NCBI GenBank assembly: GCA_015067435.1
Contig: SVMM01000021.1
Span: forward strand, 1 to 52,533
DNA from: Oscillospiraceae bacterium
GTDB taxonomy: Bacteria > Bacillota > Clostridia > Oscillospirales > Oscillospiraceae
DNA length: 52,533 nucleotides
Direction of reading: 5' to 3'
The translations under genes were made by a program, and so were the position numbers. Below, piece after piece: positions 1-52,533 of the stretch. The notes beneath the pieces are model-generated. The model made no database searches and was not told where the DNA came from. It was given only the letters and a program-made list of their open reading frames with translations. Positions within the stretch are counted from its first letter, which is position 1. Every line of letters begins with the position of its first letter.

Positions 1-6
1 AAAAGG

Positions 7-50
7 CGAGGTCAGGAAACCCTTTTTGGGCTCCTGACCTCGTCTTTTTT
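7..50. terminator. Rho-independent terminator at the left edge
   Basis: An 11-bp perfect stem (7-17 with 32-42), extended inside by ccc/ggg, is followed by a T-run at 45-50; an A-run lies on the other side. It can end a plus-strand gene lying left of the window and also the minus-strand transglutaminase-like gene. Confidence 0.85.
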
Positions 51-88
51 CAGCGCGCTATTTTGCAACGCGCCCTTGCGTTTAAGCA

Positions 89-955
89 TTATGGATTTGT
101 TATTTTTTTGATCCGCGGTACAATGCTGTTAAGCCTTTCAAACATATTTGATAATCTGTCGGAGAAATAAGATCTTGGTATACTCTCCTTCGTATACTCT
201 TCTCCCCATTGCTCTTCATCCCACAGATTTTCCGCACAGCGAACGGGAAATCTGAAATACATTTTATCCGCGGTCACTCTGCACATCATGACGCTGGAAG
301 CGTCAGCTTCTGAATAAACCAGATAATAAACATAGATGTTATACTCGTTAACGCTGTTCAGGATCAGCAGGAAGAATACGGTTTCAAGTGAATGATCCGT
401 ACACGAAACGATCTCCTCGTGGATCCACGGCGCGTATAACAGCCCGGCAAAGGACTCCTTTTTCCATTCTATCGCCTTGCTTGCCCAAAACTGCTCGTCT
501 TGCTTCAATTTGTTTTTCATTTCATCATATGACAGCAACTCATATTCCTTATGCGGACAATCCAGACCGTGCCACTTTCTGTACGGTAATGTGGCGTCGA
601 CAAGCTGCCAATGTTCCCCATTCAGAACAGCTGCGCAAATATGATCCTGAGGGTCTCCGTAGCAATCAACATGAACATAGGCATATTTCGTTTGATAGCC
701 CAGTCTCGTTAAGACTGAAATGATCAAGTTTGAATAATCTCCGCAAGTTCCGGATTTCATTTTTAATACATCCAGATCACTTCTTTGAAGAGGATAGTAT
801 GGTGCATTCAGCCTGCTGTATGAAATGTTGTTATCAAACCAAAGGAACAACGTTTTTACAACGCTGTTCAGCGGCAAATCCAGCAAATGAAGCTCATTGA
901 TGAAATATTCTATCTCAAATGATTGAGGATGTATGTAATCGTCTCTGATAAACAT
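89..955 (-). CDS. Transglutaminase-like (papain-fold) domain protein
   Basis: The protein carries a transglutaminase-like core: a Cys motif SGTCGDYSN, a His in DHICAAVL about 45 residues later, and an Asp in WQLVDATLP, which fit the Cys-His-Asp triad of the superfamily. Substrate is unknown; bacterial members include proteases and cross-linking enzymes. No signal peptide is evident. I place the start at ATG 955 because GAAGG sits 7 bases upstream; the frame is open up to a GTG at 1066 just after an in-frame TAA, but without a ribosome site. Base composition is clearly more AT-rich than the flanking genes, and codon choice differs, suggesting recent acquisition. It is isolated, between two plus-oriented hairpins. 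Family call is good; function is not known. Confidence 0.7.
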   Translation of the reverse strand: MFIRDDYIHPQSFEIEYFINELHLLDLPLNSVVKTLFLWFDNNISYSRLNAPYYPLQRSDLDVLKMKSGTCGDYSNLIISVLTRLGYQTKYAYVHVDCYGDPQDHICAAVLNGEHWQLVDATLPYRKWHGLDCPHKEYELLSYDEMKNKLKQDEQFWASKAIEWKKESFAGLLYAPWIHEEIVSCTDHSLETVFFLLILNSVNEYNIYVYYLVYSEADASSVMMCRVTADKMYFRFPVRCAENLWDEEQWGEEYTKESIPRSYFSDRLSNMFERLNSIVPRIKKITNP

Positions 956-998
956 TCGATTTACCTTCAAAAAACACAATCGATCGATGCCTTTATCA

Positions 999-1027
999 AC
1001 AATACCATAACCCATTCTCATAATCAA
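999..1027 (-). promoter_or_regulatory. Possible sigma-A promoter of the transglutaminase-like gene
   Basis: Minus strand TTGATT (1022-1027), 17-bp spacer, TATTGT (999-1004). It lies inside the longer open frame, which supports the shorter start at 955. Four of six matches in each hexamer, so tentative. Confidence 0.3.
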
Positions 1028-1091
1028 GGAACTGGTGAAAGTGTCGAAGGCAGATATCATCAACACTTAACGGCAACAGGGATAATGTGGC

Positions 1092-1119
1092 GAACGCCTT
1101 GACGGCGTTCCTCTTTTTT
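1092..1119 (+). terminator. Hairpin plus T-run upstream of the FAD dehydrogenase gene
   Basis: gaacgcc (1092-1098) pairs with ggcgttc (1104-1110) and a T-run follows at 1113-1119. It looks like a terminator, but there is no plus-strand gene directly before it in the window, and it overlaps a promoter (1099-1127). It may be a remnant terminator of a gene displaced by the insertion to the left. Confidence 0.5.
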
Positions 1120-1127
1120 GTTAGGAT
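1099..1127 (+). promoter_or_regulatory. Sigma-A type promoter for the FAD dehydrogenase gene
   Basis: TTGACG (1099-1104), 17-bp T-rich spacer, TAGGAT (1122-1127). The -35 falls in the loop and right arm of the hairpin at 1092-1110. Confidence 0.5.
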
Positions 1128-1160
1128 ACTAGGCGGAACAAAAGCAAGCGAGGTGCAACC

Positions 1161-2543
1161 ATGAAAAATTACGACGTCATCCTCATCGGCGCGGGTCCCG
1201 GCGGAATATTCTCCGCCTATGAACTGTGCAAGCGCAAGCCGGGATTGAAAATAGCGGTGTTTGAGCGCGGCGGCGAGCTGGAGACACGCAAGTGCCCCAT
1301 CGACGGGAAAAAGATCACGAGCTGTATGCACTGCCCCACCTGCGCGATCATGAACGGCTTCGGCGGCGCGGGCGCGTTTTCCGACGGCAAGTATAACATC
1401 ACCAACGCCTTCGGCGGTACGCTGCACGAGTACATCGGCAAAGACCTTGCGCTGGAGCTGATGCGCTACGTCGACGAGATCAACGCCGCGCACGGCGGCG
1501 GCAAGACAAAGCTCTACACGACCGCGAGCTCGTCGCTCAAGACGCTGTGCCTGCAAAACAATCTGCATCTGCTCGACGCGTCGGTCCGCCACCTCGGCAC
1601 CGACATCAACTTCGAGGTGCTGACGAACCTCTACAACGAGCTGCGCGAGCAGGTCGAGTTCTACTTCCGCACGCCCATTGTCTCCATGCGCAAGGAGAAT
1701 GGGGGCTTTACGGTCGTCACCGAGCAGGGCGAGGAGTATGCCGCGCCGTACTGCATCGCCTCCGTCGGGCGCAGCGGCAGCAAGTGGATGGAGCAGGTCT
1801 GCGCCGAGCTCGATATCCCGACGCGCTCCAACCGCGTCGACCTCGGCGTGCGCGTGGAGCTGCCCGCCGACGTGTTTCGCCACATCACCGACGAGGTCTA
1901 CGAGAGCAAGATCGTCTACAAGACCGAAAAATATCAGGATCTGGTGCGCACGTTCTGCATGAACCCGCGCGGCGCGGTCGTGACGGAGAACACCAACGGC
2001 ATTGTTACCGTCAACGGCCACAGCTATGAGGACCCCGCCAAGCAGACCGAGAACACCAACTTTGCCCTGCTGGTCTCCAAGCACTTTACCGAGCCGTTCA
2101 AGGACTCCAACGGCTACGGCGAGAGCATCGCGCGCCTTTCCAACATGCTCGGCGGCGGCGTGATCGTGCAGCAGTTCGGCGACCTGATCCGCGGACACCG
2201 CTCGACGCCCAAGCGCCTGAGCAAGTCGTTCTTCCTCACGCCGACGCTCAAGGCGACGCCCGGCGATTTAAGCCTTGTCATGCCCAAGCGCATCCTCGAC
2301 GGCATCATTGAGATGATCTACGCGCTGGACAAGATCGCACCCGGCACGGCGAACCCCGACACGCTGCTTTACGGCGTGGAGGTCAAGTTCTATAACATGG
2401 AGGTCGCCATCGACGAGCATCTGGAGACGCCGCACAAGGGCCTGTTCGTCATCGGCGACGGCAGCGGCGTGACGCATTCGCTCTCCCACGCCAGCGCCAG
2501 CGGCGTGTACGCCGCGCGCTACATCGTCGAGCAGATGAGCTGA
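1161..2543 (+). CDS. FAD-dependent dehydrogenase, COG2509-like
   Basis: A 460-residue flavoprotein with an N-terminal dinucleotide-binding site GAGPGG (residues 10-15) and a C-terminal FAD-contacting segment KGLFVIGDGSGVTHS. Between them is a cysteine-rich stretch, Cys45, Cys55, Cys58 and Cys61, typical of the uncharacterised NAD/FAD-utilising dehydrogenases of COG2509, which are common in anaerobic Bacillota. The substrate is unknown; redox work in the cytoplasm is inferred. A SD-like gaggtg lies before ATG 1161. The acetyltransferase gene follows after 14-23 bases, so both are probably one transcript. Confidence 0.85.
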   Translation: MKNYDVILIGAGPGGIFSAYELCKRKPGLKIAVFERGGELETRKCPIDGKKITSCMHCPTCAIMNGFGGAGAFSDGKYNITNAFGGTLHEYIGKDLALELMRYVDEINAAHGGGKTKLYTTASSSLKTLCLQNNLHLLDASVRHLGTDINFEVLTNLYNELREQVEFYFRTPIVSMRKENGGFTVVTEQGEEYAAPYCIASVGRSGSKWMEQVCAELDIPTRSNRVDLGVRVELPADVFRHITDEVYESKIVYKTEKYQDLVRTFCMNPRGAVVTENTNGIVTVNGHSYEDPAKQTENTNFALLVSKHFTEPFKDSNGYGESIARLSNMLGGGVIVQQFGDLIRGHRSTPKRLSKSFFLTPTLKATPGDLSLVMPKRILDGIIEMIYALDKIAPGTANPDTLLYGVEVKFYNMEVAIDEHLETPHKGLFVIGDGSGVTHSLSHASASGVYAARYIVEQMS

Positions 2544-2566
2544 TCGGAGGGATCGTTCTGATCGTT

Positions 2567-3085
2567 TTGCGCGATATGATCGAAAGCGACGTCGAGGACT
2601 ACGTCCGCTGGTTCACGGTCGAGACCGAATGGGGCGACTGGGACGCGCCATGGGAGCCGATCGAGGAGGACGAGGCTTCGGCGCGCAGGCGCTTCAGTTC
2701 CTATTTTTCACGCGTGAGCAAGCTGAACCGGGACGCCGTGCGCAGAGACTTTGAAATCGAGTGCGACGGCGCGCACATCGGCAGCGTCAACTTCTACACC
2801 GATTTGCAGTATATGGAAAACCCGGAGCAGCACCCCGCCGTCGGCATCAACATTTACGAGCCGGGCGAGCGCAGCCGCGGCGCGGGCACCGAGGCGCTGC
2901 GCCAATACATCGCGTATTTGCATACGCACGGCTATAATACGTTTTACACGCAGACGTGGTCGGGCAACGTTCGTATGCTGCGCGTGGCGGAGAAGCTGGG
3001 CTTTCGCGAGGTGTGCCGCAAGAAGGGCCTGCGCGAGGTACGCGGCGAAAGGTACGATGCGCTGACGCTGCGTCTGGATCTGTGA
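2567..3085 (+). CDS. GNAT family N-acetyltransferase
   Basis: About 172 residues with a GNAT fold: an acetyl-CoA loop region around GERSRGAGTEALRQYI and the C-terminal signature NVRMLRVAEKLGFREVCRKK. Similar to the RimJ/RimL-like acetyltransferases; acceptor unknown. The start is doubtful. TTG at 2567 is the upstream-most accepted start, but the ribosome site ggaggg (2546-2551) is 15 bases away; a CTG at 2558 would have ideal spacing and adds LIV before LRDMIESD, which resembles the normal start of such proteins; ATG 2576 is a third choice. It is followed directly by a strong terminator shared with the minus-strand Fe-S assembly genes. Confidence 0.8.
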   Translation: MRDMIESDVEDYVRWFTVETEWGDWDAPWEPIEEDEASARRRFSSYFSRVSKLNRDAVRRDFEIECDGAHIGSVNFYTDLQYMENPEQHPAVGINIYEPGERSRGAGTEALRQYIAYLHTHGYNTFYTQTWSGNVRMLRVAEKLGFREVCRKKGLREVRGERYDALTLRLDL

Positions 3086-3090
3086 CAACA

Positions 3091-3124
3091 AGAAAGGGCA
3101 AGCCGCACGGCTTGCCCTTTCTTC
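3091..3124. terminator. Bidirectional terminator between GNAT and Fe-S assembly genes
   Basis: A 14-bp perfect stem (3091-3104 with 3109-3122) with a 4-base loop, rich in A on the left and T on the right, lies between convergent genes. Confidence 0.85.
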
Positions 3125-3134
3125 ATAGCCTCGG

Positions 3135-4058
3135 TTACGCCAAAAAACCTTTCAGAATGCGGTCCTCCGCCTCCTCCTCGGTCAGACCGAGGGTCTGAAG
3201 CTTGAGGAGCTGGTCGCCCGCGATCTTGCCGATGGCCGCCTCATGGATCAGCTGCGCCTCCGTCGAGTTCGCCGTGATGGCGGGGACGGATTCGATCTTC
3301 GCGCTGCCCATGATGATCGAGTCGCACTGGACGTGGCCGAAGCACTTGTCGTTGCCCACCACGATGGGGCGGAAGACCTGACGGCTCTCGTCCTGCGCGA
3401 CGGAGCGGGAGATCACGCGCCCCTTGGAGTCCTCGCCGTCGAGCACGATCTCCATGTCGCTCTCGGCGAGCTGCTTGCCGTGGGTGAGCAGACGCTCTGT
3501 GATGAGCGCCTCCGCGCCCTTGCCGCAGACGATCTTCGTCACGCGCTTCGTCGAGTCGATGCCGCGGATCTGCACGGTCTCCATCTGGATGCTCGCGCCC
3601 TCGTCGAGGTAGACGATGGTCTGCGGGTTCATGATGTTTGTGCCCTCGCCGTCGCCCTCGCCGTAGTGCTTTTCGGCGTAGCGGACGCGGGAGTTTTTGC
3701 CAATGTGGAAGGTGTGCACGCCGTCGTGCCGCGCCTCGTCGCAGCCGGAGTTGTGAATGCCGCAGCCCGCGACGATGTCCACGTCGCAGTTCTCACCGAC
3801 GTAGAAGTCGTTGTAGACCATCTCGGCATAGTCGCTCTTGCTGATGACGACGGGGATGTAGCACTTCTCGCCCTTCGTGCCGTCGAGAATGTGAATGTCG
3901 ATGCCCTCGTGGCCGTCGGTGCGGGCGTCGATCTTGATGTGCTCGGTGCTCTGGCGCGCCTCGCAGCCGCCGTCCTTGCGGATGTTGAGCGCGCCGACGG
4001 GCTTGCCGACGAGGTCGGCGATCTTTTCCAGCAGACGCCGGTCGATTTCGGTAATCAT
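3135..4058 (-). CDS. SufB/SufD-like Fe-S scaffold of the minimal SUF-like system (SmsB type)
   Basis: A 307-residue protein of the SufBD family: the C-terminal beta-helix core contains the segments YAEKHYGEG, QTIVYLDEGA and, near the end, NSTEAQLIHEAAIGKI, typical of SufB/D. It is much shorter than SufB or SufD (over 400) and is the only SufBD gene beside sufC, which matches the two-gene SUF-like minimal system (SMS) described in archaea and anaerobic bacteria. Role: scaffold on which Fe-S clusters are built, driven by the ATPase. Start ATG 4058 overlaps the stop of the ATPase gene by four bases (ATGA), so translation is coupled. No cysteine desulfurase or SufU is next to it. Convergent with the GNAT gene. 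Confidence 0.85.
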   Translation of the reverse strand: MITEIDRRLLEKIADLVGKPVGALNIRKDGGCEARQSTEHIKIDARTDGHEGIDIHILDGTKGEKCYIPVVISKSDYAEMVYNDFYVGENCDVDIVAGCGIHNSGCDEARHDGVHTFHIGKNSRVRYAEKHYGEGDGEGTNIMNPQTIVYLDEGASIQMETVQIRGIDSTKRVTKIVCGKGAEALITERLLTHGKQLAESDMEIVLDGEDSKGRVISRSVAQDESRQVFRPIVVGNDKCFGHVQCDSIIMGSAKIESVPAITANSTEAQLIHEAAIGKIAGDQLLKLQTLGLTEEEAEDRILKGFLA

Positions 4059-4798
4059 TTCGCGGCACCTTCCTTTCTGGTGAGCACGGGGCAGGAGCCG
4101 AGCGTGTCCGCCATGATCTTGGGGAATACCTCCTCGGCGCTGCCGCGGTACTGCAGCTCGCCACCGCCGACGACAATGATCTCGTCCGCGAGGCGGATGA
4201 TGCGCTCCTGATGGGAGATGATAATCATTGTCGCGCTGTGGGTGCGGTGGATCTCCTCGAACGTCTCGGTCAGGCGCGCGAAGCTCCACAGGTCGATGCC
4301 CGCCTCCGGCTCGTCGAAGATCATCAGCTCGCTGCCGCGGGCGAGGAGCGTCGCGATCTCGATGCGCTTGACCTCGCCGCCGGAGAGCGACGCGTCCACC
4401 TCGCGGTCGAGATAGTCGTTGGCGCAAAGCCCCACCTGTGTCAGAAAGCGGCAGCATCTGTCCTTGGAGAGCTTCTCGTCGCCCGAGGCGATGGTCAGCA
4501 GGTCGCGCACGGTGATGCCCTTGAAGCGCGGCGGCTGCTGGAAGCCGTAGCTGACGCCGAGGCGCGCGCGCTCGGTAATGCTCAGATCGGTGATGTTCTG
4601 CCCGTTGTAGATGATCTCGCCGCCGGTCGGGGTGACGAGGCCCATGATGACCTTCGCCAGCGTCGTCTTGCCGCCGCCGTTCGGTCCGGTAAAGACGACC
4701 AGCTTGCCGTCCGGTACGGTGACGGAGACGTCCTTGAGGATCGGCTGCTCCACGCCCGCCTCCGTGACGGCGTATGAAATGTGCCTGAGTTCTAACAT
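4055..4798 (-). CDS. sufC: Fe-S assembly ABC ATPase SufC (SmsC type)
   Basis: A 247-residue soluble ABC ATPase: Walker A GPNGGGKTT (38-46), Q-loop in GFQQPP, signature LSGGE (138-142), Walker B LMIFDEPEAGID (158-169) and H-loop IISHQE. The EPEAGID form and the partner gene identify SufC rather than a transporter ATPase. It powers cluster assembly on the adjacent SufB/D-like scaffold. A SD (ggagg) lies before ATG 4798, and a good promoter is at 4851-4879. Usual SufC length is about 250, so it is complete. Confidence 0.93.
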   Translation of the reverse strand: MLELRHISYAVTEAGVEQPILKDVSVTVPDGKLVVFTGPNGGGKTTLAKVIMGLVTPTGGEIIYNGQNITDLSITERARLGVSYGFQQPPRFKGITVRDLLTIASGDEKLSKDRCCRFLTQVGLCANDYLDREVDASLSGGEVKRIEIATLLARGSELMIFDEPEAGIDLWSFARLTETFEEIHRTHSATMIIISHQERIIRLADEIIVVGGGELQYRGSAEEVFPKIMADTLGSCPVLTRKEGAAK

Positions 4799-4850
4799 TG
4801 CGTTCCTCCCTGTTTGGAAGTCTTATCCATAGTTTCCGCAGTTTTCGCCC

Positions 4851-4879
4851 AGTATAGCAAACTTTTTGAAAAAAATCAA
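4851..4879 (-). promoter_or_regulatory. Sigma-A promoter of the Fe-S assembly pair
   Basis: On the minus strand TTGATT (4874-4879), 17-bp A/T-rich spacer, TATACT (4851-4856). Confidence 0.7.
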
Positions 4880-4946
4880 TGCGGATAAGCAGTCTTTGCC
4901 CCGCGCCGCCATAGGATGTAGGGAAAAATCAACGCAGGGAGGGCTT

Positions 4947-5552
4947 ATGATGGATGAAACAGCGGTTCCGGCGCTGCCGACCGAGGCGGACTACCGCAGA
5001 TACGACCGCGTCTGGCGCAGGGTGTCGCCGGAGCTGGACCCTTATCCCGACGTGCGCGCCGCGGCGATGGAGCCGCGCCCGCCGCGGCCGCCCGCCGTGC
5101 CGCAGCCGCCTGCCATGCCGCCGGACGGGCGCTGCATGAGCGGGGCGGACGAGGAGGCGCCGGAGACGCTGCGGGCGTTTCTGCGCGACGAGCTTGCCGA
5201 CGCGCAGACCTACCGCGCTCTCGCGCGCCAGGCGCCGACGCCGGAGGGGCGGCGGCTGATGCAGCGCCTCGCATCCGACGAGACGGGGCATGTCAGGGCG
5301 CTGCAAACGGCGTACTTCCTCCTCACGGGCGGAACGTACCCCGTCACGGTGGTGCTGCCGCCGCAGCCGAAGCTCCCGTGGCGCGACCGCCTGCGCGAGC
5401 GCTACCACGAGGAGACGCGCGGCGGCGCGGCGTACGCGCGCGCGGCGGAGCAGACGCGGGACGTCTGCCTCCGGCGGCTCTTTGAACGCCTGTCCGCCGA
5501 CGAGTACCGCCACGCGGAAAAGCTCGAAAAGCTGCTGGAAAAAACGCTGTAG
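4947..5552 (+). CDS. Ferritin-like diiron-domain protein with proline-rich N-terminus
   Basis: 201 residues. The C-terminal part (about 70-201) is a ferritin-like four-helix fold with ligand motifs Glu82 in RDELADA, DETGH (Glu112, His115), Glu155/156 and DEYRH (Glu186, His189), which fits two ExxH diiron half-sites. Residues 42-62 are proline/arginine-rich and likely unstructured. Such proteins handle iron or reactive oxygen; exact activity is unknown. Start ATG 4947 is chosen for the SD agggaggg 4 bases before it (ATG 4950 is an alternative). It is divergent from the Fe-S assembly genes, and a link through iron supply is my inference. Confidence 0.72.
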   Translation: MMDETAVPALPTEADYRRYDRVWRRVSPELDPYPDVRAAAMEPRPPRPPAVPQPPAMPPDGRCMSGADEEAPETLRAFLRDELADAQTYRALARQAPTPEGRRLMQRLASDETGHVRALQTAYFLLTGGTYPVTVVLPPQPKLPWRDRLRERYHEETRGGAAYARAAEQTRDVCLRRLFERLSADEYRHAEKLEKLLEKTL

Positions 5553-5560
5553 AGAGTTGA

Positions 5561-5612
5561 GCCAAGGGAAAAGGCTTCGCGCGCCGCGCGAAGCCTTTTC
5601 CCTTGGCGTTTT
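5561..5612. terminator. Long bidirectional hairpin between convergent genes
   Basis: A roughly 22-bp near-perfect inverted repeat (5561-5583 with 5586-5607) separates the ferritin-like gene and fakA; T-rich bases follow on the plus side and the fakA stop lies next to it. Confidence 0.75.
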
Positions 5613-7281
5613 ATTCAAAGCTGATGATGTAGTAGTATACAGGCTGACCGCCGGAGAGGACGCTGACCTCCGCGTTCGGCAGCTTTTCGGAGAAGCAGCC
5701 GGAGTCGACCTCCGCCTCGGCGGCGTCCACGTCCTCGCCGTAGAAAACGTTGATGAACTCCGCGCCGCGCTCAGCGGCGGCGTCGGCGAGCTTGCCGAGC
5801 AGCACCGAAATGCTCTTGTCCACGCCGAAGAGCTTCCCGTCGAGCAGCGCGAGGAAGTCGCCCTCATGGATGTCGTTCCCGTCGAAGTCGGAGTCGCGCG
5901 CGGCATAGGTGATCTGCGCGGTGGTGACGTTCTTCGCCGCGTCGAGCATCGCGCTCTCGATCGCCTTGGCGTCGCCCTGCTCCAGATCCACCGCCATCAT
6001 CGCGGAGATGCCCTGCGGCACGGTGGACGTGGGGATGACGATGACATTCTTTTCGGTCAGCCCTTCGCACTGCTGCGCAGCCATGACGATGTTCTTGTTG
6101 TTCGGCAGCACGAAGACCGTCTCGGCGGGCGTGCGCTCGATCTCGGTGAGTATGCTCTCGGTGGAGGGGTTCATGGTCTGGCCGCCGCTGATGACGCCGT
6201 CCACGCCCATGTCGCGGAACACGGAGGCAAGCCCGTCGCCCGCGCAGACGGCAAGGAAGCCGTAGGGCTTGATCTCCTCCGGCTCGACGGGCGCGGCGGG
6301 CGTCTCCATATCGTCGTCCTCCAGCTCGTCGGCGGAGATGGTCTTGCGGCCCGCCGCCATGTCCTCCTGCTGGATGCGCATGTTCTCGATCTTCGCGACC
6401 TCCAGCGTGCCGTACTGCTGCGCGGCGTTGAGCGCGTCGCCCGGCGTGTCGGTGTGGACGTGGACCTTGAACATATCGTCGCCCTCGCTGACGACGATGC
6501 TGTCGCCGATGGAGTTCAGATACTCACGGAACGGCGCGAGGTCGCACTGCTTCGTCTTGCGCACGATGAACACCGTGTCGAAGGTGAAGGTGATGTCCTC
6601 GTCGCCCAGCTCGGCGAAGTCCGCCTTGTCGCGCGTCTCCTGCGCGCCGTCCAGCTCCGGCATCGGCTCGCCGCGCAGACTGGAGAGCATGCCCTCCAGA
6701 ATGATGAGGAAGCCCTTGCCGCCCGCGTCCACGACGCCGGCGCGCTTGAGCACGGGGTTCATGTTGACGGTTTCCTTGAGCGTTTCGCCGCCCTGGCGGA
6801 TCGCCGCCTCAAGCACCTGCTCGACGTCGCCGCCCTCGCCGGCGGCGCGCATCGCCGCGTCGGCGGCGAGGCGGGAGACGGTCAGGATCGTACCCTCGGC
6901 GGGCTTCATGACCGCGCTGTACGCCGCAGCGACGCCCTCCTGCATGGCGCTGGCAAAGGCGACGCCGTCGGCGGCGTCCACGCCCTTGAGGCTTTTGGAG
7001 ATGCCGCGGAACAGAAGCGACAGGATCACGCCCGAGTTGCCGCGCGCGCCGCGCAGCATCGCGTTCGCCGCGACGTTCGCGACCTCGTCGACGGTGCGGA
7101 AGTCCTTCTTGTTCAGCTCCGTCGCCGCCGTCTGGATGGTCAGGCTCATATTGGTGCCCGTGTCGCCGTCCGGCACGGGAAAAACGTTCAGATCGTTGAT
7201 GCTTTGCTTTGCCGCGCTCACGGAGACGGCGCCAAACAGCAGCATCTCCTTGAAAACGGCACCGTTGATGGTTTCGTGCAT
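5611..7281 (-). CDS. fakA: Fatty acid kinase FakA / YloV (DhaL-DegV-type)
   Basis: 556 residues, close to YloV/FakA (about 550). The N-terminal DhaL (dihydroxyacetone-kinase-like) domain has the Mg-ATP motif PVPDGDTGTNM (36-45) and GARGNSG; a central and C-terminal DegV-related region follows. FakA phosphorylates fatty acids bound to FakB (DegV) proteins, feeding exogenous fatty acids into phospholipid synthesis. A DegV protein is encoded at 40686-41537. Start ATG 7281 is chosen for AGGAGGG 10 bases upstream and the typical MHETINGAVFKEML start. It lies 14 bases after the Asp23-like gene, an arrangement conserved in Bacillota (yloU-yloV). Confidence 0.9.
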   Translation of the reverse strand: MHETINGAVFKEMLLFGAVSVSAAKQSINDLNVFPVPDGDTGTNMSLTIQTAATELNKKDFRTVDEVANVAANAMLRGARGNSGVILSLLFRGISKSLKGVDAADGVAFASAMQEGVAAAYSAVMKPAEGTILTVSRLAADAAMRAAGEGGDVEQVLEAAIRQGGETLKETVNMNPVLKRAGVVDAGGKGFLIILEGMLSSLRGEPMPELDGAQETRDKADFAELGDEDITFTFDTVFIVRKTKQCDLAPFREYLNSIGDSIVVSEGDDMFKVHVHTDTPGDALNAAQQYGTLEVAKIENMRIQQEDMAAGRKTISADELEDDDMETPAAPVEPEEIKPYGFLAVCAGDGLASVFRDMGVDGVISGGQTMNPSTESILTEIERTPAETVFVLPNNKNIVMAAQQCEGLTEKNVIVIPTSTVPQGISAMMAVDLEQGDAKAIESAMLDAAKNVTTAQITYAARDSDFDGNDIHEGDFLALLDGKLFGVDKSISVLLGKLADAAAERGAEFINVFYGEDVDAAEAEVDSGCFSEKLPNAEVSVLSGGQPVYYYIISFE

Positions 7282-7295
7282 GGAAAACGGCCCTC

Positions 7296-7646
7296 CTAGA
7301 TCGTGATGCTGTCGACGCACACGTCGACGCTGCGGATGCGGGCGCCCGTGTTTTTGTTGACGAGATAGCGCACCTGCGAGATGATCTCACGCGAGATTGC
7401 GGTCATGTTGACCCCGGACTCGACAATGATATGCAGCTCGATGGAGATGTCGCCCTCGTCGTGCTGGATGATGTGTACGCCCTTGCTCATGGCGGAGGGA
7501 CGCAGCAGATGGACGATGCCGTCCGTCATGGAGCGGTAGGCCATGCCCTTGACGCCGTAGCAGCTCGTCGCCGCCGCGCCGGTGATGTTCGAGAGCACCG
7601 CGTCGCTGATCTGGATCTCGCCGTGGTCGGTTTGCAGCTTAAACAT
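7296..7646 (-). CDS. Asp23/Gls24 family envelope stress protein, YloU-like
   Basis: 116 residues, complete for the family; contains ITGAAATSCYGVKGMA near the start and the conserved beta-alpha segment SIELHIIVESG. Asp23/YloU proteins are small membrane-associated or cytosolic proteins linked to envelope stress; molecular function is open. SD aaggaga precedes ATG 7646. Immediately upstream of fakA in the same operon, under the promoter at 7696-7724. Confidence 0.88.
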   Translation of the reverse strand: MFKLQTDHGEIQISDAVLSNITGAAATSCYGVKGMAYRSMTDGIVHLLRPSAMSKGVHIIQHDEGDISIELHIIVESGVNMTAISREIISQVRYLVNKNTGARIRSVDVCVDSITI

Positions 7647-7695
7647 AAAAGGTCTCCTTTCCGAAAGCCCTTTTAAGGCAGTTTAGAACTTTGAT

Positions 7696-7724
7696 ATTAT
7701 ATACGAAGCAATTGAGAATAACAA
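7696..7724 (-). promoter_or_regulatory. Sigma-A promoter of the Asp23-like/fakA operon
   Basis: Minus strand TTGTTA (7719-7724), 17-bp spacer, perfect TATAAT (7696-7701). Confidence 0.8.
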
Positions 7725-7750
7725 TAGTTATTTTGCGCGAAAACTGCCTA

Positions 7751-7779
7751 TTGCAAAACAAAAAAGTTTACCGTAAGAT
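7751..7779 (+). promoter_or_regulatory. Sigma-A promoter of rsmD-coaD
   Basis: TTGCAA (7751-7756), 17-bp spacer, TAAGAT (7774-7779), about 44 bases before rsmD. Divergent from the promoter at 7696-7724. Confidence 0.55.
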
Positions 7780-7822
7780 AAAAGGGAGCCTGTGCGGCAA
7801 CGAAATTCGGGGGGTGCGTGTC

Positions 7823-8386
7823 ATGCGAGTGATTACCGGCTCGGCGCGGGGAAGGCGTCTGGGCGAGCTGAAGGGACAGGAGACGCGCCCCACCGCCGGA
7901 AAGGTCAAGGAGGGCGTGTTCAGCGCGCTGCAATTCGAGCTGGAGGGCCGGCGCGCGCTGGATCTCTTTGCCGGAACGGGGCAGATGGGCATCGAGGCGC
8001 TCTCCCGCGGCGCGAAGTCCTGCGTCTTCATTGACCGGCGCGCCGACGCCGCGCGGCTCGTGCAGGACAACCTTGCCGTCTGCGGGTTTTCGGACCGGGG
8101 TCAGGTTCTCTGCACGGACGCGATGACCTATCTCACGTCGCTGCGCGGCGCGAAGTTCGACCTGATCTTCCTCGACCCGCCCTACGCCGACGACGTGCTG
8201 GAGCGCGCCATCGCGCACATCGCGCGGTTTGACATTTTGGCGGAGCATGGTATAATCGTGGCGGAGTGCCCCGTGGACAAGACGCTGCCCGCCCTGTCCG
8301 CGCCGTACCGCATCCACCGCGAGTATCGCTACGGCAAGATCAAGGTGACGGTCTACCGCCGCGACGGAGAGGAGACGGACGCATGA
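7823..8386 (+). CDS. rsmD: 16S rRNA (guanine966-N2)-methyltransferase RsmD
   Basis: 187 residues, the family size. N-terminal MRVITGSARGRRL, the TRPT motif, SAM-binding LDLFAGTGQMGIEA (47-60) and the catalytic FLDPPY (116-121) are all present. It methylates G966 of 16S rRNA during small-subunit assembly. Start ATG 7823 follows a G-rich ribosome site. The stop overlaps the start of coaD (ATGA), the usual rsmD-coaD pairing. Confidence 0.95.
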   Translation: MRVITGSARGRRLGELKGQETRPTAGKVKEGVFSALQFELEGRRALDLFAGTGQMGIEALSRGAKSCVFIDRRADAARLVQDNLAVCGFSDRGQVLCTDAMTYLTSLRGAKFDLIFLDPPYADDVLERAIAHIARFDILAEHGIIVAECPVDKTLPALSAPYRIHREYRYGKIKVTVYRRDGEETDA

Positions 8387-8856
8387 GGATCGCAGTCTTC
8401 CCCGGCAGCTTCGACCCGGTCACGCTGGGACACATGGACGTCATTACCCGCGCTGCGGCGATGTTCGACCGGGTGTACATCTGCACGATGGTCAACGCGG
8501 GCAAGAGCCCGATGTTCACCACTGAGCAGCGCTTTGAGATGCTGCGCGCCGCGGTGGCGGAGCTCGACGGCGTGACGGCCGAGCTGTGGACGGGGCTGCT
8601 GGCGGACTACGCGCGCGAGCGCGGCGCGCGCTGGCTGGTCAAGGGCGTGCGCAGCGGCACCGACTTCGACGCGGAGTACGGCATGGCGCAGATCAACCGC
8701 TCGCTCGACGCGCAGCTCGACACCGTGCTGATCCCCTCGCGTCCGGAGCTGCTGCACATCAGCTCGTCCATGGTGCGCGAGATGATCCGATACAAAAGGC
8801 CGCTGGAGCCCTGTATGCCCCGGGCGGCGATAGAAGTGATGAAAGGATGGGGTTGA
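8383..8856 (+). CDS. coaD: Pantetheine-phosphate adenylyltransferase CoaD
   Basis: 157 residues. Nucleotidyltransferase motif PGSFDPVTLGH (7-17) and C-terminal ISSSMVRE (126-133) identify CoaD, which adenylates 4'-phosphopantetheine to dephospho-CoA. SD ggagagg lies ahead of ATG 8383, inside rsmD; start and stop overlap by four bases. The downstream coiled-coil gene starts 2 bases after its stop. Confidence 0.96.
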   Translation: MRIAVFPGSFDPVTLGHMDVITRAAAMFDRVYICTMVNAGKSPMFTTEQRFEMLRAAVAELDGVTAELWTGLLADYARERGARWLVKGVRSGTDFDAEYGMAQINRSLDAQLDTVLIPSRPELLHISSSMVREMIRYKRPLEPCMPRAAIEVMKGWG

Positions 8857-8858
8857 CG

Positions 8859-9395
8859 ATGGCAAACCGGGATGTGGAGAACCTCATTGATATGCTCTAC
8901 GACATGGTCAACGACGCGAAGAACATGCCCCTGAGCAGCGACAAGTGCGTCATCGACCGCGACGCCGCGCTTGACCTGCTCGACGAGATCCGCGCGGGGC
9001 TTCCGGCGGAGCTCAAGCGCGCGCAGGATCTGATCCAGGCGAAGGAGGACTACGTCAACTCCGCCAAGCGCGAGGTCGGCCGCATGATGCAGAAGGCGGA
9101 GAACGACGCCAAGAGCCGCGTGTCCGACAGCGAGGTGGTCGCCGCCGCGCGTGAGCGCGGGCACGAGATCATCCAGCGCGCGGAGGACCGCTCCAACGAG
9201 ATGTACCGCGTGGTCAACGAGTACACGGAGGACGCGCTGCGCCGCACGGAGGAGGCAATCCAGGCGGCGCTGGAAGAGGTGAAGCAGAGCCGCGTGCGCT
9301 TCCGCGCAGCCTCCGCCGCCAGACGGCAGAAGGATCGGGAGGAACTGAGCCGCTCTGCCAGAAAACCGGACAAGGAAACCGAAGAAAATTCGTGA
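8859..9395 (+). CDS. Coiled-coil protein downstream of coaD, ATP-synthase-B/H-subunit-like
   Basis: 178 residues, almost all helical and strongly charged, with heptad-like patterns from about residue 45 to 150 (ELKRAQDLIQAKEDYV, EEAIQAALEEVKQS). No catalytic motif and no membrane segment. Similar to the poorly characterised 'V-ATPase subunit H-like' coiled-coil proteins that follow coaD in many Clostridia; position suggests a link to envelope or division, but function is unknown. SD aaaggatgggg precedes ATG 8859. Confidence 0.75.
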   Translation: MANRDVENLIDMLYDMVNDAKNMPLSSDKCVIDRDAALDLLDEIRAGLPAELKRAQDLIQAKEDYVNSAKREVGRMMQKAENDAKSRVSDSEVVAAARERGHEIIQRAEDRSNEMYRVVNEYTEDALRRTEEAIQAALEEVKQSRVRFRAASAARRQKDREELSRSARKPDKETEENS

Positions 9396-9445
9396 TATTG
9401 CACAATGGATGTGCAGCGGAACAAGATTTAGAGACGTTTTTGCCG

Positions 9446-9482
9446 CCCTGCTACAAAATATTGTAGCAGGGTGCTTTTTTGT
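9446..9482 (+). terminator. Terminator of the rsmD-coaD operon
   Basis: An 11-bp perfect stem (9446-9456 with 9461-9471), loop aata, then a T-run at 9475-9482. Confidence 0.9.
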
Positions 9483-9549
9483 TTTTTAAAACCGAAACGG
9501 GCGTTTCACTTCGTCATCATTTCGACAAAAAACACGCAAGGATTTCTAC

Positions 9550-9578
9550 TTGCTTTTTATGTGAACCTCTCGTATACT
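9550..9578 (+). promoter_or_regulatory. Sigma-A promoter of the mraZ (dcw) operon
   Basis: TTGCTT (9550-9555), 17-bp spacer, TATACT (9573-9578), directly before the MraZ boxes. The gene-free stretch 9396-9767 holds the terminator above, this promoter, the boxes, and a 5' leader of roughly 180 bases with a weak GTTCC/GGAAC hairpin; nothing else is evident. Confidence 0.7.
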
Positions 9579-9589
9579 CAGAGGCAGAG

Positions 9590-9625
9590 GTGGGGGGAAG
9601 TGGTGAAAAGTGTTTTGACGTGGAG
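9590..9625 (+). promoter_or_regulatory. MraZ-box operator, four GTG repeats at 10-bp spacing
   Basis: GTGGGG (9590), GTGGTG (9600), GTGTTT (9610, degenerate) and GTGGAG (9620) recur exactly every 10 bp just downstream of the -10 element. Tandem TGGGN/GTGGNG repeats with one-helical-turn spacing are the known binding sites of MraZ, so autoregulation of the dcw operon is likely. Confidence 0.75.
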
Positions 9626-9767
9626 CCACATTCCCACAAAGTGAGCGCTGCGTGCAGCGGCGCTTGCCGAATGCAGTGAGAGTGGAGCCGTGCCTGTTCC
9701 TTCGAAAAAAGGGGGAACGGGAGGCTTTGCCCTCGTTCGCCGCATTTTTGAGGGGAGGTGAGCAACC

Positions 9768-10196
9768 GTGACCGGACAGTATCAACACAACATCGACGCG
9801 AAGGGGCGGCTGTTCATCCCCGCGAAGCTGCGCGAGGAGCTCGGCGGCACCTTCTATGTCACGGTGAGCACCGACGCCAAGCATACCGCCTTCCTCGCGG
9901 CGTACTCCGCGGAGGCGTGGGCGCGCCTGACGGAGAAGTTTGAAAGCCTGCCCTCCATCCAGACCAGACAGATGGTCGCCATCTTTGCCAACGCCGCCAA
10001 GTGCGAGCCGGACGCGCAGGGACGCATCCTGCTGCCGCGCGAGCTGCGCGATTATGCGGGCCTCGACAAGGAGGCCGTGGTCATCGGCGTGTCCAACCGC
10101 GCCGAGATCTGGAGCGCGGAGAAGTGGGCGAAGGAGGAGAGCGAGGCGCTCAACCCCGAGAACCTCGCCGCCGCCATGGCGGAGCTCGGTTTCTGA
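9768..10196 (+). CDS. mraZ: Transcriptional regulator MraZ
   Basis: 142 residues, two SpoVT-AbrB-like repeats: GQYQHNIDAKGRLFIPAK at the start and EPDAQGRILLPREL in the second half. MraZ is a ring-forming DNA-binding repressor of the division and cell-wall operon. Start is GTG 9768, preceded by ggggaggtg. First gene of the dcw operon; rsmH starts 1 base after its stop. Operator repeats are seen at 9590-9625. Confidence 0.95.
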   Translation: MTGQYQHNIDAKGRLFIPAKLREELGGTFYVTVSTDAKHTAFLAAYSAEAWARLTEKFESLPSIQTRQMVAIFANAAKCEPDAQGRILLPRELRDYAGLDKEAVVIGVSNRAEIWSAEKWAKEESEALNPENLAAAMAELGF

Positions 10197-10197
10197 T

Positions 10198-11145
10198 ATG
10201 GTATCAGAAAGCGATTACGGACACAAGAGCGTTTTGCTCGACGAGTGCCTTGACGCGCTCAACATCCGTCCCGACGGGATCTATGTCGACGGGACGCTCG
10301 GCCGCGCGGGCCATTCCTCGCAGATCGTGCGCCGCCTGAGCGGGGGCGGCAGGCTGATCGCGCTGGACCGCGACGAAACAGCGCTCGCCGCCGCACGGGA
10401 GCGGCTGGCGGAGTACATGGACCGCGTGACGCTGGTGCACAGCAACTTCAGCCGCCTCGGCGAGGTGCTGGACGAGCTGGGCGTCGCGGAGGCGGACGGG
10501 ATGCTCTTCGATCTCGGCGTGTCCTCGCCACAGCTCGACGACGCAAGCCGCGGGTTTTCCTATAAGCAGGACGCGCCGCTGGACATGCGCATGGACGCCG
10601 ATTCACCGCTGACGGCGCGCGAGCTGGTCAACGGCGCCCCCTACGAGGAGCTGCGCCGCATCCTGTACGAGTACGGCGAGGAGCGCTACGCGCCGCAGAT
10701 CGCGCGCGCCGTGTGCGCCGCGCGGGAGAAGAAACCCATCGAGACCACGCTGGAGCTTGCGGAGCTGATCCGCGGCGCGATGCCGCCGAAGGCGCTGCGC
10801 GAGAAGCAGCACCCCGCCAAGCGCAGCTTTCAGGCGTTGCGCATCGCCGTCAACGACGAGCTGGGCGAGCTGCCGCCGATGTTGGACGCCGCGCAGGCGC
10901 ATCTGCGTCCGGGCGGGCGGCTGGCGGTCATCACGTTCCACTCGCTGGAGGATCGCATCGTCAAGCAGCAGCTCAGGGAGCTGTCCACCGGTTGTATCTG
11001 TCCGCCGGAGTTCCCCGTTTGTGTGTGCGGGAGGACTCCGAAGTTGAGACTCGTCACGCGAAAGCCCATTTTGCCGGGCGAGGACGAGCTGGCGGAGAAT
11101 CCGCGCGCCCGCAGCGCGAAGCTGCGCGTCGCGGAGAAGTGCTGA
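10198..11145 (+). CDS. rsmH: 16S rRNA (cytosine1402-N4)-methyltransferase RsmH
   Basis: 315 residues, complete. Starts with GHKSVLLDECLDAL, has the SAM motif VDGTLGRAGHS, the DLGVSSPQLD motif and the C-terminal VITFHSLEDRIVKQ, all RsmH/MraW hallmarks. It methylates the ribosomal P-site base C1402. Start ATG 10198 is one base after mraZ; translation coupling is likely. CxC residues near the end (TGCICPPEFPVCVCG) match other Clostridial members. Confidence 0.96.
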   Translation: MVSESDYGHKSVLLDECLDALNIRPDGIYVDGTLGRAGHSSQIVRRLSGGGRLIALDRDETALAAARERLAEYMDRVTLVHSNFSRLGEVLDELGVAEADGMLFDLGVSSPQLDDASRGFSYKQDAPLDMRMDADSPLTARELVNGAPYEELRRILYEYGEERYAPQIARAVCAAREKKPIETTLELAELIRGAMPPKALREKQHPAKRSFQALRIAVNDELGELPPMLDAAQAHLRPGGRLAVITFHSLEDRIVKQQLRELSTGCICPPEFPVCVCGRTPKLRLVTRKPILPGEDELAENPRARSAKLRVAEKC

Positions 11146-11180
11146 AAGCACGTGTATTTTGGGAGAGAGGAGAGGGAGCC

Positions 11181-11759
11181 ATGGCACGCCGCCCCACCAG
11201 ACAAGCAAACTCCTACGGCAGATACGTCGCAGGCAACCTCGCCTATGACTACGACTATCTGGAACGCGAACGGCAGCGCCGGCGCGAACGGGAGCAGCGC
11301 GAGTACGCCGAGCGGCGCGCGCGGGAGACAACGCCCCGTCCGGAGCCGCGCAGAAAACCGGTCGCGCCGCCGAAGCACCGCGAGCGGATCCACGTCTCAC
11401 CCCTCGTCCTGTTCGGCTTCGCGGTCACGGCGGCGATGGTGGTCGTCCTGCTGATGAGCTACGCGCAGCTCGCCGCCATCTCCAACGACGTTGTGGGCAT
11501 GAAGAGCAAGCTCGCGACGCTGGAGGACGAGCATGTCGCGCTGGTCGGACGCTACGAGCGGACGTTCGACCTTTCGGCGATCAAGGAGGCGGCGGAGGCC
11601 GCGGGCATGGCGAAGCCCAGCGCCTCGCAGATCTACTACGTCGACCTCTCCTCGCCGGACAACGTGGTGCTCTATCAGCGCGCGGAAACAAGCGTCCTCG
11701 GCAGGGCGTTCGCCGCGGTGGGACAGAACGTCATCTCCGTTGTGGAATATTTCAAATGA
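11181..11759 (+). CDS. ftsL: Cell division protein FtsL-like
   Basis: 192 residues with the FtsL layout: a long basic cytoplasmic tail (1-75, rich in Arg/Glu), one membrane segment (about 76-95, LVLFGFAVTAAMVVVLLM), then a short heptad coiled coil (MKSKLATLEDEHVALVGRYE). FtsL bridges DivIB/FtsQ and the septal synthase. It is longer than typical FtsL because of the N-terminal tail. Start ATG 11181 follows gagagggagcc. Identity rests on layout and position between rsmH and pbp2. Confidence 0.85.
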   Translation: MARRPTRQANSYGRYVAGNLAYDYDYLERERQRRREREQREYAERRARETTPRPEPRRKPVAPPKHRERIHVSPLVLFGFAVTAAMVVVLLMSYAQLAAISNDVVGMKSKLATLEDEHVALVGRYERTFDLSAIKEAAEAAGMAKPSASQIYYVDLSSPDNVVLYQRAETSVLGRAFAAVGQNVISVVEYFK

Positions 11760-11770
11760 GAAGAACTATA

Positions 11771-11803
11771 CATAAGGGGTAAGGATGTTCCTTACTCCTT
11801 ATG
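11771..11803 (+). repeat. 15-bp inverted repeat between ftsL and the PBP2 gene
   Basis: Arms 11771-11785 and 11789-11803 pair fully as RNA (one G-U), loop tgt, with no T-run after it. It lies 25 bases before the pbp start and could protect mRNA ends or tune expression. Confidence 0.7.
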
Positions 11804-11828
11804 TCCATGAATAGGGAGGGACTTTTTC

Positions 11829-14054
11829 ATGGCGCAAGCCCCCAGAAGGAAACCGGACGCGGCGCGCCGCGCCAACCGGACCATCGGCCTGCGGACGCTT
11901 CTGCTGCTGGCTGTGTTCGGCGTGGCGGGCTTTGTTCTGCTGTTCTCCAAGCTCTATGAGTGGCAGATCACGCGGCACAACGAGCTGCAGCAGCTCGCCG
12001 TGCGCCAGCAGACGCTGCGCACGACCGTCGGCGCGTCCCGCGGTGCGATCTACGACCGCAACGGACGCACGCTCGCCATCTCGTCGACGGCGGAGAACGT
12101 GTGCATCTCGCCGCGCCAGATCAAAAGCGACGGACAGGATCAGGCGCTGATCGCCCAGTCGCTCGCGGCGATCCTGGGCGTGAGCGAGGAGAAGATCGTC
12201 AGCGACATGAACGTCGACACCAGCTACCGCGTCGTCAAGAAGCGCGTGGAGCAGGAGCAGGCGGATCAGGTGCGCGAATTCATCAACGAAAACGAGATCA
12301 CCGGCATCTTTTTCGAGCCGACCACAAAGCGCTACTATCCCTTCGGCTCGCTCGCGTCCAACGTCATCGGCTTCACCAACGAGGTCGGCGGCGCCTACGG
12401 GCTGGAGGCGGTGTACGACGAGCAGCTCAGCGGCGAGAGCGGCATGGTGGTCATGGCGAAGGACCGCGACGGCACGCCGATGCTCTACCAGTACGAGCAG
12501 TATTTCGACGCGCATGACGGCTGCTCGCTCCAGACGACCATCGACACCACCGTGCAGTATTATCTGGAAAAAGGCCTCTCGGAGCTGGAGGCGCGCTACG
12601 GCACGGGCAAGGGCGCGACGGGCATCGTGCTGGACGTCAAGACCTCTGCCATCCTCGCCATGGCGTCGCTGCCCAACTACGACCTCAACAGCCCTGGCAC
12701 GCTGTACAACGACTTCCTCACATGGGGCATGAGCGAGGGGGAGGTCACCGAAAAGCTCTCCGACCTTCGCTACAAGCAGTGGCGCAACAAGGCGATCAAC
12801 GACACCTACGAGCCCGGCTCCACGTTCAAGATCCTCACGCTGTCCATGGGGCTGGAGGAGGGCGTCATCAGCCTCAACTCCACCTTCGACTGCACGGGCG
12901 TGATCGAGGTCGAGAAGGAGGAGATCCACTGCTCCAATCGCGAGGGACACGGGGCGCAGACGCTGACCGAGGCGGCGGGGAACTCCTGCAACCCGGCGTT
13001 CATCAACATCGGCCTTCGCATCGGCAACCAGAAGTTCGTCGAGTACATGAACGCCTTCGGCCTGACGGAAAAGACCGGCATCGACACCACCGGCGAGGCG
13101 TCCGGTTTTATGAACGACGAGATCAACTACTCCAAGCTGGCGCTCGCGTGCTACGCCTTCGGTCAGAACTTCAACGTCACGCCCGTCGCGCTCGTCGCGG
13201 CGCAGGCGGCGTGCATCAACGGCGGCTATCTCCGCGCGCCCTACATCGTCGAGCAGGTGACGGACGCGGAGGGCAGCGTGACCTATCAGCACGACAACAC
13301 CCCGCTGCGGCAGGTCATATCCGAGGAGACCAGCGCCACCGTGCGCAAGATCCTCGAATACGTCGTCTCCGACGGCACGGGCAAGAACGGCAAGGTCGCC
13401 GGCTACCGCATCGGCGGCAAGACCGGCACGGCGGATAAGGTCGGCGGCAACGTCATCGTCTCTTTCGTGTGCTTTGCGCCGGCGGACGACCCGCAGGTCA
13501 TTATGCTGCTGACGCTTGACGAGCCGAGCAAGTACACCGGCACCTACGTCTCCGGCGGCAACATGGTCGCGCCGGTGGCGAGCAGCGTCATGGCGGAGCT
13601 TCTGCCGTACCTCGGCATCGAGCCCACCTACAGCGCGGAGGAGCTGGTCGGCGCGGACGTCGCGGTGCCCAACCTCGTCGGCGAGAGCGCCGCGCAGGCG
13701 AAAAGCAAGCTCATCGAGGCGGGCTTCGGCTGCCGCATCATCGGAGATGGCGACACGGTCACGGATCAGACGCCCGTGGGCGGCGCCATCGTGCCGAACA
13801 ACGCCGAGATCCTGCTCTACTGCGGTGAGGAGAAGCCGGATGCGCCCTGCGTCGTGCCGAACGTCATCGGCGACAGCGCGTCGGTCGCGAACCAGAAGCT
13901 GACGAACGCGGGACTGATCATGTCGATCTCCGGCGCGACGAACCGCAGCTCCGCCACCGTACACGCGATCTCCCAGTCCGAGGAGCCGGGCAAGGAGGTC
14001 ACGGCGGGCACGGTCGTGCGCGTCCAGCTCAGCGACAGTTCGGTGACGGATTGA
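11829..14054 (+). CDS. Penicillin-binding protein 2, PASTA type (FtsI/SpoVD/PBP2B-like)
   Basis: 741 residues. One N-terminal membrane segment (20-41), a dimerisation domain, and a transpeptidase domain with all three motifs: SxxK as STFK (Ser331 nucleophile), SxN as SCN (386-388) and KTG (531-533). Two PASTA repeats fill about 610-741 (VPNLVGESAAQAKSKL and VPNVIGDSASVANQKL). It cross-links septal (or spore cortex) peptidoglycan with FtsW. PASTA tails occur both in vegetative PBP2x/PBP2B and SpoVD; only one such gene is here, so the vegetative role is more likely. SD gggaggg lies before ATG 11829. Confidence 0.93.
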   Translation: MAQAPRRKPDAARRANRTIGLRTLLLLAVFGVAGFVLLFSKLYEWQITRHNELQQLAVRQQTLRTTVGASRGAIYDRNGRTLAISSTAENVCISPRQIKSDGQDQALIAQSLAAILGVSEEKIVSDMNVDTSYRVVKKRVEQEQADQVREFINENEITGIFFEPTTKRYYPFGSLASNVIGFTNEVGGAYGLEAVYDEQLSGESGMVVMAKDRDGTPMLYQYEQYFDAHDGCSLQTTIDTTVQYYLEKGLSELEARYGTGKGATGIVLDVKTSAILAMASLPNYDLNSPGTLYNDFLTWGMSEGEVTEKLSDLRYKQWRNKAINDTYEPGSTFKILTLSMGLEEGVISLNSTFDCTGVIEVEKEEIHCSNREGHGAQTLTEAAGNSCNPAFINIGLRIGNQKFVEYMNAFGLTEKTGIDTTGEASGFMNDEINYSKLALACYAFGQNFNVTPVALVAAQAACINGGYLRAPYIVEQVTDAEGSVTYQHDNTPLRQVISEETSATVRKILEYVVSDGTGKNGKVAGYRIGGKTGTADKVGGNVIVSFVCFAPADDPQVIMLLTLDEPSKYTGTYVSGGNMVAPVASSVMAELLPYLGIEPTYSAEELVGADVAVPNLVGESAAQAKSKLIEAGFGCRIIGDGDTVTDQTPVGGAIVPNNAEILLYCGEEKPDAPCVVPNVIGDSASVANQKLTNAGLIMSISGATNRSSATVHAISQSEEPGKEVTAGTVVRVQLSDSSVTD

Positions 14055-14141
14055 CGGGGAGACGCGGGGAAGCCCGCTTTCCGGTGTTTGTGTGTGGGAT
14101 ATGCAAAAGATACGCCGGGGCGCCGGCGGAGGAGGAAGAAC

Positions 14142-15131
14142 ATGAAGACGATTTTGGCCTGCGTTCTGAGCTTTGCGGTGGCCGCTGTTGTGGGGCGGTT
14201 CCTTGTCCCGTGGCTCAGGAAGCTCAAGGCGGGGCAGGAGATCCGCGAGGACGGCCCCACGTGGCACAATGCCAAGGCGGGCACGCCGACGATGGGCGGG
14301 CTGATGTTCATCGCGGGCATCTTTGCCGCCATCCTCATCGTTGGCTGGCCGGATATGATGCGCGGCGATTTCAAGCACCTCTACATCTTCGGCTTCGCGC
14401 TGATTTTCGGCATCATCGGCTTTCTGGACGACTTTGAGAAGGTCATCCACCACCGCAATCTGGGGCTGACCTCGATCCAGAAGTTCCTGCTTCAGCTTGC
14501 CGCGGCCGTGGCGTTTCTGGCGCTGATGCGCTACGAGCGGCTGCTGACGCCGAACCTGTACGTCCCGTTCTGGAACACGCAGATCGTCCTCAGCTGGCCC
14601 GTGTACATGGTTTTTGCCGCCTTCGTCATCGTTGGCACGGTCAACGCCGTCAACATCACCGACGGTATCGACGGCCTCGCCGGCAGTGTGACGGTGCCGG
14701 TGGGACTGTTCTTCGCGGTTGTCGCGGCGTGGCGGCCGGAGCTTTCGCAGCTGGGCGTCTTCGCCGGCGCGCTGGTGGGCGGACTGCTCGGCTTTCTCAT
14801 TTACAACTTCCACCCCGCGAAGGTGTTCATGGGCGACACCGGCTCGCTGTTCCTCGGCGGGACGGTGGCGGCGCTCGCCTTTGCCTACGATATGCCGCTG
14901 GTGCTCATTCCCGTCGGCTTCGTCTACATCTGCGAGACGATGTCGGACATTTTGCAGGTGGGCTACTTCAAGCTGACCCACGGCAAGCGCCTGTTCAAGA
15001 TGGCGCCGCTGCACCACCACTTCGAGCTGTGCGGCTGGAGCGAGGTGAAGCTCGTCGCGGTGTTCACCACCGTCAGCGCGCTGTGCTGCTTCGCCGCGGC
15101 GCTGGGCGTGTTTGACCGGTATCGCTTCTGA
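14142..15131 (+). CDS. mraY: Phospho-N-acetylmuramoyl-pentapeptide-transferase MraY
   Basis: 329 residues, about ten hydrophobic segments. Key motifs: GPTWHNAKAGTPTMGG at the N-terminus, ITDGIDGLAG with the catalytic aspartates, FMGDTGSLFLG and the cytoplasmic HHH segment APLHHHFEL. It forms lipid I from UDP-MurNAc-pentapeptide and undecaprenyl phosphate. SD ggaggaagaa precedes ATG 14142. murD, usually next, is missing; ftsW follows after a GC-rich hairpin. Confidence 0.96.
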   Translation: MKTILACVLSFAVAAVVGRFLVPWLRKLKAGQEIREDGPTWHNAKAGTPTMGGLMFIAGIFAAILIVGWPDMMRGDFKHLYIFGFALIFGIIGFLDDFEKVIHHRNLGLTSIQKFLLQLAAAVAFLALMRYERLLTPNLYVPFWNTQIVLSWPVYMVFAAFVIVGTVNAVNITDGIDGLAGSVTVPVGLFFAVVAAWRPELSQLGVFAGALVGGLLGFLIYNFHPAKVFMGDTGSLFLGGTVAALAFAYDMPLVLIPVGFVYICETMSDILQVGYFKLTHGKRLFKMAPLHHHFELCGWSEVKLVAVFTTVSALCCFAAALGVFDRYRF

Positions 15132-15137
15132 CGCCCA

Positions 15138-15157
15138 GCCGCGCCGGAGGGCGCGGC
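15138..15157 (+). repeat. Intercistronic hairpin between mraY and ftsW
   Basis: gccgcgcc (15138-15145) pairs with ggcgcggc (15150-15157), loop ggag, followed by A's rather than T's. It occupies the place where murD normally lies. Confidence 0.5.
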
Positions 15158-15188
15158 GCAAAAAAAACCGAAGGAAAGGAGGGACGGC

Positions 15189-16403
15189 ATGACCAGCGAG
15201 GAACGCGAGCTCAAGCGCCAGGAACGCGAGCGCAGGCGCCGGGAGATCGAACACAAGCGCGCGATCGAGAACGCCGCGAAGGAAGCGGGACGCGGGCCGC
15301 TTGACGTGCCCTTCCTCCTGCTGACGCTCCTGCTCACGGGCGTGGGGCTCATCATGCTTTTCTCCGCGAGCTTTCCCTCCGCGTACTACGAAAGCGGCAA
15401 CCCGGCGTATTACTTCATCCGCCAGTCGATCTTTGCCGCGCTGGGCATCACCGCGATGTTCCTGATCGGACGCATCAACTACGAGCGCTACCGCGCCGTG
15501 TCGAAGATGATCCTGTTCATCTCCATCGTGCTGCTCATCGCCGTGCTGATCCCGGGCGTCGGCACCGGCCGCGTGACGCACGGCGCGCAGCGCTGGATCC
15601 GCGCCATCGGCCCCATCCCGAAGTTCCAGCCCTCTGAGGTCGCGAAGATGGGCATCATCCTCTACTTTGCGGACAGTATCTCCAAGAAGAAGGAGCGGAT
15701 GCACACCATCCGCTACGGTATTTTGCCCTACGCCTTTATCCTCGGCATCATCGCGGTGCTGATGATGCTGGAACCGCACCTCTCCGGCACGATCCTGATC
15801 GTCGGCATCGGCGCGATGATGATGTTCGTCGGCGGCATCCAACTGTACTGGCTCGTCATCGGCGCGGGCGGCGCGGGCATGGTCGCCTACGCGTTTATGA
15901 CGGGCATCATCAAATACAACTCCTCGCGCATCGCCATCTGGCTCGACCCGCTCAACCCGGAGTTTATGCAGGGCAAGGGCTATCAGACGCGGCAGAGCCT
16001 GCTGGCCATCGGCTCGGGCGGCCTGCTGGGCGTCGGGCTGGGGCGCAGCCGCCAGAAGTTCCTGTATCTGCCCGAGGAGCACAACGACTTCATCTTCTCC
16101 ATCGTCTGCGAGGAGCTGGGGCTGATCGGCGCGACGCTCATCATGGCGCTGTTCGCCCTGCTCATCATCCGCGGCTACTGGATCGCGCTGCACGCGCGCG
16201 ACCGCTTCGGCGCGCTTCTGGCGGTGGGCGTGACAACGCAGATTGCCTTACAGGTTTTCCTGAACATCGCCGTGGTGTCGAACCTGATCCCGAACACGGG
16301 CATTTCGCTTCCGTTTTTCAGCTACGGCGGCACGGCGCTGGCGATCCAGCTGGCGGAGATGGGCGTTGTCTTGAGTGTGTCAAGGCAAATGCCGCCTTCA
16401 TAG
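15189..16403 (+). CDS. ftsW: SEDS-family septal glycosyltransferase FtsW
   Basis: 404 residues: a charged N-terminal tail of about 37 residues (many Arg/Glu) and about ten membrane segments. SEDS signatures include GARRW-type HGAQRWI, FQPSEVAKMG, YQTRQSLLAIGSGG and the C-terminal NTGISLPFFSYGGTA. Polymerises lipid II with the PBP2 encoded just upstream. FtsW rather than RodA is chosen from dcw position. SD aaaggaggg precedes ATG 15189. murG starts 12 bases after the stop. Confidence 0.93.
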   Translation: MTSEERELKRQERERRRREIEHKRAIENAAKEAGRGPLDVPFLLLTLLLTGVGLIMLFSASFPSAYYESGNPAYYFIRQSIFAALGITAMFLIGRINYERYRAVSKMILFISIVLLIAVLIPGVGTGRVTHGAQRWIRAIGPIPKFQPSEVAKMGIILYFADSISKKKERMHTIRYGILPYAFILGIIAVLMMLEPHLSGTILIVGIGAMMMFVGGIQLYWLVIGAGGAGMVAYAFMTGIIKYNSSRIAIWLDPLNPEFMQGKGYQTRQSLLAIGSGGLLGVGLGRSRQKFLYLPEEHNDFIFSIVCEELGLIGATLIMALFALLIIRGYWIALHARDRFGALLAVGVTTQIALQVFLNIAVVSNLIPNTGISLPFFSYGGTALAIQLAEMGVVLSVSRQMPPS

Positions 16404-16415
16404 GAGGGGCATTGA

Positions 16416-17537
16416 ATGAAAGTCATTTTTACCTGCGGCGGGACGGCGGGGCACGTCAACCCCGCGCTGGCGCTCGCCGGCTACATGCTGGAAAAAGACC
16501 CGTCGACGGACATTTTGTTCGTTGGGGCGGAGCGCGGGCTGGAACGCGACCTGATCGCGCACACGCAGTATCCGTTCCGCTCGGTCAACATCTCCTCGTT
16601 CCACCGCTCGCTCAAGCCGAAGGAGATCCGCCACAACCTGATCTCCGTGAAAAACCTGATGCACGCGAAGCGGCAGGCGGATGCCATTCTCGACGATTTC
16701 CGCCCCAACCTGATCGTCGGCACGGGCGGCTACGCCAGCTACCCCATCGTGCGCTACGGCGCGCAGCGGGGTATCCCCGCGGCGGTGCACGAGTCGAACA
16801 TCGTGCCCGGACTCACGACGAAGCAGCTGGAGCCCTACGCACAGCGCATCATGGTCGGCTTTGAGGACTGCCGTGTCCACTATAAGCACCCGGATAAGGT
16901 GGTCGTCACCGGCACGCCGGTGCGCGGCGACTTTTTCACGCAGACGAAGGCGGAGGCAAAACGCAAGCTCGGCGCGGACGACGGCAGGCCGCTGGTCGTC
17001 TCGTTCTGGGGCAGCCTCGGCGCGGGACGCATGAACGGCATGATGGCGGAATTTCTCGAACTCGAAGCGGCGCGCGAGCCGTTCCATCACATCCACGCCG
17101 TCGGCTCGATCTCATGGGAGGCGATGCAGCGCGAGCTGTCGGCGCGCGGCGTCGACCTCGCGGCGCATCCGGCGCTCGACGTGCGGGAGTACATCTACGA
17201 CATGGCGGACGTCATGCGCGCCGCCGACCTCGTGCTCTCCCGCGCGGGCGCGTCCACCATCGCGGAGCTGACGGCGCTGGGCGTGCCGGCGATCCTCGTG
17301 CCCTCACCCAACGTGACGAACCACCATCAGGAGAAGAACGCGAACGTCCTCGGCGACCACGGCGCGGCGCTGGTGCTCGCGCAGGAGGGGCTGGACGGCA
17401 AGCGCCTGTTCACCGCGGCGTCCGAGATCCTGCACGACGAGGGCAGACGCGCGGACATGGAAAAAAACATGGCGTCCCTCGGAGTGAGAGACGCCACGGA
17501 GCGCATTTATGAGACGGTCATGAGCCTTGTAAGGTAA
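16416..17537 (+). CDS. murG: UDP-GlcNAc transferase MurG
   Basis: 373 residues. N-terminal CGGTAGHVNPALALA, VGTGGYASYPIV and the C-terminal nucleotide-sugar site SRAGASTIAELTALGVPAI are diagnostic. It adds GlcNAc to lipid I, making lipid II. SD taggaggggc lies before ATG 16416. The last 20 bases overlap the 3' end of the convergent EEP-family gene, so no terminator separates them. Confidence 0.96.
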   Translation: MKVIFTCGGTAGHVNPALALAGYMLEKDPSTDILFVGAERGLERDLIAHTQYPFRSVNISSFHRSLKPKEIRHNLISVKNLMHAKRQADAILDDFRPNLIVGTGGYASYPIVRYGAQRGIPAAVHESNIVPGLTTKQLEPYAQRIMVGFEDCRVHYKHPDKVVVTGTPVRGDFFTQTKAEAKRKLGADDGRPLVVSFWGSLGAGRMNGMMAEFLELEAAREPFHHIHAVGSISWEAMQRELSARGVDLAAHPALDVREYIYDMADVMRAADLVLSRAGASTIAELTALGVPAILVPSPNVTNHHQEKNANVLGDHGAALVLAQEGLDGKRLFTAASEILHDEGRRADMEKNMASLGVRDATERIYETVMSLVR

Positions 17538-18651
17538 ACTCCATTTGTACCGGGTTGTGGTCGCTGTAGGCGAAGCCGACGTCGACGACGTCCGCCTTCG
17601 ACGCCTCGACGTTCGGCGAGACGAGGAAGCCGTCCACGGTCAGCACATACTGTCCCTCGTGATACGGCCCGTCGGCGTTGCGGCACGACGGCACGGGCTT
17701 TTCCTTGTCCAGCGGCGCGACGAGGCGGATGTCCACGCCGTCGAAGGTCTCCGGCGGGATGGGCTGCGCCCAGGTGTATTTGATGTCGCTTGCGCCGAAG
17801 TAGACGCTGGAATCGCCCAGCAGGTCTTTGTTGAAGTCGCCGCCCGCGATGCACCAGTTGCCCTTGCCGTACTCGCCCTGCATGTCCGTCAGCAGCAGCC
17901 GGAGCTGCTCGTTGGCGATCGTGCCGTCCGAGGTGTAGGCAGAGAGGTGCAGGTTGTAGAGCACCAGCTCGCCGCCGCCCTCGACGCCGATGCGGCTGAC
18001 GCTGTAGCAGCGGTCGAGGTCGAGGAGCTTCGTGAAGCCCTCCTCAATGGGGAGGCTGCGGCGCAGGGCGGAGGAGATCGGGAACGCGGAGAACGTCATG
18101 ACGCCCGCCTTGTTCGCGCCGTGCGGCGCGGAGAGGGGGTACATGAGGTAGGGGCTGTCGTAGTTCTGCGCGAAGTCAAACCAAAGCGCGGTGTCGGCGT
18201 AGCGCGGCGTGAGCAGATCACGCAGCAGCGCCGCTTCGTCGATGTGATAGCTGCGCGTGCCGTCTGTGTCGACCTCCTGGATGAGCATGAGGTCGGGCTC
18301 GCGGGCGGCGATGGCGTCGACGGCGCCGCCGATGTTGCGCATGACCGCCTCGGCGCTGCGGGCGCGGCTCTCGGTGCCGCCGTCCATGAAAAAGCCGTAA
18401 TCCGCGCTGTACGCGCCAAAGCCGATGTTGTAGGACACAATGCGGTACGGAGTCCCGACGGAGGGCTTCGCGGCGGAGTGCGCGTTGGCGTCGAGCAGGA
18501 CGCCGCCCTTGTAGAGCACATCGACCTCCAGCTCAAGGTTGTCCGGCAGGCGGTGGTAGGAGAGAAATACATAGGCGAAGTAGCCGCCGACGATCAGGAC
18601 CAGCGCCAAAACGACACAGAGCAGGATCTTGAGGACTTTTTTCCCTTTCAT
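17518..18651 (-). CDS. Membrane-anchored endonuclease/exonuclease/phosphatase (EEP) family protein
   Basis: 377 residues. A basic N-terminus and one hydrophobic segment (6-30) suggest a signal anchor with the catalytic domain outside. EEP motifs: IVSYNIGFG, LIQEVDTDG (metal Glu), CIAGGDFNKD and the terminal YSDHNPVQ (Asp364-His365-Asn366). The family hydrolyses phosphodiesters or phosphoesters (DNases, sphingomyelinase, phosphoinositide phosphatases); substrate here is unknown. It sits on the opposite strand inside the dcw cluster between murG and murA, overlapping murG by 20 bases. Start ATG 18651 lies after a ggggga ribosome site. Confidence 0.82.
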   Translation of the reverse strand: MKGKKVLKILLCVVLALVLIVGGYFAYVFLSYHRLPDNLELEVDVLYKGGVLLDANAHSAAKPSVGTPYRIVSYNIGFGAYSADYGFFMDGGTESRARSAEAVMRNIGGAVDAIAAREPDLMLIQEVDTDGTRSYHIDEAALLRDLLTPRYADTALWFDFAQNYDSPYLMYPLSAPHGANKAGVMTFSAFPISSALRRSLPIEEGFTKLLDLDRCYSVSRIGVEGGGELVLYNLHLSAYTSDGTIANEQLRLLLTDMQGEYGKGNWCIAGGDFNKDLLGDSSVYFGASDIKYTWAQPIPPETFDGVDIRLVAPLDKEKPVPSCRNADGPYHEGQYVLTVDGFLVSPNVEASKADVVDVGFAYSDHNPVQMEFTLQGS

Positions 18652-18736
18652 GACAATATCCCCCGTTCCGGCATGATACCCTATTGTGCCATATCCTTGA
18701 GAAAAACGCAAGCGGAACCACATCCCGCGTCCCCTG

Positions 18737-18769
18737 CATACTATGGGGCAGTTGAAATACCATAGTATG
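18737..18769. promoter_or_regulatory. Perfect 10-bp inverted repeat before murA
   Basis: catactatgg (18737-18746) and ccatagtatg (18760-18769) are separated by 13 bp and end 2 bases before the murA ribosome site, in the divergent region shared with the EEP gene. Could be an operator or a leader hairpin controlling murA translation. Confidence 0.6.
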
Positions 18770-18782
18770 TGGAGGAGACGAG

Positions 18783-20120
18783 ATGCAGGAGCTGTTCGTC
18801 GAAGGCGGGAGACGCCTTTGCGGTGAACTGACGATACAGGGGTCCAAGAACGGCGTGCTGCCGGTGCTGGCGGCGACCATCGTCTGCGCGGGCGAGTGCC
18901 GGATCGAAAACTGCCCGCGCCTGCGGGACGTGGACGCGTCCATCGCGATCCTGCGGCACCTCGGCTGCCGCGCACGCTGGGACGGCGGCGCGTTGCTGGT
19001 CGACACAACGCACATGGACAAAAACGAGGTGCCAGACGCGCTGATGCGCGAGATGCGCTCGTCGGTGATCTTCCTCGGCGCGATCCTCGCGCGGCAGGGG
19101 GAGGCGTCGCTCTCGTATCCCGGCGGCTGCGAGCTGGGGCCGCGGCCCATTGACATGCACCTTGCCGCGCTGCGCGCGCTCGGCGCCGTGATCTCGGAGC
19201 GCGGCGGGCTGCTGCGCTGTCAGGCAAGGGTACTTACCGCCTCCGAGATCGTGCTGCCGCTGCCGAGCGTTGGCGCGACGGAGAACGCCATCCTCGCCGC
19301 CTGCGGCGCGGAGGGGACGAGCGTCATCTACAACGCCGCGCGCGAGCCGGAGATCGCCGAGCTGCAAGCCTTTCTCAACGCCATGGGCGCGGACGTGCGC
19401 GGCGCGGGCGGCTCCATCGTCACCGTCGCGGGGAACCGGGCGCTGCGCGGCGGGACGCACCGCGTCTGCGCCGACCGCATCGTCTGCGCGACCTATCTGT
19501 GCGCGGCGGCCGCCTGCGGCGGCGAGGTGTGTCTGCGCGGGGTGGATTACCGCCAGCTCTCCACGGTCACGGGCGCGCTGCGTGAGGCGGGCTGCGGCGT
19601 CGAGAGCGGCGAGCGTGAGGTCACGCTCAAAAGCGGCGGCGCGCTGCGCGCCGTCCATCCGGTGCGCACGGCGCCCTATCCGGGCTTTCCCACCGACGCG
19701 CAGCCCGCGCTGATGGCGGCGCTGCTGCGCGCCGCGGGCAGCACCGTTTTTGTGGAGAACATCTTTGAAAACCGCTACCGCCACGCGTGCGAGCTCTCGC
19801 GCCTCGGCGCGGACGTCCGCGTCGCGGGGAGGATCGCGGTTGTCACCGGCGTGGCGGCGCTGCACGGGGCAAGCGTCAAGTGCACCGACCTGCGCGGCGG
19901 CGCGGCGCTGGTGCTGGCGGGCCTGCAGGCGGAGGGCGAAACGCGCGTTTCGCTGACGGAGCACATCGACCGCGGCTACGAGAGCATCGAACGGGATCTC
20001 GCGCTGCTCGGCGCGAAAATCGAGCGGCGGCGGCCGCGGGATGAGACAAGGATACAGGAGCTATGGCGAGAACAAGACGCAACCGAAGACGCAGCAGGGG
20101 AAGGTTTTCCTTCCTCCTGA
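18783..20120 (+). CDS. murA: UDP-N-acetylglucosamine 1-carboxyvinyltransferase MurA
   Basis: 445 residues. Conserved Lys22 in GSKN, the catalytic Cys116 in PGGCELGPRPID (equivalent to Cys115, the fosfomycin target) and Asp in GFPTDAQPA are present. MurA transfers enolpyruvate from PEP to UDP-GlcNAc, the first committed cell-wall step. SD ggaggaga precedes ATG 18783. The normal MurA end (HIDRGYE...LGAKIERR) is followed by about 27 extra residues read in a different frame from ftsQ, overlapping it by 58 bases. Many Bacillota carry two murA genes; this one is divisome-linked. Confidence 0.93.
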   Translation: MQELFVEGGRRLCGELTIQGSKNGVLPVLAATIVCAGECRIENCPRLRDVDASIAILRHLGCRARWDGGALLVDTTHMDKNEVPDALMREMRSSVIFLGAILARQGEASLSYPGGCELGPRPIDMHLAALRALGAVISERGGLLRCQARVLTASEIVLPLPSVGATENAILAACGAEGTSVIYNAAREPEIAELQAFLNAMGADVRGAGGSIVTVAGNRALRGGTHRVCADRIVCATYLCAAAACGGEVCLRGVDYRQLSTVTGALREAGCGVESGEREVTLKSGGALRAVHPVRTAPYPGFPTDAQPALMAALLRAAGSTVFVENIFENRYRHACELSRLGADVRVAGRIAVVTGVAALHGASVKCTDLRGGAALVLAGLQAEGETRVSLTEHIDRGYESIERDLALLGAKIERRRPRDETRIQELWREQDATEDAAGEGFPSS

Positions 20121-20815
20121 AGTTCGTCGGCTTTCTGACCGCCGCGGCGGCCATGGCCGCCGCGGTCACGCTCTTTTTCCGCATGGATTACATCGTCGTG
20201 AGCGGGAATGTGCAGTACACCGAGCAGGAGGTTCTGGACGCGTCCGGACTGCAAACGGGCGGAAACCTCTATTTTCTCAACAAATTCGGCGTCAAGGAGA
20301 CGATTTTCGCGCAGCTGCCCTATGTGGAGGAGGTCAAGATCAACCGCAAGCTGCCCGACACGCTCCTCATCGAGGTGCGCGAGTGCAAGGCGGCGGCGGG
20401 CATCGAGAGCGAAAACGGCGTCTGGCTCATCAGCGACCAGGGCAAGCTGCTGGAGGAGACGGACGCGCCGCCCGCGGGCTGCCCGCGCATCCGGGGCGCC
20501 GAGCTGATCGATCCCGCGCCGAGCAAGCAGATGGACTTCGGCGAGAGCGCCGCCTTCCGCGGCGGCGCGGCGCTGACGCTGGTGCGCGAGGCGGCGTCGC
20601 GGAACATGGGCATCTACATCGGCGAGATCGACATCTCGGACGACACCGCGATGAACTTCACCTATCTGGGGCGCTTTACGGTGCGCTACCCGTGGACGGC
20701 GGACGCGGGCTACAAGCTGGAAAGCCTCGCGACCGTGGTGGATTATCTGGAGGACAACGAGACCGGGCGCATCGACCTGATGACCGAGGGAAAGGCGAGC
20801 TTCATCCCGGAGTGA
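20063..20815 (+). CDS. ftsQ: Cell division protein FtsQ/DivIB
   Basis: 250 residues: basic cytoplasmic head (1-17), one membrane segment (about 18-38), then a POTRA domain (42-112, VVSGNVQYTEQEVL, FGVKETIFAQLPYVEEVKI) and a beta domain. DivIB/FtsQ links FtsL and the septal synthase. SD caggag lies before ATG 20063, inside the 3' end of murA. Start confirmed by the MARTRRNRRR basic head typical for DivIB. Confidence 0.92.
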   Translation: MARTRRNRRRSRGRFSFLLKFVGFLTAAAAMAAAVTLFFRMDYIVVSGNVQYTEQEVLDASGLQTGGNLYFLNKFGVKETIFAQLPYVEEVKINRKLPDTLLIEVRECKAAAGIESENGVWLISDQGKLLEETDAPPAGCPRIRGAELIDPAPSKQMDFGESAAFRGGAALTLVREAASRNMGIYIGEIDISDDTAMNFTYLGRFTVRYPWTADAGYKLESLATVVDYLEDNETGRIDLMTEGKASFIPE

Positions 20816-20847
20816 GAAAAAAATCAAAAAGTTTTTCCAATCCCCTA

Positions 20848-20876
20848 TTGACCGCGGACAAAAAGCGTAATAGAAT
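20848..20876 (+). promoter_or_regulatory. Sigma-A promoter of ftsZ
   Basis: TTGACC (20848-20853), 17-bp spacer, TAGAAT (20871-20876), 83 bases before ftsZ, giving ftsZ its own promoter besides read-through. Confidence 0.75.
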
Positions 20877-20959
20877 AGGAACGATATGATATACTTCATG
20901 TTGTGGCGTTTTTTGGAAAAAACGGTCACATTGTACTAGAGACAGTAGGAGGAACCAAC

Positions 20960-22333
20960 ATGGCTTTCGGATTGGAAACCGGGCAGGAGAGCGTGGTCAA
21001 GATCAAGGTGATCGGCGTCGGCGGCGGCGGAAACAACGTTGTCAACCGCATGGTGCGCACCGGCTCCGGCGGAGTGGATTTTGTCGCGGTCAACACGGAC
21101 AAGCAGGCGCTCGACGCTTCGAGCGCAACCTATAAAATTCAGATCGGCGAGAAGACGACGCACGGCAAGGGCGCCGGCTCCGACCCGGAGGTCGGCCGCA
21201 AGAGCGCGGAGGAGAGCCGCGCGCAGATCGCCAAGGCGCTGGAGGACACCGACATGGTGTTCATCACCGCCGGCATGGGCGGCGGAACCGGCACGGGCGG
21301 TGCGCCCATCGTGGCGGAGATCGCGCGCGAGGCGGGCATCCTGACCGTCGGCGTGGTGACGAAGCCCTTTGCCTTTGAGGGACGCCGCCGCATGCTGCAG
21401 GCGGAGAAGGGCATCGGCGAGCTGCGCGACAAGGTCGACTCCCTCGTCATCATCCCCAACGAGCGGCTCAAGCACGCCACCGACCAGAAGATCACGTTTG
21501 CCAACGCGTTTGAGATCGCGGACGACGTGCTGCGCCAGGCGGTGCAGAGCATTTCCGACCTGATTCGCAACACGGGCTTCATCAACCTCGACTTTGCCGA
21601 CGTGACCGCCATTATGAAGGACGCGGGTCTCGCCCACATGGGCGTCGGCCGCGCCGCGGGCAAGGGCAAGGCGGAGGACGCCGCGCGCATGGCGATCTCC
21701 AGCCCGCTGCTGGAAACGTCCATCAACGGCGCGCACGGCGTGCTCATCAACATCACCGGTTCGACGGACATCGGTCTGGAGGAGGTCGAGCAGGCCGCCT
21801 CGCTGGTGCAGCAGGCCGTGCATCCCGACGCGCTTACCATCTTCGGCGCCGCGTTCGACGAGTCGCTGGACGACGAGATTCGCGTCACCGTCATCGCCAC
21901 CGGCTTTGAGGAGGAGAAGAGCAACGCCGCCCCGCAGGTGCTGACCGTGCGCGAGCGCGAGATGCTGGAAAAGAACGGCATGGCGCCGCAGGGCGCGGCA
22001 GAGCAGGCCGCAGCCGCGCCGCAGGAGGCGCCCGCCGCGCAGCAGGCCGCCCCGCAGGCGGCTCCCGCAGCCCCTGCTGCTCCGGCAGCTGCGGCTCCGG
22101 CTGCGCCGGCCAATCCCGTCGCCCCCGTCTCCCCCGCCGCTCCTGCCGTCCCCGCGGTCGGAGGCGACCTTCTGGACGACGCCAGGAGCATCTTCACCGT
22201 CGCCTCGCCGCAGCCCGCTCCTGCGCAGCAGCGGCCCGTGCAGAGCGCGCCGCAGCCCGCTCCCGCACCGAAGCAGGAGGAGGACGAGGACGACCCGTTC
22301 GCCGATATCTTCAAGATCTTCAACCGCCAGTAA
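20960..22333 (+). CDS. ftsZ: Cell division GTPase FtsZ
   Basis: 457 residues. GTP-binding domain with the tubulin signature GGGTGTGG (107-114), GVGGGGNN near the start and the T7 loop NLDFADV. A long Ala/Pro/Gln-rich linker (about 335-435) precedes the C-terminal peptide DDPFADIFKIFNRQ that binds membrane tethers. FtsZ polymerises into the Z ring. ftsA is not next to it, so SepF or another tether may act. SD aggaggaacc precedes ATG 20960. A strong terminator follows. Confidence 0.97.
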   Translation: MAFGLETGQESVVKIKVIGVGGGGNNVVNRMVRTGSGGVDFVAVNTDKQALDASSATYKIQIGEKTTHGKGAGSDPEVGRKSAEESRAQIAKALEDTDMVFITAGMGGGTGTGGAPIVAEIAREAGILTVGVVTKPFAFEGRRRMLQAEKGIGELRDKVDSLVIIPNERLKHATDQKITFANAFEIADDVLRQAVQSISDLIRNTGFINLDFADVTAIMKDAGLAHMGVGRAAGKGKAEDAARMAISSPLLETSINGAHGVLINITGSTDIGLEEVEQAASLVQQAVHPDALTIFGAAFDESLDDEIRVTVIATGFEEEKSNAAPQVLTVREREMLEKNGMAPQGAAEQAAAAPQEAPAAQQAAPQAAPAAPAAPAAAAPAAPANPVAPVSPAAPAVPAVGGDLLDDARSIFTVASPQPAPAQQRPVQSAPQPAPAPKQEEDEDDPFADIFKIFNRQ

Positions 22334-22342
22334 AAAATGACA

Positions 22343-22378
22343 AAAACTCCGCGGAACGCCCGTTCCGCGGAGTTTTTT
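22343..22378. terminator. Bidirectional terminator after ftsZ
   Basis: A 14-16-bp stem (22343-22358 with 22361-22376) flanked by A and T runs, between convergent ftsZ and sdaAA. Confidence 0.9.
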
Positions 22379-22383
22379 GCACG

Positions 22384-23274
22384 CTATTCCTCTGGCGTCG
22401 CGCCGAAGACCTTCTCACGTAGCGCGCGGCCGGTCGGCGTCGTCGCGAGGCCGCCGGCGGCGGTCTCCTTGAGCGTCGCGGGCAGCGCGTCGCCCACGGC
22501 GCGCATCGCCTCGATGCACTCGTCCACGGGGATGTGCGGCGCAATGCCCGCCAGCGCCATGTCCGCGCTGGAAAACGCGATGGCGACGCCCGCGGCGTTG
22601 CGCTTGATGCAGGGGATCTCCACCAGTCCCGCCACGGGGTCGCACACAAGGCCCATCTGGTTCGCCAGCGCGATGGCGCAGGCGTCACCGCACTGCTTGG
22701 GCGAGCCGCCCAGCAGCTCGACCAGCGCGGCCGCCGCCATGCCCGCGGCGCTGCCGCACTCCGCCTGACAGCCGCCCTGCGCGCCGGCGATGCTCGCGTT
22801 GCGCGCGATGACCATGCCGAACGCGCCGGCGGTGAACATGCTCTGCACCACCGCCTCGCGCGGCAGTCCGCGGTCCTCGTAGAGCGAGACGAGGCAGCCC
22901 GGCAGGATGCCGCAGCTGCCCGCCGTCGGCGCGGCGACGATCTTGCCCATGGACGCGTTGCAGCCCGCCACGGCGAGCGCGCGGGACATGGCGCGCGTCA
23001 TGAACTCGCCGCAGACACCGCCGCCGCGCGTGCTGTAGCGCAGCATCCGCCAGCCCTCGCCGCCGGTAAGGCCGGACATGGAGACCTGATCCGCCTGCTG
23101 ACCGAATGCGATCGCCTCCAGCATGACGGTGAAGTTCTTGTCCATCTGGCGGAAGATCATCGCCTCGTCCTGCCCGATCGACTCCGCCTGGTCGCGCAGC
23201 GCCAGCTCGCTGATGGAGCAGTGCTCCCTGTCCGCCGCCTCGATCAGCTCCCGTATGGATTCGTATGCCAGCAT
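22384..23274 (-). CDS. sdaAA: L-serine dehydratase, iron-sulfur-dependent, alpha subunit
   Basis: 296 residues, the two-subunit type found in Bacillota. Cysteines in TAGSCGILPG, GGCQAECGSA and the CDPVAG...IPC segment fit the [4Fe-4S] site of the enzyme, which deaminates L-serine to pyruvate and ammonia. It follows the beta subunit gene by 13 bases. An O2-sensitive Fe-S enzyme fits an anaerobe. SD aaggagggga lies before ATG 23274. Confidence 0.95.
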   Translation of the reverse strand: MLAYESIRELIEAADREHCSISELALRDQAESIGQDEAMIFRQMDKNFTVMLEAIAFGQQADQVSMSGLTGGEGWRMLRYSTRGGGVCGEFMTRAMSRALAVAGCNASMGKIVAAPTAGSCGILPGCLVSLYEDRGLPREAVVQSMFTAGAFGMVIARNASIAGAQGGCQAECGSAAGMAAAALVELLGGSPKQCGDACAIALANQMGLVCDPVAGLVEIPCIKRNAAGVAIAFSSADMALAGIAPHIPVDECIEAMRAVGDALPATLKETAAGGLATTPTGRALREKVFGATPEE

Positions 23275-23287
23275 ATCCGTCCCCTCC

Positions 23288-23956
23288 TTACAGCCGCCGG
23301 ATCAGCAGCGCGTTGAGCACGTTGTCCACCTCGCGCAGATCCGCCGCCATCGCCTCGGTGGCGACGCCGTCGATCTCGATGGTCATGATCGCCTCGCCGC
23401 CGCGCGACTTGCGGGAGAGGCGGAAGCTCGCGATGTTCGCGTCCGGGTACTGCGAGCGCATGAGCTGCGTCACGTCCGCGATGACGCCGGGGCGGTCGAG
23501 GTGGAGAATGAGGATGGTGCTGAAGTCGCCGCTGAAATTCACGTGCATGCCGTTGACCTCGTCGACGCGGATGTTGCCGCCGCCGATGCTCGCGCCCACG
23601 ACGCTGCCCGTCTCGCCGCCCGGCAGGACGAACGAGATGGCGGCGGTGTTCGGATGTGCGTTCGGCAGGTCGCGGCAGACGAACTCATAGTTGAGCCCCC
23701 GCTCCGCAGCAATGTCCAGCGCGTCGCGGATCTCGGCGTCCCAGCTGTGGTAGCCGAGGATGCCGGCGAGAAGCGCGCGGTCGGTGCCGTGGCCCTTGTA
23801 TGTGCGGGCGAACGAGCCGGAGAGCGTGATCGTCACCTTCTCGGGCATCCGCCCGTCGAGGATCTTGCTGACCACGCGGCCCAGACGCACCGCGCCCGCC
23901 GTGTGCGAGCTGCTCGGCCCGATCATCACGGGGCCGATGATATCAAAGATGTCCAT
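23288..23956 (-). CDS. sdaAB: L-serine dehydratase, iron-sulfur-dependent, beta subunit
   Basis: 222 residues. N-terminal FDIIGPVMIGPSSSHTAGA is the family signature, and the C-terminal part (about 145-222) is an ACT domain (ILILHLDRPGVIADVTQ). I take ATG 23956 because aaaggagg sits 6 bases upstream; an ATG at 23974 would place that ribosome site inside the gene. Operon with sdaAA; promoter at 23990-24018. Confidence 0.94.
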   Translation of the reverse strand: MDIFDIIGPVMIGPSSSHTAGAVRLGRVVSKILDGRMPEKVTITLSGSFARTYKGHGTDRALLAGILGYHSWDAEIRDALDIAAERGLNYEFVCRDLPNAHPNTAAISFVLPGGETGSVVGASIGGGNIRVDEVNGMHVNFSGDFSTILILHLDRPGVIADVTQLMRSQYPDANIASFRLSRKSRGGEAIMTIEIDGVATEAMAADLREVDNVLNALLIRRL

Positions 23957-23989
23957 GTCCGCCTCCTTTGCCAATATCCCTTTGGGCGG

Positions 23990-24018
23990 ATTGTATCAAA
24001 CATCCCCAAAAAGCGCAA
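23990..24018 (-). promoter_or_regulatory. Sigma-A promoter of sdaAB-sdaAA
   Basis: Minus strand TTGCGC (24013-24018), 17-bp spacer, TACAAT (23990-23995). The -35 and spacer lie within the hairpin at 24001-24032. Confidence 0.6.
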
Positions 24019-24032
24019 GCCTTTTGGGGATG
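24001..24032. terminator. Hairpin downstream of the serpin gene, overlapping the sda promoter
   Basis: catccccaaaa (24001-24011) pairs perfectly with ttttggggatg (24022-24032). It lies 20 bases past the serpin stop on the minus strand, so it may terminate that transcript while overlapping the sdaAB -35 region. Confidence 0.6.
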
Positions 24033-24052
24033 TCCGGCGTGATTGTTCGCAG

Positions 24053-25573
24053 TTATTCCATGGTGTTGACGACGCTCAGGAACAGCGGCAGGCCGTCCGC
24101 GCCGGTGATGAGGAAGGCAAACGGGCGGTTGAGGTTCATCTCGATCTTGGGGTGCTCCACCGGCATGGCGGAGGTGCACTCCATCGAAATGACGGTGAAC
24201 GCCGCCGCCTCGCAGCCCTCCTCGTCCACCTTGACGCGCGCCGCGTGCGTGACGGCGGAGACGACCGCGTCAAGGTCGGTCAGCGGCGTGAAATCGGCGG
24301 CGCCGGTGAAGACGTCCGTCACGCCGAGCGACTGAAGCGCGGGAATGAGGTCGAGGCTGTTGCCCACGTCGAATTTCGGCACGCTCCACACGATGTCGGC
24401 GTTTCCCGGCTTGGCGCCCGTAATGCAGAACGGGGTCTCGCCCGCGCCGGAGCCGCCCGACAGGATGCCGGCGGAGAGTGCGTCGGTCACGCTCACGCCC
24501 TCGTCGGGCAGCAGGAACCACATCGACGTGCCGTCGCGGAACGGGAGCGCGGCGACGGTGCAGTTCTTGCCGCGGTAGTAGGTGCCGTTCTCGGTCGTGT
24601 GCATGAAGTCGAGCTTTTGCTTCGTGCCGTCCGCGGCGGTGAACGTGTCCTCGCGGGTGGCGGAATCGCTGAACTGATCGATCCACGTGCCCTTGAAATA
24701 GAGCGTGGAGACGAGCATGAGCAGCGTTTCGGGGTCGGTTTGCAGCGCGCCCGCCGCGTCGGCGAGCAGGTTGTTCGTGTTTGCGTTGATCCAAGCGGCG
24801 ATCGCGGCGTCGGTCGCCTTGTCGCCCATGGGCGCGCGGAAGGCGGAGGCGAAGTGCCTGCCCGTCAGGTTGTCGATGGTCTCCTGATGGTAGTCGAAGC
24901 GCTCGTTCATCCAGATGGAGTTCGCCAGCAGCGTTTTGCCGCTCGCGCTGTCGGTGTAGAGGCTGCGGAAGAGCTCGTTCGCCGCTTCGCGCGCCTGTTC
25001 GACGCTCTTGAGCCCGAGCAGGTCGAGCAGCTGCGCGCGGCTGTTGCCGTCGGCGGTCTCGGCGAGCATGCACAGCGCGAGATAGAGGTTCACGGGCGAG
25101 TAGACGACGTTCTTGTCCGCCGTGTCCGAAAGGAGCGCGTCCGCGGTCTTGCGCGTGTAGGCGTCGAACGCCTGCGTCAGTGCCGAATCGAGGCCGTCGC
25201 CGCGCAGCGCGCTCACCGCGCTGCGGTACGCCTCCTGCTTCGCGTTGTACTCGTTCCAGAGCCGGTTCTGCTCCGCCTCGTACTTGACCGAGCCGAGCTT
25301 TTCGTAGTCGAGCGCGTCAAGCGCGTCCCAAAGCTCGGACTCGCTCGGTTGCTCCGGCAGCTCCGGCATCGCGGCGAGCCCCAGCGCGAGCTTTTCATAG
25401 GCGGCCGTGTCGGCGGGCTGCGGGTCGACGGGCTTTGACGGCTCGACGACAATGGGCTGCGGCTCGACGACGACGGGCTGCGGGTCGACAACGACGGGCT
25501 GCGGCGCCTCCGGCTGCGCGCAGCCGCCGAGGGCGAAGCAGAGACAGAGTAAAATGGATATGATCCTGGTCAT
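24053..25573 (-). CDS. Serpin-family protease inhibitor, predicted lipoprotein
   Basis: 506 residues. Signal peptide with lipobox LGGC (lipidated Cys18), then a proline/valine repeat spacer (about 22-52, VVVDPQP/VVVEPQP units) and a serpin domain (about 125-506). Serpin marks: NVVYSPVN, LLANSIWMN, LVSTLYFKGTW and the C-terminal NRPFAFLITG with PLFLSVVN. The hinge of the reactive loop reads EEGCEAAAF, close to the consensus of inhibitory serpins but with Cys at P14 and Phe at P9; P1 is probably near ECTS. Likely anchored at the cell surface to trap host or microbial serine (or cysteine) proteases. SD gaggagg before ATG 25573. Confidence 0.88.
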   Translation of the reverse strand: MTRIISILLCLCFALGGCAQPEAPQPVVVDPQPVVVEPQPIVVEPSKPVDPQPADTAAYEKLALGLAAMPELPEQPSESELWDALDALDYEKLGSVKYEAEQNRLWNEYNAKQEAYRSAVSALRGDGLDSALTQAFDAYTRKTADALLSDTADKNVVYSPVNLYLALCMLAETADGNSRAQLLDLLGLKSVEQAREAANELFRSLYTDSASGKTLLANSIWMNERFDYHQETIDNLTGRHFASAFRAPMGDKATDAAIAAWINANTNNLLADAAGALQTDPETLLMLVSTLYFKGTWIDQFSDSATREDTFTAADGTKQKLDFMHTTENGTYYRGKNCTVAALPFRDGTSMWFLLPDEGVSVTDALSAGILSGGSGAGETPFCITGAKPGNADIVWSVPKFDVGNSLDLIPALQSLGVTDVFTGAADFTPLTDLDAVVSAVTHAARVKVDEEGCEAAAFTVISMECTSAMPVEHPKIEMNLNRPFAFLITGADGLPLFLSVVNTME

Positions 25574-25637
25574 GTTTGATTCCTCCTCTATGGTCGATGT
25601 CCGTTTCGACGTATGCAGGCGAAAAAAGTTCCGCGCC

Positions 25638-25666
25638 TTGACAATTTGCGCGGGATTGAGTATGAT
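25638..25666 (+). promoter_or_regulatory. Sigma-A promoter of proS
   Basis: Perfect TTGACA (25638-25643), 17-bp spacer, TATGAT (25661-25666), 41 bases before proS. No T-box leader fits in this space. Confidence 0.8.
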
Positions 25667-25706
25667 GTTAGCTCGAAAGCATCAATCTGCATAAGGAGAA
25701 ACTATC

Positions 25707-27146
25707 ATGGCAAAAGAGAAAAAGGTGGAACAGATCACCGATATGGAGCAGGATTTCGCCCAGTGGTACACCGATATCTGCCGCAAGGCGGAGCTGGTGG
25801 AGTATTCCAGCGTCAAGGGCTTTACCATCCTGCGCCCCTACGGCTACGCGCTCTGGGAGAACATCCAGCGCCTGATGGACGCCGAGTTCAAGAAGACCGG
25901 CCACGTCAACGTGGCGATGCCAGTCCTGATCCCGGAGAGCTTACTCAAGAAGGAGGGCGAGCTGGTCAACGGCTTCGCGCCCGAGGTCGCGTGGGTGACG
26001 ATGGGCGGAAGCGAGCAGCTGGAGGAGCGCCTTGCGTTCCGCCCCACGTCCGAGACGATGTTCTGCGACCACTGGCACAGCGTGCTGCAAACCTATCGCC
26101 AGCTGCCCATGCTCTACAACCAGTGGTGCTCCGTCATCCGCTGGGAGAAGACCACGCGCCCGTTCCTGCGCTCGCGTGAGTTCTGGTGGCAGGAGGGCCA
26201 CACCATCCACGAGACCGCCGAGGAGGCGATGGCGGAGACCGAGCAGCAGCTCAACTGCTACGCCGATTTCTGCGAGAACGTACTTGCCATGCCCGTCGTC
26301 AAGGGCCGCAAGACCGAGAAGGAGAAGTTCGCCGGCGCCGAGGCGACCTACACCATCGAGTGCATGATGAAGGACCGCAAGGCGCTCCAGTCCGGTACGA
26401 GCCACTACTTCGGCGACAAGTTCTCCCGCGCCTACGACGTGACCTTCACCGGCCGCGACAACACGCTTCAGTACCCGTTCCAGACCTCGTGGGGCGCGAC
26501 GACCCGTCTCATCGGCGCGGTCATCATGACCCACGGCGACAACAGCGGTCTCGTCCTGCCCCCGCGCATCGCGCCGACGCAGCTCGTCGCGATCCCCATC
26601 GCCGCGCACAAGAACCCCGCCGTGCTCGACACGGTCAAGGCGATCCTCGATACGCTCCGCGCCGCGGATATCCGCGTCAAGCTGGACGATTCCGACCAGT
26701 CGATGGGCTGGAAGTGCGCCGAGTATGAGATGCGCGGCGTGCCCATCCGTCTGGAGCTCGGGCCCCGCGACCTCGAAAACGGCCAGTGCTGCCTCGTCCG
26801 CCGCGACAACGGCGAGAAGACGACGGCGAACATCGACGGCATCGCGGACGCGGTGAAGGCGCTGCTCGACGACATTCACAACAACCTGTTCGCCATGGCA
26901 AAGAAGAATCTGGAGGACAACACCTTCGATTTCACGTCGTGGGAGGAGGTCCGCGACATGGCGCAGGGCAAGGGCGGCTTCGCGCGCACGAAGTGGTGCG
27001 GCAGCCTCGAATGCGAGCTGGCCATGAAGGAAAAGGCGGGCGTCTCGTCCCGCTGCATGCCCCTCAAGCAGAGCGGAACGACCGGCAAGTGCCCCGTGTG
27101 CGGCAAGGAGTGCACGACGGACATCTACTGGGGAGTAGCATACTGA
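25707..27146 (+). CDS. proS: Prolyl-tRNA synthetase, short (archaeal/eukaryote-like) type
   Basis: 479 residues. Class II motifs include FRPTSETMFCD, FLRSREFWWQEGHT and the late GATTRLIGAVIMTHGD; there is no bacterial-type editing insertion, and the C-terminal part has cysteines (CGSLECELA, CPVCGKEC) as in the archaeal/eukaryotic-like ProRS found in many Bacillota. It charges tRNA-Pro. SD aaggag precedes ATG 25707. Confidence 0.95.
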   Translation: MAKEKKVEQITDMEQDFAQWYTDICRKAELVEYSSVKGFTILRPYGYALWENIQRLMDAEFKKTGHVNVAMPVLIPESLLKKEGELVNGFAPEVAWVTMGGSEQLEERLAFRPTSETMFCDHWHSVLQTYRQLPMLYNQWCSVIRWEKTTRPFLRSREFWWQEGHTIHETAEEAMAETEQQLNCYADFCENVLAMPVVKGRKTEKEKFAGAEATYTIECMMKDRKALQSGTSHYFGDKFSRAYDVTFTGRDNTLQYPFQTSWGATTRLIGAVIMTHGDNSGLVLPPRIAPTQLVAIPIAAHKNPAVLDTVKAILDTLRAADIRVKLDDSDQSMGWKCAEYEMRGVPIRLELGPRDLENGQCCLVRRDNGEKTTANIDGIADAVKALLDDIHNNLFAMAKKNLEDNTFDFTSWEEVRDMAQGKGGFARTKWCGSLECELAMKEKAGVSSRCMPLKQSGTTGKCPVCGKECTTDIYWGVAY

Positions 27147-27150
27147 CCTT

Positions 27151-27177
27151 CGAAAAAGAGGCGAAGCCTCTTTTTCG
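27151..27177. terminator. Hairpin after proS
   Basis: A 12-bp perfect stem (27151-27162 with 27166-27177, loop gaa) with A5/T5 inside the arms, 5 bases after the proS stop. Confidence 0.65.
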
Positions 27178-27235
27178 AGCAGGTTTCGCTGCGCTTCCCG
27201 CGCGCCGAAGGCGCACGGGCGCTCCGCGTGAAGTG

Positions 27236-27298
27236 TTTTTCTGACGCGCATGTCGTCAGAAAAAACGATCCGATTCATTTGCGCCTGCGGGCGCAAAT
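27236..27298. repeat. Two further hairpins in the proS 3' region
   Basis: tttttctgacg (27236-27246) pairs with cgtcagaaaaa (27254-27264), and atttgcgcc (27277-27285) with ggcgcaaat (27290-27298). Both are perfect; neither encodes a protein. Confidence 0.65.
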
Positions 27299-27312
27299 CA
27301 TATGAACATAGG

Positions 27313-27339
27313 AAAAGCGGCGCAGCATGCGCCGCTTTT
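27313..27339. terminator. Terminator of the TrmN6-like gene
   Basis: A 12-bp perfect stem (27313-27324 with 27328-27339) starting 1 base past the minus-strand stop codon, with A4/T4 ends. Confidence 0.7.
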
Positions 27340-27340
27340 C

Positions 27341-28033
27341 TTATCGGAAGTAGACCTTGTCCCACTCCGCGCTGCCGATGACGAGCGGCGGTTCGATCCG
27401 GAGGCCCGGCTTGCCGCCGCGCCGCGCCTCGACGAGCACGAGCGAGGGCGCGGCTTCCGCCGCCTTGACCACGAAGCGCGCCCGCTTGGGCTCCAGCGCG
27501 TGACCGCGCAGCTCGCACAGCAGATCGGCCAGCCGCTCCGGACGGTACACCAGCGCGAAGCTTCCGCCCCAGCGCAGGATGCGCGCCGCCGCGGTGCACA
27601 CATCCGCGAGCGCGCACTGCGTCTCCTCGCGCGCGTCCTGCCGCGCCGTGCCTGATGCGCTCCTGCCGCTGCCGGAGCGGAAATACGGTGGGTTGCAGAT
27701 TACGTAGTCCATGGAGCCGGCGGCGGGGAGGACGGACGGCTCGCGCAGATCGCCCTCGACGAACGCGGCGCTCCAGCCGTTCTCCGCGAAGGTGCGCCGC
27801 GCCAGCGCCAGCGCCTCGCCGTTTTGTTCGACGTTGTAAAGGCGAAGCCCCTCCGTGCGTGCAAGCAGCAGCGTGCCCAGCAGCCCTGTGCCGCAGCCGA
27901 GGTCGCAGACCGCGCCGCCGCGCTTTGGGGCGGCAAACCAGCCCAGCGCGAAGGAATCGGTCGTCGGCGGGAAGAGGGCGTCGTCGTAGAAGAACACGGG
28001 TCCGTCCCGCCACAGAGCGTCAAATGCAGCCAT
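27341..28033 (-). CDS. SAM-dependent methyltransferase, TrmN6/YfiC-like
   Basis: 230 residues. SAM site CDLGCGTGLLGTLL and catalytic ICNPPYFRSGSG (an N6-adenine methyltransferase NPPY motif) match the COG4123 family, whose studied member modifies A37 of tRNA1-Val. Bacillota members lie near tRNA or DNA metabolism genes; exact target here is inferred. ATG 28033 is chosen because gtgagg lies 6 bases upstream; a GTG at 28045 is possible. It follows the terminator of the ferredoxin gene. Confidence 0.82.
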   Translation of the reverse strand: MAAFDALWRDGPVFFYDDALFPPTTDSFALGWFAAPKRGGAVCDLGCGTGLLGTLLLARTEGLRLYNVEQNGEALALARRTFAENGWSAAFVEGDLREPSVLPAAGSMDYVICNPPYFRSGSGRSASGTARQDAREETQCALADVCTAAARILRWGGSFALVYRPERLADLLCELRGHALEPKRARFVVKAAEAAPSLVLVEARRGGKPGLRIEPPLVIGSAEWDKVYFR

Positions 28034-28049
28034 ATAATGCCTCACAAAG

Positions 28050-28083
28050 AAAAAAGACGCGCCACAGCGGACGCGTCTTTTTA
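28050..28083 (-). terminator. Terminator of the ferredoxin gene
   Basis: aaaaagacgcg and cgcgtcttttt (about 28051-28061 and 28072-28082) form an 11-bp stem; on the minus strand a T-run follows. Confidence 0.75.
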
Positions 28084-28093
28084 CTGCATGTAC

Positions 28094-28267
28094 TTATTCC
28101 TCGGGAGCGATCGCACCGTTCGGGCAGGTGTCCGCGCAAGTGCCGCAATCCAGGCAGGCATTGGCGTCGATCTGATACTGGGTGTCACCCTGGGAGATCG
28201 CACCGACGGGACATGCGTCCGCGCAAGCACCGCAGCTGACGCAGGCAGAGCTGATTTTGTAGGCCAT
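28094..28267 (-). CDS. 2[4Fe-4S] ferredoxin
   Basis: 57 residues. Two classic CxxCxxCxxxCP clusters: Cys9, 12, 15, 19 and Cys38, 41, 44, 48 in ACVSCGACADACP and ACLDCGTCADTCP. A clostridial-type low-potential electron carrier in the cytoplasm. Start ATG 28267 follows ggaggtg. Single-gene transcript with its own promoter and terminator. Confidence 0.97.
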   Translation of the reverse strand: MAYKISSACVSCGACADACPVGAISQGDTQYQIDANACLDCGTCADTCPNGAIAPEE

Positions 28268-28299
28268 AGTTAAGCACCTCCATTTGCTTTGATGGGTTC

Positions 28300-28327
28300 A
28301 TTGTAACATGAAGTACGGAAAATGCAA
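28300..28327 (-). promoter_or_regulatory. Sigma-A promoter of the ferredoxin gene
   Basis: Minus strand TTGCAT (28322-28327), 16-bp spacer, TACAAT (28300-28305). Confidence 0.65.
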
Positions 28328-28367
28328 GAGGGAAAAAGTGCGATTTTTGAAAATTAACTGTGAACAT

Positions 28368-28396
28368 TTGCAAAAAATGCGGAATTTCGTTAGCAT
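28368..28396 (+). promoter_or_regulatory. Possible promoter of the ClpC-like gene
   Basis: TTGCAA (28368-28373), 17-bp spacer, TAGCAT (28391-28396). No CtsR-type direct heptad repeat was seen next to it. Confidence 0.4.
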
Positions 28397-28504
28397 AAAG
28401 CAACAAAACGCAAGGCTGCCGACGCCTGTTCCCCGCATAAAACCGGCGCCTGCGGGCAACAATCAGGGCAAGGAAAAATCTGCATTTCGGGAGGAGACGA
28501 TCCC

Positions 28505-30751
<2,247 letters not shown>

Positions 30752-30785
30752 CGGGCGCTTTGGCGCGGTTTCTCCTTGAAGGCAC

Positions 30786-30814
30786 TTGACAGATCGTAGT
30801 ATAAATAGTATGAT
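30786..30814 (+). promoter_or_regulatory. Sigma-A promoter of the AbrB-glycosyltransferase pair
   Basis: Perfect TTGACA (30786-30791), 17-bp spacer, TATGAT (30809-30814), 33 bases before the AbrB-type gene. Confidence 0.85.
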
Positions 30815-30819
30815 TTATA
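30800..30819. promoter_or_regulatory. Inverted repeat over the -10 element, possible operator
   Basis: tataaat (30800-30806) and atttata (30813-30819) form a perfect 7-bp inverted repeat spanning the -10 of the promoter. A fitting site for self-repression by the AbrB-type protein encoded next. Confidence 0.5.
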
Positions 30820-30846
30820 TAACAAGTATGACAAGGAGGCGGCGTT

Positions 30847-31056
30847 ATGGAATATCCCGAGGGCAAGTTCGCATGGACGGTCACGGTGGGGACCAAGGGA
30901 CAGATCGTCATTCCCAAGGAGGCGCGTGAACTGTTCGATATCTGTCCGGGCGACCATCTCATCATTCTGGCAGACGCGCGGCAGGGCATGGCGATTCCGC
31001 CGAAGCAGTCCTTCGACGAGTGGTTGAATCGTGTGTTTGGAGGTGAGGGCGTATGA
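30847..31056 (+). CDS. AbrB/MazE/SpoVT-type DNA-binding protein
   Basis: 69 residues. One SpoVT-AbrB swapped-hairpin domain (about 8-52): TVTVGTKGQIVIPKEARELF is the family core. Dimeric transcription regulators or antitoxins share it. The C-terminal tail QSFDEWLNRVFG may contact a partner. SD aaggagg precedes ATG 30847. The stop overlaps the start of the glycosyltransferase by four bases (ATGA), so the two are made together; it likely regulates its own operon through the repeat at 30800-30819. Confidence 0.88.
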   Translation: MEYPEGKFAWTVTVGTKGQIVIPKEARELFDICPGDHLIILADARQGMAIPPKQSFDEWLNRVFGGEGV

Positions 31057-32210
31057 GGATCGCTTGGTTCTGCATCCCCGCGCACGGGCACACGAACCCG
31101 ACGCTCGCGCTGGTACGCGCGCTGACGGACGCCGGACACGAGGTATACTACTTCTCGTTTGAGATGTTCCGGCAGAAGCTGGAGGCCGCCGGCGCGCGGT
31201 TCGTCAGCTGCGACGGGTACGACTTCGAGATGGAGGACAAGGAGAACGCCGACCGCGTGGGCAAGGACAAGGCGTTCGCATCGGAGCTGCTGGTCAGCTC
31301 CACGCTGGCGCTGGACGACATGGTGGCGGAGCGCATCCGCGAGATCAGACCCGACCTGATTGTCTCCGACTCCGTCGCGTTCTGGGGCAAGCTGACCGCG
31401 ATGAAGTACGGCATCCCCTACGTCAGCTCCACCACGACCTTCGCCTTCAACCGCTACTCCGCCGCGTACATGCGCCACGGCGTCGGGGAGACGCTGAAGA
31501 TGATCGCAACCATGCCGAAGATCAACCGGCAGATCCAGCGCCTGCGGGACAAGGGCTATCCGGTGAAGGGCTTTCTCGACATCGTGCAGAACGACAACGA
31601 GACCAACACCATCGTCTATACCTCGAAGTATTTCCAGCCGCGCTCCGAGACGTTCTCGGAGCGGTATCACTTCATCGGCCCGTCCATCCGCCCCATCGAG
31701 CATCCGTTCCAAAAGACGGCGGAGAAGACGGTCTACCTCTCCATGGGCACCGTGAACCAAAACCCGGCGTTTTACCGCAATTGCATCGACGTGCTGCGGG
31801 AGATGGACTGCCAGGTCATCGTCTCCATGGGGACGAACCCGGAGCGCTTCGACGACCTGCCCGAGCGCATCGAGGTCTACGAGTCGGTGGATCAGATGGC
31901 GGTGCTCTCGATCGCCGACGCGTTTCTGACGCACTGCGGGATGAACTCCACATCGGAGGGGCTTTATTTCCGCGTACCGCTGGTGCTGTTCCCGCAGACG
32001 CCGGAGCAGGACGCCGTGGCGAAGCGCACGGAGGAACTCGGCGCGGGCGTTCGCCTGCGCTCCACGTCGAAATCGGACATCGCCGCGGCGCTTCACGCCG
32101 TGCTGAACGAGCCGAAATACCGCGAAAACGCGTCGAAGGTGTCCGACAGCTTCCGCGCCTGCGGAGGCACGGCGGAGGCGCTCGCGTTTCTGGAGTCGCT
32201 TGTCCCCTGA
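31053..32210 (+). CDS. MGT-type (GT1) UDP-glycosyltransferase
   Basis: 385 residues, GT-B fold. N-terminal HGHTNPTLALVRAL (acceptor domain start) and C-terminal donor-site motif THCGMNSTSEGLYFRVPLV with FPQTPEQDAVAKR match macrolide-type glycosyltransferases. They move a sugar from a UDP-sugar to small hydrophobic acceptors such as macrolides, flavonoids or sterols, often inactivating them. The acceptor here is unknown. SD ggaggtgagg lies inside the AbrB gene; ATG 31053 overlaps its stop. Confidence 0.87.
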   Translation: MRIAWFCIPAHGHTNPTLALVRALTDAGHEVYYFSFEMFRQKLEAAGARFVSCDGYDFEMEDKENADRVGKDKAFASELLVSSTLALDDMVAERIREIRPDLIVSDSVAFWGKLTAMKYGIPYVSSTTTFAFNRYSAAYMRHGVGETLKMIATMPKINRQIQRLRDKGYPVKGFLDIVQNDNETNTIVYTSKYFQPRSETFSERYHFIGPSIRPIEHPFQKTAEKTVYLSMGTVNQNPAFYRNCIDVLREMDCQVIVSMGTNPERFDDLPERIEVYESVDQMAVLSIADAFLTHCGMNSTSEGLYFRVPLVLFPQTPEQDAVAKRTEELGAGVRLRSTSKSDIAAALHAVLNEPKYRENASKVSDSFRACGGTAEALAFLESLVP

Positions 32211-32233
32211 TCCTGTGCACCGCGGCAAAGCGC

Positions 32234-32262
32234 TTGCCTTTTTCGCGCCGGATTGCTATACT
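32234..32262 (+). promoter_or_regulatory. Sigma-A promoter of the YmdB-like gene
   Basis: TTGCCT (32234-32239), 17-bp spacer, TATACT (32257-32262), 39 bases before the start. Confidence 0.65.
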
Positions 32263-32300
32263 GGAAGACGAGAGAAAACCGGAAGGACGTGGGCAGGCCT

Positions 32301-33077
32301 ATGGAGTATCGCATCCTCGCCGTCGGCGACGTGGTCGGACAGAGCGGCGTACAGTTTTTGAAGAAGCATCTGCGCGCGGTGCAGAAGCATCAGGACATCC
32401 GCTTCACCGTCGTCAACGGTGAAAACGCACAGATGGTCGGGCTCACACGCGAGGACGCGGAGGCGATGTTCGCCGCGGGCGCGGATGTCGTCACGCTCGG
32501 CAACCACACGTTCGGGCGGATGCAGATCGCGCCGTATCTGGACGAGTGCCCCTACATCCTGCGTCCGGCGAACCTCGGCGAGCGCGCGCCGGGGCGCGGC
32601 TGCGGCGTCTACGGCTGCGGCCACATTGAGATCGCGGTCATCAACCTGATCGGCCGCGTCGACATGCGCGTGCAGTCCGACAACCCGTTCAAAACGGCGG
32701 ATCGGCTGCTGGATATGCCGGAGAATCCGCGCTTCACGCTCGTGGACTTCCACGCCGAGGCGACGAGCGAGAAGCTCGCCATGGCGCACTATCTCGACGG
32801 GCGCGTCAGCGCGCTCTGGGGCACGCACACCCACGTCCCCACGGCGGACGAGGAGGTTTTTCCCGGCGGCATGGGCTACATCAGCGACCTGGGCATGACC
32901 GGACCGGTGCACGGCGTGCTCGGCGTCGAGCCGAAGCAGTCGATCGAGGGCTTCCTCGGCGGACTGCCGGGCCGCTATCGGCAGGCGGAGGGCGATTGCA
33001 AGCTCCAGGGCGCAATCTTCACGCTGGACGACGCCACGGGGCGCTGTACCGGCGTGGAGCGAATCGACATAAGATGA
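32301..33077 (+). CDS. YmdB-family metallophosphoesterase
   Basis: 258 residues (TIGR00282 size). All family motifs: AVGDVVGQSG, VVNGENAQ, TLGNHTFG, VDFHAEATSEK and GTHTHVPTAD. B. subtilis YmdB is a dinuclear-metal phosphodiesterase for 2',3'- and 3',5'-cyclic nucleotides and affects motility/biofilm choice. ATG 32301 is used because it gives the normal MEYRILAVGDVVG start; the ribosome site is weak (gggcagg). Followed by a second, unrelated metallophosphoesterase. Confidence 0.9.
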   Translation: MEYRILAVGDVVGQSGVQFLKKHLRAVQKHQDIRFTVVNGENAQMVGLTREDAEAMFAAGADVVTLGNHTFGRMQIAPYLDECPYILRPANLGERAPGRGCGVYGCGHIEIAVINLIGRVDMRVQSDNPFKTADRLLDMPENPRFTLVDFHAEATSEKLAMAHYLDGRVSALWGTHTHVPTADEEVFPGGMGYISDLGMTGPVHGVLGVEPKQSIEGFLGGLPGRYRQAEGDCKLQGAIFTLDDATGRCTGVERIDIR

Positions 33078-33139
33078 TAATTCTCAATATTATGTAAATT
33101 ATAAAGACGTATAGAATTAACATAAATTAAGGGATATTT

Positions 33140-33279
33140 GAATTATGTCAATCAAGTTCCTCCACGCGGCGGATTTCCATCTCGACAGTCCGTTTGCCGG
33201 CCTGACCAACGAGCGCGCCAGACAGCGCCGTCGGGAAAGCCGGAGGCTGCTGGAGCGGATGGCGAATTATGTCAATCAA
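33140..33279. repeat. 16-bp exact direct repeat at the yhaO-like gene start and codon 41
   Basis: gaattatgtcaatcaa occurs at 33140-33155 (covering the start codon) and 33264-33279 (in another reading frame relation), an AT-rich word in GC-rich DNA. The complement contains TTGACATAA. Confidence 0.75.
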
Positions 33280-34236
33280 AACGACATTGATGTCGTGCTG
33301 CTCTCCGGCGATCTGTTCGACGGCGCGACGGTCTACCGCGAGACGGTCGAGCAGCTGGGCGACGCGCTTGGCGGGATGTGCGCGCAGGTGTTCATCGCGC
33401 CGGGGAACCACGACCCGTACACGCGGCATTCGCCGTACGCGACGCTCCCGTGGCCGGAGAACGTTCATATCTTCAAGACGCGGGAGATCGAGCGCGTCGA
33501 GCTGCCTGCGCTCGGCTGCGCGGTCTACGGCGCGGCGTTCACCGGTGCGGCGGAGGAGACGAGCCTGCTGGCGGGCTTCTCCGCGCCGGACGACGGACTG
33601 ACGCACCTGATGGCGCTCCACGCGGAGTTGGGCGCGGCGGACGCGCGCTATGACCCGATCACCGTCGAGCAGATCGCCGCGTCGAACCTCGACTATCTGG
33701 CGCTGGGGCACACGCACCGCTTCGACGGCGCGCAGCGCGCGGGCGGGACGGTTTACGCCTACGCGGGCTGTCCGGAGGGGCGCGGCTTTGACGAGACCGG
33801 CGACAAGGGTGTGCTGTGCGGCACGGCGGAGCCGAAGAAGGTAGACATAACATTTATCCCGCTGGCGCAGCGGCGCTATGGCGTCCTGCGCGTGGACGTG
33901 ACGGACAGGACGCCGGAGGATGCGCTGCGCGACGCCATGCCGGAGACGGCGGCCGCCGATCTCTGCCGCGTGATCTTCATCGGAGAGACCGACGAGCGCG
34001 GAGTTGACATAAAACAAATCGAGGAGCGCTTCGCGGCGGAGTTTTACCATCTGGAGCTGCGCGACGAGACGCGCATCCGGGAGGATGTCTGGGCGCGGGC
34101 GCAGGAGGATTCGCTGCGGGGGCTGTTTCTGCGGGAGCTGCGGGAGCGCTGCGCCGCGGCGCCGGAGGATGAGCGGCGGCGGATCGAGCGCGCGGCGCGC
34201 TTCGGACTGGCGGCGCTGGACAGGCGCGATCTTTGA
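33145..34236 (+). CDS. DNA repair metallophosphoesterase, YhaO/SbcD-like
   Basis: 363 residues. Calcineurin-like motifs: DFHLD (Asp10, His12), SGDLFDG (Asp56), PGNHDP (Asn88, His89) and GHTHRFD. Resembles YhaO, a Mre11/SbcD-type exonuclease partner; the large YhaN/SbcC-like ATPase is not next to it. No strong ribosome site: AGGGA lies 11 bases before ATG 33145. The gene contains short AT-rich islands with codons unlike the rest and repeated GACATAA motifs (see findings), including a 16-bp repeat at 33140-33155 and 33264-33279. A small unknown gene follows 15 bases later. Confidence 0.85.
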   Translation: MSIKFLHAADFHLDSPFAGLTNERARQRRRESRRLLERMANYVNQNDIDVVLLSGDLFDGATVYRETVEQLGDALGGMCAQVFIAPGNHDPYTRHSPYATLPWPENVHIFKTREIERVELPALGCAVYGAAFTGAAEETSLLAGFSAPDDGLTHLMALHAELGAADARYDPITVEQIAASNLDYLALGHTHRFDGAQRAGGTVYAYAGCPEGRGFDETGDKGVLCGTAEPKKVDITFIPLAQRRYGVLRVDVTDRTPEDALRDAMPETAAADLCRVIFIGETDERGVDIKQIEERFAAEFYHLELRDETRIREDVWARAQEDSLRGLFLRELRERCAAAPEDERRRIERAARFGLAALDRRDL

Positions 34237-34251
34237 CGGGAGGGTTCGGAT

Positions 34252-34536
34252 ATGGCGAGCTTTGTGACCAAGTGGTTCAGCGTGCAAACGGAGCGTTCGG
34301 CGCGCGAGGATACCTGCCACGTCGGCTTTGAGACGCCGCTCGGCAGCGGCTTTTTCACCGTCCCGACGGGGAAGCGGGAGCTGGCGCGGGCGGTGGAGCT
34401 CGCGGGCGCGATGCTGGCGCTGCACGGCGTTCGCCGGCGCGAGCGCGAATCAAAGCGCGCGCAGCGCCACGCCCGGCGCAGGATGCGCGGGACGTTCGGC
34501 AGCCGCGGCGGCTTCGGCGGAGGCAAGAGGCGCTGA
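34252..34536 (+). CDS. Small basic hypothetical protein
   Basis: 94 residues. Residues 1-58 look like a compact alpha/beta domain (FSVQTERSAREDTCHVGFETP), and the C-terminal third is strongly Arg/Lys/Gly-rich (RRRERESKRAQRHARRRM), suggesting nucleic acid or membrane contact. No family recognised. SD gggaggg lies 7 bases before ATG 34252. Probably cotranscribed with the YhaO-like gene. Confidence 0.65.
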   Translation: MASFVTKWFSVQTERSAREDTCHVGFETPLGSGFFTVPTGKRELARAVELAGAMLALHGVRRRERESKRAQRHARRRMRGTFGSRGGFGGGKRR

Positions 34537-34545
34537 CAGAAAAAA

Positions 34546-34583
34546 CACACTTCCGGACGATGACGCCGGAAGTGTGCTTTTTT
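34546..34583. terminator. Bidirectional terminator
   Basis: cacacttccgg (34546-34556) pairs with ccggaagtgtg (34566-34576), with A-run before and T-run after, between convergent genes. Confidence 0.85.
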
Positions 34584-34597
34584 GAGGGGGCAGGCCG

Positions 34598-34960
34598 CTA
34601 TTTGTTGAGATAGTTGACGACCTTTGCCAGCGGCTCGACAATGTCGGCGAGGTCGTTGATGGCGCGGTTGAGGGCGGCGAAATCCACCGAGTTGAACTTC
34701 GTCATCGCGTCGGAGACCGCGTCGGCATTCTCCTCGACCACGCGGTTGGCGCTGTCCGTCGCCGCGGTCGCCGATTCGAGCGCCTTTTCGGCGGTGACAA
34801 CCAGAGCGTCGATTTTGTCCATCGTGGCGTCCATCCGGTCCATGGTGTTTACCGCCTTGGGCACCAGCATGACGATCACGACGGAGATCAAAACAAAAAG
34901 CCCGGTCAGCAGAAAGACGCTGAGACGGATGTAGCGCAGGGTTTTTGCTTCTTTTTCCAT
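34598..34960 (-). CDS. Single-pass membrane protein with extracytoplasmic coiled coil
   Basis: 120 residues. One membrane segment (about 12-34, LSVFLLTGLFVLISVVIVML) and a helical, heptad-like tail (AVNTMDRMDATMDKIDAL onwards). Similar in layout to DUF948-like proteins; function unknown. Start ATG 34960 is taken for aaggag 8 bases upstream. It lies 41 bases after the Amidase_6 gene and has a possible promoter of its own. Confidence 0.75.
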   Translation of the reverse strand: MEKEAKTLRYIRLSVFLLTGLFVLISVVIVMLVPKAVNTMDRMDATMDKIDALVVTAEKALESATAATDSANRVVEENADAVSDAMTKFNSVDFAALNRAINDLADIVEPLAKVVNYLNK

Positions 34961-34986
34961 GACAGGGACTCCTTCTCTTTTTTTCC

Positions 34987-35015
34987 ATCGTAGCACGGAT
35001 CTCACCATTTGTAAA
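34987..35015 (-). promoter_or_regulatory. Possible promoter of the membrane protein gene
   Basis: Minus strand TTTACA (35010-35015), 17-bp spacer, TACGAT (34987-34992), overlapping the end of the upstream gene. Confidence 0.45.
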
Positions 35016-35502
35016 CGCCGAAAATGTGCAGACACCGCACGAGCGCAAATTCATAGGTTGCCAGCGGGCGGTAGTCGGCGTCGTAGGTGTGGGCGGCGAC
35101 GAGCACGTTTTCGTAGGAGCGCGGCTCGCCCACGGAGACGACGACCGGGCTGTGCGCCCAGCGCGCGCCGTCGAAAGAGAGCTGGACAATATCTCCGGGC
35201 AGCAGAGCGGCAAGGGAGACGTCCTGCGCGGCGGGACCGACGGCGGCGTGCGTGCGCAGAAGATAGTTGAAAAGATAGGGCACGCCCGTCCAGGCGGGCG
35301 CCTTGCGGTTCGCGTCGAGGTAATACCAGCCGTAGGTCGGCGTGTAGTCCATCACGCCGGAGCCGGCGAAGATGCATTGCGAGGCAAAGTTTGTGCAGTC
35401 GCCGCCCAGATTTTCGTAATCGTAGTACAGGGGATTTCTGGAGTAGGCCCACTCGTGCGCGTAGCGCACGGCGGCGGCGCGGTCATAGGGGTACAGCTTC
35501 AT
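35002..35502 (-). CDS. Putative amidase-domain protein (Amidase_6)
   Basis: 166 residues, nearly all one domain: YDRAAAVRYAHEWAYSRNP, GGDCTNFASQCIF (likely nucleophile Cys) and AHSPVVVSVG (likely His). This fits the Amidase_6 family of papain-like cysteine hydrolases found in Bacillota, often thought to act on cell wall or peptides. No signal peptide is visible, so export is doubtful. SD ggaagg/gagg lies about 10 bases before ATG 35502. Confidence 0.82.
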   Translation of the reverse strand: MKLYPYDRAAAVRYAHEWAYSRNPLYYDYENLGGDCTNFASQCIFAGSGVMDYTPTYGWYYLDANRKAPAWTGVPYLFNYLLRTHAAVGPAAQDVSLAALLPGDIVQLSFDGARWAHSPVVVSVGEPRSYENVLVAAHTYDADYRPLATYEFALVRCLHIFGVYKW

Positions 35503-35574
35503 GGGGCGCGGCCTCCTTCCGTCCCCTATCTCTATGCGCGCGCCGCGGTGATTATGGCATGCGACGCCTGCTCT

Positions 35575-35601
35575 CAATGCGGATTCGGAGAATCCGTATT
35601 G
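35575..35601. promoter_or_regulatory. Inverted repeat overlapping the -35 of the binding-protein gene
   Basis: caatgcggattc (35575-35586) and gaatccgtattg (35590-35601) are 12-bp arms with one mismatch and a 3-bp centre; the right arm covers the start of the -35 at 35599. Likely operator. Confidence 0.6.
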
Positions 35602-35627
35602 ACAAAGCGCGGGGCGGACGATAAACT
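35599..35627 (+). promoter_or_regulatory. Sigma-A promoter of the binding-protein gene
   Basis: Perfect TTGACA (35599-35604), 17-bp spacer, TAAACT (35622-35627). Confidence 0.75.
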
Positions 35628-35691
35628 GAAGCATACAGCTTTTTCGGCGGCGCGGCAGCGCGTCCGCCTTGCCATATGGGAGATTCACAAT

Positions 35692-36810
35692 ATGAATATC
35701 AAGAGATTTGCGGCGCTGATGCTGGCACTCGCGCTGCTGGCGTTCACCGCCTGCGCGAAGGGCGGCGCGGGAGAGGAGCAGACGGACGATCCCGCGGACG
35801 GGAACAGTCCCGCGGCGGAGACGGACGCCGCGGCGGAAAGCCCTGTGAGCGGCAGGACGGTGGCCTTTATCTCCGGGGACGCGGGCGATCCCTTTTACGC
35901 CGCCGCGCGGAAGGGCGCGCAGGAATACGCCGCGCAGTGGGGGCTGCGCCTCGTGTTTCCGGAGGAGACCGACCAGACCGCGGCGGTGCGGCGGGCGGTC
36001 GAAGCGGGCGTGGACGGTATCTGCATCGCGCCCGGAGGCGTGGAGACGCTTCCCGACCAGCTTCGGGAGGCGCGCGCGGCGGGCGTCGCCGTTACCACAT
36101 GGTTTGCCGACGCGCCGCCGGACGCCCGGATGCTGACCGTGTCGCAGGGCACGGCGGATATGCTCGGCCCGATGCTCGTCGAGATGGGCGCAGAGTCCCT
36201 CAAGGAGCGCGGTGTGGACGTGATGGGCGGCGTGCGGTGGATCTGGCACGCCTCCGATCTCACAAGCGCCGACCAGAACGCGTGGTTTGAGGCGGGCAGC
36301 GCGTACATCAAGAACACCTACCCCCAATGGATCATGGCGGAGCAGCCGTACTGCTCCGATGGCGACGCCGAGTACGCCGCCGCGGTCGGAGGCCGGATCT
36401 TCGAGGAGTACCCCGACGTCCAGCTCATCATCTGCAGCGACTTTGCCGCGCTGCCCGGCCAGTGCCGCGCGGCGCATGAGCGGGGACTGACCGCCGCCGA
36501 CGTCACGATCACCGGCTTTTGCCCGCGCAGCGTGATGCTGCCGTATCTGGAGGAGGGCGTCTGCGCCCGCTGGGGGCTTTGGGACTGCGGGATGCAGAGC
36601 GCCATGGCGTGCTATCTGGCGGCGTGGCTCTCGCAGGGGAACGAGGCGCGCGTCGGGGATGTGATCGGCATTCCGCGCATCGGCAGCGTCGAGCTTCTTG
36701 CCAACAGCGAGCTGGCGGCGGAACAGGAGAGCGGCGTCAACAGCGGCGTCGTCCTGCTGCCGGAGCGCATCGTATACACCGCGAAAAACGTTGCGGACTA
36801 TGATTTTTAG
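35692..36810 (+). CDS. Sugar-type periplasmic-binding lipoprotein (Peripla_BP_4)
   Basis: 372 residues. Signal peptide with lipobox FTAC (lipidated Cys at about 21), an acidic Asp/Ala/Glu-rich linker to about 52, then a type I periplasmic-binding fold (TVAFISGDAGDPFYAAARKGA, AGVDGICIAPGG, VQLIICSDFAALPG). Closest in style to rhamnose/AI-2/ribose-binding proteins. No permease or ATPase gene is adjacent, so it may work with a distant transporter or as a sensor. Start ATG 35692; promoter and an inverted repeat are upstream. Confidence 0.85.
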   Translation: MNIKRFAALMLALALLAFTACAKGGAGEEQTDDPADGNSPAAETDAAAESPVSGRTVAFISGDAGDPFYAAARKGAQEYAAQWGLRLVFPEETDQTAAVRRAVEAGVDGICIAPGGVETLPDQLREARAAGVAVTTWFADAPPDARMLTVSQGTADMLGPMLVEMGAESLKERGVDVMGGVRWIWHASDLTSADQNAWFEAGSAYIKNTYPQWIMAEQPYCSDGDAEYAAAVGGRIFEEYPDVQLIICSDFAALPGQCRAAHERGLTAADVTITGFCPRSVMLPYLEEGVCARWGLWDCGMQSAMACYLAAWLSQGNEARVGDVIGIPRIGSVELLANSELAAEQESGVNSGVVLLPERIVYTAKNVADYDF

Positions 36811-36822
36811 GAGGAAACAGCC

Positions 36823-37158
36823 ATGAAGAAATCGACTCTGCTGGGGCTTGCCGCCGTGGCGGCGGCGGGCGCGCTTGCCGCCGTGAAGCTGCTGGGCGGG
36901 ACGGAGGACGACGCCGCGCCGGAGCAGGAGCCGGAGCAGCGCGGCGCCGCGCCCGTCGATCCGGACAAGATCGTCGCCTTCCCGCTCAAGAACAAGTACA
37001 CCGACCAGTCCGGCGGAGACGAGCCGACGTATATCTTCGAGCTGGACACGCCCGCGGGCGCGAAGGAGGTCGTCGTGACCGCCGCGCACTACGAGACCTA
37101 TTACATCGGCGACGAGGTGATCTGCCTGGAGACGCCCGCGGGGCTGGAGATCGTCTGA
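36823..37158 (+). CDS. Small membrane-anchored/secreted hypothetical protein
   Basis: 111 residues. N-terminal hydrophobic segment (5-23) without a lipobox, an acidic/proline linker, then a small domain (about 48-111, IVAFPLKNKYTDQSGG...VVVTAAHYETYYIG). No family recognised. Starts 12 bases after the binding protein gene with SD aggagg, so likely same operon. Confidence 0.65.
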   Translation: MKKSTLLGLAAVAAAGALAAVKLLGGTEDDAAPEQEPEQRGAAPVDPDKIVAFPLKNKYTDQSGGDEPTYIFELDTPAGAKEVVVTAAHYETYYIGDEVICLETPAGLEIV

Positions 37159-37168
37159 GAACAAAATG

Positions 37169-37208
37169 AAAATCCCTGAAATCTCGATTGGGAGATTTCA
37201 GGGATTTT
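37169..37208. terminator. Bidirectional terminator before the HU gene
   Basis: A 17-bp perfect stem (37169-37185 with 37192-37208) flanked by A4 and T4, between convergent genes. Confidence 0.85.
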
Positions 37209-37221
37209 GATTGTGAACAGA

Positions 37222-37494
37222 TCAGTTCAGAGCGTCCTTGAGCGCCTTGCCCGCCTTGAAAGCAGGAGCCTTGGAAGCGGCGATCTTGACCGGCTTCTTG
37301 GTCTGGGGGTTGATGCCGGTGCGCTCGGCACGGCTCTTGACCTCGAACGTGCCGAAGCCGACGAGCTGGACCTTGTCGCCCTTCTTCAGAGCGCCCTCAA
37401 CGGAATCCAGGAAAGCGGTGAGCGCCTTCTCGGCGTCCTTCTTGGTCAGACCGCTCTGCTCAGCCATAGCGGCAATGAGTTCTGTCTTGTTCAT
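37222..37494 (-). CDS. hup: HU-family DNA-binding protein
   Basis: 90 residues, the HU size. MNKTELIAAMAEQSGLTKKDAEKAL, the GFGTFEVKSRAERTG arm region and the NPQTKKPVKI motif are diagnostic. Nucleoid-associated dimer that bends DNA. ATG 37494 is chosen for the MNKTELI start; ggagg lies 11 bases upstream. A strong promoter is at 37541-37569. Confidence 0.96.
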   Translation of the reverse strand: MNKTELIAAMAEQSGLTKKDAEKALTAFLDSVEGALKKGDKVQLVGFGTFEVKSRAERTGINPQTKKPVKIAASKAPAFKAGKALKDALN

Positions 37495-37540
37495 AACTTT
37501 TTTTCCTCCAATACGAATTAATATCGCGAGATACAACGGA

Positions 37541-37569
37541 ATTATGGCGAATTATCAGGGACTTGTCAA
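37541..37569 (-). promoter_or_regulatory. Sigma-A promoter of the HU gene
   Basis: Minus strand perfect TTGACA (37564-37569), 17-bp spacer, CATAAT (37541-37546). Confidence 0.8.
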
Positions 37570-37662
37570 GAGCTAATCCACATTTTTTTGCTTTATGGCC
37601 GTTTTTTTGCCTGATTTTTGAGGGGCGCGGGGCGTCATGGGACGTTTTTTGGGGTGCCCGGC

Positions 37663-37690
37663 TTGCGCCGCGCGGGAAAAGGCGTATAAT
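37663..37690 (+). promoter_or_regulatory. Sigma-A promoter of the HAD phosphatase gene
   Basis: TTGCGC (37663-37668), 16-bp spacer, perfect TATAAT (37685-37690). Confidence 0.65.
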
Positions 37691-37728
37691 GGAGAGAGAA
37701 AAACGATCTTGATCGCGGAGGGTGAAAC

Positions 37729-38376
37729 GTGAAATACGACGCTGTTTTATTCGATATGGACGGTACGGTGGTGGACTCGCTGGCGGACATCACCGACGCC
37801 GTGAACCACGCCATGCGCTGCTTCGGCCTGGCGGAGCGCACGCCGGAGCAGGTGAGAGCGCATCTGGGCAACGGCGCGCGGCGGCTGCTCGCCGGACTGC
37901 TGCCGGATGCGGCGGAGGCGTTTCTGGAGGAAGTGCTCGCCTGCTATCTGCCGTACTACGCCGAGCACACCGGCGACAGGACGCGCCCCTACGACGGGAT
38001 ACTCCCGCTGATGGAGAAGCTGAAAGCGGCGGGCGTCCGGCTCGCCATTCTCTCCAACAAGCCGGACGCCGCCGTGCAGCCGCTGGCGGAGACGTACTTC
38101 GCGGGACTGGTGGAGCTTGCCGTGGGCGAGCGCGCGGGCGTCCGCCGCAAGCCGGAGCCCGACATGATCGACGCCGCGGCGAGCGCGCTGGGCGTGGATC
38201 GGGGCAGATGCCTGTACGTGGGAGACTCCGAGGTGGACGTCGCCACGGCGGAGAACGCGGGGATCGACTGCGCCGCCGTGTCCTGGGGCTACCGCAGCCG
38301 CGAGGAGCTGCTGCGCGCGGGCGCAAAGACGATCGTCGACCGCCCGGAGGAGCTGCTGCGCTGTGTCGAGGGCTGA
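37729..38376 (+). CDS. HAD-superfamily phosphatase, phosphoglycolate-phosphatase-like
   Basis: 215 residues. HAD motif I DMDGTVVDS (nucleophile Asp9, Asp11), motif II SNKP, motif III Lys in RRKPEPD and motif IV GDSEVD; an alpha-helical cap lies between I and II. Close to Gph/PpaX; substrate could be phosphoglycolate, pyrophosphate or a sugar phosphate. Start is GTG 37729 after ggaggg. Confidence 0.9.
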   Translation: MKYDAVLFDMDGTVVDSLADITDAVNHAMRCFGLAERTPEQVRAHLGNGARRLLAGLLPDAAEAFLEEVLACYLPYYAEHTGDRTRPYDGILPLMEKLKAAGVRLAILSNKPDAAVQPLAETYFAGLVELAVGERAGVRRKPEPDMIDAAASALGVDRGRCLYVGDSEVDVATAENAGIDCAAVSWGYRSREELLRAGAKTIVDRPEELLRCVEG

Positions 38377-38397
38377 CGAAAACGCCGAAACAATGCG

Positions 38398-38426
38398 TTG
38401 CCTCCCGGGGAGAAATGTGATATGCT
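38398..38426 (+). promoter_or_regulatory. Sigma-A promoter of the PfkB kinase gene
   Basis: TTGCCT (38398-38403), 17-bp spacer, TATGCT (38421-38426), 51 bases before the gene. Confidence 0.55.
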
Positions 38427-38477
38427 GTAAGATGACAGGATAGAGGCTGCGGGAGAGTACACAAAGGAGGAGCGGCT

Positions 38478-39410
38478 ATGGCGATCGTTGTGGTGGGCGC
38501 GGTATTTGTAGACATCAAGGGCTTTCCGGACGATGTGTACGTCCCCACGGGGCGCAACGCGGGCCGGGTGGAGACGGTGCACGGCGGCGTCGGCCGCAAC
38601 GTGGCGGAGGATATCGCCAACGTGGAGCTGCGCCCGCGCTTCGTCAGCATGGTGGACGACACCGCCTCCGGCGCGGAGGTGCTGCACAAGCTGCAAAAGC
38701 ACAAGGTCGACACGGAGTATGTGCTGGAGCGTCCGGACGGCATGGGCATCTGGCTCGCCGTGTTCGACAACACCGGCGATCTCGCCGGCTCGATCTCCAA
38801 GCGGCCGAACATGGACCCGCTGATCGAGCTGCTGGACGAAACGGGCGACGACATCTTCCGCGACGCAGACAGCATCGTCGTCGAGGTCGACATGGACAAG
38901 GAGATCATCAAGCGCATCTTCCGCTACGCGGAGAAGTACGGCAAGAAGGTCTACGGCGTGGTCTCCAACATGGCGATTGCCTCGCAGCGGCGGGATTTCT
39001 TGCAGTCTGTCGACTGTTTTGTGTGCAATTTGCAGGAGGCGGGCATTCTCTTTGTCAGCGATTTCACCCAAATGACGCCGGAGGAGCTGGTCGAGGAGCT
39101 GTATCAGCGCGTCGTCAAGGCGCAGATCCCCGCCATGGTGGTCACGATGGGCAGCCGCGGCGCGGCGTACGCCGCATTGAGCGGCGAGAGGGGGTTTTCC
39201 CCGCCGGAGCACGTCAACGTGCGCGACACCAGCGGCGCGGGCGACGCGTTCTGCGCGGGCGTCGCCATCGGCATGACCTACGGCAAGACGCTGGCGGAGT
39301 CGGTGAAGATCGGAACGCACCTCGCCGCCTCCGTCATCATGATCTCGGAGAGCACCTGCCCGCGCTTCCTGCCCAGAGAGCTGGGACTGGATATCGAGGC
39401 GGGCGAGTAA
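38478..39410 (+). CDS. PfkB-family carbohydrate/nucleoside kinase
   Basis: 310 residues. N-terminal GAVFVDIKGFP and GGVGRNVAEDIA, and the C-terminal PfkB signature DTSGAGDAFCAG with catalytic Asp256. The family phosphorylates sugars or nucleosides; the GxxxxD...GGVGRN form resembles pseudouridine kinases, but I see no psuG next to it. SD aaaggagg precedes ATG 38478. Probably one transcript with the small membrane protein and SIR2-like genes after it. Confidence 0.86.
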   Translation: MAIVVVGAVFVDIKGFPDDVYVPTGRNAGRVETVHGGVGRNVAEDIANVELRPRFVSMVDDTASGAEVLHKLQKHKVDTEYVLERPDGMGIWLAVFDNTGDLAGSISKRPNMDPLIELLDETGDDIFRDADSIVVEVDMDKEIIKRIFRYAEKYGKKVYGVVSNMAIASQRRDFLQSVDCFVCNLQEAGILFVSDFTQMTPEELVEELYQRVVKAQIPAMVVTMGSRGAAYAALSGERGFSPPEHVNVRDTSGAGDAFCAGVAIGMTYGKTLAESVKIGTHLAASVIMISESTCPRFLPRELGLDIEAGE

Positions 39411-39443
39411 CGCCGCAAGGCGGGAGAGGAGGCGACGGCATCC

Positions 39444-39641
39444 GTGGCAAGGAAAAAGGATAAGGGCAGGAAGGAAAAAAAGGAGAAGCGATCCAGGCGG
39501 GAACGGCGGAAAGAGCGGACGAAGCGCTTTGCATACGATCATGCCGTCTCCATGCTGGGGGGCGCGGTCTGCACCTTCGCCATCATCTCCCTCGGCGCCA
39601 TCATCCTTTTGATCGTTTACGCCGCGCTGTTTATGACGTAG
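39444..39641 (+). CDS. Small basic single-pass membrane protein
   Basis: 65 residues: a head of about 30 residues almost entirely Lys/Arg/Glu (KKDKGRKEKKEKRSRRER) and one membrane segment (about 38-62, GGAVCTFAIISLGAIILLIV). No known family. Start GTG 39444 with gagagg/aggagg about 13 bases upstream. It sits 33 bases after the kinase and 46 bases before the SIR2-like gene. Confidence 0.65.
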   Translation: MARKKDKGRKEKKEKRSRRERRKERTKRFAYDHAVSMLGGAVCTFAIISLGAIILLIVYAALFMT

Positions 39642-39687
39642 GCGTTCTGACCGCCGGTACTTGCAAAATGAGAGAAGGGTGGAGTCC

Positions 39688-40644
39688 ATGCCGCAAGAGG
39701 AACGTAAGCTCATCCGACCGCAGGTGCTGCTGCTGGGCAACGGCGTCAACCGCGCCTTCGGCGGCGGCTCGTGGGGCCAGCTGATCCGGGACATCTCCTG
39801 CAACCCCGACGTGCCGGAGGACGCGCGGCTGCATCTGCCCATGCCCCTGCGGGCGATCCTCGTCACCGGGGACTGCGTGGGCGTACAGCTGCGCTCCGCG
39901 GGGGAGATCCTGTACGGCAAGCTGGGCGATCCTGGCCACATCGAGATGCTGCAAAGGCTGCTCGACCTGAATTTCGACCACATCCTGACGACCAACTTCA
40001 GCTACGAGCTGGAGCAGGCGGCGCAGCCGGATACGCCGCTCAGCGAGCAGCGGCTTCAGGACATGATGCACCACAGCGACGGGCGGCGGCAGGCGGAGGC
40101 GAAGTACCTGTTCTACACCTACAGCGCGGTGGACTGGCGCGGCAGGGCGAACAGGGTCTGGCACATCCACGGCGAGGGCCGCAAGCCGGACAGCATGATC
40201 CTGGGGCACTATTACTACGCGAATCTGCTGGAGAAGATCTCGTCCTACGTCAAGTCGGAGGGCGCGCGCTGGCACCACGAGCAGTCCCGCGGCGAGCCGG
40301 TGCGCATCAAGAGCTGGGCGGACGCTTTCCTGTTCGGGGATCTGTACGTGCTGGGCTTTGGCTTCGACGTGTCGGAGTTCGACCTCTGGTGGCTGCTCAA
40401 CCGCAAGAAGCGGGAGCGGGCGGACACGGGCAGGACGTGGTTCTTCGCGCCGGCGGAGCGGCTGGAGCCGGGGCAGATCAACGAGAAGGAGGAGCTGCTG
40501 CGCGTGCTGGGCGTCGAGGTGCGCCACTGCGGCTCGATCCGCGCGGACGGCACTCCGCTGGAGCGCAGCCTCGGCTTCCGCGCGTTTTACGATCTGGCAA
40601 TCGAGGAGATCCGCGCGCTGGTGGCGGAGCACCGCGGCGAATAG
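39688..40644 (+). CDS. Stand-alone SIR2-like domain protein
   Basis: 318 residues. Shows the Rossmann-type SIR2-like features: LLGNGVNRAFGGGSW (15-29) for nucleotide binding, TTNFSYELE (101-109, the TTN motif), WHIHGE (158-163, the HG motif with likely catalytic His161) and VLGFGFDVSEFD (221-232). Such SIR2-like proteins include NAD-consuming effectors in phage defence (ThsA, DSR2 and AbiH-like groups), but many are uncharacterised. It has no extra sensor domain. ATG 39688 is preferred because ggtggag precedes it by 5 bases. Followed by a very strong hairpin terminator. Confidence 0.78.
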   Translation: MPQEERKLIRPQVLLLGNGVNRAFGGGSWGQLIRDISCNPDVPEDARLHLPMPLRAILVTGDCVGVQLRSAGEILYGKLGDPGHIEMLQRLLDLNFDHILTTNFSYELEQAAQPDTPLSEQRLQDMMHHSDGRRQAEAKYLFYTYSAVDWRGRANRVWHIHGEGRKPDSMILGHYYYANLLEKISSYVKSEGARWHHEQSRGEPVRIKSWADAFLFGDLYVLGFGFDVSEFDLWWLLNRKKRERADTGRTWFFAPAERLEPGQINEKEELLRVLGVEVRHCGSIRADGTPLERSLGFRAFYDLAIEEIRALVAEHRGE

Positions 40645-40645
40645 A

Positions 40646-40691
40646 GAATAAACAACAGCCATCCGGCAATCCGGATGGCTGCTGTTTATTC
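40646..40691. terminator. Strong bidirectional terminator
   Basis: 21-bp arms (40646-40666 and 40671-40691, one mismatch, loop caat) between the SIR2-like and degV genes; the right arm overlaps the last codons of degV. Confidence 0.9.
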
Positions 40692-41537
40692 TTCGATAAA
40701 AAGGATGCCGAGGGTCTTGGGACCGCAGTGTGAGGATACCGTGCAGCCCGCGATGGTGTGGTGCAGCTCGCGCACCTCCACCGTGTCGCGCACGAGCTGT
40801 TCCAGCGCGTCCAGCGTCTCCTGCGGCACCTCGCCGGACTCGGTGATGAAGACGTGTCCGGGGCGCACGCGCCTGCCCGCGAGATGCTCGGTGATGTACT
40901 CGCGGTAGACCTGCTCGATGCTGCCGCGGTATTTCTTGTAGACCTGCAGCTTGCCGTCCTTCATCATCAGCGCGGGCTTGATGCGCAGCAGGTTCGCGCC
41001 GATGGCGGCGACGCCGGAGCAGCGGCCGCCCTTGCGCATGAATTCCAGCGTGTCGAGTACGAAGCTGGTCTGCACCTTGACGGTCAACTCGCGCAGGTGC
41101 TCCGCGATCTGCGCGGCGTCCATTTCGCCGCGGTCGCGCGACTCCGCGCCCTCGATGGCGAGAAGCCCGACGCCGGTGGAGAGCATCCGGCTGTCCACAA
41201 CGTGCACGCCGTTCAACGGTTCCGCCGCGAGGCGCGCGCTGTTGAAGGACGCGGACAGCTCCGAGCTGATGGTCAGGTGGACGACCTCGCAGCCGGCGTC
41301 GGTGAACCGGGTGAAGAAGTCCGTGTACTGCTGGAGGCCGGGGGCGGAGGTCGTGGGCAGCGTCCCGTCCGCGCGGTAGCGCCGGTACATATCGGCGGGG
41401 GTGAACTGCTCGCCGTCGAGGAAGCTTTCGCCGCCGAGGGTGATCGTCAGCGGGATGGTGTGGATGTCGAATCGTTTCAGCAGCTCCGGCGAGAGGTCGC
41501 AGGTGCTGTCCGCGGTGATTACCGTTTTATTAGCCAT
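40686..41537 (-). CDS. DegV-family fatty-acid-binding protein (FakB-like)
   Basis: 283 residues. Start VITADSTCDLSPELL, LTISSELSASFNSA and FVLDTLEFMRKGGR with the C-terminal GCTVSSHCGPKTLG match DegV. FakB proteins hold a fatty acid for phosphorylation by FakA, which is encoded at 5611-7281. SD aaggag lies 10 bases before ATG 41537. Shares a transcript with the upstream cupin gene (25-base gap). Confidence 0.92.
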   Translation of the reverse strand: MANKTVITADSTCDLSPELLKRFDIHTIPLTITLGGESFLDGEQFTPADMYRRYRADGTLPTTSAPGLQQYTDFFTRFTDAGCEVVHLTISSELSASFNSARLAAEPLNGVHVVDSRMLSTGVGLLAIEGAESRDRGEMDAAQIAEHLRELTVKVQTSFVLDTLEFMRKGGRCSGVAAIGANLLRIKPALMMKDGKLQVYKKYRGSIEQVYREYITEHLAGRRVRPGHVFITESGEVPQETLDALEQLVRDTVEVRELHHTIAGCTVSSHCGPKTLGILFIEE

Positions 41538-41562
41538 CGTTTCGTCGCTCCTTGCCGCTCCG

Positions 41563-41913
41563 TTATTCGTATGCGATCACCGCGATGAGCTCCACGACGC
41601 CGCTGCCGCGGTTGGCGATGCCGTGCCCCGTGCCCGCGGGGCAGATGGTGACGTCGCCGGCGCGCACGGTGCGCACCTCGCCGTTGTCGCTGTACTCCGC
41701 TTCGCCGGAGAGGATGTAGAAGAGCTCGCGGTCGCCTTCGTGCGTGTGATAGCCGATGCTGCATCCGGGCTCCAGCGTGATCCTGGAAAAGAGCCTGCCC
41801 TTGCCGGCGAGCTCGTCGGGTGAGACGATGAAGTTTGTCAGCTTGACAACGCCGTCTCCGTCGCGCATTTTCTCGCGGTATTCCACTTCACATTCGTTTG
41901 CGGGGCGTATCAT
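41563..41913 (-). CDS. Single-domain cupin protein
   Basis: 116 residues. Cupin motif 1 EPGCSIGYHTHEGDRELFYIL (metal His/His/Glu in HTHEGDRE) and motif 2 AGDVTICPAGTGHGI (His). A beta-barrel metal protein; the fused use as sugar-phosphate isomerase, dioxygenase or sensor cannot be told. SD gggaggt precedes ATG 41913. Confidence 0.88.
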   Translation of the reverse strand: MIRPANECEVEYREKMRDGDGVVKLTNFIVSPDELAGKGRLFSRITLEPGCSIGYHTHEGDRELFYILSGEAEYSDNGEVRTVRAGDVTICPAGTGHGIANRGSGVVELIAVIAYE

Positions 41914-41977
41914 GCCTGCTTACCTCCCGAAGGAAAATATCGTTCTGTCGGTTGCGCGTGTATCGATTGTGAAAGAC

Positions 41978-42003
41978 AGGAGGGGCTTGTGCAGCCCCTC
42001 CTG
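41978..42003 (-). terminator. Terminator of pckA
   Basis: caggaggggct (41978-41988) pairs with agcccctcctg (41993-42003), 15 bases past the pckA stop; on the minus strand tctttc follows. Confidence 0.75.
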
Positions 42004-42017
42004 CGTACAGGCTTCGC

Positions 42018-43631
<1,614 letters not shown>

Positions 43632-43698
43632 ATGTAGCTACCTTCCTTTTTCGTAAGATGGGGTCTGTCCATGCGTCCAGACAACTTGACAATATAGT

Positions 43699-43726
43699 AT
43701 TTTACCACGAATCGGCGCAATATCAA
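43699..43726 (-). promoter_or_regulatory. Sigma-A promoter of pckA
   Basis: Minus strand TTGATA (43721-43726), 16-bp spacer, TAAAAT (43699-43704). Confidence 0.65.
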
Positions 43727-43776
43727 GCATTTCTTTTCCAACCTGCCGCGCCGCGGGTATTTGAGCGCCTCCGCTC

Positions 43777-43806
43777 TTGCAAAATGGGGCGCGGAGCTGT
43801 TATAAT
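43777..43806 (+). promoter_or_regulatory. Sigma-A promoter of the M20 amidohydrolase gene
   Basis: TTGCAA (43777-43782), 18-bp spacer, perfect TATAAT (43801-43806). Confidence 0.65.
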
Positions 43807-43841
43807 GCAGCCATATTGAAGATCGATCGACGGAGGAGACC

Positions 43842-45020
43842 ATGGAAACGCTCAAACAACAGGCGCTCGCCCTGCAAAGCGAGCTGACGGCGCTGCGGCG
43901 CGATTTTCACATGCATCCGGAGCTGGGGCTGCACGAGTTCCGCACGGCGGAGCGCATCGAGGAGGAGCTGGACAAGCTGGGCGTGGAGCACCGGCGCGTC
44001 GGCGAGACCGGCGTATGGGCGACGATCCGCGGAACGGGCGCGGGCGGCGGCGCGGTGGCGCTGCGCGCGGACATCGACGCGCTGCCCATCGCGGAGCAGG
44101 GGGATGCGCCCTACCGCTCGCAGAACGAGGGCGTGATGCACGCCTGCGGCCACGACGCGCACACGGCGTGCCTGCTCGGCGCTGCGAAGCTGCTCGTGCA
44201 GAATCGGGACAGATTCGGCGGTGAGGCCCGGCTTGCGTTCCAGGCGGCGGAGGAGTGCGCCAACACGACGCAGAATTTCTTCGATCAGGGCTTTTTACAG
44301 GGCGTCCGGCGCGTGTTCGGGCTGCACTGCGCGCCCGACCTGCCCTCGGACACGGTGGGGCTCAAGCCGGGGCCGAACAACGCGGGCGTCGACCGCTTTA
44401 CCATCACCGTGCACGGGCTCTCGACCCACGTCGCGACGCCGCAGTTCGGCGTGGACGCGCTCTACATCGCCTCGCAGATCGTCGTCGCGATGCAGGCGCT
44501 GGTCTCGCGCTGCGGCGACCCGGTGGAGCCGGTCATCCTCGGCGTCGGCACGCTGCACGCGGGGACGACGTACAACGCCCTCGCCGAGACAGCGGTCATG
44601 GAGGGCACGACGCGCACCGTGACGAAGGAGACGCGCGCGCGGCTGCGCGGGCAGATCGCCCGCCTCGCGCAGCGGACGGCGGAGCTCTACGGCGGCGCGG
44701 CGGAGGTGGACTGGGTGGAGTTTGCCTCGCCTCTCATCAACGACGCTCGCGCCGCAGCGGAGGCGAAGGCGCTCGCGGAGGCGTACTGGCCGGAGAAGCG
44801 CTTTATCACCGACCGCCCGATCTCCCTCACGGGGGACGACTTCGCCGAATACATCCTCGACGTGCCGGGCGTCTACGCCTATCTCGGCACCGGCGACCCG
44901 CAGCGCCCGGAGACGCTGCACAACATCCACAGCGCGGATTTCGACCTCGACGAGCGCGCGCTCCCGCTGGGCGCGTGGCTCCACGCGGCGAGCGCGATCC
45001 GCTGGCTTGCGGAGGCGTGA
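43842..45020 (+). CDS. M20D-family amidohydrolase (hippurate/N-acyl-amino-acid hydrolase-like)
   Basis: 392 residues. Metal ligands in HACGHDAHTACL (Cys102, His104) and AEECANTTQ (Glu about 139-140), with the dimerisation domain in the middle. Members cleave N-acyl, hippurate or indole-acetyl amide bonds of amino acids; substrate is not set. SD cggaggag before ATG 43842. The TPR-GGDEF gene follows 73 bases on. Confidence 0.92.
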   Translation: METLKQQALALQSELTALRRDFHMHPELGLHEFRTAERIEEELDKLGVEHRRVGETGVWATIRGTGAGGGAVALRADIDALPIAEQGDAPYRSQNEGVMHACGHDAHTACLLGAAKLLVQNRDRFGGEARLAFQAAEECANTTQNFFDQGFLQGVRRVFGLHCAPDLPSDTVGLKPGPNNAGVDRFTITVHGLSTHVATPQFGVDALYIASQIVVAMQALVSRCGDPVEPVILGVGTLHAGTTYNALAETAVMEGTTRTVTKETRARLRGQIARLAQRTAELYGGAAEVDWVEFASPLINDARAAAEAKALAEAYWPEKRFITDRPISLTGDDFAEYILDVPGVYAYLGTGDPQRPETLHNIHSADFDLDERALPLGAWLHAASAIRWLAEA

Positions 45021-45093
45021 GGGACGGCGGCTTTTGCGCCGTCGGACAGGGAAAGACCGGGAACAGATCATTACGCAGGGGGGAGAAAAGCAG

Positions 45094-46719
45094 ATGGGAA
45101 GCAAGAAACCGATCAATCGGGTCAACGATATCCTCGACGCGTTCCGAGGCAGCCCCAAAAAGACGATCCGGGAGCTCAAGCGCCTCGTCAGGGAGGGGCA
45201 GGAGACCGGAGACGTCGTTCTCATCGGCGCCGCGTACCGCGCCATCGCCTATACCTGCATCCATAACGACGACAGGGACGGCGCGCTTTCCAACGCGATC
45301 AAGGCGGTCGCACTTTTGAAGGATACCGGCGAATACAAGCTGCTCGCCAACGCCTACAATGTGCTGGGCTACGCCTACGCCGAGCAGGAGAACAACCAGC
45401 TGGCGCTGGCGAACTACGACAAGGCGTACCGCATCCTCCGCAGGCACAGGATCGTGGACGACAACAGACTCTATGTGATCAACAACCTCTCCACCTGCTA
45501 TCACATGATGGGGGACAGCAAGGCGGCCATCCGGTATCTGCACGAAAGCCTGGAGCTGACGCACGCCCATTTTCCGGACAACTATACGGATATCCTGATG
45601 TTCTCGGTCAATCTCGCCGAGAACCATGTGGATCTCAAGGAGTATGAGAAGGCGCGGGAGATCCTTCAATCGATTTCCGGCCTGATCGAGAAATGCGATT
45701 ACCCCGCGCTCACCTGCGACTATTATCTGCGCCGCGCCTTCATCGAATACCAGCTCGAAAACAGGGCGGAGGGCGACAGGCTTGTCGATGAGGCATTTGC
45801 CCTCGTCGGCGGGGCAAGCGAAGCATACCCGCTCTATGAGGATCTCAGGCTGATCGCGCGCATCCTTGTCCGGAACGGAGACCGGGAGCGGGGCGAAAAA
45901 GTCCTCGGCTGGATGTCCGCCTACGCCGAAAACCACCCGGACACGATGGAGCAGCTGATCGCCTGCCGCATGATGGCGGACTATTACGGCAACACCGGCG
46001 AGCATGAGCGCGCCAATGCGTATTATGAGAAGCTGGACAAGCTGTACGAAAAGCGCCTGAGCGAGCTGAAGTCGATCCAGCTGAACGTCTACCACCGGAT
46101 GCGCGACGCCGACGCCGAGATCCACAAGCTGAACGAAAAGATCCGCGAGAGCGAGGAGAACGCCTCCCGCGAGCCGCTGACCAAGCTGCTCAACCGCGCG
46201 GCGCTGCTGCGCGTCTCGTCGGAATTTATCGAGCTCGCGGCGAAGAAGAAGGAGCGCGTCGGCGCGATCTTTATCGACATCGATTTCTTCAAGGAGTGCA
46301 ACGATACCTACGGCCATGCCAAGGGCGACGAGATCATCAGGGACATCGCGCGCGCCTGCCAGAAGGAGGATACGGCGAACGTCCGCTTCGCGCGCTACGG
46401 CGGCGACGAGTTCTTCGGCATCGCGCACGGGCTGTGCGACGAGAAGCTTGCCGAGATCGCAAGGCGGATCGCCGGGCGCGTCCGCAAGGCGGACATTCCG
46501 AACGAGAAAAACCCGAACGGGGGCCGCGTCACGCTGTCGATCGGCGTGGCGAACGTCGTCATCACGGATCGCACCAACACGATCATCGACATTGCCAACT
46601 ACGCCGACAAGGCGGTGTACCACGCGAAGGAAACGGGCAAGAACGCGATCTATCTGCTCGATTACGACCGCAGGGAAGAGGAGGAGAAGGACTCCCTGTT
46701 CGTCAGGATCGACTTCTGA
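45094..46719 (+). CDS. TPR-GGDEF diguanylate cyclase, cytoplasmic
   Basis: 541 residues. About twelve helical TPR-like repeats (20-350), a coiled-coil linker (about 350-385) and a GGDEF domain (385-530). The active-site loop RYGGDEFFG (GGDEF at 436-440) is intact and FKECNDTYGHAKGDE is conserved, so c-di-GMP synthesis is expected. The RxxD product-inhibition site is not in its usual place. No membrane segment; the TPR array should sense a protein or peptide signal. SD ggggggaga before ATG 45094. Confidence 0.92.
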   Translation: MGSKKPINRVNDILDAFRGSPKKTIRELKRLVREGQETGDVVLIGAAYRAIAYTCIHNDDRDGALSNAIKAVALLKDTGEYKLLANAYNVLGYAYAEQENNQLALANYDKAYRILRRHRIVDDNRLYVINNLSTCYHMMGDSKAAIRYLHESLELTHAHFPDNYTDILMFSVNLAENHVDLKEYEKAREILQSISGLIEKCDYPALTCDYYLRRAFIEYQLENRAEGDRLVDEAFALVGGASEAYPLYEDLRLIARILVRNGDRERGEKVLGWMSAYAENHPDTMEQLIACRMMADYYGNTGEHERANAYYEKLDKLYEKRLSELKSIQLNVYHRMRDADAEIHKLNEKIRESEENASREPLTKLLNRAALLRVSSEFIELAAKKKERVGAIFIDIDFFKECNDTYGHAKGDEIIRDIARACQKEDTANVRFARYGGDEFFGIAHGLCDEKLAEIARRIAGRVRKADIPNEKNPNGGRVTLSIGVANVVITDRTNTIIDIANYADKAVYHAKETGKNAIYLLDYDRREEEEKDSLFVRIDF

Positions 46720-46755
46720 TCGGGAAGAGCAATCAAAAGAAAGGAAGGATTCGAA

Positions 46756-47448
46756 ATGTGGGACAGAAGGGAACTCAAGGCAAGGGGCAAGGCGGCGTTT
46801 CAGGCGAACTACTGGAAGTGCGTGATCGTCGCGCTGATCCTGGGGATACTCGTCGGCGGCGGCGCGGCGGCGGGCAAGGACAAGGCGGAGGACGCCGCCG
46901 AAGCCAACGGCACGACGATCGTGGAGACGATCAAGCAGACGCCCAAGGCGGTGCTCGCCGTGTTCGCGGGCGTACTCGTCGGCGTGCTGGCGGCGGGCAG
47001 CGCGATCAAGCTGCTTGTGTTCAACCCGCTGCGCGTCGGCTGCAAGCGTTTCTTCCTCGTCAACAGCGACGCGCCCGCGGAGCTGGACGAGCTGCTCTGC
47101 GGCTTCCGGAACGGCTACGGGCGCGTGGTCGCGGGAATGCTCCTGCGTGACATGTACATCGCGCTGTGGAGCCTGCTGTTCGTCATTCCCGGCATCGTCA
47201 AGGCGTACTCCTACCGCATGGTGCCGTACATCCTCGCCGAAGACCCGAGCGTCGGCGGCAAGGAGGCGATCGCCATCTCAAAGCAGATGATGCACGGGCA
47301 CAAGTGGAACGCCTTTATGCTCGACCTCAGCTTTTTCGGCTGGTATTTCCTCGCCGCGATCACCGCCGACGTGATCGGCGTGCTGTGGACGGGACCGTAT
47401 ACCGAGGCGACGGACGCGGAGCTGTACAAGACGATCCGCGCCCTGTAA
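46756..47448 (+). CDS. DUF975-family membrane protein
   Basis: 230 residues. Typical start MWDRRELKARGKAAFQANYWKC, four or so hydrophobic segments (23-40, 66-90, 132-155, 190-215) and the conserved YSYRMVPYILAEDP motif. Function of the family is unknown. SD aaaggaag precedes ATG 46756. Follows the GGDEF gene by 36 bases. Confidence 0.88.
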   Translation: MWDRRELKARGKAAFQANYWKCVIVALILGILVGGGAAAGKDKAEDAAEANGTTIVETIKQTPKAVLAVFAGVLVGVLAAGSAIKLLVFNPLRVGCKRFFLVNSDAPAELDELLCGFRNGYGRVVAGMLLRDMYIALWSLLFVIPGIVKAYSYRMVPYILAEDPSVGGKEAIAISKQMMHGHKWNAFMLDLSFFGWYFLAAITADVIGVLWTGPYTEATDAELYKTIRAL

Positions 47449-47593
47449 GCCGTAAGCATGCGCAGGGGCGCAGCCGCGCAGCCGCCGGCACCAAAAAGGG
47501 ACGCCTTGCAGAGCTGTTTTACCCGGCGTTGACGACACAGCCGATCTGTGCCATCGTGCCGGCAGGATACGATGAGAAAAAAGGAGACGCCAT

Positions 47594-47857
47594 ATGGCAG
47601 AGAACAAACCGCCCGTCACGCCCACCGACGCGCATTGGGACGCCGTGGAAGCCCTGCTTCCGCTTCTGGGCAGGGAGAAGGAATGGGAGGTCTCCCGCGA
47701 CCGGCATCATCAGCGCTGCCTCTGGGATCGTGAGGAGGATGCTCCGTTCCTTTGGGAGGAGGCGCTTTGCGCCCTGCGCGGCGCGCTCGAAAAGCCGCTT
47801 GCGGAATACGATCTGCCTGCGGAACAGCTTACGCTTTTGGAGGAGCTGCTGGGCTGA
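47594..47857 (+). CDS. Small acidic hypothetical protein
   Basis: 87 residues, acidic and helical, Trp-rich (DAHWDAVEALLPLL, LWDREEDAPFLWEEAL). No family recognised. SD aaaggag lies 9 bases before ATG 47594. A hairpin follows, and the CbrC-like operon converges on it from the other strand. Possibly a small cofactor of that locus, but this is only position-based. Confidence 0.6.
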   Translation: MAENKPPVTPTDAHWDAVEALLPLLGREKEWEVSRDRHHQRCLWDREEDAPFLWEEALCALRGALEKPLAEYDLPAEQLTLLEELLG

Positions 47858-47876
47858 CGCCGCGAAAACCGGACAG

Positions 47877-47920
47877 AAAAATCGGACGCTCCATGATATC
47901 ACGGAGCGCCCGATTTTTTA
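47877..47920. terminator. Bidirectional terminator
   Basis: An inverted repeat (47877-47892 with 47903-47919, one internal mismatch) flanked by A5 and T6 lies between the small protein gene and the CbrC-like gene, overlapping the end of the latter. Confidence 0.8.
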
Positions 47921-49036
47921 TGCTTCCTCGTCCGGCTCGTCCGGCACGATGCGCACGCCCTTTTTCTTCAGCTGGCGCACGTAATCGTAGCGCTCGCCGT
48001 GCACGATCTCGCCCGTCGGATCGATCTCGATCGTGTAATAGCCGCGGTCGCCGCACATCTCGGTGATGACGGCGGAACCGTCCTCCGCTTTTTTTACATG
48101 GAACCACGTCTCCGTGAAGGAATCGCCGCAGCGCTCGCCGATCCCGCGGACAAACTCGCTCAGGCGCATGGTCAGGGCATCGGTCAGGCGCTCGTAAAAG
48201 ATGCAGAACACACCTTTGCACGCCACGCAGCGGAAGAGGTGTGCTGTGAGCTTTCCCACCGCAAAATCGGCGAACACCGCGTCGGGGCCGCGATCCCGGA
48301 AGCAGTTGAACTTGTTGTCCCAGGTCTCGGTCAGGGCGGCGCGCAGAGCATCCGTCAGGTCCTCCGGCTCCAATTGACCGAGATAGGCACCGAATTTGCC
48401 GCAGTGCATTCCCCACAGCGGCGCGACGCGCCCCTGATCGAAGTACGGCGGTGTGTCGCCGCCGACCGAGCACCAGTCGAACTCGTCCTCGACCCTGCTG
48501 TCGAGATCGGGAAACAGCGTGTTGCCGCTCCGGACGGGGTACATATCCTGAATACACCAGGGGCAGACGGTCTCCGGCCCCCGCTCGGTCTCGCCGCGGT
48601 AGTTGACGCGGTGCGTGTTGTCGCAGTAGTCGCATTGCGCTTCGCCGATGTCGAACGTCCCGTCCAGCACGGGAAAGGGATGGAGGGGGAAGTCGTAGCC
48701 GCGGAGCTTGCGCGCCTCTTCCAGCAGCGCGTCGATGTCGGCGCGCTCGACTCTCGCCAGATACTCCCGCTCCGCGTCGACCTCATAGATCAGTACGCGG
48801 TCGATTTCGGGGATGCGGGCGCGGACCTCGGGGTGGATCGCGTCGCAGATGAGGATCTGGTGCGGGTTGCGCACGAGCAGGGCGTCCTCGCCGCCGCCAC
48901 AGAGCAGCACGGCGTCGTGCGCCGAACCCTTGAAGTAGCCGGGGACGGCGATCATGACCTGTCCCGCGTCATTGATCGCGGTTTGGTAGTCGCACAGCGG
49001 CTCCATTTCCTCGGCGCGCAGCTTGTCCAGATTCAT
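47918..49036 (-). CDS. CbrC (UPF0167)-like zinc-ribbon protein
   Basis: 372 residues. A zinc-ribbon-like pair CDYC (135-138) and CPWC (158-161, VCPWCIQDM) with the following acidic/aromatic stretch matches the CbrC/UPF0167 family, whose E. coli member gives colicin E2 tolerance. An extra N-terminal domain (1-115) and a C-terminal domain (about 225-372, with RCVACKGVFCIFYERL) are not recognised. Start ATG 49036 follows gggagg. It ends a three-gene minus-strand unit with the two AAA-related genes (13-base gap upstream). Confidence 0.72.
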   Translation of the reverse strand: MNLDKLRAEEMEPLCDYQTAINDAGQVMIAVPGYFKGSAHDAVLLCGGGEDALLVRNPHQILICDAIHPEVRARIPEIDRVLIYEVDAEREYLARVERADIDALLEEARKLRGYDFPLHPFPVLDGTFDIGEAQCDYCDNTHRVNYRGETERGPETVCPWCIQDMYPVRSGNTLFPDLDSRVEDEFDWCSVGGDTPPYFDQGRVAPLWGMHCGKFGAYLGQLEPEDLTDALRAALTETWDNKFNCFRDRGPDAVFADFAVGKLTAHLFRCVACKGVFCIFYERLTDALTMRLSEFVRGIGERCGDSFTETWFHVKKAEDGSAVITEMCGDRGYYTIEIDPTGEIVHGERYDYVRQLKKKGVRIVPDEPDEEA

Positions 49037-49049
49037 TCTGCCTCCCCCT

Positions 49050-49871
49050 TCAGAGCGCATATTTGCCGCAAAGCGCGGCAAACACCATGTCGTCGATCAG
49101 GACGTCCACCGAGTGGAAGCCCCAGAAGCCGCCGCTTCCGCGCAGCTTTTCCAGCGCGCGGCGCAGCGCCTCGCGCGTCTCCTCGTCCGACTCCAGTCCG
49201 CGCGATTCCATCCGGCGCAGCGCGTAGGCGTGGTAGTCGTCGATCGCATAGGGCGGGGTATAGACGACGTCGACGTTGAAGAACCAGCCGATCGCCTCGC
49301 GCAGACGCCGCAGCGTCAGCTCGTCCACCGCCGGAACGCGGAACACGACGAGCTGCTCCTCCGTCGTATCGCGCAGGCGGCTGAGCGCCGCGCGGAAGTC
49401 GCTGCGCTCCACGCGGTCGATCCACTTCGTGATGTCGAGGCACAGCACGCGCCTGCAGGGCACGTATGTCAGCCCGTCCTCCGCGAGGTTGGAAAGTACG
49501 ATGTCGCGGTCGCTGAGCTTTTCCATGCTCTTTGCGTCCATGCGGTCGGGCAGACGCAGCTCCTTGTACGCCACCGGCATCTGCCTGATCCCCAGGATGC
49601 CCTCCCAGAGCCTGGCAAGCAGCCGCATCTGGGTGTGCAGTCCGTCCCCGTCGTTGATGGAAAGCAGCACGGCGCGCTCAAAGACGAACATCTCCCCGCC
49701 GCCGCTCATGTGCGTGGCGACCTCCATCGTATCGCAAAGATAGCGCTTGAACTCCTTCGCGCCGATCAGATCGAGCGCGGCGCGCGTCGCCTCGCTGACC
49801 GGATCGGGAAAGCTGTCTGCCGCAATATGCGCAAGCACGTCCCTGCTGATGGGAAGCGTGGTATTCTCCAT
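49050..49871 (-). CDS. Degenerate AAA-domain protein, paralogue of the neighbouring ATPase's middle domain
   Basis: 273 residues. Residues about 31-265 align by eye with residues 200-426 of the ATPase encoded next upstream: RAVLLSINDGDGLHT takes the place of its GALCFAIGGGNGFTT (former Walker A), RVLCLDITKWIDRVE that of IIAVDMGFRVER (former Walker B), and GGFWGFHSVDVLIDD that of EHFYGFRSIRALVSD. No P-loop lysine remains, so it should not hydrolyse ATP and may be an adaptor. Start ATG 49871 follows gaggtg; gaps of 10 and 13 bases to its neighbours show one operon. Confidence 0.72.
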   Translation of the reverse strand: MENTTLPISRDVLAHIAADSFPDPVSEATRAALDLIGAKEFKRYLCDTMEVATHMSGGGEMFVFERAVLLSINDGDGLHTQMRLLARLWEGILGIRQMPVAYKELRLPDRMDAKSMEKLSDRDIVLSNLAEDGLTYVPCRRVLCLDITKWIDRVERSDFRAALSRLRDTTEEQLVVFRVPAVDELTLRRLREAIGWFFNVDVVYTPPYAIDDYHAYALRRMESRGLESDEETREALRRALEKLRGSGGFWGFHSVDVLIDDMVFAALCGKYAL

Positions 49872-49881
49872 CGTCGCCACC

Positions 49882-52116
49882 TCACACAAAGCCGATGGCG
49901 CGCGCCGACTTCTCGCGCAGCATCTGAAACTCCTCCGCCTCCGCCGCGTTGCGGAAATCCGCGGCGGTCAGCTCGATCGACGCGCCGGAGACAATGCGCT
50001 CGCCGGTCTCCGCCTGATGGCGCAGCGCGGCCTTGGAGACCGTGCGCTCGTAGAGATTGCGCACGAAGCGGGCGTTGGCGAACGCTTTGTTGTTCAGCGT
50101 TTTCTCCGAAAGCGAAAGGAAGTACGCCTCCGCCTCCCGTTCCAGCCCCGCGGCGCAGCGGTACTTTTTGCCCGCCATGCGCATGTAGATCTTTGCCAGC
50201 TCCTCGCGTGTGAAATTGCGGAACCTGATCTCGTGCGGAATGCGGCTGGCAAGGCCGGGGTTCGCTTCGAGCAGGAGCTTCATCTCGTCGCCGTAGCCGG
50301 AGAGAATGACGATGAAATCCTGCCGGTGGTTTTCCATCTGCGTGATGAGCGTATCCAGCGCTTCGCGCCCGAAGTCCTTGCCGTCATCCGAGGAGCGGTA
50401 GAGCGTGTACGCCTCGTCGATGAATAGAATGGAGCCGTAGGCGTCGCGGCAGAGCGCGTTGGTGATCGGCGCGGTCTCGCCGATGTAGCGCCCCACGAGA
50501 TCGCGCCCCGTGCGCTCATAGAACTGTCCCTTGGAGAGGACGCCCTTTTCTTTCAAAATCCTGCCCAGAATGCGCGCCACGGTAGTCTTGCCCGTGCCGG
50601 GGTTGCCCGTGAAGAGCATATGCATGCAGGGCCGTTCGGCGGAGGGCTGCTCTTTCGCCAGCTCCAGCTGGACGACGATCTCGTCGATGCGGCTTTTGAC
50701 CTCGTCCACGCCGATCAGCTCATCGAGCTGTTCCGAGCCGCCGTGCTCGTCTTCCCATTGATTCAGCGCGCGGCGCACGTCCTCCTTTGTGATGACCAGC
50801 GACATTTCCGTTCCCTCCCTCGCTTCGATGAGATTTTTCTGATAAATGACGTCTGAGACCAGCGCGCGGATCGAACGAAAACCGTAGAAATGCTCGCGGT
50901 TGCGCTTTTCCACGATCAGCTTTTCCAATCCTTCCACGGCGTCCGGCTCGACCCTGCCGCCGAGACGTGCGGCCATACCCGCTGCCGCAGCGGCGTAATC
51001 CGCGGTCGAGAGCGGCGGGACCGCGATGGTGAAGAGCGGGAACACAGCGCCGAGCTCCGCGACGATCTTCTCCTTTTCCGCCCCTTCCGAATAGGGGATC
51101 TTGAAGACCGGAAGCAGCCCGCCGCGCTCTCTTGCAAGCCTTCGCAGGAACGAGCGCAGCTCCGCCGTGCCCGCCCGCTCGACACGAAAGCCCATGTCGA
51201 CGGCAATGATGTCGCTGTTTTCCGAAAGGCGCTCGAATTCCTCGACGACCTCCTTGTCGCTGTCTGCCTTTTTGATCTCCGGCACCTTGGGGCGGTGTTC
51301 GATCGTTTTGACCTTGAGCGCCGTCAAAAGCTCGGAGAGCAGCGAGACATAGGTGGTAAAGCCGTTGCCGCCGCCGATGGCGAAGCAGAGCGCACCGTTC
51401 TTGCAATAATCGCGAAGATACGTCGCGTCCTCCGACTCTGAGACCGTCCGGAGCCAGCGGCAGTACGCCTTGAACTCCTCCGCGCCGGCAAGGCGCTCGA
51501 CGCGTTCCATGATCTCTCTGACCTCGCAGGCGCGCGCCGTGTCGCCCAGTGCGCTGAGAAAAAGGCTGCGGCGCAGATCCTCGCCCGTCGTGCCGGGGAC
51601 GGTTTCCTCCTCGTCCTCTTCGTCGTCCTCATCGACAAAACAGCTTTCGTACAGCTCGCCCACCGCGCAGAGGAACAGCTCGGCAAAGTCTTCGCAGCCG
51701 TCATCCTCCATCGGGATCAGCGTCAGCTCGTCGAGGGCGTGGTACATCCCTGTTTTGGAGGAGTAAACATAGATTTCGTCGTCGAAGCTGCCGACGACGA
51801 GGCAGCCGTTCAGACCGGATTTCATGCGGAGATAGTAATCGTTTTTGTCAAAGAGCGACGGGTTGGTGTAGCGATTGCCCATCGGCGTCGGCTTTGTGCT
51901 GAAAAAGCACACGCCGTTCCAGGCATAGCCGTCGGTCAGCCTCAAAAAGGCTGCGTAGTCCTTCGGGATCTGCGGTACATCGATCCCGTCGACGCCAAGA
52001 CGCGCGATCATCTGCATGCCCGCCGCCTCGATCTCCGCGTCCGTCGCGCCGTGGTGCTCGCTTTCGCAGAAGAAGGTTTTCTCCAGCAGCTCCAGCATCC
52101 TCTTTTCGTTCGACAT
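49882..52116 (-). CDS. SUKH - degenerate AAA - CbxX/CfqX-type AAA+ ATPase
   Basis: 744 residues. N-terminal SMI1/KNR4 (SUKH) domain (about 25-150: VPQIPKDYAAFLRLTDGYAWNG), an acidic linker (161-172), a degenerate AAA-like domain (about 195-430, P-loop position reads GGGNGFTT without lysine) and an active CbxX/CfqX AAA+ domain with Walker A GNPGTGKT (504-511, Lys510), Walker B SILFIDEAY (Asp567, Glu568), sensor region VILSGYGDEM and arginine finger in GLASRIP (Arg625). CbxX-type ATPases remodel protein complexes (RuBisCO activase, SpoVK, EccA). SUKH domains often act as toxin-immunity or adaptor folds. Start ATG 52116 follows aaggag. Confidence 0.85.
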   Translation of the reverse strand: MSNEKRMLELLEKTFFCESEHHGATDAEIEAAGMQMIARLGVDGIDVPQIPKDYAAFLRLTDGYAWNGVCFFSTKPTPMGNRYTNPSLFDKNDYYLRMKSGLNGCLVVGSFDDEIYVYSSKTGMYHALDELTLIPMEDDGCEDFAELFLCAVGELYESCFVDEDDEEDEEETVPGTTGEDLRRSLFLSALGDTARACEVREIMERVERLAGAEEFKAYCRWLRTVSESEDATYLRDYCKNGALCFAIGGGNGFTTYVSLLSELLTALKVKTIEHRPKVPEIKKADSDKEVVEEFERLSENSDIIAVDMGFRVERAGTAELRSFLRRLARERGGLLPVFKIPYSEGAEKEKIVAELGAVFPLFTIAVPPLSTADYAAAAAGMAARLGGRVEPDAVEGLEKLIVEKRNREHFYGFRSIRALVSDVIYQKNLIEAREGTEMSLVITKEDVRRALNQWEDEHGGSEQLDELIGVDEVKSRIDEIVVQLELAKEQPSAERPCMHMLFTGNPGTGKTTVARILGRILKEKGVLSKGQFYERTGRDLVGRYIGETAPITNALCRDAYGSILFIDEAYTLYRSSDDGKDFGREALDTLITQMENHRQDFIVILSGYGDEMKLLLEANPGLASRIPHEIRFRNFTREELAKIYMRMAGKKYRCAAGLEREAEAYFLSLSEKTLNNKAFANARFVRNLYERTVSKAALRHQAETGERIVSGASIELTAADFRNAAEAEEFQMLREKSARAIGFV

Positions 52117-52152
52117 TGCCTGCCTCTCCTTCCGTTGGTGAAACAGAAAACG

Positions 52153-52181
52153 ATAATGCAATTATAAGCAATATCCGTCAA
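52153..52181 (-). promoter_or_regulatory. Sigma-A promoter of the SUKH-AAA operon
   Basis: Minus strand TTGACG (52176-52181), 17-bp spacer, CATTAT (52153-52158), 37 bases before the gene. The rest of 52182-52396 shows no gene. Confidence 0.55.
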
Positions 52182-52396
52182 ATTGTATATACTAATTCCG
52201 CAAGCCAACGCTCCATGTGCTCATTGATTTGAAACTTTTGCGGAAAACAGTCGATTTTGTAACGGTTATGAACGCACCGTGCTGTAAAATAATCAAAATA
52301 TGATCTGCACAGAGCTTTGCGAAGCGACCGGCGTCATGTCGACCGCGTTCTGCTGTCCCGGCGGAAGTACAGAGAAAATACAAGGGGGAAGCCTTT

Positions 52397-52533
52397 ATGC
52401 CTGTCCGCAAGAACAAAAGTCCCATCAATCGGAGCATTTTGATCGGCTGCGGCGCTCTGATTATTGCGTTGAGCGTGCTGCTGTCGATCCAGACGCAGAT
52501 GTCGTTCTCCAAAGCGCTGTACGAGCAGTACAA
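52397..52533 (+). CDS. N-terminus of a membrane-anchored protein (partial, runs off window)
   Basis: Forty-five codons visible: a basic start (MPVRKNKSPINR) and a membrane segment (about 14-32, ILIGCGALIIALSVLLSI) followed by SKALYEQY. This layout is common for sensor kinases, GGDEF or chemoreceptor-type proteins, but the visible part does not decide. SD aaggggg lies 8 bases before ATG 52397. Confidence 0.65.
   Translation, partial: MPVRKNKSPINRSILIGCGALIIALSVLLSIQTQMSFSKALYEQY

Follow-up and report, generated by a model that had tools for sequence, protein, structure and literature searches.

A tandem AAA protein, a free-standing homologue of its dead AAA domain and a UPF0167-type protein are encoded by a gene triad in some rumen bacteria

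What might an ATPase, a second protein related to part of it and a CbrC-like protein do together? The question is raised by three consecutive minus-strand ORFs, here called A, B and C, which lie at one end of the window (the whole 52,533-nucleotide stretch of an Oscillospiraceae genome analysed here) and follow one another with gaps of 10 (A-B) and 13 (B-C) bases (Table 1). A prediction made from the sequence alone, hereafter the original prediction, had described three tight genes under a single promoter; the genes, their strand and their spacing were all confirmed, and a promoter-like site does lie upstream of A, but the excess of such sites in the region is weak (3 against 1.0 +/- 1.2 in shuffles). 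By direct reading of the sequence we found a purine-rich, ribosome-binding-like stretch ahead of the ATG of each gene, as well as the inverted repeat 3' of C, which a computed scan did not list. The start of A was set by choice at the ATG at 52116, the longest ORF beginning at a TTG at 52161, and 417 bases of contig are left upstream of A.

Table 1. Features of the A-B-C locus in window coordinates
Feature	Coordinates	Strand	Description
gene A	49882..52116	-	744 aa; from N to C terminus a SUKH-like domain, a dead AAA (D1) and a live AAA of SpoVK/CbbX type (D2)
gene B	49050..49871	-	273 aa, free-standing dead AAA domain, D1 homologue
gene C	47918..49036	-	372 aa, divergent UPF0167 (CbrC-like) protein
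SUKH-like N-terminal domain of A	51667..52116	-	residues ~1-150; model match 21-132
D1 of A, dead AAA	50737..51552	-	residues ~189-460; motif counts, hhalign, AlphaFold
D2 of A, live AAA + lid	49885..50733	-	residues 462-744
C-terminal extension of C	47921..48211	-	residues 276-372
inverted repeat, A/T runs on both sides	47876..47919	.	between C and convergent 87-aa ORF; terminator-like
87-aa ORF, family unassigned	47594..47857	+	convergent with C
promoter-like site TATACA-17-TATAAT	52161..52189	-	upstream of A; weak

The idea of a system had been made to depend on the three genes being conserved together in other genomes, and they are: the triad is present in some rumen bacteria, and in 7/7 A relatives fetched at 51% identity or more A is followed immediately by B and then by C, which the contig end cuts in two of them. 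These seven loci and the window represent five lineages at most, since L025 and L027 look near-identical and the window, L022 and L026 are close. Neither B nor C was found beside 21 more distant A homologues (solo A), 20 of which are informative for both genes, the downstream side of L053 being cut by a contig end; flank lengths differ among these loci, L029 and L060 are one locus and were counted once, and L031, with a short AAA match only, was not counted. The genome of the window carries a second A-B pair (C35), with no C within the 19.8 kb fetched. Because of this pair without C and of the A homologues without B or C, neither partner seems to be required for the core motor. Two genome samples, of 391 and 299, yielded a strong free B in the reference genome itself only, and among 79 genomes of one genus it was found in two, both previously known loci; the triad is thus rare and patchy in distribution. 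One isolate, Eubacterium eligens ATCC 27750, has an AAA protein of 675 aa (41% to D2); this was rejected as a solo A for want of a D1 match, and its gene has neither B nor C alongside.

D2 belongs to the SpoVK/CbbX/EccA clade, and the live CbxX/CfqX domain of the original prediction is correctly a CbbX-type motor. D2 matches PF00004 (62.5 bits) and TIGR02881 (SpoVK, 239.2 bits), and the solved structures closest to it by profile are CbbX (243.6 bits) and then EccA1 (176.9 bits). A fold search with A returned 3syl as the best match (E 6e-19), followed, with alignments of about 600 columns but low TM-scores, by the tandem AAA proteins p97/Cdc48/Rix7/Drg1, and PADLOC gave weak general ATPase matches to A, the best at 31 bits. 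D2 displays GNPGTGKT, FIDEAY, sensor-1 GY, sensor-2 R and the pore-loop-like VGRYIGETAP. Motifs were counted over 26 of 30 A rows (nine of the triad type, with the C35 copy among them, and 21 solo; L025, L064, L100 and L101 omitted). Among the marks of the clade given in PMC10659427, the GY signature of sensor-1 has its tyrosine, Tyr608 in A, conserved as Tyr in 25/26 rows; Asn619 is an Asn in 25/26, with an Arg at +6 in 25/26 and an Arg at +4, where A has Ala, in 10/26 only; and Arg683, kept in all 26, would on our reading of the alignment be the sensor-2 Arg, or second arginine finger, of the clade. CbbX QYIGHTAPKT aligns with RYIGETAPIT of A, whose aromatic residue, Tyr or Phe in 25/26 rows, we take to be the pore-loop residue.

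The preceding domain, D1, lacks the Walker A lysine and the Walker B glutamate in 26/26 rows, as expected of the dead AAA domain that had been proposed. We regard it as an AAA domain because the solo-A D1 profile matches D2 (hhalign, 95.8%, E 7.8e-9) and its AlphaFold model has an AAA-like strand/helix order (pLDDT mostly 66-89); taken by itself, the triad-type D1 profile gave 15% against D2 (E 0.0017), and B gave 0.9% (E 0.06). B matches the solo D1 profile at 100% (E 2.9e-39) and the triad D1 profile at 99.8% (E 5.8e-28) and is, to judge from these comparisons, a free copy of D1, which agrees with the original prediction. Pfam, NCBIfam and PADLOC gave no hit for B, and its profile found nothing at E<=1 among solved structures. 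No B was found in phage and plasmid collections, and 16 stretches of viral contigs that fit the search pattern held 0 relatives, hence these sets give no hint that phages or plasmids carry it. B-like genes also adjoin conjugation-type coupling ATPases in L059, L105, L106 and L107, a weak link; those of L106 and L107 have P-loop-like GSGKS/GTGKS.

In the tree the B clade and the partnered D1 clade are each monophyletic (100/100, 100/99) and broadly mirror each other, and the C35 copy groups with the window, L022 and L026 in both parts (99/89 for D1, 90/67 for B). The position of L028 changes between the D1 part and the B part, and both placements are well supported (95/87, 95/91), so that the histories of A and B match incompletely. 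A_L058, A_L063, four coupling-ATPase B-like rows and the B of L025 were left out of the tree. Overall, the two genes look as if they co-diverge and as if the pair had been duplicated as a unit. In the comparison with L026 (dN/dS) D1 (.067/.41), D2 (.048/.37), B (.091/.37) and C (.113/.44) are all under purifying selection.

The N terminus of A is more variable. The predicted SUKH domain is borderline with NF038335 (SUKH / YrhA; residues 21-132, 55.3 bits, cut-off 55), but a Pfam search of A gave no SUKH match and the AlphaFold pLDDT is mostly below 50 over residues 3-178, which include this region. Free SUKH homologues of L092 and L093 score 71.2 and 79.9 bits with the same model. In a census of the eight triad loci, of which L025 could not be scored, SUKH is fused to A in the window, is a separate gene adjoining A in L022, L023 and L028, lies about 10-12 kb from the triad in L024 and L027, and is not seen in the 18.6 kb covered for L026. 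The A of other lineages has a different N-terminal domain, and the C35 A has no SUKH. With dN.38 and dS.99 against the L022 copy, which is possibly paralogous, SUKH is more divergent than D1, D2, B and C. A reading by eye of the L028 N-terminal region as M20 dipeptidase-like was dropped, as Pfam gave no such match.

C passes the gathering score of PF03691 (UPF0167) over residues 115-275 (54.4 bits against 25), which bears out a CbrC-like protein in the broad sense; in a comparison with ordinary UPF0167 proteins of 15 related genomes, these score 197-223 bits and C 56 bits; parts N- and C-terminal to the domain set C apart from CbrC/UPF0167. It is far from CbrC proper, with 30.8 bits against the cut-off of 300 of the CbrC equivalog NF040891, and the link of CbrC to colicin E2 tolerance, which the original prediction had invoked, is therefore not transferable. 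Eight Cys/His residues are invariant in C, a zinc-ribbon-like protein (C135, C138, C158, C161, H211, C212, C270 and C273). The structure model of C is poor (pLDDT 58.7), and a fold search with it found no match at E<=0.001; the C profile found nothing at E<=1 among solved structures, and PADLOC no match. The C-terminal extension is related to free small proteins of L027 and L092 (hhalign, 93.8%, E 1.7e-7); against the L027 protein E is 0.013 for the tail of the window C and 0.0012 for that of a C20 paralogue. Homologues of the 87-aa ORF, which has no family match in Pfam or NCBIfam, lie near the triad in L023 and directly 3' of C in L028.

Triad neighbours in Lachnospiraceae include VWA, phosphatase-like, kinase, M48, TerB/TerD-like and TIR proteins, the last in two islands. 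TerY-P-like VWA-phosphatase-kinase genes occur in 4/5 Lachnospiraceae triad genomes, adjoining the triad in three and on another contig in the fourth (G691); in the fifth, L028, the kinase was not found. Several Ter labels stay under curated cut-offs (TerB 21.1/24.4, TerY_C 21.8/28.4, the phosphatase as SpoIIE 20.7/25), and at the L024 locus the VWA and the kinase are above and the phosphatase below. The L024 kinase scores 68.2 bits with the MADS kinase mad6 in PADLOC and 56.2/460 with NCBIfam MAD6, and the VWA and phosphatase beside it have no PADLOC match. A search of the eight triad genomes for a TerY-P-type kinase found none in four (those of the window, L022, L026 and L028), so the set of VWA, PP2C and kinase seems incomplete in the genome of the window, where a search for TerD also found none. 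The stress setting is accordingly borrowed from other genomes. At a single locus, that of the solo A of L057, a CARF-nuclease lies nearby, which fits the CoCoNuT literature. Protein M624, which we take to be a two-helix, Rossmann-like, RyR-like protein, gave nothing above cut-off in Pfam.

The layout of A is already known from published CoCoNuT-linked ATPases. An excerpt of the CoCoNuT paper (PMC11090510) describes tandem SpoVK-type ATPases near TerY-P in which only the C-terminal AAA is live, and A resembles those of Type III-A in being a tandem AAA protein with Walker motifs only in the C-terminal domain; the TerY-like VWA of their operons also has a counterpart in the VWA beside the triad in some Lachnospiraceae. 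As described in that excerpt, however, they sit in CoCoNuT operons and carry a C-terminal leucine-rich repeat and beta-barrel, whereas the AAA lid match of A ends at residue 721/744, leaving 23 residues, and they are not described with an N-terminal SUKH, a free D1 partner or C. Our literature search met no earlier description of a free dead subunit or of the A-B-C triad. A shares the P-loop, pore-loop-like segment and Walker B of CbbX, the red-type Rubisco activase, which unlike A has a single AAA domain; it has SpoVK, the MurG chaperone, as its best NCBIfam match for D2, but with an extra D1 and SUKH; and like EccA of type VII secretion, of the same clade, it has extra domains ahead of the AAA, these being SUKH and a dead AAA instead of the TPRs and beta-helix that an excerpt of PMC10659427 gives for EccA. 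A is none of the three proper, since it is below each curated cut-off: 210.8/459.25 bits for CbbX (TIGR02880), 239.2/422.95 for SpoVK and 187.9/466.65 for EccA (TIGR03922). Stacked AAA domains are also found in Pex1/Pex6 and p97/Cdc48, all in the fold-match list of A. The first tier of Pex1/Pex6 is an inactive one with a scaffolding role; we know of no free-standing dead domain in either system.

Conservation of the genes together, the apparent co-divergence and pair duplication of A and B and the CbbX-type motor make a remodelling machine, with the paralogue B as a mixed-ring or adaptor subunit, the natural reading of the locus, as originally predicted. Since A, B and C travel together between distant species they are probably one stress or conflict machine, and we tentatively favour a dedicated remodelling chaperone of the SpoVK/CbbX/EccA clade; in an excerpt of PMC10659427 the SpoVK clade consists of dedicated chaperones with variable N-terminal recruiting domains. 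A would form a ring whose live D2 tier pulls a client through the pore, and the dead D1 tier would hold both the ring and an interchangeable client-recruiting N-terminal domain, SUKH in the window. B, as a detached D1 co-evolved with A, would join or cap the dead tier and may tune ring assembly or client access; C, whose conserved pattern of metal ligands points to metal binding, could be an adaptor or a client, and the whole module would serve stress or conflict responses. A doubtful extension has the second dead-ring copy kept as a separate gene so that the dead tier is mixed (A-D1 and B) and thereby asymmetric, the triad being a plug-in chaperone of stress or conflict islands with exchangeable recruiters and C as a metal-bound adaptor.

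Toxin recognition, as proposed in the original prediction, is possible, but its full version, in which SUKH binds a toxin arriving from outside for the ring to unfold and C confers tolerance of the colicin kind, is unlikely. An excerpt of PMC3482391 describes SUKH as common among immunity domains and as occurring in fusions with others of them, and its presence in or next to A at 4/8 triad loci, and farther off at two more, its divergence and the TIR proteins would all suit such a role; yet no toxin gene was recognised beside the window triad (on the visible side, where part of the neighbours are annotated), SUKH was not found in the stretch covered for L026, the A of other lineages has another N-terminal domain and that of C35 none, and C is far from the CbrC equivalog. 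For A-B-C to have as its task the refolding or reactivation of a single metabolic or envelope enzyme, with no conflict role, is rather unlikely: its closest characterised relatives act in this way (CbbX on Rubisco, SpoVK on MurG, in an excerpt of PMC10659427) and the surroundings of some solo A genes look, by eye, like housekeeping genes, but the rare, patchy triad and the Ter/TIR/SUKH neighbours in Lachnospiraceae argue otherwise, and the search for a RuBisCO large subunit (PF00016), which found none in the 96% complete genome of the window, rules out Rubisco alone as the client. We consider it improbable that the A-B ring is switched between states by the TerY-P kinase and phosphatase, with A-B-C as their output or target, given that no kinase was found in half of the triad genomes, for all that 4/5 Lachnospiraceae ones hold the gene set. 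A secretion chaperone like EccA, suggested originally and favoured by EccA1 being the second-closest solved relative of D2, is highly improbable, as A falls below the EccA cut-off, Pfam shows no TPR in it at E<=1, and no WXG100 (PF06013) was found in the 96% complete genome.

Dead AAA domains usually sit inside a live protein, where their role is hard to separate. Fused and free versions occur here side by side, across several lineages and at two loci of one genome, together with the fused-only solo A homologues, which makes the role of a dead AAA tier directly testable. Context is also gained for three groups without a function in the libraries, namely B, the 87-aa ORF and C, of an uncharacterised family. 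The 87-aa neighbour, the second A-B pair and the Ter/TerY-P setting in Lachnospiraceae are additions to the original prediction.

Genes A, B and C form an operon-like trio on the minus strand, with intergenic gaps of 10 bases (A-B) and 13 bases (B-C), so that the tightly spaced three-gene cluster of the original prediction was recovered at its positions. The window is one entire contig (52,533 bases) of a 3.34 Mb genome that is 96% complete, and this contig ends 417 bases upstream of A, leaving the upstream neighbours of A outside view. A promoter-like site, weak over shuffled sequence, precedes A, while an inverted repeat flanked by T runs on both sides lies between C and a convergent ORF. 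Comparison with a close relative (locus L026; L and G numbers denote the loci and genomes compared) revealed purifying selection on B, C and both AAA domains of A (D1 and D2).

Coordinates of the trio and of features observed in the window and in the compared loci
Feature	Sequence	Coordinates	Strand	Remark
Gene A	window	52116-49882	minus	ribosome-binding-like stretch at start
Gene B	window	49871-49050	minus	ribosome-binding-like stretch at start
Gene C	window	49036-47918	minus	ribosome-binding-like stretch at start
87-aa ORF	window	47594-47857		convergent with C
318-aa SIR2-like protein	window	39688-40644	plus
DUF975 membrane protein	window	46756-47448	plus
DUF975 homologue	L092	11123-11824
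1,023-aa AAA-AAA-M41 protein	L023	6825-9896
893-aa A homologue	L028	2105-4786
A homologue, ~1,100 aa	L061	9275-12592
A homologue, ~1,100 aa	L062	5076-8399
Solo A and neighbours	L057	5590-17634
C paralogue and neighbours	L020 (contig C20)	8625-14741
B-like protein and coupling ATPase	L105	8711-11093
B-like protein and coupling ATPase	L106	7149-9667
B-like protein and coupling ATPase	L107	3-2776
B-like protein and coupling ATPase	L059	8263-10641
Macrodomain-like start	L019 (contig C35)	12875-13969

A scan of genome contigs with A returned ten loci. In all seven with at least 51% identity to A (L022-L028), B directly follows A and C comes next, which bears out the expectation that the three genes are conserved together as a unit. 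In L022 and L025 the contig stops within C, and L023 and L024 have two C genes each. L022 and L026 are from Oscillospiraceae and the other five from Lachnospiraceae, and no isolate is among the triad genomes compared; with the window, the triad loci number eight, from five lineages at most. L029 and L030 (42% identity to A) have neither B nor C, and L031 is only a short AAA match. Altogether, the fetched flanks of 21 loci with such a solo A (L029 and L030 included) contained no free B or C, the downstream side of L053 being lost at a contig end. The unit is also rare. Among 391 genomes of the class, the B profile gave matches in 8; just the window's own held a strong free B, and G573 had a weak B-like gene. 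The five other sampled genomes of the window's genus gave no B match. Within the family of G690, 13 of 299 genomes matched and the only strong free B was that of G690 itself, three others having weak B-like genes that adjoin coupling ATPases; in its genus, two of 79 genomes had B, both of them triad genomes (G689 and G690).

D2 (residues 462-721) matched Pfam models PF00004 (62.5 bits) and PF17866 (lid, 38.2 bits) and belongs to the SpoVK/CbbX/EccA clade. Its top NCBIfam models were SpoVK (239.2 bits), CbbX (210.8) and EccA (187.9), all under their equivalog cut-offs, and assignment to any of the three proper was rejected; the nearest solved structures were CbbX (243.6 bits) and EccA1 (176.9 bits). 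Judged by its motifs, D2 is a live AAA domain: the Walker A lysine, the Walker B glutamate and Arg683 are kept in 26/26 aligned A homologues, and the sensor-1 Tyr and the Asn preceding the arginine finger in 25 each. D1 (around residues 189-460) lacks both Walker residues in all 26. We assigned it as an AAA domain because the D1 profile of solo A aligned with D2 in hhalign (95.8%, E 7.8e-9), its predicted strand/helix order is AAA-like (pLDDT mostly 66-89) and Foldseek matched tandem AAA proteins across about 600 columns, with TM-scores of only about 0.3. Against D2, triad-type D1 alone reached only 15% and B alone 0.9%. B, for which Pfam, NCBIfam and PADLOC returned nothing at E<=1, aligned with D1 of solo A (100%, E 2.9e-39) and of triad A (99.8%, E 5.8e-28), and both Walker residues are absent in 9 of 9 B rows compared. 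Between them, A and B carry three AAA domains, of which one is live and two are dead. The layout of A was already known, since tandem SpoVK-type ATPases with only the C-terminal AAA live are described in the CoCoNuT paper (PMC11090510, section 10); a free dead-domain partner, the A-B-C set and a SUKH-SpoVK fusion were not met in searches of open-licence PMC papers.

The A-B pair is duplicated in the window's genome. Contig C35 encodes an A-like protein of 591 aa that lacks SUKH and a B-like protein of 267 aa, with no C within the 19.8 kb fetched. When D1 and B domains were placed in one tree (32 rows), B came out monophyletic (100/100), and so did D1 of triad-type A (100/99). The C35 copy joined the window/L022/L026 branch in the D1 part (99/89) as well as in the B part (90/67). 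Overall the D1 and B parts are broadly alike in shape, with L028 as the exception: its D1 groups on the Oscillospiraceae side (95/87), its B on the Lachnospiraceae side (95/91). The simplest reading of the tree is that A and B co-duplicated, and no other observation argues more strongly for a joint function of the two. A protein with a macrodomain-like start, labelled by eye, is encoded about 2 kb upstream of the C35 pair.

The front end of A appears exchangeable. The SUKH assignment is borderline, at 55.3 bits in A (cut-off 55), and the predicted structure gave no confirmation; free homologues of this region scored 71.2 and 79.9 bits. L022 and L023 encode SUKH separately, immediately ahead of A; in L028 it is a divergent gene upstream of A, and in L092, L093 and L094 it lies farther from the triad. 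No SUKH gene was found in L026. In the window it is fused where L022, L026, L023, L024 and L027 have another N-terminal domain. As the acidic linker and the sequence that follows are similar in L026, an in-frame fusion seems to have given rise to the window's A, though the join could also be an error of assembly. Parts of PMC10659427 describe exchangeable N-terminal recruiters for the SpoVK/CbbX/EccA clade, and parts of the polymorphic toxin survey PMC3482391 report SUKH fused to other immunity domains, with no hit there for the AAA terms searched. The A homologue of L028 has a differing 360-aa N-terminal region, dipeptidase-like by eye, in which Pfam found nothing. The A homologues of L061 and L062 also match an FtsH-like protein (double AAA plus M41 peptidase) located just upstream of SUKH-A-B-C in L023 (E 2e-67 and 4e-67).

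The UPF0167 domain of C spans residues 115-275 (54.4 bits, cut-off 25). C is not CbrC proper (30.8 bits, equivalog cut-off 300), a protein reported in parts of PMC3599342 to protect against colicin E2. When 300 genomes of the family were sampled, 15 besides the window's own (16 with it) had ordinary UPF0167 proteins; these scored 197-223 bits compared to 56 bits for C and its paralogue, so that C forms a separate subfamily. Eight possible metal ligands, three CxxC pairs and H211-C212, are invariant in nine C-type proteins, and the C-terminal extension resembles free small proteins of L027 and L092 (hhalign 93.8%). The paralogue, on contig C20, sits among a response regulator, two solute-binding proteins and a sensor kinase (labelled by similarity to an L023 gene); the same four genes follow the triad in L023.

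Three Lachnospiraceae settings (L024, L023+L092 and L027+L094) share a set of genes upstream of the triad, which encode M624 (a membrane protein), VWA and phosphatase-like proteins, a protein kinase and an M48 peptidase; a TerB-like protein is present too. In L024, VWA (44.2 bits, cut-off 27), kinase (70.9, 31.7) and M48 (98.8, 20.3) scored above cut-off, and SpoIIE-type phosphatase (20.7, 25), TerB (21.1, 24.4) and TerY_C (21.8, 28.4) below; L023 additionally has TerD (144.8, 25.3). TIR proteins occur in L092 (41.7 and 40.7, cut-off 28) and L094 (40.0, cut-off 28). The VWA, phosphatase and kinase genes of G691 are on a different contig from L025, and with G691 counted, four of the five Lachnospiraceae genomes that have the triad have these genes. 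This setting is a companion and not part of the triad, since the kinase was found in four of the eight genomes tested (G689, G690, G691 and G693) but not in the window's genome or those of L022, L026 and the Lachnospiraceae locus L028, and a search of the window's genome for TerD was negative. Because new type VII systems are listed in PMC11217815 with VWA, kinase and phosphatase, WXG100 proteins were searched for, and none was found in the window's genome.

The outline of a remodelling machine with a paralogous subunit stands, while its reading as a toxin-recognising device found no direct support. A would form a hexamer, B would join its dead tier or sit on it, SUKH and C may act as recruiters, and the set might serve a stress or conflict role.

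No B turned up among the 50,697 phage and 72,556 plasmid records searched or in a pattern scan of viral contigs. B-like proteins lie directly beside a VirD4/TraG-type coupling ATPase in four loci (PF02534, 131 bits in L105; labelled by eye in L106, L107 and L059), two of them carrying a P-loop-like GSGKS/GTGKS, and L106 has TIR-like neighbours by eye. In L057, a solo A is near an M624-like protein, a CARF/Card1 nuclease (PF09002, 27.4 bits, cut-off 26.4) and a tubulin-like protein (PF13809, 173.6), with ClpP-like and VWA-like genes by eye. The homologue of the window's DUF975 protein adjoins M624 in L092, on the same contig as the L023 triad and upstream of it; its occurrence near both triads may be chance, since DUF975 is perhaps common. 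Finally, the window's 318-aa protein has a SIR2-like domain (PF13289, 26.2 bits, cut-off 24.5; AbiH under cut-off) and is possibly a defence-type gene.
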